Shown in pieces: positions 1 through 33,380 of a DNA stretch of 33,380 bases; position 1 is the stretch's first letter; each line of letters starts with the position of its first letter. A program made the position numbers and the translations under genes. The stretch is taken from contig SLSF01000020.1 in the NCBI GenBank assembly GCA_007130605.1, forward strand, positions 1 to 33,380, read 5' to 3'. The notes beneath the pieces are model-generated. The model saw only the letters and a program-made list of their open reading frames with translations. It had not been told where the DNA came from and did no database searches. This DNA comes from Gemmatimonadota bacterium. Its GTDB lineage: Bacteria > Gemmatimonadota > Gemmatimonadetes > Longimicrobiales > Gaopeijiaceae.

Positions 1-2
1 AT

Positions 3-2066
3 GGAGCCGACGACGACCCGTCCCTTCCCGGATCCGTCCGGTGGGCCCACCTCGTCCTGCTCATTCCGATGATCGCGCTCCTCCTGGGGCCCGCCGAGTC
101 GGAGTCCCTGGTCTTCCTCTGGCTCCTGGGGCTCGTTCCGGTGGTCCTGGTGGCACGTCAGGGGGCCTGGCGAGACGTGGCGGTCTCGGTGGCCGTGGTC
201 GTCACGCTGATCTTCGTAACCCACATCCTCCTGGGGGCCCTGGGGAGGCCCCTCTCGCCACTTCTTCCCGTGACCCTCCTGACCCTGCTCGCCACATCGG
301 CGGCCATCGGCTGGCTCTCGGAGGGCATCGACCGTTCGCGGGAGGACGACGATGCCGACGCACTCACCGACCGGGAGACTGGACTCCCCAACCGCCGCCA
401 CGCCCGGGTCTTCCTCGAGACCATGTTCGGTGCCGCCGAACGGGGCCGGCCGGTGACGGTGGTCCTCTTCGACCTGGACCGCCTCCACCGCTACACCCAG
501 CGGCACGGTCCCCGGGCGAGCGCCGGCGCCGTGCTTCGCTTTGCGGAGCTTCTGGCGGCGAGCACCCGCCGGATGAATCTCTCGGCCCGGCTGGGAGACG
601 AGGAGTTCATCTCGATCCTCTCGGGATCCGACGAGGAGGGGGCCCGGGCCTTCGCGGACCGGGTCCGTGAAAGCTTCCAGGCGATGCACCTGGAACAGGG
701 AAGCCTCACCGTCTCGGCAGGCGTGGCGTCGTACCACCCGAGCATGCGCTCTCCCCAGGAGCTGGTGGCGGCGGCCGACCTGGCGCTCTACCGCGCCAAG
801 GAGGAGGGAAGGAACCGGGTCCGGGTCTTCGGTCGCGACATCGGTTCGGAGGAGATCCGTGCCGCCCTTCGGGAATCGGCCCGGACTGCCGATGCTGACC
901 GAGACGAGCCTCCATACGGAGACGATCCCGCCCGTATCGGCCGGCGACCCCCTCCCGCGGAACTCCTCCCCAGTGGAGTGGGAAACTTCGGGAGCGAGCG
1001 CAGCCTCCTCCTGGTGGAGCACGGGTCCCGGCTCGAGGAAGCCATGGGAGGGTACCTGCGGCAGGAGGGCTTCGCGGTGACCTCGGCCCCCGACGCCTCG
1101 AGCGCCATCCAGGCGCTCGGGACCGAGTTTGACCTGGTGATCACCGACCTCCACCTCCCGGGACTCTCGGGGACCGAACTGGTCCGCGCCGTCAAGTCCC
1201 GGTGGCCCGCCACCCAGGTCCTGGTGGTGACCGAGGCCGGTGATGCCCGTACGGCGGCCGACGCCCTCCACGCCGGTGGCGACCGCTTCCTCCACCCCCC
1301 CCTCAAGCTTCCGGAGGTCCAGGCCCAGCTCGTGGACTGCCTGGCGCGGAGAGATCGCCTCCGGGCGGAGCATCGGCGCCGCCACCAGTTCTCGAAAGCG
1401 TCACTGGAGAAGACCGACGAGAGCCGACAACTGGTCATCGACGGACTCCTCGCACTCGCCCGGGCCGCCGAGTACCACGACCCCTACAGCCGAGACCACG
1501 CCCACCGGGTCGCCGGATACTCGCTGGCGATCCACGACGCCCTGAAGGAGGAGCGGAAGGAGGAGATCGATCCCGAGCTCCTCAAGCTGGCCTGTCTCGT
1601 CCACAACATCGGGATGCTCGAGGTGCCCGAGGCGATCCTGGTGAAAGATGGACCGCTGACTCCCGAGGAGTTCGAACGGGTCCGGAAACACCCCGAGACC
1701 GGGCGGGCGATCCTGGAACCGGTCCTGGGTGATGACCTCATCATCTCGGTAGCCGGATGGCACCACGAGCGATGGGATGGATCCGGCTACCCCGACGGTC
1801 TCGCAGGGGCAGCCATCCCCCTGGCCGCCCGGATCGTGGCGCTCGCCGATGCCCTGAACGCAATGACCACCCGGAGAGCCTACCGGGAGCCCCTCTTATG
1901 GGAAGATGCGGTCCGCCAGGTCCGGGACCGGGCGGGTACCCATTTCGATCCGGGTCTCATCGAGCCCTTCAATCGGGCCCTTCCGGCCCTTCACAAGCAG
2001 TATCTGGCGACGAAGGACGAGGAGACGTCGCCAGAGGGGGATTCCACTCCGAAAGGATCCGGATGA
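3..2066 (+). CDS. GGDEF-REC-HD-GYP membrane signalling protein (5' partial)
   Basis: Probable cyclic-di-GMP signalling protein. The frame is open to the left edge, and the first in-window Met codon (69) falls inside a hydrophobic helix, so the real start lies upstream. Numbering from that Met, residues 1-85 hold three to four membrane segments. A GGDEF-like domain follows at about 98-255 (DRETGLPNRR start, FDLDRL, then LGDEEF at 175-180). A receiver domain spans about 312-425 with phospho-acceptor Asp360 in VITDLHLPG, and an HD-GYP domain about 455-640 with HHERWDGSGYP at 565-575. Key residues are altered: the GGDEF signature reads GDEEF, the I-site position reads RRMN instead of RxxD, the receiver acidic pair is reduced to VEHG, and the HD dyad reads HNIGM. 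Either catalytic activity may be weak or lost, with the protein acting as a sensor or scaffold. The domain calls are solid; the activity is inferred. Confidence 0.85.
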   Translation, partial: GADDDPSLPGSVRWAHLVLLIPMIALLLGPAESESLVFLWLLGLVPVVLVARQGAWRDVAVSVAVVVTLIFVTHILLGALGRPLSPLLPVTLLTLLATSAAIGWLSEGIDRSREDDDADALTDRETGLPNRRHARVFLETMFGAAERGRPVTVVLFDLDRLHRYTQRHGPRASAGAVLRFAELLAASTRRMNLSARLGDEEFISILSGSDEEGARAFADRVRESFQAMHLEQGSLTVSAGVASYHPSMRSPQELVAAADLALYRAKEEGRNRVRVFGRDIGSEEIRAALRESARTADADRDEPPYGDDPARIGRRPPPAELLPSGVGNFGSERSLLLVEHGSRLEEAMGGYLRQEGFAVTSAPDASSAIQALGTEFDLVITDLHLPGLSGTELVRAVKSRWPATQVLVVTEAGDARTAADALHAGGDRFLHPPLKLPEVQAQLVDCLARRDRLRAEHRRRHQFSKASLEKTDESRQLVIDGLLALARAAEYHDPYSRDHAHRVAGYSLAIHDALKEERKEEIDPELLKLACLVHNIGMLEVPEAILVKDGPLTPEEFERVRKHPETGRAILEPVLGDDLIISVAGWHHERWDGSGYPDGLAGAAIPLAARIVALADALNAMTTRRAYREPLLWEDAVRQVRDRAGTHFDPGLIEPFNRALPALHKQYLATKDEETSPEGDSTPKGSG

Positions 2067-3219
2067 AGGTGCCCCCGACATCGGGATCGAAGGCTCCACC
2101 GAGGCCCGACTGAATGAAGGCGAGGGCCCGGGGATGGTCCCAGCCGGGGCTGTAGGGGCGGTCCGCGCGCAGCGCCGCGTAGGTCGAAGTCAGATGGACG
2201 ATGCGGGATGCCGGGTGGGGCTCTCGCAGATGGGCCCGTTTCGGATACCCACCGCCATCGAAGCGGAGGTGGTGCTCCCACGCCACGATGGCGGGGACCA
2301 CGAGGGGCACCCCGCTCTTCATGAGCATGCGGGCGCCCTCCCGCGGGTGGTCCTCGATGATCTCCCGCTCCGTCCCCTCCAGCCGACGTTCGGCGTGGAT
2401 GAGTCGGTTCGAGATCCGGCTCATCCCAATATCGTGGAGGAGTCCGGCGAGTCCGATTTCCCAGGCCTCGCGGGCACTGTACCCCCGCTCATCCGCCACC
2501 ATCATGGCCAGTAGCGCGGTGTTGGTGGCATGGGTGGCCGGGTAGTCCTCGGGTGTCCGGGGCTGGAAGAGGCGGAGGATGGAACGGGGACGCTGATCCA
2601 GACCCGTGGCCAGAACCCGCACCAGCGCCTCTGCCTCCACGTGCGGGAGGGAAGCGCCCTGGGCCACCCGGTCATGGATCCAGGCGGCCGCCTCCACTTC
2701 CCGTTCGTCGGGGAAGGGTTCCAAGGACGACCCGGAAGTGATGGGGGCGTCGCCTCCCGCCCCTTCCACCCCGGCGTCCACCTCTCCCTCCTCACCCCCT
2801 TGCGGGAGGAGGGTCACGTCGAAGGCACCCCATCGATCCGGCTCCGAACGGACGTCCCGGATCACCTCTCCGGCCAGGGCGGCTTCCAGGTCGACGATGA
2901 AGTTCTCGAGTTGCGCCTGCGACACCGGACGAGCCAGCTGAATTCCACCGATACCACCCGAGTTGAGGCGGGCGATCCATGGCCAGCCCCGGAGGGCCCA
3001 CAGGGGCTCGTTCTCGAGAATCACCTCGTCGGCTCGAAAGTGAATGCGAAGCCGATCCCCCGTGAGTCCCCCGGCGGCGCGAGCCTCTTCGAACGCGGCA
3101 TCGAGGGCCTCGGAGACCTCCCGGATCCGGAGATCCCATTCCGGACTTCCACCCGGGGCGCCGGATCGGAAGGCCACGGCACCCATCAACCGCTCCAGGA
3201 GGGTCACAGCACGCTTCAT
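1969..3219 (-). CDS. HD-GYP domain protein, partner of the HEAT-repeat gene
   Basis: A 416-residue cytoplasmic protein with no signal peptide. Residues 1-140 form an alpha/beta domain without a family I recognise (RIHFRADEVILENEPLW near 58-74). An acidic linker covers 141-172. An HD-GYP-type domain spans about 175-395, with HDIGM at 262-266 and HH at 316-317 followed by DGGGYP at 321-326. The usual Lys after HDxG is Met, and the later Asp of the ADxxDA stretch is missing (LTSTYAAL), so phosphodiesterase activity is uncertain. Its ATG overlaps the stop of the upstream HEAT gene by 4 bp, which suggests translational coupling. The last 32 codons overlap the end of the convergent GGDEF gene. The C-terminal tail is proline-rich and looks disordered. 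Confidence 0.82.
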   Translation of the reverse strand: MKRAVTLLERLMGAVAFRSGAPGGSPEWDLRIREVSEALDAAFEEARAAGGLTGDRLRIHFRADEVILENEPLWALRGWPWIARLNSGGIGGIQLARPVSQAQLENFIVDLEAALAGEVIRDVRSEPDRWGAFDVTLLPQGGEEGEVDAGVEGAGGDAPITSGSSLEPFPDEREVEAAAWIHDRVAQGASLPHVEAEALVRVLATGLDQRPRSILRLFQPRTPEDYPATHATNTALLAMMVADERGYSAREAWEIGLAGLLHDIGMSRISNRLIHAERRLEGTEREIIEDHPREGARMLMKSGVPLVVPAIVAWEHHLRFDGGGYPKRAHLREPHPASRIVHLTSTYAALRADRPYSPGWDHPRALAFIQSGLGGAFDPDVGGTFIRILSEWNPPLATSPRPSSPDTACEGPEGPD

Positions 3220-5252
3220 GGGCGTCCTCCAGGGGACCCCGACGCCGCGCTGCGGACCCTGGGATCGGAGGAGCCTTCGGCGCGCTCCAGGATCGGGGCC
3301 GCCACAGGATCGTCCCCCCAGCGCTCCCTCAGGGAGACGAGGGCGGCGAGGACCGCCGGTCCGGCGGGAGCGATACGCATCTCATCCCCCTCCCCCTCCC
3401 CTTCCACGGCGGCCGCCATGAGGGCGTCGCGCGCCTCCGGACGACCCGAGAACCCCAGGGCACGGGCCGCCAGAGAAGAGAGTTCGGGAAAGACCGGATC
3501 CCGGAGCCCCTTCTCGATGAGCGTGGACACCACGGCATCGGGTACGCCGTCCTGAAGTTCCAGGAGGGTCATGCGCACGATCCGCTCATCGGAGTCGGCC
3601 AGGCCCAATCGGAGCGCCTCGTCGCGGGCACCCGGAACCCGGAGCGCCAGCGGGAGAGCCTCCCGGCGCACTCGCGCGTCGTCATGGGCCAGGTGCTGAA
3701 GGGGGGAGAAGCCCGCCGGAAGGGTCGGCATCCGGAGGAGGAGTGCAAGCATGTTTCTCTGGACGAACCAGGGAGGATCTTCCAGGTAGTTCATGACGGT
3801 CGCCGAGACCCGATCCCCCATGGCCGTGAGCCGGTCGAAGATCTTGCGTCGGATGGTCCGGGACTCGGATCCGGCGAGCCGGTCGAAGAGGGGGTCGAGG
3901 GCCCGGTCCCCGAGGCGGTCCACCATGGCGGCGAGCCCGGCCTCATCGACATCGTCTCCAGAGAGGAGGATCCGGAGGTTGTCGGGTTCCACCAGAAAGT
4001 CCTCGATCTCCCGTGCCACTCGGGATTCCGCCGGAGCCCCGTCGGCAAGTTCGAAGGCCCGGGCCACGTCACCGGAGCGCAGCAGTCGACGGAGGGCCAC
4101 TTCGAGGACGGCCCCTCCCCGGTCCACCTCGAGGGCGATCTCGAGAACTCGATTCGCCTCTTCGAGGGAGAGGGGTCGGTCCATCGGAGGACTGGTTGCG
4201 CCCGCCGTGTCGGAGGGGCTTGCCCGCCACGCACCCGGCGGCGCCCCCGGCGCATCCTGACCCCGTGCCGAGATCACCCGACGCTCCAGGACCCTGCGGA
4301 TGGCCGACGAGGCCTCGATGGCGGGAGCCCCGCGGCTCTCGCCGGCGAGTTCAGCCAGCCGGGCCAGGAGGGCGGGAAGACTCTCGGAGAGGGCGGGATG
4401 TTCGGCCTCCGCCATCGCTTCGGCGATTCGCGCCACCACTCCGGGAGCGAGTTCGGACCGGCTCAGGACCACCAGGAGTCGCTGGGAAGGTCGGGTCTCG
4501 CCGTCGGTGGCGGTGCGGTCCGCGAGGGAAATCAGCCGGGAGAGGGTCTCCCGGGGGAAAGCGAGGATCGTCGACTCGAAGTCCTTTCGCGCCCGCTCGG
4601 CCTCGGGGCCTCGATCCCATCCCAGGTCATCGAGGAGGCGAACCATGTGCCCGACGGTCTCCAGCGCGGCCCTCTCATCTGCTGACTGCGCTCCCTCCGC
4701 CTCCCGGGCGTCCTCAAGTCTTTCCTCCAGGGCCTGCCAGACCTCGATGGCCGGGCGGCCGGCGGCGGTGGTGGTGAACTCGGTGGCGTTCGGGAAGTCG
4801 TACCCCAGCGGCTGAAGGAGCGCATGCTCCCAGCTCGGACGTTCCTGGACCGGGAGGAGCCCCAGCGCAGACTCGGGGTGCTGTGGGTCCCGCGAGAGGG
4901 AGTCCAGGACCCCGCCCATCTCCTCGACGGTGACGCCCTTGCGGAAGACGAGCGACCCGAGGCGGTGCTCCTCCATCCGTCTCGCGAGATCGCCGAGGAG
5001 GCGATTCTCGGGATCGGAGACCACCTGGTCGACGATGAGCCGTCCTCCACGGGCCGCCACTGCCAGGGCGCCCCGGTCCTGGAGCACCCGGCTCACCTCC
5101 CGCACGGCCGACTCCAGCGTGCTTCTCAGGGACGGGTGGTTCGAGGGGTACATGGCATAGCGGTGGGCCGCCAGGGCCAGCGACACCAGGAAATCGCCGA
5201 CACCCCTGGGAAACTCGGCGGACGCATCCCCCGGAATCTCCCGACCACTCAT
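3216..5252 (-). CDS. HEAT-repeat protein, first gene of the HEAT/HD-GYP pair
   Basis: A 678-residue soluble protein. I chose the ATG at 5252 because GGAGGAG sits just upstream; a longer open frame to 5429 has no such site and reads as low-complexity sequence. Residues 1-140 form a helical N-terminal domain (FLVSLALAAHRYAMYPSNHP, then GRLIVDQVV) that resembles in style the N-terminal part of its HD-GYP partner. The centre is helical and Ala/Arg/Glu-rich. From about 430 to the end there are degenerate HEAT/armadillo-like helical pairs (DARVRREALPLAL, DSDERIVRMTLLEL, RPEARDALMAAA). HEAT proteins are usually protein-binding scaffolds. The 4-bp overlap with the following HD-GYP gene suggests the two products act together. 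No catalytic motif is visible, so the function is unknown. Confidence 0.75.
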   Translation of the reverse strand: MSGREIPGDASAEFPRGVGDFLVSLALAAHRYAMYPSNHPSLRSTLESAVREVSRVLQDRGALAVAARGGRLIVDQVVSDPENRLLGDLARRMEEHRLGSLVFRKGVTVEEMGGVLDSLSRDPQHPESALGLLPVQERPSWEHALLQPLGYDFPNATEFTTTAAGRPAIEVWQALEERLEDAREAEGAQSADERAALETVGHMVRLLDDLGWDRGPEAERARKDFESTILAFPRETLSRLISLADRTATDGETRPSQRLLVVLSRSELAPGVVARIAEAMAEAEHPALSESLPALLARLAELAGESRGAPAIEASSAIRRVLERRVISARGQDAPGAPPGAWRASPSDTAGATSPPMDRPLSLEEANRVLEIALEVDRGGAVLEVALRRLLRSGDVARAFELADGAPAESRVAREIEDFLVEPDNLRILLSGDDVDEAGLAAMVDRLGDRALDPLFDRLAGSESRTIRRKIFDRLTAMGDRVSATVMNYLEDPPWFVQRNMLALLLRMPTLPAGFSPLQHLAHDDARVRREALPLALRVPGARDEALRLGLADSDERIVRMTLLELQDGVPDAVVSTLIEKGLRDPVFPELSSLAARALGFSGRPEARDALMAAAVEGEGEGDEMRIAPAGPAVLAALVSLRERWGDDPVAAPILERAEGSSDPRVRSAASGSPGGRP

Positions 5253-5415
5253 GGTCCCTCCTCCGGGTTCGGAAACGGTCGGGGTTTGAGGCCGAGTTCG
5301 CTGCGCATCGATGGGTCCGGGGTGCCGATGGACGAGGCGTAAACAAATGTAGTCGCTGCTGAATCTCGGGCTTCGAGCTCGATTTCGCCAGTACCCCGCG
5401 GAACTCCCCCGGCCC
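5253..5415. other. intergenic region upstream of the HEAT gene
   Basis: A 163-bp gap between the ybbP stop and the HEAT gene start, both on the minus strand. It contains the Shine-Dalgarno GGAGGAG of the HEAT gene. A minus-strand TACATT box lies near 5345, but I could not pair it with a convincing -35 box. No T-tailed hairpin was seen, so whether the HEAT gene has its own promoter is undecided. Confidence 0.4.
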
Positions 5416-7962
5416 TCACCCCACCTCACCCGCCAGGATCGGACGGGAAGGATGGCGAAGGAGGGAGCCTCCCGTACTCCATCCGATGACCAGGGTCAGG
5501 AGGAGGAGGAAGGCCCCGAGGCCGAGGAGCTGAAGGCCGGGAATCACCAGGGCCACACCGAAGCCCCAGTGAAGGAGCGCACCCCCTCCGGCGATCCCGG
5601 TGACGATGCCGAGGGCCGCCGAGGTAAAGCCGAGAACGGCATACTCCACCAGCATCCCTCCTCGCACCGTGCCGGCACCGGCCCCCAGGACCCGGAGGAG
5701 TGCGTACTCCCGCCGACGGGCCTCGCGGCTCTGGAGGAGGGTCGCCGCCATGACCAGGATGCCCCCGAAGAGGGCGAAGAGTGCCATCGCCCCCAGGAGG
5801 CCGGCCAGTTGCGCCGAAATTCGTGCCAGAGTGTCCCGGAGGGTCGCCAGCTCGAGGAAGGAGACATTGGGGTAGGCGTCGAGGAGCGCTTCACGGAGCC
5901 CCGCGCCGTCCTCCTCGACCCGCCCCCGGGCGAGTCCGATCCAGGTGGTGGGCGCCCCGTCGAGGGCCCCCGGTTCGAAGACGACGAAGAAGTTGGGCTG
6001 AAATCGGCCCCAGTCGACCCGACGAAGGCTCGTCACCACCGAGGGGACCCGGCGTCCCTGAACATCCCAGACCACCCGACTTCCGATCTCGAGCCCCAGG
6101 TCGCCCGCCAGCCCCTCGTCGACGGAGATCCGCACGACCCCCTCCCCCGGATCGCTCGACGTTTCCTCCCACCACGCCCCGGAGACGAGCACCTCGCCCT
6201 CGCGCAGGTCGGGGGTACTCGTGTTCCGATAGAGCCGACGGAGGGTCCACCCCGGGATCTCCCCCTCGTCGGCCAGAACATCGACGTCGCGACCGTCGAT
6301 CTCGACGATCCGTCCGGGCACGATGGGAAGGAGCTCCGGGCGCGCACCCTCAGCCTGCAGGAGCGCCTCCACCCCCTCCCGCTGGTCATCCTGGATGTCG
6401 AAGAGGAGGAGCGACGGCACGTCGTCGTCCATCTCGAATTCCAGCCATTCGCCCAGGCCCCCGGCCACCACCAGGAGGGCGGCGATGAGAAAGGTGCCGA
6501 AGCCGAGAGAGGTCACCATGAGCCCGGTCCGGTTCCCCGGGCGGAAGAGACCGGAGATCCCCTGGCGGATGGGGTGGGGCGCGGCATCGGGAACGATGGA
6601 CCGGAGGAGCCGAACCAGGAGGTGCGATGCCCCGAAGAGGACGAGGAGCACCGCTCCGATCCCCCCGGTGAGCACCAGGCCCTGCCCCCACCCACCGGTC
6701 TGGACCGCCGCGAGGAGGACCATCAGGAAGAGGACCGCGCTCCCGGCGGCGAGGCGGGCATGCCCCCGTCTCCCCTCCCCTGGCTCCACTTCGATCCGGA
6801 GGGCCGCCAGGGGAGAGATCTCCCGCACCCGGAGGAGGGAGGGGAGGGCAAAGAGGATGGCGATTCCCGTTCCCACCCCGAGCCCCAGGGCGATGGACCC
6901 CGGGTGGAGAGCGGGTTCGAAGGTGACGGGGAGCACACCCTCCAGGAGTCCGGGAAGGGAGAACTGGAGCGCCACCCCCAGACCGGTTCCCAGGAGGGCA
7001 CCTCCGGCGCCCACCACCCCGGCCTGGAGAAGATAGCCGGCCAGGAGCGCCCCCTGCCCCGCCCCCAGGCATCGGAGGACCGCGATCCCGATCCGCTCGG
7101 CCTCCACATGGGCATGGACCGCGCTCGCCACCCCCGCCCCACCCAGGAGGAGCGCCATGAAGCCCACCAGTCCCAGGAAGCGAGCCAGGGCCGTGAACCC
7201 CTCGGCGACGGCCTGGGCCTGCTCGTCGGCGGTGCGCACCGTGGGGCCCTCGGGACCGCCCCCCGAGAGCCGGCTCTCGAGGGCGGCGGCCACCACGGGA
7301 ACGGAGGCACCTTCCGCCAGGGTCAGGTGCGCCCGGTAGCGGGCCAGACTCCCTTCATGGAGGAGGTCCGCCTCCTGGAGGGCCTCCAGTCCCATGAAGA
7401 CCGGTGGGCCCACCAGGGTCCGGAGGCCCGGGTCGATGGGCATGCCCGTCACCGTGCCCAGCACCTCGAAGCTCCGGCCCCCGATCCGGAGGGAGTCCCC
7501 GGCCTCGACCCCGAGACCGCGGAAGGTGGGAGCTTCTCCCAGGAGCCCCTCCCCGGCACGGAAACGGCCCAGGGTCTCGGGATTTTCGGTCACCGGTTCG
7601 CCTGCGCTCGGGAAGGCGTTGTCGATGGCGTAGAGCTGGAGGAGACGGGCGGTGGCGCCGTCGGGGGTGGAGACCATGGTGCCCAGCGAGATCGATCGCG
7701 ACACCCGGGCCCCCTGGGACTCCAGGGTATCGAGGAGCGCCTCCACCTCGGGGCCCAGGGGAGCGGGAGCCTCCACCCGGATGTCTCCCCCCAGGAGGGT
7801 GCGGGCCTCCGCCGATGCCCCCCTCGCCGCATCGGCCTGGAAGGCGTGGATCCCGGTGAGCGCCCCGATCCCCAGCGCCACCGCCAGCATGGCGCCCCCC
7901 AGCCGGAGGAATCCCTTCCGGGACTGGCGGAAGGCGATCAGGAAGGGGACATCGGCTCTCAT
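5416..7962 (-). CDS. ybbP: YbbP-type ABC transporter permease (FtsX family)
   Basis: An 848-residue inner-membrane protein, and the permease partner of the ATPase encoded just upstream. One N-terminal membrane helix (about 20-41) is followed by a large periplasmic domain. A first FtsX-like set of helices lies near 255-375 and a further pair near 400-445. A second periplasmic domain holds the YbbP-like stretch VDWGRFQPNFFVVFEPGAL. A final set of helices lies near 725-835. Its ATG overlaps the ybbA stop by 4 bp. In E. coli the ybbA-ybbP pair is divergent from tesA, exactly as here. YbbAP is thought to act on hydrophobic molecules at the inner membrane together with TesA; the substrate is not defined by the sequence. 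Confidence 0.92.
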   Translation of the reverse strand: MRADVPFLIAFRQSRKGFLRLGGAMLAVALGIGALTGIHAFQADAARGASAEARTLLGGDIRVEAPAPLGPEVEALLDTLESQGARVSRSISLGTMVSTPDGATARLLQLYAIDNAFPSAGEPVTENPETLGRFRAGEGLLGEAPTFRGLGVEAGDSLRIGGRSFEVLGTVTGMPIDPGLRTLVGPPVFMGLEALQEADLLHEGSLARYRAHLTLAEGASVPVVAAALESRLSGGGPEGPTVRTADEQAQAVAEGFTALARFLGLVGFMALLLGGAGVASAVHAHVEAERIGIAVLRCLGAGQGALLAGYLLQAGVVGAGGALLGTGLGVALQFSLPGLLEGVLPVTFEPALHPGSIALGLGVGTGIAILFALPSLLRVREISPLAALRIEVEPGEGRRGHARLAAGSAVLFLMVLLAAVQTGGWGQGLVLTGGIGAVLLVLFGASHLLVRLLRSIVPDAAPHPIRQGISGLFRPGNRTGLMVTSLGFGTFLIAALLVVAGGLGEWLEFEMDDDVPSLLLFDIQDDQREGVEALLQAEGARPELLPIVPGRIVEIDGRDVDVLADEGEIPGWTLRRLYRNTSTPDLREGEVLVSGAWWEETSSDPGEGVVRISVDEGLAGDLGLEIGSRVVWDVQGRRVPSVVTSLRRVDWGRFQPNFFVVFEPGALDGAPTTWIGLARGRVEEDGAGLREALLDAYPNVSFLELATLRDTLARISAQLAGLLGAMALFALFGGILVMAATLLQSREARRREYALLRVLGAGAGTVRGGMLVEYAVLGFTSAALGIVTGIAGGGALLHWGFGVALVIPGLQLLGLGAFLLLLTLVIGWSTGGSLLRHPSRPILAGEVG

Positions 7963-8654
7963 CCGGCCCCGTCCTCCCGCCGGATCCTCCCGTCGTCCAT
8001 CCGGAAGTGGAGGTCGGCCCGGTCGGCCAGTTCGGAGTCATGGGTCACCAGGACCAGGGTGGTGCCGGACTCCCGGTTCAATGCCTGGAGGAGGTCGATG
8101 ACCCGCTCCCCGGTCCGGCGATCGAGGTTTCCTGTGGGCTCGTCGGCGAAGAGGAGCCGGGGCCCGATGGAGAAGGCCCGGGCCAGGGCGACCCGCTGCT
8201 TTTCCCCACCGGAGAGCTGGGCGGGATGGTGGTCGGCCCGGTCGGCCAGGCCCACCCGGTCGAGGAGTTCCAGCGCCCGCTCCCGGATCCGCCCCATGGC
8301 GCGCGCCTCCCGATCGGGGTGGATCTCCATGGGCACCTGGACATTCTGCCGGGCGGTGAGCGCAGGGAGGAGATGGAAGTCCTGGAAGACGAAGCCGATG
8401 TGCCGGGCACGAAACCTCGCCCGGGCCTCCTCGGTAGAGGAAGTGATCTCGGTGTCCCCCAGATGGATCCGTCCCGCCGTCGGTCGGTCGAGACCGGCCA
8501 TGAGCCCCAGGAGCGTCGTCTTGCCCGAACCCGAAGGCCCCACGATGGCCGCCATCCGTTCGGAGGGGACCTCCAGGTCGATCCCCCGCAGGACGGGAAG
8601 GACCCTCCCGCCCGACCGGTACTCCCGTTCGACTCCTTCCACCGTGATGCGCAT
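7959..8654 (-). CDS. ybbA: YbbA-type ABC transporter ATPase
   Basis: A 231-residue ATPase of the LolD/MacB/YbbA type. Visible motifs are Walker A GPSGSGKTT (about 39-47), Q-loop FQDFHLLPALTARQNV, signature LSGGEKQRVALARA, Walker B LLFADEPTGNLD and switch His in VTHDSE. I chose the ATG at 8654 because AGGAG lies 7 nt upstream and the protein then begins like the family (MRITVEGVEREY). The longer frame to 9134 only reads antisense through the esterase gene. The stop overlaps the ybbP start by 4 bp. The start codon lies in the palindrome ATGCGCAT that also supplies the start of the divergent esterase. Confidence 0.94.
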   Translation of the reverse strand: MRITVEGVEREYRSGGRVLPVLRGIDLEVPSERMAAIVGPSGSGKTTLLGLMAGLDRPTAGRIHLGDTEITSSTEEARARFRARHIGFVFQDFHLLPALTARQNVQVPMEIHPDREARAMGRIRERALELLDRVGLADRADHHPAQLSGGEKQRVALARAFSIGPRLLFADEPTGNLDRRTGERVIDLLQALNRESGTTLVLVTHDSELADRADLHFRMDDGRIRREDGAG

Positions 8655-9378
8655 CCCCTCGCTCCTCTCCCCGGTCGTCGCCGGACTCCTGGTGGCCCTC
8701 GTCGTCGCCTGCGGTGGCGACGCGCCCGGTCCGGAAGGGTCCACCGCGACCCCGGACACCGTCGTGTCCGCCCCCGGCCTCCCGGAGGGTGAACCCCCTG
8801 CCGAGGGGGAAGGGTCCGCCCTGGTCATCGTACTTGGGACCAGTCTTACCGAGGGGTACGGGCTCGACCGACCCGGCGCCCAGGCTTGGCCGGCCCGACT
8901 GGAGGCCCTGGCCGAGGCGGAGGGGGTCCGGCTCGAGATCCGAAATGCCGGACTCAGCGGAGAGACCAGCGCGGGGGCCCTTCGGCGGGTGGACTGGGTC
9001 GTCGACACCCCACCCGAGATCTTCATCCTCGAGACCGGGGCCAACGACGGGCTCCGGGGACTCGCCCCCCAGGCCCTCGAGGCGAACCTGGATTCGATCT
9101 TTGCCCGGGTGACCGACCGTGCGCCCGATGCCATGCTGGTGCTGGCGGGGATGGAGGCGCCGCCGAATCTGGGAGCCTCCTACGTCGAGGCGTTCCGGGC
9201 CGTCTTCTCCCGGGTGGCGGAGCGGTGGGACGCGGTCCTCGTCCCCTTCCTCCTGGAGGGGGTCGCCGGGGTTCCCGCCCTGAACCAGGCCGATGGCATC
9301 CATCCCACCGAGGAAGGGCATGACATCATGGCCGAGACGGTCTGGGAGGTCCTCGAACCCCGGCTGACGAGGCGGTAG
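8647..9378 (+). CDS. tesA: TesA-like SGNH/GDSL esterase, predicted lipoprotein
   Basis: A 243-residue SGNH-family esterase / lysophospholipase. Residues 1-21 are a lipoprotein signal with lipobox LVVAC (Cys22). A disordered linker reaches about 57. Then come block I (VLGTSLTEGYG, Ser66), block II Gly (NAGLSGET, near 104), block III Asn (GAND, Asn133) and block V Asp/His (DGIHP, 217 and 219). The classical GDS of block I is GTS here. The catalytic Ser, Gly, Asn, Asp and His all appear present. E. coli TesA is a soluble periplasmic enzyme; a lipid anchor would hold this one at a membrane. The start is set by the signal peptide. It has no clear Shine-Dalgarno of its own and overlaps the divergent ybbA start by 8 bp. 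A GTG at 8644 is an alternative start. Confidence 0.88.
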   Translation: MRIPSLLSPVVAGLLVALVVACGGDAPGPEGSTATPDTVVSAPGLPEGEPPAEGEGSALVIVLGTSLTEGYGLDRPGAQAWPARLEALAEAEGVRLEIRNAGLSGETSAGALRRVDWVVDTPPEIFILETGANDGLRGLAPQALEANLDSIFARVTDRAPDAMLVLAGMEAPPNLGASYVEAFRAVFSRVAERWDAVLVPFLLEGVAGVPALNQADGIHPTEEGHDIMAETVWEVLEPRLTRR

Positions 9379-9404
9379 ACGGTCCGGCACGAGACCCCTA
9401 CATT
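9376..9404 (+). promoter_or_regulatory. candidate promoter for the SRPBCC gene
   Basis: TAGACG (9376-9381) and TACATT (9399-9404) are separated by 17 bp, each matching the sigma70 consensus at four of six positions. They lie 38 bp before the GTG start of the SRPBCC gene. The call rests on eye inspection only and is weak. Confidence 0.3.
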
Positions 9405-9442
9405 CCCTCGCCCACCGCTTTCCCCGAACACCGGATCACACC

Positions 9443-10003
9443 GTGCGCCCCCTCAAGCTCGCCGCCATCGCCACCGGTACCATCGGCGCCCTCCTCATCG
9501 GCTTTCTCGTCATCGGTTTCCTGATGCCCGCCGAGTGGGAGGCCGAGTACGCCGCCGAAATCGAGGCGTCTCCCGAGCGTGTCTTCGCCCACCTGGCCTC
9601 GGCCGCCGCGTGGGAGGAGTGGACGCCCTCGCCCGACAGTGGTGTGGAGGTCTTCGGCCCGGAGGAGGGAGAGGGATCGGGACGGCGGTGGGACGACACC
9701 GGGTACGGTCAGGGGGAGTTCGTCATCACCCGGAGTGATCCACCCCGAATGCTGGAGTACCGGGTGGAGGTGGAGGGCGGGTCCATCGTCATCGAGGGCC
9801 GGATGACCCTCGAGGCCGTCGGTAGCGGAACCCGGGTTCACTGGACCGAGTCGGGAGACTTCGGCCGGAACCCCCTCCTCGGCTACATGGCGGGGCAGAT
9901 GGGAGAACTCCAGGGCGCACAGCTGGAGGCGTCGCTGGCCTCCCTCCGTCGGCTGGTGGAAGCGGGGGTCCTCCTGGAAGAAGGCCCCGACGACGACGGC
10001 TGA
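9443..10003 (+). CDS. membrane-anchored SRPBCC-family protein
   Basis: A 186-residue protein with an N-terminal membrane helix (about 6-28, GALLIGFLVIGFL) followed by a START-like/SRPBCC fold of the polyketide cyclase/dehydrase type. This is seen as AEYAAEIEASPERVFAHLASAAAWEEWTP, a central strand series, then GSGTRVHWTESGDFG and a long C-terminal helix (GELQGAQLEASLASLRRLVEAG). The family binds hydrophobic ligands in a cavity; the ligand here is unknown. The start is a GTG at 9443. A later Met (9527) would remove the coding-like membrane helix, so GTG is preferred although its Shine-Dalgarno is weak. The gene is convergent with rho and only 31 bp separate the two stops. Confidence 0.8.
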   Translation: MRPLKLAAIATGTIGALLIGFLVIGFLMPAEWEAEYAAEIEASPERVFAHLASAAAWEEWTPSPDSGVEVFGPEEGEGSGRRWDDTGYGQGEFVITRSDPPRMLEYRVEVEGGSIVIEGRMTLEAVGSGTRVHWTESGDFGRNPLLGYMAGQMGELQGAQLEASLASLRRLVEAGVLLEEGPDDDG

Positions 10004-10010
10004 CCCCCGT

Positions 10011-10026
10011 CCCCCGAATCCGGGGG
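10011..10026. terminator. GC hairpin between convergent SRPBCC and rho genes
   Basis: CCCCCG, loop AATC, CGGGGG: a perfect 6-bp stem in the 31-bp space between two convergent stop codons. There is no T-run on either side, so it may be a structural 3' end or Rho-related site rather than a full intrinsic terminator. Confidence 0.4.
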
Positions 10027-10034
10027 CCCGGGAC

Positions 10035-11177
10035 CTACTGCTGCAGCTTCGCCCGACTCATCTCCAGGAGCTCGGCGTTCGTCTTCGTCCGTTTCATCAC
10101 CCCGAGCAGTTCCGTCATGGCGTCGGCAGGGTTGCTCGACGAGACCTGGCGGCGGAAGGCCCTGGACAGCATGAGGGCATCTTCGCTCAGGAGGAGCTCC
10201 TCGCGACGGGTCGCCGACTGCACCAGGTCGATGGCGGGGAAGACTCGGCGATCCGAGAGGTCTCGAGAGAGGACGATCTCGCTGTTTCCGGTCCCCTTGA
10301 ACTCCTCGAAGATCACCTGGTCCATTCGGGAGCCGGTATCCACCAGGGCGGTGGCCACGATGGTGAGCGATCCCCCACCCCGGACTTTCAGGGCACTTCC
10401 CAGGAGCCGCTTGGGCCGCTCGAGGGCGGTGGCGTCGAGTCCGCCGGAAAGGGTCCGGCCACTCCCGTCCTCCGAGGTGTTGTAGGCCCGAGCCATCCGG
10501 GTGATGGAGTCCAGGATGATCACCACGTCCTCGCCCATCTCCACACGCCGTCGGGCGCGCTCGATGGTGATTTCGGCCAGTGCCACATGGCGGTCCGCCG
10601 GGAAGTCGAAGGACGACGCGATGACTTCTCCGAAGCCACACATCTCCATCTCGGTGATCTCCTCCGGGCGCTCGTCCACAAGGAGGATGAAGAGGGTGCA
10701 CTCGGGATGGTTCCGGTCGATGCCCTCGGCAATCCGCTGGAGGATCGTCGTCTTCCCCACCTTGGCCGGGGCGACGATCATGGCGCGCTGCCCCTTGCCC
10801 AGGGGGCAGAAGAGGTCGACGACCCGATTCGTGTAGTCGGGATTGCCGTGATGGTCCCGCACATCGCACTCGAGGCGGAGCTGCTCGTCGGGGTGCATGG
10901 CGCTCAGGCGGTCGAAGTCGGGGCGACCACGCGCCTCGTCCGGTGGGCGGCCATTGACCTTCTCGAGCCGCTGGAGCGGAGGCGCTTTCCCACTTTTGGG
11001 GCGCCCGCCCACCGTGCCCGACAGGTCATCACCGGTTCGAAGTCCGAACCGGTTGATGAGCTTGCCGCTCACATAGATGTCATCGTTCGACGGGAGATAC
11101 CCCGCATGCTTGCGTCGGATAAAACCCGAGCCACTGGAGAGTACCTCCAGCACACCCAGAAACTGTTCGTCAGTCAC
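10035..11177 (-). CDS. rho: transcription termination factor Rho
   Basis: Hexameric RNA helicase that ends transcription. The 380 residues start directly at the RNA-binding cold-shock-like domain (FLGVLEVLSSGSGFIRR, about 6-70). The ATPase core follows, with Walker A APAKVGKTT (136-144), LVDERPEE (167-173), Walker B VVIILDSITR (218-227), Q-loop GGGSLTIVATALVDTGSRMD and R-loop EFKGTGNSE (292-300). E. coli Rho has 419 residues; the N-terminal Rho_N helical subdomain (about 40 residues) is missing here. The start is GTG at 11177. I read the frame upstream to its stop near 11334 and found no ATG, GTG or TTG, so the short N-terminus appears genuine. The gene is transcribed away from a 430-bp intergenic region with a hairpin in its leader. 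Confidence 0.96.
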   Translation of the reverse strand: MTDEQFLGVLEVLSSGSGFIRRKHAGYLPSNDDIYVSGKLINRFGLRTGDDLSGTVGGRPKSGKAPPLQRLEKVNGRPPDEARGRPDFDRLSAMHPDEQLRLECDVRDHHGNPDYTNRVVDLFCPLGKGQRAMIVAPAKVGKTTILQRIAEGIDRNHPECTLFILLVDERPEEITEMEMCGFGEVIASSFDFPADRHVALAEITIERARRRVEMGEDVVIILDSITRMARAYNTSEDGSGRTLSGGLDATALERPKRLLGSALKVRGGGSLTIVATALVDTGSRMDQVIFEEFKGTGNSEIVLSRDLSDRRVFPAIDLVQSATRREELLLSEDALMLSRAFRRQVSSSNPADAMTELLGVMKRTKTNAELLEMSRAKLQQ

Positions 11178-11608
11178 GGTACCTTGGGAAGGGTGGATCC
11201 GTGGAGAAAGGCGGATCCCGGAACCGAAACTCCGGGCCTGCGCCGGGAACCCCGAGGAACGGGTGGGGTTCCGAAAAAGGGACGCTACAGCGTAGTACCC
11301 TTTTGCCGTCCTGACAAGGGATGGGTCGGTTTTTCATTCCCGCGGAGTGGAGGCGGAGTGGGTCCGTTCGCCAATTCTTCACCCGGAGTGAGGGGGCCTG
11401 GAAAGCCCAGTCCCCCCTCCCATGTCCTCGCACGGGGACGGCCGCTGTCCTCGTTCGACCACAGCCGCCGCCTCGTGGCAGGGGTCGGGAACCCCTTTGT
11501 CCGCTGGGACCGGGGGGATCAGGGAGCCGGGAGCCCCGGCACGCCCCGTGCAGTACAGTGGTCAGGGGGAAACCGTCAGCGCCGTTGAGCTTCAGCCGGA
11601 GTTGGACC
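11178..11608. other. divergent intergenic region rho / secreted repeat protein
   Basis: About 430 bp without a credible gene. It holds the rho leader hairpin near its left end and, at the right, the CCGGAG Shine-Dalgarno of the next gene. An open frame on the plus strand runs through it in frame with the next gene, but the product starts with a proper signal peptide only at 11609. I could not find a convincing plus-strand promoter. Confidence 0.5.
11274..11304 (-). promoter_or_regulatory. T-tailed hairpin in the rho leader
   Basis: On the minus strand the order is AAAAGGG, a central palindrome (ACGCT, GT, AGCGT), then CCC and TTTTT. It sits about 100 nt before the rho start. It could be an attenuator for rho, which is known to be autoregulated in E. 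coli by termination in its leader. A possible promoter overlaps it (TTGTCA at 11312-11317, 17-bp spacer, TACGCT at 11289-11294); if that promoter is used, the palindrome would instead be an operator. It contains TGTAGCGT, the half-site of the repeat family at 13.4-14.1 kb. Confidence 0.45.
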
Positions 11609-13360
11609 ATGAGATCGCACCCGCGCCACCGAGGACTCCTCACCGCCATGGTCGGGGCCCTCGGCCTGCTTCTCCTCCTTCCCCCTCCCGCGGAGCCACA
11701 GAGCTTCGCCGTGTCTCTCTGGGATGTGCCCGCCGCACCCCCCGCCCATGCGGTGTGGGATGGCGTTCACCTGGGGATGAATGTGGCGGCCTCCTCCCGC
11801 GCCGGAGTCCAGGTCGGCGCATCGGCGTATGGGAGTTCCGGCAGCCACCTCTCCGCGTCGTACGCTTCGTACGGAGGGGGCAGCGGGGCGTACGTGGGTT
11901 TCGGCTGGACGTCGGGCATCCATGCCTGGCAGTCGCTCCGGTGCTACGACACCTGGTATGACCCCTGGGGCTGGTACTACCCCTATTGTGACTGGGGATG
12001 GCATGCGTATCGTCCGCCCCCCGTCTGGTGGGCCCCACCGGTCTATGCCCCCGTCTACCGCTCGGGCTTCGCCTTTTCCATCCACTTCGGGCGGAGCTGG
12101 AGATCACCCGTCTACTACAACCCCTGGTACATGGACCCCTGGTACGGCTCGTACCATCCGGGGCTGGCATGGGGTCATCGGTACCGGGGACCGCGGCACA
12201 TCCACCACCACCACTACCAAACCATCTACGTCCACAATCCCCCCCGCTGGATCGTGCGCCCGCCCACCCGCACGGCGGCCGACGGATGGCGTCCGGTGAG
12301 AGGTGGAGTGGTCGGTCCCTTCAAGGAGGATCCCCGTGGCGCCACCTCGGCCCCGGATCGCATCGCCGTGCCCCGTGGGACCGGTGCGGCCCCTGCCCCG
12401 GCCACCGGTGTCCGGACGGCCGTGCCGACAAGCGGCCAGGCGCCGTCGACCGGGGGACGTCCCGCCATCGAGCGCGGAACCGCCTCCACTGCAACCTCGA
12501 CGGGACGAACCGCCGCGCCCCCGCCGGACCTGAGGACCCGCCCCCAGGCCGACACGCGCCCGGCCACGGGTCGGACCTCCGGCGACGGTCCTCCGACCAC
12601 CGGAACGCCTGAGCGGGGCTCGCCCCCCGCCGCACCGGTCCCCAACCGGAATGCGCCCCCCCCGGCCGCCGGTGGTGGCTCCACCACCGAGCGGACCCCG
12701 CAGCCGCCGACCACCACCCGGATGCCGGAACGGGGCGGACCGCCGGCTTCCGCCACACCGAACCGCACGTCCACCGGAGGACCGCCAGCCGCCAACCGCA
12801 CGCCGCCGGCAACCGACAATCGCACTCCGCCAGCGGCGCAGAACCGTACGCCTCCGGCGGCCGATCGCGGGGCGCCGAACCGTGCTCCCGACCCGCCTGC
12901 GGCGAACCGTGGCAACCCCGGCCAGGGTGCCCCTCCGGCGGCGAACCGGGCGCCGCAGACCCGGAGTGCGCCCCCGCCCACCAGTCGTACGCCGCCCGCG
13001 GCCAACCGTCCTCCCCCACCGGCAGCCCAGAACCGTACGCCTCCCGGGGCCAACCGCACACCCCCCGCCGCGAACAACCGGACGCCTCCGACGACCCAGA
13101 ACCGCACGCCTCCGGCCGCCAACCGCGCGCCACCCAACCGGGGCACCCCTCCGGCGGCGAATCGGACTCCGCAGACCCGAAGCGCGCCCCCCGCGGCCAG
13201 CCGGACACCCCCGGCCACGAGCAACCGCACGCCTCCCGCGGCAAATCGCACACCTCCGGCCGCCCGGAACCGCACGCCGCCGGCGGCCCAGCGCACCCCA
13301 CCCAACCGCTCCAACCCTCCTGCTGCATCGAGGGCGGGTGGGCCGCGGGGCGGGAGCTGA
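11609..13360 (+). CDS. secreted Trp/Tyr/His-rich protein with NRTPPA repeat tail
   Basis: A 583-residue exported protein of no family I recognise. A signal peptide covers about 1-30 (RHRGLLTAMVGALGLLLLLPPPAEPQ). Residues 30-98 are Gly/Ser/Ala-rich. Residues 98-205 are exceptionally rich in Trp, Tyr, Pro and His (WYDPWGWYYPYCDWGW, VYYNPWYMDPWYGSYH, then HIHHHHYQ), with two Cys that could pair. From about 230 to the end the chain is Pro/Thr/Ala/Asn/Arg-rich. Residues 395-578 are a long run of degenerate NRTPPAA-type units, strongly basic and surely disordered. The start at 11609 is set by CCGGAG upstream and the signal peptide. The tail might bind cell wall, polysaccharide or DNA, and the His cluster could bind metal; these are guesses. 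Antisense frames through the tail are composition artefacts. Confidence 0.72.
   Translation: MRSHPRHRGLLTAMVGALGLLLLLPPPAEPQSFAVSLWDVPAAPPAHAVWDGVHLGMNVAASSRAGVQVGASAYGSSGSHLSASYASYGGGSGAYVGFGWTSGIHAWQSLRCYDTWYDPWGWYYPYCDWGWHAYRPPPVWWAPPVYAPVYRSGFAFSIHFGRSWRSPVYYNPWYMDPWYGSYHPGLAWGHRYRGPRHIHHHHYQTIYVHNPPRWIVRPPTRTAADGWRPVRGGVVGPFKEDPRGATSAPDRIAVPRGTGAAPAPATGVRTAVPTSGQAPSTGGRPAIERGTASTATSTGRTAAPPPDLRTRPQADTRPATGRTSGDGPPTTGTPERGSPPAAPVPNRNAPPPAAGGGSTTERTPQPPTTTRMPERGGPPASATPNRTSTGGPPAANRTPPATDNRTPPAAQNRTPPAADRGAPNRAPDPPAANRGNPGQGAPPAANRAPQTRSAPPPTSRTPPAANRPPPPAAQNRTPPGANRTPPAANNRTPPTTQNRTPPAANRAPPNRGTPPAANRTPQTRSAPPAASRTPPATSNRTPPAANRTPPAARNRTPPAAQRTPPNRSNPPAASRAGGPRGGS
12787..13341 (+). repeat. 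degenerate coding repeat (NRTPPAA units)
   Basis: Roughly 21-24 bp units encoding variants of A-N-R-T-P-P-A, with insertions, repeat many times in the 3' third of the secreted-protein gene. Unit variation (NRTPPAT, NRGTPPA, SRTPPAA) suggests expansion by slippage or recombination followed by drift. Such tracts are prone to assembly collapse. Confidence 0.8.
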
Positions 13361-13383
13361 GCCCGGCGCGGGCCGCCAGCCCA

Positions 13384-13485
13384 TGTAGCGTAAGCGCTAC
13401 ATCCCTCCCAATGAAGCGGGTCCTGGCAGCGTACGTGCTACGCGACGCTCCCGATGCAGGCGGTCGCTGGTAGCGTAAACGCCAT
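13384..13485. repeat. palindrome array, cluster 1 (three copies)
   Basis: Three copies of a palindromic motif start at 13384, 13425 and 13469. The first is perfect: TGTAGCG, TAAG, CGCTACA. The second (GGCAGCG, TACG, TGCTAC) and third (GGTAGCG, TAAA, CGCCAT) are decayed. Spacers between copies 1-2 and 2-3 are also related (TCCCAATGAAGCGG against TCCCGATGCAGGCGG), so the real unit is about 41-44 bp. Confidence 0.75.
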
Positions 13486-13703
13486 GCGGGCACGAGAGGA
13501 CGGTGGAGAGGACGGTGGAGCTTTCGGCGTTTCCGGGCTCTTTCCCCATTCGATTCTGGATGCGGCGTTCAGGACGGGGCTCCATCCGCGGAAGTTCGGT
13601 CCCGAGGTGGGACCGGGGTTTGGCTGTGGTTCCCTCCCAGTCCTTCCCGTTCCGAGTGACGGTTCTTGGCCGAGTGGGAAGGGCAGGGGCGTCGGGTTCG
13701 GAG

Positions 13704-13756
13704 GACGAAAATCCGGAAAACGCCGCGCTTTCGAAGGCGTTTTCCGGATTTTCGTC
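13704..13756. repeat. perfect 21-bp inverted repeat (hairpin)
   Basis: The left arm 13704-13724 starts GACGAAAATCCGG and ends AAAACGCC. The right arm 13736-13756 is its exact reverse complement. The loop is 11 nt (13725-13735). Neither flank has a T-run, so it is not an ordinary terminator. The arms contain the core TTCCGGATTTTCGTC that recurs downstream. Confidence 0.85.
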
Positions 13757-13878
13757 GATATTCGCAGAGGATCCGGGTTGGGCGGTGGCGACAGGAGGGC
13801 TCGTTCCGGATTTTCGTCGATATTCGCATAGAATCCGGAATGGGCAGCTTTTTTCGCTGCGTTTTCCGGATTTTCGTC
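13742..13878 (+). repeat. spaced direct repeats of TTCCGGATTTTCGTC
   Basis: The 15-mer TTCCGGATTTTCGTC occurs at 13742, 13804 and 13864 (spacing 62 and 60 bp), and once inverted at 13704-13718. The first two direct copies share a further GATATTCGCA. The second copy forms its own inverted repeat (TTCCGGATT with AATCCGGAA at 13832-13840). GCAGC/GCTGC arms (13844-13848, 13856-13860) form another small stem just before the third. Confidence 0.82.
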
Positions 13879-13916
13879 CAGGGCGCGAAGACTTCCGCCC
13901 GGCACCGGAGGATGCT

Positions 13917-14092
13917 TGTACCGAATACGCTACGGACGCCCGCCCCCCTGTACCATCCTCCACTTCAGCGGAAGAGGATCCAGCAAACACTGTAGCGAAA
14001 ACGCTATGTTCGAGGGCGTAGATGCGGATGGTTGTAGCGAAAACGCTACGTTCGAGGGCGGGGATGAAGATGGTTGTAGCGTACACGCCACA
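13917..14092. repeat. palindrome array, cluster 2 (one decayed plus three tandem copies)
   Basis: Copies start at 13917 (TGTACCGAATACGCTACG), 13991 (TGTAGCGAAAACGCTATG), 14033 (TGTAGCGAAAACGCTACG) and 14075 (TGTAGCGTACACGCCACA). The last three are exactly 42 bp apart. Their spacers are nearly the same (TTCGAGGGCG, then GATG and GATGGT). A single CGCTACAAGATGG half-copy follows at 14166. The motif matches cluster 1, giving seven copies in about 710 bp. Confidence 0.8.
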
Positions 14093-14200
14093 CTCCGCAT
14101 TCGTCACCCGTGATCCGGTCCGTGCCGAGGCACTACCAGTGCAATATGGGAAAGGAGCCCGTTTCCGCTACAAGATGGCCGGAGACGAGGGGGGCACTCC

Positions 14201-14356
14201 GGGGGCGCGGTGCAGAACGCTGAACGGAGGCCCTCCTTCGAGGTCGCTTCATCAAAGTGCACCGTGGAGGTGAGCCTTGATGAACGCGGCCTCCCGATCC
14301 CACTGCGCGTTCAGCGCAACGGTCTGCTGAGGGCGTACCCTGCTGCATGCGCCCCC
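14201..14356. repeat. long imperfect inverted repeat
   Basis: The left arm 14201-14255 and right arm 14277-14356 are complementary in blocks. These are GGGGGCGC..TGCAG with CTGCATGCGCCCCC, CGCTGAACG (14218-14226) with CGTTCAGCG (14308-14316), GAGGTCGC with GCGGCCTC, and TTCATCAA (14248-14255) with TTGATGAA (14277-14284). The central spacer is 21 nt. The right arm carries an extra small stem. It could fold into one large hairpin RNA or be the remnant of a MITE-like element. Confidence 0.65.
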
Positions 14357-14462
14357 TCGATGCCCCCTCCGGTCACGGTTCTGCACGCGCGCGGTGGTTC
14401 CCGGACGCTGCCGCGATGGCGCCAGGGCGTTCCCGGGGTTGATGCCAGGGCGTTGCCCCGCC

Positions 14463-14528
14463 GAGGTCGGGGCGGTGTCTGGGCGAGGCCGGGGCGGCGT
14501 CTCGGCGATGTCGGGGCGCTCCTGCCGC
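14463..14528 (+). repeat. 22-bp tandem repeat, three units
   Basis: Units at 14463, 14485 and 14507 begin GAGGTCGGGGCGG, GAGGCCGGGGCGG and GATGTCGGGGCGC. They lie immediately downstream of the hutH stop in hutH orientation. No function is evident. Confidence 0.7.
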
Positions 14529-14542
14529 GAACCCGCCGCGTC

Positions 14543-16069
14543 TTACCCCACCGACAGCCCCCGCGTCATGGCAGCCAGGAGGGAGCCGTCCCGGACCCGC
14601 TCCCGGAGGGCGGTGAGGTCGGGCGAAGGGGAGCGATCATCGCCCAGCGGTGCCACCACCTCGCGGACCGCCCCGTGAAGTGCCTCCACACCCGGGCCAC
14701 TCCGGAGCGGACGATGGAACTCCATGCCCTGCGACGCCGCCATGAGCTCGGCAGCCACCACGTACTCCAGGAGCTCCACCGCCCGCCGCGCCTTCCGGGC
14801 CGCCGCCATCCCCATGGAGACGTGGTCCTCCTGGTTCGCCGAGGTGGGAACCGAGTCGATGGAGGCCGGGGTGGCCAGCACCCGCATCTCCGCCAGGAGA
14901 TCGACGACGGTCACCTGGAGGATCATGAAGCCGGAGTGGAGACCGGGATCGGGGCTCAGGAAGGCGGGAAGTCCCGAAAGATCTGGATTCAGGAGCCGCT
15001 CGAGCCTCCGCTCGCTCACCGAGGCCAGGTCCGCGACCCCGATGCAGAGGAGGTCGAGGGCCTGCGCCACCACCTGCGCATGGAAATTTCCCGCACTCAC
15101 CACATGGCCACTCTCGGGAAAGATCAGGGGATTGTCGGTGACGGCATTGGTCTCGGTCTCCAGGACCTGGCCGATGAAGCCGAAGCTGGTGCGCGAGGCA
15201 CCGTGAACCTGGGGCATGCACCGGAGGGAGTAGGCATCCTGGACCCGGGGATCCCCCTCGCGATGGGACTCCCGGATCTCCGAGGTGGCCAGAAGCTCCC
15301 GAAGCCGCCTGGCGGTCTCGATTTGTCCGGGCTGCCCCCGGATCTGGTGGACCTCGTCGCGAAAGGCGTCGGGCGTCCCCTTGAGGGCCTCGAGGGTCAT
15401 GGCGCCGGCCCCTTCCAGGAGATCGAGGGCCCGCCGGGCCCTGCAGAAGGCCAGGAGGCCGAGGGCGGTCGTCGCCTGGGTCCCATTGATGAGAGCGAGC
15501 CCCTCCTTGGCACCGAGCTCCAGCGGGGTGAGGTCCTCCTCCTCGAGCACCTCGGCCGCAGGCCGGGTCTCTCCATCGGGCCCCCGGAAGGCCCCCTCCC
15601 CCATCAGGGGAAGCGCCATGTGCGCCAGGGGGGCCAGGTCCCCACTGGCACCGACGGACCCCGCCTCCGGCACCGCGGGATGGAGGCCCCGGTTCAGGAA
15701 GTCCAGGAGCCGCTCCACCACCTGGACCCGGATCCCCGAGTGTCCCCGGGCCAGGGCGTTGGCTCGCAGAAGGAGGAGGGTCCGCACCTCGGTGTCGTCC
15801 AGGAGCGCCCCCACCCCCGCCGCATGGCTCCGGAGGAGATTCCGCTGAAGGGCAGTTCGATCTTTCGGGGGGATCAGGACATCAGCGAGGCGCCCGAAGC
15901 CGGTGGTGACGCCATAGACCACCTCCCCACTCTCCGACTTCTCCTCCACCAGGGCACGGGAGGCCCTCATGGCCCGGATGGCGTCCTCCGAAAGCTCCAC
16001 CTTCCGCCGGCCGAGGGCCACCGCTTCCACATGGGCGAGGGTCAGGGACTGGCCGTCGAGCACGAGCAT
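14543..16069 (-). CDS. hutH: histidine ammonia-lyase
   Basis: Converts L-histidine to urocanate and ammonia, the first step of histidine breakdown, in the cytoplasm. The 508 residues match the usual family length of about 500-510. The MIO cofactor tripeptide Ala-Ser-Gly is at 141-143 inside GSVGASGDLAPLAH. YGVTTGFG (52-59) supplies the catalytic Tyr, and NGTQA, QDAYSLRCMPQVHG and the FH-rich SAGNFH stretch are present. I chose the ATG at 16069 (MLVLDGQSLTL, with AGGA upstream) over one 16 codons earlier. No hutU, hutI or hutG lies nearby, so the rest of the pathway must be elsewhere or absent. Related MIO enzymes (phenylalanine or tyrosine ammonia-lyases) are possible but less likely. A large hairpin lies 28 nt before the start. 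Confidence 0.92.
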   Translation of the reverse strand: MLVLDGQSLTLAHVEAVALGRRKVELSEDAIRAMRASRALVEEKSESGEVVYGVTTGFGRLADVLIPPKDRTALQRNLLRSHAAGVGALLDDTEVRTLLLLRANALARGHSGIRVQVVERLLDFLNRGLHPAVPEAGSVGASGDLAPLAHMALPLMGEGAFRGPDGETRPAAEVLEEEDLTPLELGAKEGLALINGTQATTALGLLAFCRARRALDLLEGAGAMTLEALKGTPDAFRDEVHQIRGQPGQIETARRLRELLATSEIRESHREGDPRVQDAYSLRCMPQVHGASRTSFGFIGQVLETETNAVTDNPLIFPESGHVVSAGNFHAQVVAQALDLLCIGVADLASVSERRLERLLNPDLSGLPAFLSPDPGLHSGFMILQVTVVDLLAEMRVLATPASIDSVPTSANQEDHVSMGMAAARKARRAVELLEYVVAAELMAASQGMEFHRPLRSGPGVEALHGAVREVVAPLGDDRSPSPDLTALRERVRDGSLLAAMTRGLSVG

Positions 16070-16096
16070 GGAGATCCTGGGTCCGGGTACACGAAC

Positions 16097-16136
16097 GGGC
16101 GATGCGGATCTTCCCATGGGAAGCCCCTCATCGCCC
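16097..16136 (-). promoter_or_regulatory. nested hairpin in the hutH leader
   Basis: Outer arms GGGCGATG (16097-16104) and CATCGCCC (16129-16136) enclose the perfect palindrome CTTCCCATGGGAAG (16110-16123). It lies 27 nt upstream of the hutH start. It may be an operator or an RNA structure. The inner palindrome has the dyad form typical of dimeric repressor sites. Confidence 0.45.
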
Positions 16137-16206
16137 GCGTCTCCAGCCGGATCACATCACCCCGTGAGGGCCCATGTGCACGGCCTTCCAGGGAGACTGT
16201 CGAGAG

Positions 16207-16277
16207 AGGCGCCGGTCGGAATCGAACCGACGATGGAGGATTTGCAGTCCTCTGCCTTACCACTTGGCCACGGCGCC
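16207..16277 (-). tRNA. tRNA-Cys (GCA)
   Basis: A 71-nt cloverleaf without encoded CCA. Acceptor GGCGCCG pairs with CGGCGCC, and the discriminator is U, as expected for Cys. The D arm is GCCAAGTGGTAAGGC. The anticodon stem GAGGA/TCCTC carries loop CTGCAAA, giving anticodon GCA. The T arm is TCGGTTCGATTCCGA. It is the second tRNA of a two-gene minus-strand transcript and lies upstream of hutH. Confidence 0.96.
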
Positions 16278-16285
16278 GAAAGCAA

Positions 16286-16321
16286 GGGGGAGGTCCGGCG
16301 ATCACTCGCCCAACCTCCCCC
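16286..16321 (-). promoter_or_regulatory. strong two-part hairpin between tRNA-Gly and tRNA-Cys
   Basis: GGGGGAGGT (16286-16294) and ACCTCCCCC (16313-16321) form a 9-bp stem; inside, GGCGA (16297-16301) and TCGCC (16306-16310) form a second stem with loop TCAC. It fills the spacer between the two tRNAs. Likely a processing signal for the dicistronic tRNA precursor; it lacks a T-run. Confidence 0.5.
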
Positions 16322-16330
16322 ATGCGGAAG

Positions 16331-16403
<73 letters not shown>

Positions 16404-16463
16404 AAAAGGTGTGAGGAGAAACCGTGTGCTGCCTCCCTTCCGGCCCCCCGCTCAACGGAGAAA

Positions 16464-16492
16464 ATTCTACCCGATGCCCGGGTTGGTGTCAA
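16464..16492 (-). promoter_or_regulatory. sigma70 promoter of the tRNA-Gly/tRNA-Cys operon
   Basis: On the minus strand a perfect -35 box TTGACA (16487-16492) is followed by a 17-bp spacer and -10 box TAGAAT (16464-16469, five of six). A predicted start near 16457 leads directly into tRNA-Gly. This is the best promoter in the window, as expected for a stable RNA operon. Confidence 0.85.
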
Positions 16493-16510
16493 GGCACCGG
16501 GGCCGGGGAG

Positions 16511-16540
16511 TTCACTCCTACGGCACCCCCGGTTTATCTT
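16511..16540 (+). promoter_or_regulatory. candidate promoter of the putative outer-membrane protein
   Basis: TTCACT (16511-16516) and TATCTT (16535-16540) are separated by 18 bp, about 40 bp before the ATG at 16580. The -10 sequence TATCTT is the same as in the infC promoter. It is divergent from the tRNA promoter. The match is only moderate. Confidence 0.35.
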
Positions 16541-16579
16541 TCCTTCGCGAGCCGCCCCCCATCTCCACAGACGAGACGC

Positions 16580-18145
16580 ATGTCTCCCACCATTTCCAAT
16601 TCCGTCCGCGCCTCCCTGCGCGCCCTCCTGCCCCTCGCGGTCCTCCTTCCCTTCGCCGGAACCGTGGAGGCCCAGACCGTCGAGGACCTCCTCATCCCCC
16701 GGGGTGCCATTCTCCTGGAGGTCCGGTCGAGCCACACGCAGGCCTCGCGGGTCTTCGATGGAGAGGGTGGACGCCATCGCTTCGCGCCCGAATTCCGCAC
16801 TGCACCCTTCTCGCCTGCCACCTTTCCGGCACTCGAGGCCGAAGAGGACCGACTCCGCGCCCTCCTGGACAATCCGTCGGCGAGCCTCTCGCTGGGGCGT
16901 ATCCATGGCCGTTTTCATGTGAATGAGCAGCACACCCCCTTCCGCGTGGGGTGGGGAGTCATCGACCGGGTGACGGTGGGCGCCACGGTGCCCTTCGTCC
17001 GTCGTCGGGTCACCTCGTCCCTCGACCTCCATCCCGAGGGCGCCAACAGCGGGATCAATCCCGCCCAGGGCCAGAGCGCCTCGGAGGTCGCCGCCTTCCG
17101 AAGCGAGGCCGCCGAGGCCCTCCAGGCCCTCCAGAGTTCGGTGGCGGCCACCTGCCAGGACCAGGGATCCGGTTCGGAGTCGTGTCTCCAGGGCCAGGAG
17201 ACCCTGGACCGTCTCTCGGGCTTCGTGGACCTCCTGGGCTCCGCCTGGGACGACGCCCTCCTCTTTCCCCTGGAGGGATCCGGGGTGGGCGAGGCCCTTC
17301 GGGGGCGGTGGGCCGGCGCCCTGGACGACCTCTCCCAGTGGGGGGTGTCGGGCCCCGAGTCCATCCCTCTCGCCACGACGCGACTCTCCGGAAGCGCCCT
17401 CCGCTCCGACTTCGTCGACCCCCTCTGGGGGGGCGAGGGCTTCCCCACCAGCACCCCCGACTACAAGGCGGAACTCGGCGATGTGAAGCTTCACCTGGTG
17501 GTGGGTCTCATCGATATCCGGGCCGGGGGGAACCAGGAGCGGATCAGCCTGCGGAGCGCCGCCGAGCTCTCGATCCGCTTCCCCACCGGAGCCCCCGATT
17601 CCATGGCCCTCCTCACTCCACTGGAGCCCCCCCGAGGGTACGGTGGCGGTGGCGTGCGCCTGGTCACCGACCTCGTACTGGACGACCGGCTGGGGATCCT
17701 TTCGGAGGTGGAGCTGGAGAGCTACAGCGACCGGAGCTTCGTCCTCCTGGGAGCCGATCCTGCGAACCCCTGGAATCCCGACGCCGTGCGCCGGACCCTC
17801 GAGGGGGCCCCGGGTGACCGGACGCGGGTCCGGATCACACCCCGCTACATCCTCGTTCCCGGTCTCGCCCTCGGCGCCGGATGGGAATGGGATCGCGGGG
17901 GAGAGGGCCGCTGGAGCCCGGTGGAAGCCGACCTTGAGATCGACGATTCGGTGGTCCCGGGGATCCATCGTCACCGGGGATCGGTGGAACTCCGATTCGC
18001 CGGGTGGGACTCCCGCTTCGCCGGGCACCTCCCCTTCCCCATCGAACTCCTCGCCCGGGCGAGCCGGACCTTCTCCGGTTCTGCCGGGGCGCCCGACGAC
18101 CGACGGATCGAGATCGGAGCCCGGGTCCTCCGGGGTGGGTGGTAG
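16580..18145 (+). CDS. putative outer-membrane beta-barrel protein, unknown function
   Basis: A 521-residue exported protein. The signal peptide is residues 1-28 (VRASLRALLPLAVLLPFAGTVEA, probable cut before QTVED). The body has the alternating pattern of amphipathic beta strands with short turns, as in VGWGVIDRVTVGATVPFV, GDVKLHLVVGLIDIRAGG and RVRITPRYILVPGLALGAGWEW. The chain ends in Trp (IEIGARVLRGGW), in line with the C-terminal aromatic that the BAM complex recognises in many barrels. An insertion at about 155-260 is rich in Gln/Glu/Ala and looks helical; two Cys (near 191 and 200) could pair. I do not recognise a family. The ATG at 16580 is chosen because it starts a proper signal peptide. 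The gene converges on recN with a 5-bp gap. Confidence 0.7.
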   Translation: MSPTISNSVRASLRALLPLAVLLPFAGTVEAQTVEDLLIPRGAILLEVRSSHTQASRVFDGEGGRHRFAPEFRTAPFSPATFPALEAEEDRLRALLDNPSASLSLGRIHGRFHVNEQHTPFRVGWGVIDRVTVGATVPFVRRRVTSSLDLHPEGANSGINPAQGQSASEVAAFRSEAAEALQALQSSVAATCQDQGSGSESCLQGQETLDRLSGFVDLLGSAWDDALLFPLEGSGVGEALRGRWAGALDDLSQWGVSGPESIPLATTRLSGSALRSDFVDPLWGGEGFPTSTPDYKAELGDVKLHLVVGLIDIRAGGNQERISLRSAAELSIRFPTGAPDSMALLTPLEPPRGYGGGGVRLVTDLVLDDRLGILSEVELESYSDRSFVLLGADPANPWNPDAVRRTLEGAPGDRTRVRITPRYILVPGLALGAGWEWDRGGEGRWSPVEADLEIDDSVVPGIHRHRGSVELRFAGWDSRFAGHLPFPIELLARASRTFSGSAGAPDDRRIEIGARVLRGGW

Positions 18146-18150
18146 TCCCC

Positions 18151-19830
18151 TCAGCCCGAGTGCCGGCCCAGCAGCTCCCGCGCATGTTTCCGGGAGGTGT
18201 CCGACCCGGGCTCGCCATCGAGCATCCGGGCGATCTCGCGAACCCGTTCGTCTCCCTCCAGTCGGACCACATTGGAGGAGGCGAGGCCCTCGCTCTCTCC
18301 CTTCTCCACCCGCAGGTGCCGGTCGCCCCACGCCGCCACCTGCGGCAGGTGGGTGATGACGAAGACCTGGTGGTGCCCGGCCACCTCGGCAAGCTTCTCC
18401 CCCACGCCGGCGGCGACCTGCCCCCCGATTCCGGCATCGACCTCGTCGAAGATCAGGGTGGGGACCCGGTCCACCCGGGCCAGGATCGCCTTGAGTGCCA
18501 GCATCACCCGTGACAGCTCCCCCCCAGAGGCGATGCGGGAGAGGGGTCGGGGCTCGAAGCCGGGATTCAGGGTGGCGACGAATTCGACCCGCTCCCCTCC
18601 CCCGGGACCCGGTTCATCGAGGGAGATGAACTCCACCCTGAAGATGGCACCGGGCATCCCCAGGTCCGGAAGGAGGGCGACCACCTCCTCCTCCAGCCGT
18701 GCCGCCGCCTCGCGCCGACGCTCCCCCAGCGCCTCTGCATGGCCCCGGAGACGTCCGATGGCCCGGTCGATCTCGTCATCGAGGGCTTCCGCCGAGAAGG
18801 AGGCGTTGTCGTACTCCTCCAGATCGGCCCGGAGCCGGGCTCCCGTGGCGATGACATCGGCCAGCTCCGGCCCGTACTTCCGCTTGAGACGGAAGAGGAG
18901 GTCGGCCCGCTTCCGGAGCGTCTCGGTCCGCCCCGGCGAGACCTCCACGCCGTCGGCATATCCCCCCAGGTCCCGGGCCGCCTCCACCACCTGATGGTAG
19001 AGGGAGTCCAGGAGTTCGGCCTGGGGCTCCAGGTCGGGGTCCAGGCGTGCCAGCTTCCGCGCCCGGTCCCGGGCCCGGGCCACCACCTCCGAGACCGATC
19101 CCTCTCCGGCATAGAGGGCCTGGTGGATGGATTCGGCGCCTCCGGCCAGCTCCTCGGCGTGCTCCAGCCGGGAGAGCTCCGCCTCCACCTTCGCATCTTC
19201 CCCCTGGGAGAGTTCCGCGCCCTCGATCTCTCCCACCTGGAAGCGAAGGAAGTCGGCCTGGGCCTCCAGCTCCCGCTTCCGGTGGGCGAGGGCCTCGCGG
19301 CGGGAACGGAGGGCGGCAAGGGCCTCGTACGCCTCCTGCACCTCGAGGGCATCGGCCTGGCATCCACCGAAGGCGTCGACGATCCGACGCTGCTCCTCCC
19401 GGTCCAGGAGGGTCTGGTGGTCATGCTGACCGTGGAGCTCCACCAGGAGCCGTCCGAAAGCCCCCACATTCCCCGCCGTGGTGGGTGATCCATTGATCCA
19501 GGCCCGGTTCCTCCCCTCGGCCTGCACCTCTCTCCGGAGGAGAACCCGGTCCCCCTCGTCCGGAAGCCCGGCAGCGTCCAGTTCCTCGGCGATGCGTCCT
19601 CGGAGTCCCGGGCGCCCCTCCAGGTCGAAGACCGCTTCCACCACGGCGCGCTCCGCACCGGCCCGGACCGTCTCCGATGACGCCCGTTCCCCCAGGAGGA
19701 GGGAGAGCGCTCCCACGATGATGGACTTGCCCGCACCGGTCTCCCCGGTGAGCACATTGAGCCCCCCTGCGAGTTCGAGGGAGACATCGCGGATCACCGC
19801 GAGATCGCGGATTCGGAGTTCAGCGAGCAT
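18151..19830 (-). CDS. recN: DNA repair protein RecN
   Basis: SMC-like ATPase acting in repair of DNA double-strand breaks; 559 residues, a normal RecN length. Walker A GETGAGKS lies at 29-36. A central region of about 150-370 is coiled coil (ALRSRREALAHRKRELEAQ). The C-terminal half has signature IASGGELSRVMLALKAIL and Walker B TLIFDEVDAGIGG, followed by HQVFVITHLPQVAA. The ATG at 19830 gives the family start MLAELRIRDLAVIRDV; its Shine-Dalgarno is weak. It lies 54 bp after nadK and is the last gene of the long minus-strand block. Confidence 0.96.
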   Translation of the reverse strand: MLAELRIRDLAVIRDVSLELAGGLNVLTGETGAGKSIIVGALSLLLGERASSETVRAGAERAVVEAVFDLEGRPGLRGRIAEELDAAGLPDEGDRVLLRREVQAEGRNRAWINGSPTTAGNVGAFGRLLVELHGQHDHQTLLDREEQRRIVDAFGGCQADALEVQEAYEALAALRSRREALAHRKRELEAQADFLRFQVGEIEGAELSQGEDAKVEAELSRLEHAEELAGGAESIHQALYAGEGSVSEVVARARDRARKLARLDPDLEPQAELLDSLYHQVVEAARDLGGYADGVEVSPGRTETLRKRADLLFRLKRKYGPELADVIATGARLRADLEEYDNASFSAEALDDEIDRAIGRLRGHAEALGERRREAAARLEEEVVALLPDLGMPGAIFRVEFISLDEPGPGGGERVEFVATLNPGFEPRPLSRIASGGELSRVMLALKAILARVDRVPTLIFDEVDAGIGGQVAAGVGEKLAEVAGHHQVFVITHLPQVAAWGDRHLRVEKGESEGLASSNVVRLEGDERVREIARMLDGEPGSDTSRKHARELLGRHSG

Positions 19831-19884
19831 GCTTTATCATCGCGGAAGCGCCGGGGCGGCCCGATGGCCGTTGGGGACCCGCCA

Positions 19885-20796
19885 TCAGAGGGCCCAGTTC
19901 AGCTTCGTGCGCAGGGTGGCGAAGAAGGTCTGTCCGTCGAAGCGGATGAGGGAGACCGGCTCCGTCCCCCGGCAGACGACCACCCGGTCACCGGGCCCCA
20001 GGGGGAGCCCCACCTGTCCGTCGGCGGTGAGGACCAGCTCCTCCACCCGGTCCACCGCCTTGATGGTGAGAATGCCATCGGAGGGGAGGACCAGGGGACG
20101 CATGGCCAGGGTGTGGGCCGAGATGGGGGTCACCGCGATGCACTCCATGGAGGGGGCGATGACCGGCCCCCCGGCCGAGAGGGAGTAGGCAGTGGATCCG
20201 GTGGGGGTGGCCACGATGACCCCGTCCCCGGAAATGTGACCGATCTCGTCGCGGTGGATGCCCTCGCCCACGAAGAGGTCCAGGCGCACCACCCGTGCGA
20301 CCCCTCCCTTGTGGACCACCAGGTCGTTCATGGCCCAGAAGGAGCCGCCATCGGAGCCGTCGGCCGCGATGACCTGCCCCTCGAGGGTGAAGCGACGGTC
20401 CAGGGTCGCCTCGCCCGAGCGAAGCCGCTTGAGCCCCTCCTCCACATCGGGGACCGCAAGCGAGGTGAGAAAACCCAGGTAGCCCAGGTTGATGCCCAGT
20501 ATGGGCACGGGGAGTCCCGCCACCAGGCGGGCGGCCCTGAGGAGGGTGCCATCCCCTCCCAGGGTCACCAGGAGGTCGAGGGAACGGGCCCCCTCGGGGG
20601 TCAGGAGCTCGGTGTCGGCAGAGACGACCTCTGTCAGGGAGGGCTCCACCAGGAGGGTGGCGCCCACGGTTTCGGCGAAGTCGGCGACCATGGAAAGGAC
20701 TGCCTGTACTTCGTCTCCCGTCGAACGGGCGACCACCCCGATCCGGTCCAGATCGGCGGCGAAGCGGGGAGGGGCCGGGGCGCCCTCCGTCCTCAC
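19885..20796 (-). CDS. nadK: NAD kinase
   Basis: Phosphorylates NAD to NADP using ATP or polyphosphate, in the cytoplasm. 303 residues. The GGDGT motif is at 80-84 (VTLGGDGTLLRAAR), MND at 156-158, and the conserved GDGVIVATPTGSTAYSLSAGGP at 190-211. The GTG start at 20796 overlaps the dxs stop as GTGA, a sign of translational coupling. Placement between dxs and recN fits the common nadK-recN neighbourhood of many bacteria. Confidence 0.96.
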   Translation of the reverse strand: MRTEGAPAPPRFAADLDRIGVVARSTGDEVQAVLSMVADFAETVGATLLVEPSLTEVVSADTELLTPEGARSLDLLVTLGGDGTLLRAARLVAGLPVPILGINLGYLGFLTSLAVPDVEEGLKRLRSGEATLDRRFTLEGQVIAADGSDGGSFWAMNDLVVHKGGVARVVRLDLFVGEGIHRDEIGHISGDGVIVATPTGSTAYSLSAGGPVIAPSMECIAVTPISAHTLAMRPLVLPSDGILTIKAVDRVEELVLTADGQVGLPLGPGDRVVVCRGTEPVSLIRFDGQTFFATLRTKLNWAL

Positions 20797-22709
20797 ACCG
20801 CCTCTCCGGACGGCCGGGTCGCCGGCCGACGGACCAGGGTACGCGCGCGACTGGCGATGCCCTGGGGGGTGAGTCCGATCTCCTCCAGAAGAATGCCCCG
20901 CGGGCCATGCTCGATGAAGCGGTCGGGAATCCCCATGGTCCCGAAGTGCTCCGGAACGGGGAGGCCCGGATCGTCATGGATCTCGCGGCCGATGTAGGCA
21001 CCGAAGCCATTGACCACCGCACCCTCTTCCACCGTGAGCACCGCCGGGGTCTCGGCCAGGACCCGACCCAGGGTCGTGCGATCGTAGGGCTTCAGGAAGC
21101 GGCAATTCACCACCGTGGCCTCGATCCCGTCGGCAGAGAGCACTTCCGCCGCCTCCAGGCTGGGAAGGACCATGGTCCCCACCGCCAGGAGGGTGAGGTC
21201 GGATCCCTCACGGAGCACTTCCCAGCTCGCGTCCACCTCGGGGATGTCGGCAAGGGCCGGCACCTCTTCGGGCACCGAGGCCCGGGGCCAGCGGATGGAC
21301 CAGGGACCCTCGTCGTGCTGCAGGCTCATTCGGAGGAGGGCGAGCATCTCGGAGCCGTCCTTGGGCGCCGTCACCGTCATCTCGGGAATGCCGAGCATGT
21401 AGGAGATGTCGAGCATCCCATGGTGCGTCGGGCCGTCCTCCCCGGCGATCCCGGCCCGGTCGAGGCAGAAGACCACCGGGAGCTTCTGGAGCGCCACGTC
21501 ATGGACGATGTTGTCGTAGCCCCGCTGGAGGAAGGTGGAGTAGATGGCCACCACCGGACGGACGCCCTGGGTGGCGAGTCCACCGGCGAAGGTGACCCCG
21601 TGCCCCTCGGCGATCCCCACATCGAAGTGGCGGTCCGGGAAGGCCTTCTCCATGATCCCCGAACTGGTCCCTCCCGGCATCCCGGCGGTGATGACCACCA
21701 CCCGGGGATCGAGGCGGGCGAGCTCGGTGATCCCCTCGCCGAAGACCTTCTGGTAGCGCGGCAGCCCTCCGGCCTTCTTCTTTCCGGCCCCGGAGACCTT
21801 GTCGAAGGGTGAGGCGGCGTGCCACTTCACCGGATCGGCTTCCGCCGGGGGGTATCCCTTGCCCTTCTGGGTGACGGCGTGCACCAGGATCGGCCCCCCC
21901 ATCTCCCGCACCCGTTCGAAGGTCTCCACCAGCCCCTCCACGTCATGGCCATCGACGGGACCGATGTAGCGGAAGCCGAGCTCTTCGAAGATCATTCCCG
22001 GCACCAGGAGGTGCTTCACCGAGTCCTCGACCCGGCCCGCCAGTGACTCCATGACTCCGGTCACCGTTCGGGGGCCCTTCCGGAGCATCCCCTTCACCTG
22101 GTCCCGCACCCGATCGTAGACCGGGTTGTTCAGCACCGTGGTGAGGTACTTGTTCATGGCTCCCACATTGGGGGCGATGGACATGTCGTTGTCATTCAGG
22201 ACGACGATGAGGTCTCGGTCGGTGTGGCCGGCGTTGTTGAGCGCCTCGTAAGCGAGGCCGCATCCCATGGCCCCGTCACCGATGATCGCGACGACCTTCT
22301 CGTCGGTGCCCCGGACATCGCGACCGGCAGCCATCCCCAGCGCCGCCGAGATCGAGGTGGCCGCGTGGCCGGCCCCGAAGGTATCGTACTCCGACTCGGA
22401 GCGCCGAAGGAAGGGCGCGAGACCCCGGTGCTGGCGGATGGTGGGGAATCGGTCATTCCGACCGGTGAGGATCTTGTGGATGTACCCCTGGTGACCGGTG
22501 TCCCACACCAGCTTGTCCTTCGGCGTCTTGAAGACGTAGTGGAGCGCCACGGTGAGGTCGGCAACCCCCAGGCTCGCGCCAAAGTGGCCGCCGATCTGGG
22601 AGACGACATCGATGTGGCGGTCCCGCACTTCCCGGGTGAACCGAGGGAGCTCCTCGGGGCTCAGTTTCCTCAGGTCCGCCGGCCATTTCACTTGGTCCAG
22701 TAGGCTCAC
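20793..22709 (-). CDS. dxs: 1-deoxy-D-xylulose-5-phosphate synthase
   Basis: Joins pyruvate and glyceraldehyde 3-phosphate with thiamine diphosphate, the first step of the MEP isoprenoid pathway. 638 residues from the GTG at 22709, which has GGGAG upstream and gives the expected start SLLDQVKWPADLRKLS; a longer frame to 22802 reads as non-coding. Visible are GHFGASLG (41-48), the TPP-binding GDGAMGCGLAYEALNNAG (144-161), KWHAASPFD, and DRAGIAGEDGPTHHGMLD in the pyrimidine-binding domain. It sits downstream of the polyprenyl synthase gene, so precursor supply and chain elongation are linked. Confidence 0.97.
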   Translation of the reverse strand: MSLLDQVKWPADLRKLSPEELPRFTREVRDRHIDVVSQIGGHFGASLGVADLTVALHYVFKTPKDKLVWDTGHQGYIHKILTGRNDRFPTIRQHRGLAPFLRRSESEYDTFGAGHAATSISAALGMAAGRDVRGTDEKVVAIIGDGAMGCGLAYEALNNAGHTDRDLIVVLNDNDMSIAPNVGAMNKYLTTVLNNPVYDRVRDQVKGMLRKGPRTVTGVMESLAGRVEDSVKHLLVPGMIFEELGFRYIGPVDGHDVEGLVETFERVREMGGPILVHAVTQKGKGYPPAEADPVKWHAASPFDKVSGAGKKKAGGLPRYQKVFGEGITELARLDPRVVVITAGMPGGTSSGIMEKAFPDRHFDVGIAEGHGVTFAGGLATQGVRPVVAIYSTFLQRGYDNIVHDVALQKLPVVFCLDRAGIAGEDGPTHHGMLDISYMLGIPEMTVTAPKDGSEMLALLRMSLQHDEGPWSIRWPRASVPEEVPALADIPEVDASWEVLREGSDLTLLAVGTMVLPSLEAAEVLSADGIEATVVNCRFLKPYDRTTLGRVLAETPAVLTVEEGAVVNGFGAYIGREIHDDPGLPVPEHFGTMGIPDRFIEHGPRGILLEEIGLTPQGIASRARTLVRRPATRPSGEAV

Positions 22710-22893
22710 CGTATTTCTCCCACCTGTTCGTCGGGGCTTCCACCCGGCGATGATCCGGGGGAAACGCTCTGAAGGGCGCACCATCGATGCGACACGATCC
22801 ACTGCTCATGATAATGGGTCCGGGGCCTTCGGCCCAACCGCCCCCACCATGGGACGGGAACCGTTTACCCCCGATCCTCGATCCCGATCCCCG
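22710..22893. other. spacer between the polyprenyl synthase gene and dxs
   Basis: A 184-bp gap on the minus strand. It holds a compact stem GGGCC, GAA, GGCCC (22823-22835) without T-run and the dxs Shine-Dalgarno. A CATTAT box near 22810 might be a -10 element, but no -35 box at proper distance was found. An own dxs promoter is possible, not shown. Confidence 0.4.
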
Positions 22894-23805
22894 TCAGCGC
22901 CCCCGCTCCACGATGTAGCGGGCCAGCGCCACCAGCTCGGGCGAATCGATCCCGACGGAGTGGAGGGCGTCCATCGCCGCCTCGATCCGGCTCCGGGCTT
23001 CTCTCCTGGCCCCCTCGACGCCCAGGAGCGCCGGATAGGTGGACTTCTCCAGTTCGGTGTCGGAGGGCTCCTTCCCCAGCGCCTCCACCGAGGCGGTCCG
23101 ATCGAGGATGTCGTCGGCGATCTGGAAGGCCAGGCCGATCTCCCGCCCATACCGGAGGAGTCCGGCCCGCACCCCTTCCGGCGCGTCGGCGGCCACCGCA
23201 CCCATCTCGAGCGCCGCGGCCAGGAGCGCGCCGGTCTTCCGACGGTGGAGGTCATCGAGGCTTCCCCGGTCCAGGGCCTGGCCCTCGGCGGTGAGGTCGA
23301 GGGCCTGGCCTCCCACCATCCCAATCCCTCCGGCGGCCCGGGCCAGGAGGACGACGAGTTCGTCGATCCGCGCCCCCGGGAGCCCCTGCTCCCTTCCGGC
23401 CCACCGGAGGGCAAGGGCCGCCAGGGGGATGAGCGCCGCACCCCCCAGGAGGGTGGCCTCCTCGCCATGGACGGTGTGGGGAGTGGGTCGCCCGCGGCGG
23501 AGGGGTGCATCATCCATGCACGGAAGATCGTCGTGCATGAGGGAGTAGGCGTGGATCCACTCCAGGGGGATGGCCAGGTCGTAGATCCCCTCCCCCACCC
23601 CACCACAGGCACGGAAGGCGGTGGCGAAGAGGATGGGGCGAAGACGCTTCCCCCCGGTGGTCACACCATGGCGGATGGGGGCGGCCAGCGTCTCGGGGAC
23701 CCCATGGAGGTGGCGCTCCAGGGCACGCTGGAGCGCGGCCTCCACCTCCACCCGTTCCCGTGAGAGAAAGCCGGCGAGATCCACGGCCTCGTCCTCCACC
23801 GTCAC
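22894..23805 (-). CDS. ispA: short-chain polyprenyl diphosphate synthase (FPP/GGPP type)
   Basis: Condenses isopentenyl diphosphate with allylic diphosphates to form C15 or C20 products. 303 residues. Motifs are GGKRLRP (51-57), first Asp-rich motif DDLPCMDD (92-99, with the two-residue insertion of bacterial FPP synthases), GGQALDL (165-171), KTG (190-192) and second Asp-rich motif DDILD (231-235). The residues before the first Asp-rich motif (HAYSLMH) fit an ispA-type enzyme, but product length cannot be fixed from sequence. The GTG start overlaps the xseB stop as GTGA; a second GTG two codons later is possible. The order xseA-xseB-ispA-dxs is common in bacteria. Confidence 0.93.
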   Translation of the reverse strand: MTVEDEAVDLAGFLSRERVEVEAALQRALERHLHGVPETLAAPIRHGVTTGGKRLRPILFATAFRACGGVGEGIYDLAIPLEWIHAYSLMHDDLPCMDDAPLRRGRPTPHTVHGEEATLLGGAALIPLAALALRWAGREQGLPGARIDELVVLLARAAGGIGMVGGQALDLTAEGQALDRGSLDDLHRRKTGALLAAALEMGAVAADAPEGVRAGLLRYGREIGLAFQIADDILDRTASVEALGKEPSDTELEKSTYPALLGVEGARREARSRIEAAMDALHSVGIDSPELVALARYIVERGR

Positions 23806-24047
23806 TCCCCCCCTCCCTCGAAGGCGCGCAGGCCCAGTCCCTCGGCGTCGTCGATGAGCTCCTGCACACGGAGCTCGGCGGTGGAGAGGATGGACTCCGC
23901 CTCGCGGAGGTGTCCGACGCCCTCCTCGAAGAGCCGGAGTCCTTCTTCGAGCTCGATGTCGCCGCCCTCCAGCCGGGCCACGATCTCGTCCAGCCGGGTG
24001 AGGCGCCGCTCCAGGGAGGGGGCCTCGGATGAATCCTTCTCACTCAT
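23802..24047 (-). CDS. xseB: exodeoxyribonuclease VII small subunit
   Basis: An 81-residue helical protein with the XseB pattern: SLERRLTRLDEIVARLEGGDIELEEGLRLFEEGVGHL, then a second helix and a short charged tail. It binds XseA to form the nuclease that degrades single-stranded DNA. The ATG at 24047 overlaps the xseA stop by 4 bp and its own stop overlaps the next gene by 4 bp, so the three genes are probably translationally coupled. Confidence 0.95.
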   Translation of the reverse strand: MSEKDSSEAPSLERRLTRLDEIVARLEGGDIELEEGLRLFEEGVGHLREAESILSTAELRVQELIDDAEGLGLRAFEGGGE

Positions 24048-25384
24048 GGAATGACCTCGTCGTCAGGTTCTGGTTCGATTTCTTCGACCCGGCAGTGGAC
24101 CCGGCCGTCGACGATTCGGAGTACGAATGCTTCGTCCACCCTGAAGTCGTCGCTGGCGCGAAGGACCCGACCGTCGGGGTCCAGGGGGACGGCATAGCCC
24201 CGCCGAAGGGTGGAGAGGGGGGAGAGCGCCTCGATCCCGGCCGCCGCCCGTGCCATCTGGTGGCGTCGGTCGGAGAGCAGTGCGGTCATGGCCCGCTCCA
24301 GTCGTTCCCCCCCCGTGGTGATCCGACGCCCGGCGGGCTCCAGGAGCCGCCGCACTGCGGGTCCCATCCGATCGCCACGCCGCGCCACGCCGGCCCGCAG
24401 GGGAAGAAGCAGGGAGCGGAGCCCGCCCCCGAGCCGGGCAATCCGGTCCGACAGAGCCCGCCGCCGACGGTCCACCTGCTCCCGGAGCCCCCGGGCCAGG
24501 CGAGGCGCGGCCCGTTCCAGGAACTCCAGGAGCGCGGCTGCGTCCGGGACCGCCGCCTCGGCCGCCGCCGACGGGGTGGGCGCACGCAGATCCGCCACAA
24601 GGTCCGAGATCGTCACATCGGTCTCGTGCCCCACCGCCGAGATCACCGGCACCGGCGCCATGGCGATGGCCCGGGCCACCGGTTCCTCGTTGAAGGCCCA
24701 GAGGTCCTCGATGGATCCCCCGCCCCGCCCCACGATCATGAGGTCGAGCCCCTCCACCCGACCCAGCGCCCCGATGGCGCGGGCGATCTCCTCCGACGCA
24801 CCCTCCCCCTGCACCCGGGCGCCCCGAATGATCACCCGGCTCCAGGGGGCTCGGCGCTTCAGCACCGAGAGGATATCCCGAAGTGCCGCCCCCGTGGTCG
24901 AGGTGACGACCCCGATGGTGGTGGGAAAGCGGGGGATGGGCCGCTTCCGCTCCGCCGCCAGGAGCCCCTCCCCTTCCAGCCGGGCACGAAGCTTCTCGAA
25001 AGCGAGTTTCCAGAGCCCCTCCTCTCCCTCCGCCTGCACCTCTTCGGCCGTGAACTGGAACTCGCCCCGCCGTTCGTAGAGGGTCACCGAGCCGAGGATC
25101 CGGAGGGTCATCCCCTCGTCGGGATCCATGGGGAGGCGGGAGGCCCGGCTGCGCCACATCACGCACCGGATCTGGGCCCGCTCGTCCTTGAGGGTGAAGT
25201 AGCAGTGTCCGGAGCGGGCGCGGGTCCAGTTGGTCACCTCGCCCCGGATCCAGAGGGTGGGGAGGGTCTCCTCGAGGAGCGCCCGCACGGCAGCGTTCAG
25301 GTCCGAAACGTCCCAGACCCGGGGGGAGTCCACCTCGGGCTCGGGATCCGGCTCCCGGTGGAAAAGGTCGAGGGGCTCGGTCAT
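24044..25384 (-). CDS. xseA: exodeoxyribonuclease VII large subunit
   Basis: Catalytic subunit of exonuclease VII; 446 residues. An N-terminal OB-fold at about 22-115 (LWIRGEVTNWTRARSGHCYFTLKD) binds single-stranded DNA. The catalytic domain has IGVVTSTTGAALRDI (157-171), GRGGGSIEDLWAFNE (219-233) and SAVGHETDVTISDLVAD with RAPTPSAAAE. An Arg-rich coiled coil spans about 280-400, followed by a C-terminal strand region. The ATG at 25384 lies 19 bp after the rny stop. Confidence 0.96.
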   Translation of the reverse strand: MTEPLDLFHREPDPEPEVDSPRVWDVSDLNAAVRALLEETLPTLWIRGEVTNWTRARSGHCYFTLKDERAQIRCVMWRSRASRLPMDPDEGMTLRILGSVTLYERRGEFQFTAEEVQAEGEEGLWKLAFEKLRARLEGEGLLAAERKRPIPRFPTTIGVVTSTTGAALRDILSVLKRRAPWSRVIIRGARVQGEGASEEIARAIGALGRVEGLDLMIVGRGGGSIEDLWAFNEEPVARAIAMAPVPVISAVGHETDVTISDLVADLRAPTPSAAAEAAVPDAAALLEFLERAAPRLARGLREQVDRRRRALSDRIARLGGGLRSLLLPLRAGVARRGDRMGPAVRRLLEPAGRRITTGGERLERAMTALLSDRRHQMARAAAGIEALSPLSTLRRGYAVPLDPDGRVLRASDDFRVDEAFVLRIVDGRVHCRVEEIEPEPDDEVIP

Positions 25385-25403
25385 GGTGCGTCGGGGTCCG
25401 GCG

Positions 25404-26984
25404 TCAACGCGCGAAGTCCACGGCGCGCTTCTCCCGGATCACCACCACCTTGATCTGCCCCGGGTACTGGAGCTCGTCTTCGAAGCGCCGGGCCACCTTC
25501 TCGGAGATCCTCGACATCTCCTCGTCGGAGACCTGGTCGGGCTCCACCATGACCCGCACCTCACGTCCGGCCTGCACCGCGTAGCACCGCTCCACCCCCT
25601 CGAACTCCAGGGCGATGGCCTCCAGCCGCTCGAGCCGCTTCACATAGGTGTCGAACATCTCCCGTCTCGCCCCGGGACGGGAGCCGGAGATGGCGTCCGC
25701 CGCCGTCACCAGGAAGGCCTCCACCGACTCGTGGGGCTCCTCGTCGTGGTGCGCCCGGATGGAGTTCAGGACGACGGCGTGCTCCCCATGCTTTCGACAG
25801 AGCTGATGGCCCAGCTCCACATGCGTCCCCTCGTGGTCGGCGGTCATCCCCTTGCCCACGTCGTGGAGGAGACCGGCCCGCTTCGCCATCTGCACATCGA
25901 CGCCCATCTCGGCCGCCATCATCCCTGCCAGGCGGGCCACCTCCCGGGAGTGGACGAGCTGGTTCTGGCCGTAGGAAGTCCGGAAGTGGAGCCGGCCCAG
26001 CACCTTGACGATTTCGGGGTGGAGGTCGTGGATTCCCAGGTCGTAGAGGACCTCCTCGGCGGCTTCCTTCATGGTGGCCTCCACCTCGCCCTGGCTCTTC
26101 TCCACCATCTCCTCGATCCGGCCCGGATGGATCCGGCCATCCTCGATGAGCTTCTCCATGGCGATGCGGGCGACTTCGCGGCGGATGGGGTTGAAGCCGG
26201 AGAGGACCACCGCCTCGGGGGTGTCGTCGATGATCACATCGATCCCCGTCGCCTGCTCGAAGGCCCGGATGTTCCGGCCCTCGCGGCCGATGATTCGGCC
26301 CTTCATGTCGTCGGAGGGGAGCTGAACCACCGAGACCGTGGCCTGCTGGGTCTCCTCGGCGGCCATGCGCTGAATCGCCTGGGCGAGGATCTTCCGGCCC
26401 TCCCGGGTGGCGGTGCGCTGGGCCTCCTCCCGTATGTCGCGGAGGGTGCGCGAGGCGCGGGCGCGAGCCTCGTCCTCGAGGCCGGAAATGAGATCGGCCC
26501 GGGCCTCTTCCCGGGTGATGCCGGCCAGCGACTCCAGCCGCTCGGTGGCCTCGGCGGTCATCCGGTCCACTTCGCCGGCCTTCTCGTCCACCGCCCGCTC
26601 CCGCTCCCGGAGTTCCCGGGCCCGCTCCTCCTGCTGCAGGTCCCGCTCGTTCAGCCGATCGAACTTCCGGTCGAGGGCGTCGGAGCGCTCCTCCATCCGA
26701 CGCTCCGCCCGCTCGATCTCCTCCCGCCGACGGGCCTCCTCCTTCTCCCATTCCTCGCGCAGACGGAAGGCTTCCTCCTTTCCGCGGAGTTCGCCTTCCT
26801 TTTCGATGCTGCGGGCCTCTTCACGGGCCCGTTCCACGATTCGCGTCGCCTCGTCACGGGCGTGCGCCCTCTCCTCTTCGCGGCGTCGCCGCTCCCTGGA
26901 ACGCCCCTGAATCGCGCCCAGGACGCCCCCCAGGAGTGCAGCCAGCAACACCGCCGCGATCCACATCGCAAGCGGGACTTCCAT
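25404..26984 (-). CDS. rny: ribonuclease Y
   Basis: Membrane-anchored endoribonuclease that starts mRNA decay. 526 residues. A membrane helix (5-25) is followed by a long charged coiled coil (28-210), a KH RNA-binding domain (GRIIGREGRNIR at 229-240), and an HD domain (HSREVARLAG, LLHDVGK with the dyad at 374-375, AHHDEE at 411-416), then a C-terminal helical/strand domain. All catalytic HD residues seem intact. The start at 26984 directly precedes the hydrophobic helix. It lies 111 bp after zapA, so it may be expressed with it or from its own promoter. Confidence 0.97.
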   Translation of the reverse strand: MEVPLAMWIAAVLLAALLGGVLGAIQGRSRERRRREEERAHARDEATRIVERAREEARSIEKEGELRGKEEAFRLREEWEKEEARRREEIERAERRMEERSDALDRKFDRLNERDLQQEERARELRERERAVDEKAGEVDRMTAEATERLESLAGITREEARADLISGLEDEARARASRTLRDIREEAQRTATREGRKILAQAIQRMAAEETQQATVSVVQLPSDDMKGRIIGREGRNIRAFEQATGIDVIIDDTPEAVVLSGFNPIRREVARIAMEKLIEDGRIHPGRIEEMVEKSQGEVEATMKEAAEEVLYDLGIHDLHPEIVKVLGRLHFRTSYGQNQLVHSREVARLAGMMAAEMGVDVQMAKRAGLLHDVGKGMTADHEGTHVELGHQLCRKHGEHAVVLNSIRAHHDEEPHESVEAFLVTAADAISGSRPGARREMFDTYVKRLERLEAIALEFEGVERCYAVQAGREVRVMVEPDQVSDEEMSRISEKVARRFEDELQYPGQIKVVVIREKRAVDFAR

Positions 26985-27027
26985 GTATATTCTCCGAAAT
27001 CACGATCATTGGATTATGGGGCGGGAG

Positions 27028-27045
27028 ACCGGGGGAGACCCCGGT
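27028..27045. other. GC hairpin between zapA and rny
   Basis: ACCGGGG, GAGA, CCCCGGT: a perfect 7-bp stem with a tetraloop in the 111-bp spacer. No T-run follows on the minus strand, so it is not a standard terminator. A CATAAT sequence close by on the minus strand (about 27014-27019) could serve as a -10 box for rny, but I see no matching -35. In many bacteria a 6S RNA gene follows zapA; this spacer is too short to hold one. Confidence 0.4.
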
Positions 27046-27095
27046 GCCACCGAAGTGCAAGATAGGTCCCATGGCGACGAACCGCCATCCGCTTC

Positions 27096-27392
27096 CTACT
27101 CCACTTCCTCTTCGATCCGTTTCACGAGATTGGTGGAGCGGGAGATCACTTCCTTTCGGAGCTGGTCCAGTTCCTCCTGAACCTGAAAGTACCGGTCGGT
27201 GATGGAGAGGGCAGCGAGGATGACGGCCCGGTGGTTCTCCACCATTCCGGAGAGTTCCCGGATCTCCCGGATCCGGGCATCCAGGTGCTCGGCGCAGGAA
27301 CGGGTGTACTCGGGGTCCGCCGACGACCGGAGGACATGTTCCTCTCCGGCAATGCGGACGGTGACGGTTCGCTTCTCCACCGGATCACTCAC
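27096..27392 (-). CDS. zapA: cell division protein ZapA
   Basis: A 98-residue FtsZ-ring stabiliser. The N-terminal strand region (VTVRIAGEEHVLRSSADPEYTRSCAEHLDARI) matches ZapA, followed by a long helix for dimer/tetramer formation (AALSITDRYFQVQEELDQLRKEV). The GTG start overlaps the stop of the preceding small coiled-coil gene as GTGA. The location after pheT and before rny is typical in several phyla. Confidence 0.93.
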   Translation of the reverse strand: MSDPVEKRTVTVRIAGEEHVLRSSADPEYTRSCAEHLDARIREIRELSGMVENHRAVILAALSITDRYFQVQEELDQLRKEVISRSTNLVKRIEEEVE

Positions 27393-27697
27393 GGCTGCTC
27401 CTCGAGAAAGCGGATGCGGGCCAGGAGCCGCTCGACGGCCTCCCTGCCCTCCTCGATACGACTGCGAAGCTCCTCGTTTTCCTCCTGCAGTCCCGACACG
27501 GTGCGCTGCAGCTGCGCAGGGTCCTCGTCGCCCCGGGTGAAGCGCCGGAGGAGTGCCTCCACATCCCGGACCCGGGTCTCCGCCCGCTGGGTCCGCGCCT
27601 CGAGGCGCTTCATCTCCTCCAGGAGGCGACCGACGGCCCCCTCCACCTCGGAGAGCGCCTTTCGCTCGAGTCCTTCAACGTCCACGGATTCCGACAC
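27389..27697 (-). CDS. small coiled-coil protein, possible ZapB-like partner of ZapA
   Basis: A 102-residue protein almost wholly alpha-helical with two heptad-rich stretches: about 12-50 (AVGRLLEEMKRLEARTQRAE) and 62-98 (LQRTVSGLQEENEELRSRIEE). It has no membrane or catalytic motif. The start is GTG at 27697 with GGAGG 7 nt upstream, which makes it overlap the end of pheT by 23 bp; a GTG four codons later is an alternative. The 4-bp overlap with zapA suggests a division role, such as a ZapB-like or FtsZ-ring accessory factor. Coiled coils resemble each other, so this is inference from context. Confidence 0.75.
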   Translation of the reverse strand: MSESVDVEGLERKALSEVEGAVGRLLEEMKRLEARTQRAETRVRDVEALLRRFTRGDEDPAQLQRTVSGLQEENEELRSRIEEGREAVERLLARIRFLEEQP

Positions 27698-30095
27698 CCA
27701 TCTCCTCCTTCAAGGCTCCAGCGACTGCGTCGACCCACCCGTCGACCTCGGCGTCGGTGAGTGTCCGGTCCTCCGCACGGAAGTGGAGTCGGACCGCCAC
27801 CGACCGGTGACCCTCGGGAATCCCCCGGCCCCGGTAGAGGTCGAAGATTGACGCTTCGGCGAGGATTTCGCCACCCCGCTCCCGAACCAGGCCCAGGACC
27901 TCCTCGACGGTCCGATCGTCCGAGATGACGAGGGCCAGGTCCCGTTCGGTACCCGGGTGCGTCGGAAGGGGTCGTACCCGGAAGTCCTCCACCTGGGCGG
28001 GAGCTTCGGGCAGGGCCAGGTCCAGGGCCCAGACCGTACCAGCCCACGGGGGAAGGTCGACCCGGTCCGGATGGACCGCTCCCGCGGTGCCCACGACCTC
28101 GCCCCCGGCCTCGTGCAGGGCGACGGTGGTGCCGGGAAGATAGAGGTCCGACTCCTCGTCCTCGTGGGGGACGACCTGCCCGCCCCCGGACAGGATCGAG
28201 GCACCGAGAGACTCCAGGAGCCCCTTCACCTCCCATAGGTCCACGGCGGAATCGTCGGTGCTCCAGTGCTCCGGAAGCCGACGACCATGAAGGACGACTG
28301 CGAGACGGGTCGCCTCTCCGGGGAGCGCTCCCTTCTCTCCGGCGGTGAAGACGGTTCCGATCTCGTAGAGCCGGATATCGCGATTCCGACGGGCAAGATT
28401 GTACTCCACCCGCCGGAGGAGGGCGGGTACGAGGGAACGCCGAAGGTAGCGCTCCTCCGCCGACACCGGGTTCGAGACCTCCACCTCGCCCTCGCCCTCC
28501 GGAGCGAAGGCCGGTGTCTGCGCCTCCAGGAGTCCCCAGGCCGAGAGCCGGCTCCGGAGCTCATCTTCGAGGGCGAAGCGGGGATCGTCGGGGACGGTCC
28601 CGGGGCGATACGGGTTCAGGGTGTCGGGGAAGTGGTCGAAGCCCCAGGTGCGTGCGATCTCCTCCACCAGGTCCACTTCGCGGGTGACATCCCAGCTCCG
28701 CCATCCGGGCACGCCCACCGAGAGGGCCTCCCCGTCGCGACCGTCGAAGGTGAAGCCCAGGGGCTCCAGGAGTTCGCGGATGGTCTCCTCGGTGAAGTGC
28801 ACCCCGAGAACGGCCTCCACGCGGGCCGGACGAAGGGTGACCCGCACCGGGGTGTGGGGCCGGGCCGTGGCATCGAGGAGGGGAGCCTCCACCTCCCCTC
28901 CGGCGACGGCGACGATGAGCCGCGCGCAACGTTCGGCGGCCGCCCGGAGGCCCTCGGGATCGACCCCCCGCTCGAAGCGATACGACGCATCGGTGGAAAG
29001 GGCCAGCGCCTTCCGGGTGGCCCGGATCGGTCCCGGGGTGAAGAGGGCGCACTCCAGGAGGATGTCGCGGGTCTCCTCCGTCACCTCCGATTCGGCGCCG
29101 CCCAGGACGCCGGCCACCGCCATGGGGCGTTCGGCATCGCAGATGGCGAGCATCTCGGGGGTGAGGCCCCGATCCACACCATCGAGGGTGCGGAGCTCCT
29201 CCCCCTCCCTCGCCTTCCGGACCACCACCGCTCCCCCCCCGATCCGGTCCAGGTCGAAGGCGTGGAGGGGTTGTCCGACTTCGTGCAGGATGTAGTTGGT
29301 GGCGTCCACCACATTGTTCACCGGTCGGGCCCCGACGGCCCGAAGGCGCGCCTGGAGCCAGGCGGGGGACGGACCCACCTCCACACCCCGGATCACGATG
29401 CCCAGGTAGCGCGGGCACCGGTCCGGGTCCTCGATCCGGATCGACAGATGCGGTCCCTCGACAGCGGCCTCCCCCTCACGCCACTCCATGACGCTTCCTT
29501 CGGGGGTGGCATCACCCGGAAGCCCGGGGAGACGGACCTCGCCATCTCCCTCCCGGAGCACCTCGCGGGCCATCCCCTGGTGGGAGAGGAGGTCAGGTCG
29601 GTTCGAGGTGACCTCCACATCGAGCCGGATGTCGGAGAGCCCCAGCGCCTCCACCAGGGGGTCCCCTGCGGCGAAGTCGCCCTCGAGGGTCATGAGGCCG
29701 TCGGCTCCCGAGCCCAGCCCCAGCTCCTTTTCGGAGCAGAGCATTCCGTGCGACGGCTCTCCACGGAGTTTCGCCTTGCGGATCTTCATCCCCCCCGGAA
29801 GGGTGGAACCCACCGGAGCGAAGGGATACCACCCCCCCTCCCGCACATTGGGTGCGCCGCACACCACCTGGAGGGTCTCCCCACCGGAATCCACCTGGCA
29901 GAGGGTGAGCCGGTCGGCATCGGGATGGGGACGGACCCCGGTGACCCGGGCCACCTGGATCTCGCCCAGTCCCGCCGCCAGGTCTTCGCGGCCCTCCACC
30001 GGAAAGCCCCGGTGGGTCAGGCGCTCGGCGATCTCTTCCGGGGTGGCGCCGAGTTCCGGGGCGAGATCCTTCAGCCATCGCAAAGAGATATTCAT
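27675..30095 (-). CDS. pheT: phenylalanine-tRNA ligase beta subunit
   Basis: Beta subunit of the heterotetrameric enzyme that charges tRNA-Phe; 806 residues, a normal full length. Order of domains: N-terminal start MNISLRWLKDL, tRNA-binding OB domain (about 40-150), B3/B4 editing domain (about 205-380), B5 domain (about 405-475), catalytic-like core (about 485-690) and C-terminal anticodon-binding FDX-ACB domain (RPLPTHPGTERDLALVISDD to the end). The ATG overlaps the pheS stop by 4 bp, ensuring balanced subunit synthesis. Confidence 0.97.
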   Translation of the reverse strand: MNISLRWLKDLAPELGATPEEIAERLTHRGFPVEGREDLAAGLGEIQVARVTGVRPHPDADRLTLCQVDSGGETLQVVCGAPNVREGGWYPFAPVGSTLPGGMKIRKAKLRGEPSHGMLCSEKELGLGSGADGLMTLEGDFAAGDPLVEALGLSDIRLDVEVTSNRPDLLSHQGMAREVLREGDGEVRLPGLPGDATPEGSVMEWREGEAAVEGPHLSIRIEDPDRCPRYLGIVIRGVEVGPSPAWLQARLRAVGARPVNNVVDATNYILHEVGQPLHAFDLDRIGGGAVVVRKAREGEELRTLDGVDRGLTPEMLAICDAERPMAVAGVLGGAESEVTEETRDILLECALFTPGPIRATRKALALSTDASYRFERGVDPEGLRAAAERCARLIVAVAGGEVEAPLLDATARPHTPVRVTLRPARVEAVLGVHFTEETIRELLEPLGFTFDGRDGEALSVGVPGWRSWDVTREVDLVEEIARTWGFDHFPDTLNPYRPGTVPDDPRFALEDELRSRLSAWGLLEAQTPAFAPEGEGEVEVSNPVSAEERYLRRSLVPALLRRVEYNLARRNRDIRLYEIGTVFTAGEKGALPGEATRLAVVLHGRRLPEHWSTDDSAVDLWEVKGLLESLGASILSGGGQVVPHEDEESDLYLPGTTVALHEAGGEVVGTAGAVHPDRVDLPPWAGTVWALDLALPEAPAQVEDFRVRPLPTHPGTERDLALVISDDRTVEEVLGLVRERGGEILAEASIFDLYRGRGIPEGHRSVAVRLHFRAEDRTLTDAEVDGWVDAVAGALKEEMGVGIRGR

Positions 30096-31135
30096 CGGTC
30101 GGCGAACTGCTCGAGGAAGCGGATATCGTTCTCGAAAAAGGCCCGGATGTCGGAGATGCCGTACTTGAGCATCCCGATCCGCCCCGGACCCATCCCGAAG
30201 GCGAAGCCGGTATAGCGCTCGGAATCGATCCCGGCGGCGTCCAGAACCGCCGGATCCACCATGCCCGCACCCATGATCTCGAGCCAGTCGGTCTCCTCCT
30301 CCTGGCCCGCCTCATTGGTGAAGACCCGCTTCACGTCGACTTCGGCCGAAGGCTCGGTGAAGGGAAAGAAGGACGGTCGGAAGCGGATCCGGGTCCCCGG
30401 CCCCCAGTAACGGCGGGCAAACTCCGCAAGCGTCGCCTTGAGGTCGACGAAGGTGACCCCCTCGTCCACCACCAGGCCCTCGAGCTGGGCGAAGGCGGGC
30501 GCATGGGTGGCGTCGTAGGTATCGCGCCGGTAGACCATCCCCGGGGCGAGCACCCGGATGGGGGGATCGTACGCCTCGAGGGTCCGGACCTGCACCGGCG
30601 AGGTGTGGCTCCGAAGGAGGTGGCCCCCGGTGAGGTAGAGGGTGTCCTGTTCGTCAGCCGCCGGATGGTCGAGGGGGGTGTTGAGGGCCTCGAAGTTGTA
30701 CCACTCGGTTTCGGCCTCGGGGCCCCGCACCCGGGTGAATCCGAGTCCACGGAAGATCTCCCAGAGCTCGTCGATGACCTGGGTCACCGGGTGGCGTCCA
30801 CCGGGCCACCTCGGCCGGGCTGGAAGGGTTCGATCCTCCTCCCCTCCCAGGGCATCGCGACCGGCATCCGACGCCGCCAGGGTGGTACCTCGGCCCTCGA
30901 TGGCCTCCTGGAGTCGGGCCTTGACCCGGTTGGCCTCGGCGCCCACCCGGGGGCGCTCCTCCGGATCGAGCCCCCCCAGATGCCGGAGAATGGAGGAGAT
31001 GCGCCCGTCCTTCCGACCCAGGAAGGTCACACGAACCGCCTCCAGCGCCTCGGGCTCGGTGGCCTCATTCACCCGGTCGAGCGCCTCCGCTTCCAGGGCC
31101 TTCAGCTTGTCCACAAGGGATTGCTCCGAACTCAT
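30092..31135 (-). CDS. pheS: phenylalanine-tRNA ligase alpha subunit
   Basis: Catalytic alpha subunit of PheRS; 347 residues. An N-terminal coiled coil (about 1-90, with VTFLGRKDGRISSILRHLGGL) contacts the tRNA. Class II motifs follow: HPVTQVIDELWEIFRGLGF, HTSPVQVRTL, then VYRRDTYDATHAPAFAQLEGLVVD (motif 2) and GFAFGMGPGRIGMLKYGISDIR (motif 3). GGAAGGCGG lies before the ATG. It is 42 nt downstream of an intrinsic terminator after rplT, so its expression may depend on read-through. Confidence 0.97.
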   Translation of the reverse strand: MSSEQSLVDKLKALEAEALDRVNEATEPEALEAVRVTFLGRKDGRISSILRHLGGLDPEERPRVGAEANRVKARLQEAIEGRGTTLAASDAGRDALGGEEDRTLPARPRWPGGRHPVTQVIDELWEIFRGLGFTRVRGPEAETEWYNFEALNTPLDHPAADEQDTLYLTGGHLLRSHTSPVQVRTLEAYDPPIRVLAPGMVYRRDTYDATHAPAFAQLEGLVVDEGVTFVDLKATLAEFARRYWGPGTRIRFRPSFFPFTEPSAEVDVKRVFTNEAGQEEETDWLEIMGAGMVDPAVLDAAGIDSERYTGFAFGMGPGRIGMLKYGISDIRAFFENDIRFLEQFADR

Positions 31136-31176
31136 CTACCGCCTTCCATGGATGATGGCTGGACTGGATCCATCCG

Positions 31177-31212
31177 AAAACGGGGCCCCGGGGTCAATCC
31201 CCGGAAGCCCCG
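31177..31212 (-). terminator. intrinsic terminator between rplT and pheS
   Basis: On the minus strand: CGGGGC, TT, CCGGGG, loop ATTGA, CCCCGG, G, GCCCCG, TTTT. A 12-bp stem with a small internal loop and a short T-run. It is 67 bp after the rplT stop and 42 bp before the pheS start, which leaves no room for a promoter after it, so it probably attenuates rather than fully separates the two units. I saw no Phe-rich leader peptide. Confidence 0.75.
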
Positions 31213-31279
31213 CTCGGATCTGGCTGTGCCGAGATCGGCCCCCATCCCCCTTCATCCGGAAGGGAGCGGGCCGCACGGG

Positions 31280-31645
31280 TCAGGAGGCCTGGGTCAGCGC
31301 GTCCTTCGCCTGGGTGGCGAGGGCCTCGAAGGCCTCGGGGCTCCGCACCGCCAGGTCGGCGAGTGCCTTCCGGTCGAGCTCGACACCCGACTTGTTCAGG
31401 CCATCCATGAACCGGGAGTAGGAGAGGTCGTGCTGGCGCGCCGCCGCATTGATCCGGGTGATCCAGAGGCGCCGGAAGTTCCGCTTCTTCTTCTTCCGGT
31501 CGCGGTAGGCGTGCTCCCACCCCTTCTCCACCGCGTCCTTCGCCGTGCGGTAGATGTTCTTGCGGCGCCCGAAGTAGCCCTTGGCCTCCTTCAGGATCTT
31601 CTTTTTCCGGTCCCGCCGTGCGGGAGCTCCAGTGGTGCGTGGCAT
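31280..31645 (-). CDS. rplT: 50S ribosomal protein L20
   Basis: A 121-residue basic protein that binds 23S rRNA early in large-subunit assembly. Typical start [24 protein letters not shown], then [26 protein letters not shown] and KALADLA. L20 is the known autoregulator of infC-rpmI-rplT operons in E. coli and B. subtilis, so it is the first candidate to act on the structured infC leader of this window. Confidence 0.98.
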
Positions 31646-31663
31646 CGTGGGTCTCCTTGATTC

Positions 31664-31861
31664 CTACAGATTCGGCAGGAGGCGGTTGATCCGCTTCTCG
31701 TCCTTCGGGTCCACCAGGGTGGCCTGCCGGAGGCGCCGCTTCCGCTTCGTGGTCTTCTTGGTGAGGATGTGGCTCTTGTTCGCACGACGGCGACGGAGCT
31801 TTCCGGTTCCGGTCCGCTTGATCCGCTTGGCGGCGGCGCGGTTCGTCTTCATCTTGGGCAT
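31664..31861 (-). CDS. rpmI: 50S ribosomal protein L35
   Basis: A 65-residue very basic protein ([25 protein letters not shown], then [17 protein letters not shown]). The start at 31861 follows AAGGAG by about 8 nt; an in-frame extension to 31924 is not protein-like. It is the middle gene of the classical infC-rpmI-rplT operon. Confidence 0.97.
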
Positions 31862-31896
31862 TGTCTGCTCTCCTTGCTGCCTTGGGTTGGCGTCGG

Positions 31897-31922
31897 GTGC
31901 CGGGGAGCGTCTCCCGGGGCAC
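31897..31922 (-). promoter_or_regulatory. hairpin in the infC-rpmI spacer
   Basis: GTGCC, CC, GGGAG, loop ACG, CTCCC, C, GGCAC on the minus strand: two 5-bp stems around a small internal loop. No T-run. It lies 35 bp upstream of the rpmI start. In E. coli L20 binds RNA near this junction to repress rpmI-rplT translation, so a similar role is possible but unproven. Confidence 0.35.
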
Positions 31923-31936
31923 ACCGAGTGCCGGAT

Positions 31937-32458
31937 CTATTCTGCGGTCCGGATCGGAGCGAGCACCATGCTCAGCGTCCGCCCCTCGCGGGTCGGATTG
32001 CTCTCGATCTTTCCCATGTCCTTTACGGCCTCCACGACCCGCTCCATCACTTCCACCCCGAATTCCGGGTGGGCCATCTGGCGGCCCCGGAACATGATGG
32101 TGATCCGAACCTTGTCTCCGTCGCCCAGGAATCGCCGGACATGACGGGTCTTGAATTCGAAGTCGTGGGTCTCGATGCCGGGGCGGAACTTCACCTCCTT
32201 CACCGAGGCCGTGTGCTGCTTCTTCCGAGCCTCCCGCGCCTTCCGGGCCTCCTCGTACTTGAACTTTCCGTAGTCCATCAACTTGCAGACGGGGGGCCGG
32301 GCGTCGGGGGCCACCTCCACGAGGTCGAGTCCGGCCTCGTCGGCCCGTGACTTTGCCTCGTCGAGGGAGATGATTCCCACCTGTTCGCCATCGCCGCCGA
32401 TGAGGCGAACGGGGCTGATCCGGATCTGGTCGTTGACTCGGACCCTCTGTTCCTTTAT
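31937..32458 (-). CDS. infC: translation initiation factor IF-3, probable ATA start
   Basis: Binds the 30S subunit and checks start-codon choice. The IF3 match begins at IKEQRVRVNDQIRISPVRLI and runs through the linker (KFKYEEARKAREARKKQ) and C-terminal domain (FLGDGDKVRITIMFRGRQMAHPEFG). Between the upstream intrinsic terminator and this point there is no in-frame ATG, GTG or TTG, and none in the next 15 codons. GGAGG (32467-32471) lies 8 nt before an ATA at 32458, which gives a 173-residue protein, the B. subtilis length. IF3 discriminates against non-standard start codons, and infC of E. coli uses AUU for autoregulation, so an ATA start is plausible. A longer frame from ATG 32590 runs across the terminator and is rejected. 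Confidence 0.93.
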   Translation of the reverse strand: MKEQRVRVNDQIRISPVRLIGGDGEQVGIISLDEAKSRADEAGLDLVEVAPDARPPVCKLMDYGKFKYEEARKAREARKKQHTASVKEVKFRPGIETHDFEFKTRHVRRFLGDGDKVRITIMFRGRQMAHPEFGVEVMERVVEAVKDMGKIESNPTREGRTLSMVLAPIRTAE

Positions 32459-32490
32459 CGCTCGATCCTCCGATGGGGCCGCATCGGCCG

Positions 32491-32524
32491 AAAATGAAAA
32501 ACGGCCCGGAGCGTCTCCGGGCCG
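32491..32524 (-). terminator. intrinsic terminator in the infC leader
   Basis: A perfect 10-bp stem CGGCCCGGAG / CTCCGGGCCG with loop ACG, followed on the minus strand by TTTTTCATTTT. It lies 32 bp before the infC start and about 150 bp after a good promoter, so it is placed as an attenuator of the infC-rpmI-rplT operon, though it would also stop thrS transcripts. Confidence 0.85.
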
Positions 32525-32682
32525 AAGGTGGATGCGCACAGGGGATTCGCCCCCCGTCGGCATCTCGATTCGACCCGGCGGCGTCTCCACACCCCGGTGG
32601 GGGTGCGGGCCGAAGGGTGGAGGGGGATCGAGGCCCCCTCACTTCCGCAATTGTCTGTGCGCCTGCCAAATGCGCAGTTGGT
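32525..32682 (-). promoter_or_regulatory. structured infC leader (upstream of the terminator)
   Basis: Contains two more stems: GAGGGGG/CCCCCTC (32620-32626 with 32634-32640) and CACCCC/GGGGTG (32590-32595 with 32600-32605). The 11-mer CGGGCCGAAGG (plus strand) occurs at 32518-32528 inside the terminator and again at 32606-32616. The upstream copy could therefore pair with the 3' arm of the terminator and form an antiterminator. This layout resembles the L20-controlled leaders of infC operons in B. subtilis. No sequence match to those leaders is claimed. Confidence 0.5.
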
Positions 32683-32710
32683 AAGATAGCGGGATGCCCA
32701 TGGGGGTCAA
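32683..32710 (-). promoter_or_regulatory. promoter of the infC-rpmI-rplT operon
   Basis: On the minus strand TTGACC (32705-32710) and TATCTT (32683-32688) with a 16-bp spacer, in the gap just after the thrS stop. The predicted start near 32676 gives a leader of about 218 nt before infC. Confidence 0.65.
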
Positions 32711-32732
32711 CCTCACATGGGGATCATCACCC

Positions 32733-33380
32733 TCAGCCCAGTGCGCGGTCCTCGATCTCCTGCAGGAGCCGATCGAGGAATACGGTGCGATCCAGAACCT
32801 CCTGCTTCTTCCCGTCGCCCCGCCGGCGGACGGCCACCGTCCCATCCTCCACCTCGCGCTCCCCCATCACTCCCATGTAGGGGATCTTCCGGGTCTCGGC
32901 CTCGCGGATCCGGTACCCCAGGGTCTCCCGGTCGGCGAGGGTCGCCCGGATCCCATTCTCCCTGAGTTCCGCCACGTACGCCCGCGCCTCTTCGGTGAAC
33001 TGCTCCGAAATGGGGAGAATGCGAACCTGCTCCGGAGCCAGCCAGAGTGGGAAGGCGCCGGCGAAATGCTCGATGAGTCCACCGACGAAGCGCTCCATGG
33101 AGCCCACCAGGACCCGGTGGAGCATGACGGGGCGGTGGCGCTCGTTGTCGTCGCCGATGTACTCGATCCCGAAACGTTCGGGGAGATTGAAGTCGAGCTG
33201 AACCGTGGGCCCCTGCCACCGTCGTCCGATGGCGTCGATGAGCTTGAAGTCGAGCTTCGGACCGTAGAAGGCGCCCCCACCCTCATCCACCGTGTAGTCG
33301 AGGTCGCGTCCCTTCAGGACTTCCTCGAGGACCCCGATGGCCCGGTCCCAGACCTCCACCGACCCCATGGCCTTCTCGGG
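32733..33380 (-). CDS. thrS: threonine-tRNA ligase, C-terminal part
   Basis: The last 215 residues of ThrRS; the gene continues beyond the right edge. Visible are PEKAMGSVEVWDRAI, the catalytic-domain stretch YTVDEGGGAFYGPKLDFKLIDAIGRRWQGPTVQLDFNLPERF, motif 3 (HRPVMLHRVLVGSMERFVGGLIEHFAGAFPLWLAPEQV), and the C-terminal anticodon-binding domain to the TGA at 32733. The order thrS-infC-rpmI-rplT-pheS-pheT is the same as in E. coli. Confidence 0.97.
   Translation of the reverse strand, partial: PEKAMGSVEVWDRAIGVLEEVLKGRDLDYTVDEGGGAFYGPKLDFKLIDAIGRRWQGPTVQLDFNLPERFGIEYIGDDNERHRPVMLHRVLVGSMERFVGGLIEHFAGAFPLWLAPEQVRILPISEQFTEEARAYVAELRENGIRATLADRETLGYRIREAETRKIPYMGVMGEREVEDGTVAVRRRGDGKKQEVLDRTVFLDRLLQEIEDRALG

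Follow-up and report, generated by a model that had tools for sequence, protein, structure and literature searches.

The leader that precedes infC-rpmI-rplT in this Gemmatimonadota genome very probably belongs to the L20-responsive transcription attenuators of that operon, as a divergent member with a switch mechanism. Its fold, its antiterminator pairing, its association with the operon and the match of its core to RF00558 are established by sequence comparison between genomes; we infer that the ligand is L20, which way it throws the switch, and that termination takes place in vivo. The kind is an ordinary one, an autogenous L20 attenuator, and is well supported; its interest lies in the extended range and in how it lets Scr1601 be read.

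Locus and leader architecture

Within the window, the whole 33,380-nucleotide stretch of DNA analysed, the C-terminus of ThrRS, IF-3, L35 and L20 were all recognised by NCBIfam models. The features of the locus are the following:

32733, minus strand: end of thrS; the leader region lies between thrS and infC
32683..32710, minus strand: sigma-70-type promoter, TTGACC-16 nt-TATCTT (sequence scan)
32568..32648, minus strand: aptamer core of the L20-leader type, AAG-N-P1-CACC-P2-RGGU (model R1, 68.7 bits, with the window itself in the R1 training set)
32642..32644, minus strand: invariant AAG that may supply the AA dimer of the L20 signature (alignments)
32619..32642, minus strand: hairpin P1, 32640-32634 with 32626-32620, plus G32642-C32619 (covariation)
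32573..32618, minus strand: hairpin P2, outer pairs ACCC 32618-32615 with GGGU 32576-32573
32579..32612, minus strand: inner pairs of P2, CGGC 32612-32609 with GCCG 32582-32579
32606..32616, minus strand: 11-mer copy 1, CCTTCGGCCCG, overlapping the P2 5' strand (repeat search)
32569..32578, minus strand: switch segment CCGGGUCGAA, the RGGU-containing antiterminator 5' strand (swap tests)
32518..32528, minus strand: 11-mer copy 2, CCTTCGGCCCG, at the terminator 5' arm (repeat search)
32517..32526, minus strand: UUCGGCCCGG, the 3' strand of the antiterminator, which shares positions with both 11-mer copy 2 and the terminator 5' arm
32496..32524, minus strand: intrinsic terminator stem-loop with T-tail (scan; terminator-like hairpins also occur in the leaders of relatives)
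32467..32471, minus strand: Shine-Dalgarno sequence GGAGG of infC (sequence; kept in relatives)
31937..32458, minus strand: infC (IF-3), most likely with an AUA start (TIGR00168; start placed from the Shine-Dalgarno sequence and alignment)
31664..31861, minus strand: rpmI (L35; TIGR00001)
31280..31645, minus strand: rplT (L20, the proposed ligand; TIGR01032)

The elements that the first-pass annotation had read from the sequence, namely a promoter, a leader of about 150 nt, a GC-rich stem with a T-tail, a duplicated 11-mer and the downstream operon, were all recovered. The promoter is the one promoter-like site found in the scan, against 0.1 expected in shuffles, and a 9-of-12 match occurs at most 110 nt upstream of the aptamer in 46 of 79 relatives (1.65 in shuffles). 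The distance from the -10 box to the aptamer is mostly 9-18 nt in relatives and 34 nt in the window. The -35 box is flanked by an 11-nt direct repeat (91%; 32699-32709 and 32716-32726, spacing 17). From the expected transcription start near 32676, the leader runs for about 150 nt to the terminator stem (32524-32502), which comprises 10 pairs, nine of them G-C, and a 3-nt loop followed by the T-tail, whose end (32491) is separated from the infC start (32458) by 32 nt. The 11-mer is part of a 24-nt repeat with 79% identity. The 211-nt leader folds better than its shuffles (z -2.8, 3/200), but the folding energy of a single leader is weak evidence alone, and the strength of the case comes from comparing the leader sequences of different genomes.

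The infC start is non-canonical and most likely AUA at 32458-32456, 8 nt after the GGAGG at 32471-32467, judging from the sequence. Most relatives have AUC, AUU or AUA at the equivalent position, and some have GTG. Start codons of the AUA type are linked to IF-3 autocontrol in other bacteria. A longer infC beginning at an ATG or GTG within the leader was ruled out, because the leader conserves RNA structure and because the Shine-Dalgarno sequence with AUC, AUA or AUU starts is conserved at 32458 in relatives. The segment CTCGATCCCCC (32632-32622), in the loop and 3' strand of P1, matches the complement of the infC Shine-Dalgarno region GGAGGATCGAG (32471-32461) at 10 of 11 positions, and long-range masking of that region by such pairing is possible.

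A conserved aptamer core in Gemmatimonadota

Comparison of infC leaders for covariation, as suggested at the outset, revealed a conserved, covarying RNA in about 80 Gemmatimonadota leaders. The infC upstream regions were taken from 32 genomes and then from 20 more, and share one layout: TTGAC...TATCTT, then GGAAGYG-hairpin-CCACCUUUCGGYCC-hairpin-GCCGCCGGGUC, followed by a variable hairpin, the terminator, GGAGG and AUC or AUA. The AAG is present in 80/80 Gemmatimonadota leaders and 26/26 from Actinobacteria. Over the 80 leaders, P1 is 97.1% paired with changes on both sides at six of its seven pairs, and pairing in P2 reaches 99.4% (outer) and 96.6% (inner). For P1 and P2 together, 97.6% of the cells are paired and 173 cells are changed on both sides, with a covariation score of 0.478 versus 0.211 in shuffled alignments (0/500) and 0.06-0.12 in slid controls; this alignment was fitted to the model and thus leans towards the structure. 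A MAFFT-based count on 24 sequences agrees with this picture, and the RNAalifold fold largely coincides with the hand-written structure. Within Gemmatimonadota the P2a pairs hardly vary, and their covariation support therefore comes only from comparison across phyla: the Y-R closing pair of P2 covaries in Actinobacteria, and in the L20 leaders of Lactobacillales the A-U pair of CACC...GGGU is replaced by G-C (CGCC...GGGC), which supports the outer P2 pairs.

At E <= 0.1, model R1 has matches in 121 of the 298 Gemmatimonadota genomes. Except at contig ends, every fetched match up to E 0.003 is followed immediately, on its own strand, by IF-3 and usually also by L35 and L20, and matches away from the infC operon begin at E 0.0033. 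Some more distant members of the class score only 24-35 bits and still lie at the infC operon; the leader is absent in a few relatives (L118, L120 and L128).

The antiterminator and the proposed switch

The switch segment CCGGGUCGAA can form 10 bp with UUCGGCCCGG (-19.5 kcal/mol), and in almost all species the corresponding segment around GGGUC is complementary to the terminator 5' arm, even though both strands vary. Examples of such pairs are GGGUCU/AGACCC (L012), CGGGUUC/GAGCCCG (L023), CCGGGUUCG/CGAAUCCGG (L024) and GGAGUCC/GGACUCC (L183). When the two strands were swapped between species, own pairs averaged -12.8 kcal/mol versus -11.0 for swapped ones, with 0/20,000 swaps as good, and a repetition with the terminator search widened slightly gave -13.3 versus -11.3 kcal/mol, again with 0/20,000. 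Such swaps preserve composition but not all relatedness, so that comparisons within groups are more conservative: inside the family of the window 0/20,000 swaps were as good, and inside two other groups own pairs were better in about 98.5% of trials. Over 80 leaders, the pairing of the switch segment with the terminator 5' arm has a z of -8.1, whereas the corresponding swap test in Actinobacteria was not significant (z -1.6). The first-pass annotation had proposed an attenuator with a built-in antiterminator. That idea holds, with a covarying antiterminator, but across the leaders the covarying pair is CCGGGUCGAA and the 5' arm, and the partners first proposed, the 3' arm and the upstream 11-mer copy, fare much worse.

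The GGGU can be used either in P2 or in the antiterminator, and the terminator 5' arm likewise in only one of two hairpins; modelled in this way, the leader is a three-way switch. The 11-mer is duplicated because the P2 5' strand and the terminator 5' arm can both pair with CCGGGUCGAA. Forcing the terminator or the antiterminator gives predicted folds of -95.0 and -95.4 kcal/mol, a difference of 0.4 between energies that carry errors of several kcal/mol, and with folds so nearly equal a ligand could tip the switch. A ligand-bound state in which 11-mer copy 1 pairs with the switch segment was rejected (z +2.2, no covariation), and P2 is preferred.

In the proposed mechanism, transcription would start at the promoter behind thrS, and the first part of the leader would form the L20-binding fold, consisting of the AAG, P1 and P2 closed by CACC...GGGU. 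With little free L20, CCGGGUCGAA would quit P2 and pair with the terminator 5' arm, and the antiterminator thus formed would allow readthrough into infC, rpmI and rplT. Once L20 exceeds the rRNA able to take it up, it would bind the fold and keep the GGGU in P2, whereby the terminator 5' arm would be freed and transcription would stop before infC.

Relation to the Firmicutes L20 leader

In B. subtilis, termination in the infC leader is induced by L20 (PMC6097659, PMC10931766), and L20 leaders of this type were described as limited to Firmicutes and Thermotogales in a paper that advised looking again for weakly conserved ones in other lineages (PMC3766115). RF00558, the Rfam family of the B. 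subtilis infC leader, was not listed for the window in Rfam scans, in which only tRNAs appeared at gathering thresholds, and its gathering threshold (58.7 bits) was reached by 0/29 relatives, with no listed match at the infC leader. Yfr1, the best match of a lax Rfam scan (E 0.27), was judged a chance hit on the shape of two hairpins and a terminator.

The Anoxybacillus RF00558 leader (73.7 bits) reads AAG-C-AGAAGC-ACCC-GCUUCU-CACCU...GCAGGU and shares the core order of the Gemmatimonadota leaders. The model R2, made from Gemmatimonadota only, locates this leader at E 0.0026 in 10.5 kb. Over 13 infC regions from Bacillota, one Actinobacterium and Proteobacteria or Bacteroidota controls, R2 gave three matches at an E limit of 10, and all three are RF00558 leaders at their exact places (Anoxybacillus, Acetoanaerobium and Subdoligranulum; E 0.0018-0.011). 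Since R2 finds these leaders, the window's leader is probably not the independent version of the L20 leader that had been suggested; the likeness drawn from the start to the L20-controlled attenuator of B. subtilis is, by contrast, borne out by the core shared with RF00558, as far as sequences can tell.

Both the leader in the window and RF00558 have the order AAG-N-P1-C(A/G)CC-P2-(A/G)GG(U/C), a terminator after the aptamer and a location before infC-rpmI-rplT; Gemmatimonadota leaders in general share the core order, the place, the following terminator and a mutually exclusive antiterminator. In contrast, the Gemmatimonadota sequences are too distant for RF00558's own model, are G+C-rich with longer and variable P2 and P3, and have another terminator sequence, with the switch segment set off from the terminator by a separate hairpin. 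A signature for mimicry of the L20 site in 23S rRNA has been published, consisting of two G-C pairs together with an AA dimer (PMC7247131); the AAG and the CC/GG, invariant or nearly so, agree with this signature, which is short enough for a chance match to be conceivable. A deltaproteobacterial L20 leader candidate was proposed to carry the same mimic, but on another scaffold according to its authors (PMC7247131). The E. coli L20 sites in rpmI-rplT mRNA involve the same regulator, operon and autogenous control, but act on translation through a long-range pseudoknot and an irregular hairpin, with infC outside L20 control (PMC10931766).

Actinobacteria and distribution across phyla

On 78 mostly actinobacterial loci, R1 matched weakly; the match fell on the infC leader in 44, and three more lay elsewhere. 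Conversely, a model built from 26 actinobacterial leaders (R3) finds most Gemmatimonadota leaders at unchanged coordinates, the core interval of the window among them (16.6 bits, E 0.3), and 17 of its 19 genome matches in Gemmatimonadota lie before infC. When six actinobacterial loci were scanned, Scr1601 (RF02830) was found to span the infC leader from ahead of the core to the terminator U-run in three Streptomyces loci, for example at L041:2187-2401, where it ends at the terminator before infC; the core is visible inside it. RF02830 matches the window weakly at full length (18.4 bits, E 0.07), below its gathering score of 100, which was reached in 0/39 relatives. In M. tuberculosis, the 326-nt infC 5' UTR outnumbers its gene, with a UTR/CDS ratio of 2.6-4.9 (PMC3207917).

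A plain core descriptor, which is untrained, occurs in the infC operons of 42/49 Gemmatimonadota, 46/76 Actinobacteria and 5/7 Bacillota; these sets are rich in close relatives, particularly Streptomyces, and the counts are thus not independent. It occurs in 0/10 Proteobacteria, Bacteroidota and Paenibacillus plasmid infC regions; antisense strands gave none, and shuffled sequences averaged no more than 0.1 occurrences. In the literature searched, which left many subscription papers outside, no L20 leader is described for Gemmatimonadota or Actinobacteria.

Judged from these sequences, a common feedback switch appears to operate in at least three bacterial phyla. It is rather probable that Bacillota, Actinobacteria and Gemmatimonadota hold one L20-binding leader by common descent, with Scr1601 and the M. 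tuberculosis UTR (known here from its published length and abundance alone) as attenuation products, and that it was missed as the model was confined to AT-rich Firmicutes. We infer descent for the likeness across phyla rather than convergence on the site of one protein.

Alternative explanations

It is unlikely, if the most serious of the alternatives, that the same attenuator answers to another ligand, with IF-3, L35 or a general factor (NusA, Rho) setting readthrough. infC is the first gene and has the AUA-type start mentioned above, and a partial look-alike of the core lies upstream of an IF-3 paralogue; yet the core equals that of the Firmicutes leader, in which L20 dependence was tested by others (PMC6097659), and it is absent at three plasmid infC genes that lack adjacent rpmI-rplT. 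The paralogue in question, in the same genome (L002:1423-2004, contig C243), is 54% identical and has no rpmI-rplT matches nearby. Upstream of it, L002:1340-1395 carries AAGTGGAG...CTCCACC and a GC hairpin with a T-run (12.9 bits, E 1.6), possibly a reduced leader by its sequence, and this look-alike blurs the argument against IF-3 as ligand. IF-3 paralogues also occur in several relatives. At L224:1116-1616 (assembly G001, contig C13), the IF-3 N-terminus resembles the alphaproteobacterial ones in the set (L034, L093), which would point to contamination or transfer in that assembly.

That the leader acts in trans as a small RNA, as Scr1601 is filed in Rfam (sRNA, not cis-regulatory), is improbable. 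Scr1601 is listed as an ncRNA expressed in S. coelicolor, and the homologue in S. ambofaciens has been called a UTR (PMC8388888); the RF02830 model does end in a terminator U-run. However, the fixed location before infC-rpmI-rplT in three phyla and the Gemmatimonadota antiterminator favour a cis role first, of which a trans role could be a by-product.

More improbable still is an attenuator that evolved independently and uses base pairing between the upstream 11-mer copy and the 3' arm of the terminator. The 11-mer is duplicated and able to pair with CGGGCCG, and over 80 leaders copy 1 and the 3' arm give a weak covariation signal (z -3.2) with weak pairing in many species; the switch segment and the 5' arm do far better, and a core that matches RF00558 leaders argues against independence. 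Least probable is an unregulated terminator that, from its position between thrS and infC, just ends thrS transcripts or fixes a readthrough level, given the promoter ahead of it, the conserved aptamer and an antiterminator that covaries at the expense of its 5' arm.

Implications

The core shared by Gemmatimonadota and Actinobacteria suggests an old and widespread feedback on ribosome assembly and opens the Streptomyces sRNA Scr1601 to a reading as a cis-regulatory leader. The set of G+C-rich leaders is a basis for a broader search model, and their distribution suggests that an apparent restriction of ribosomal protein leaders to one phylum may reflect nothing more than search models restricted in the same way.
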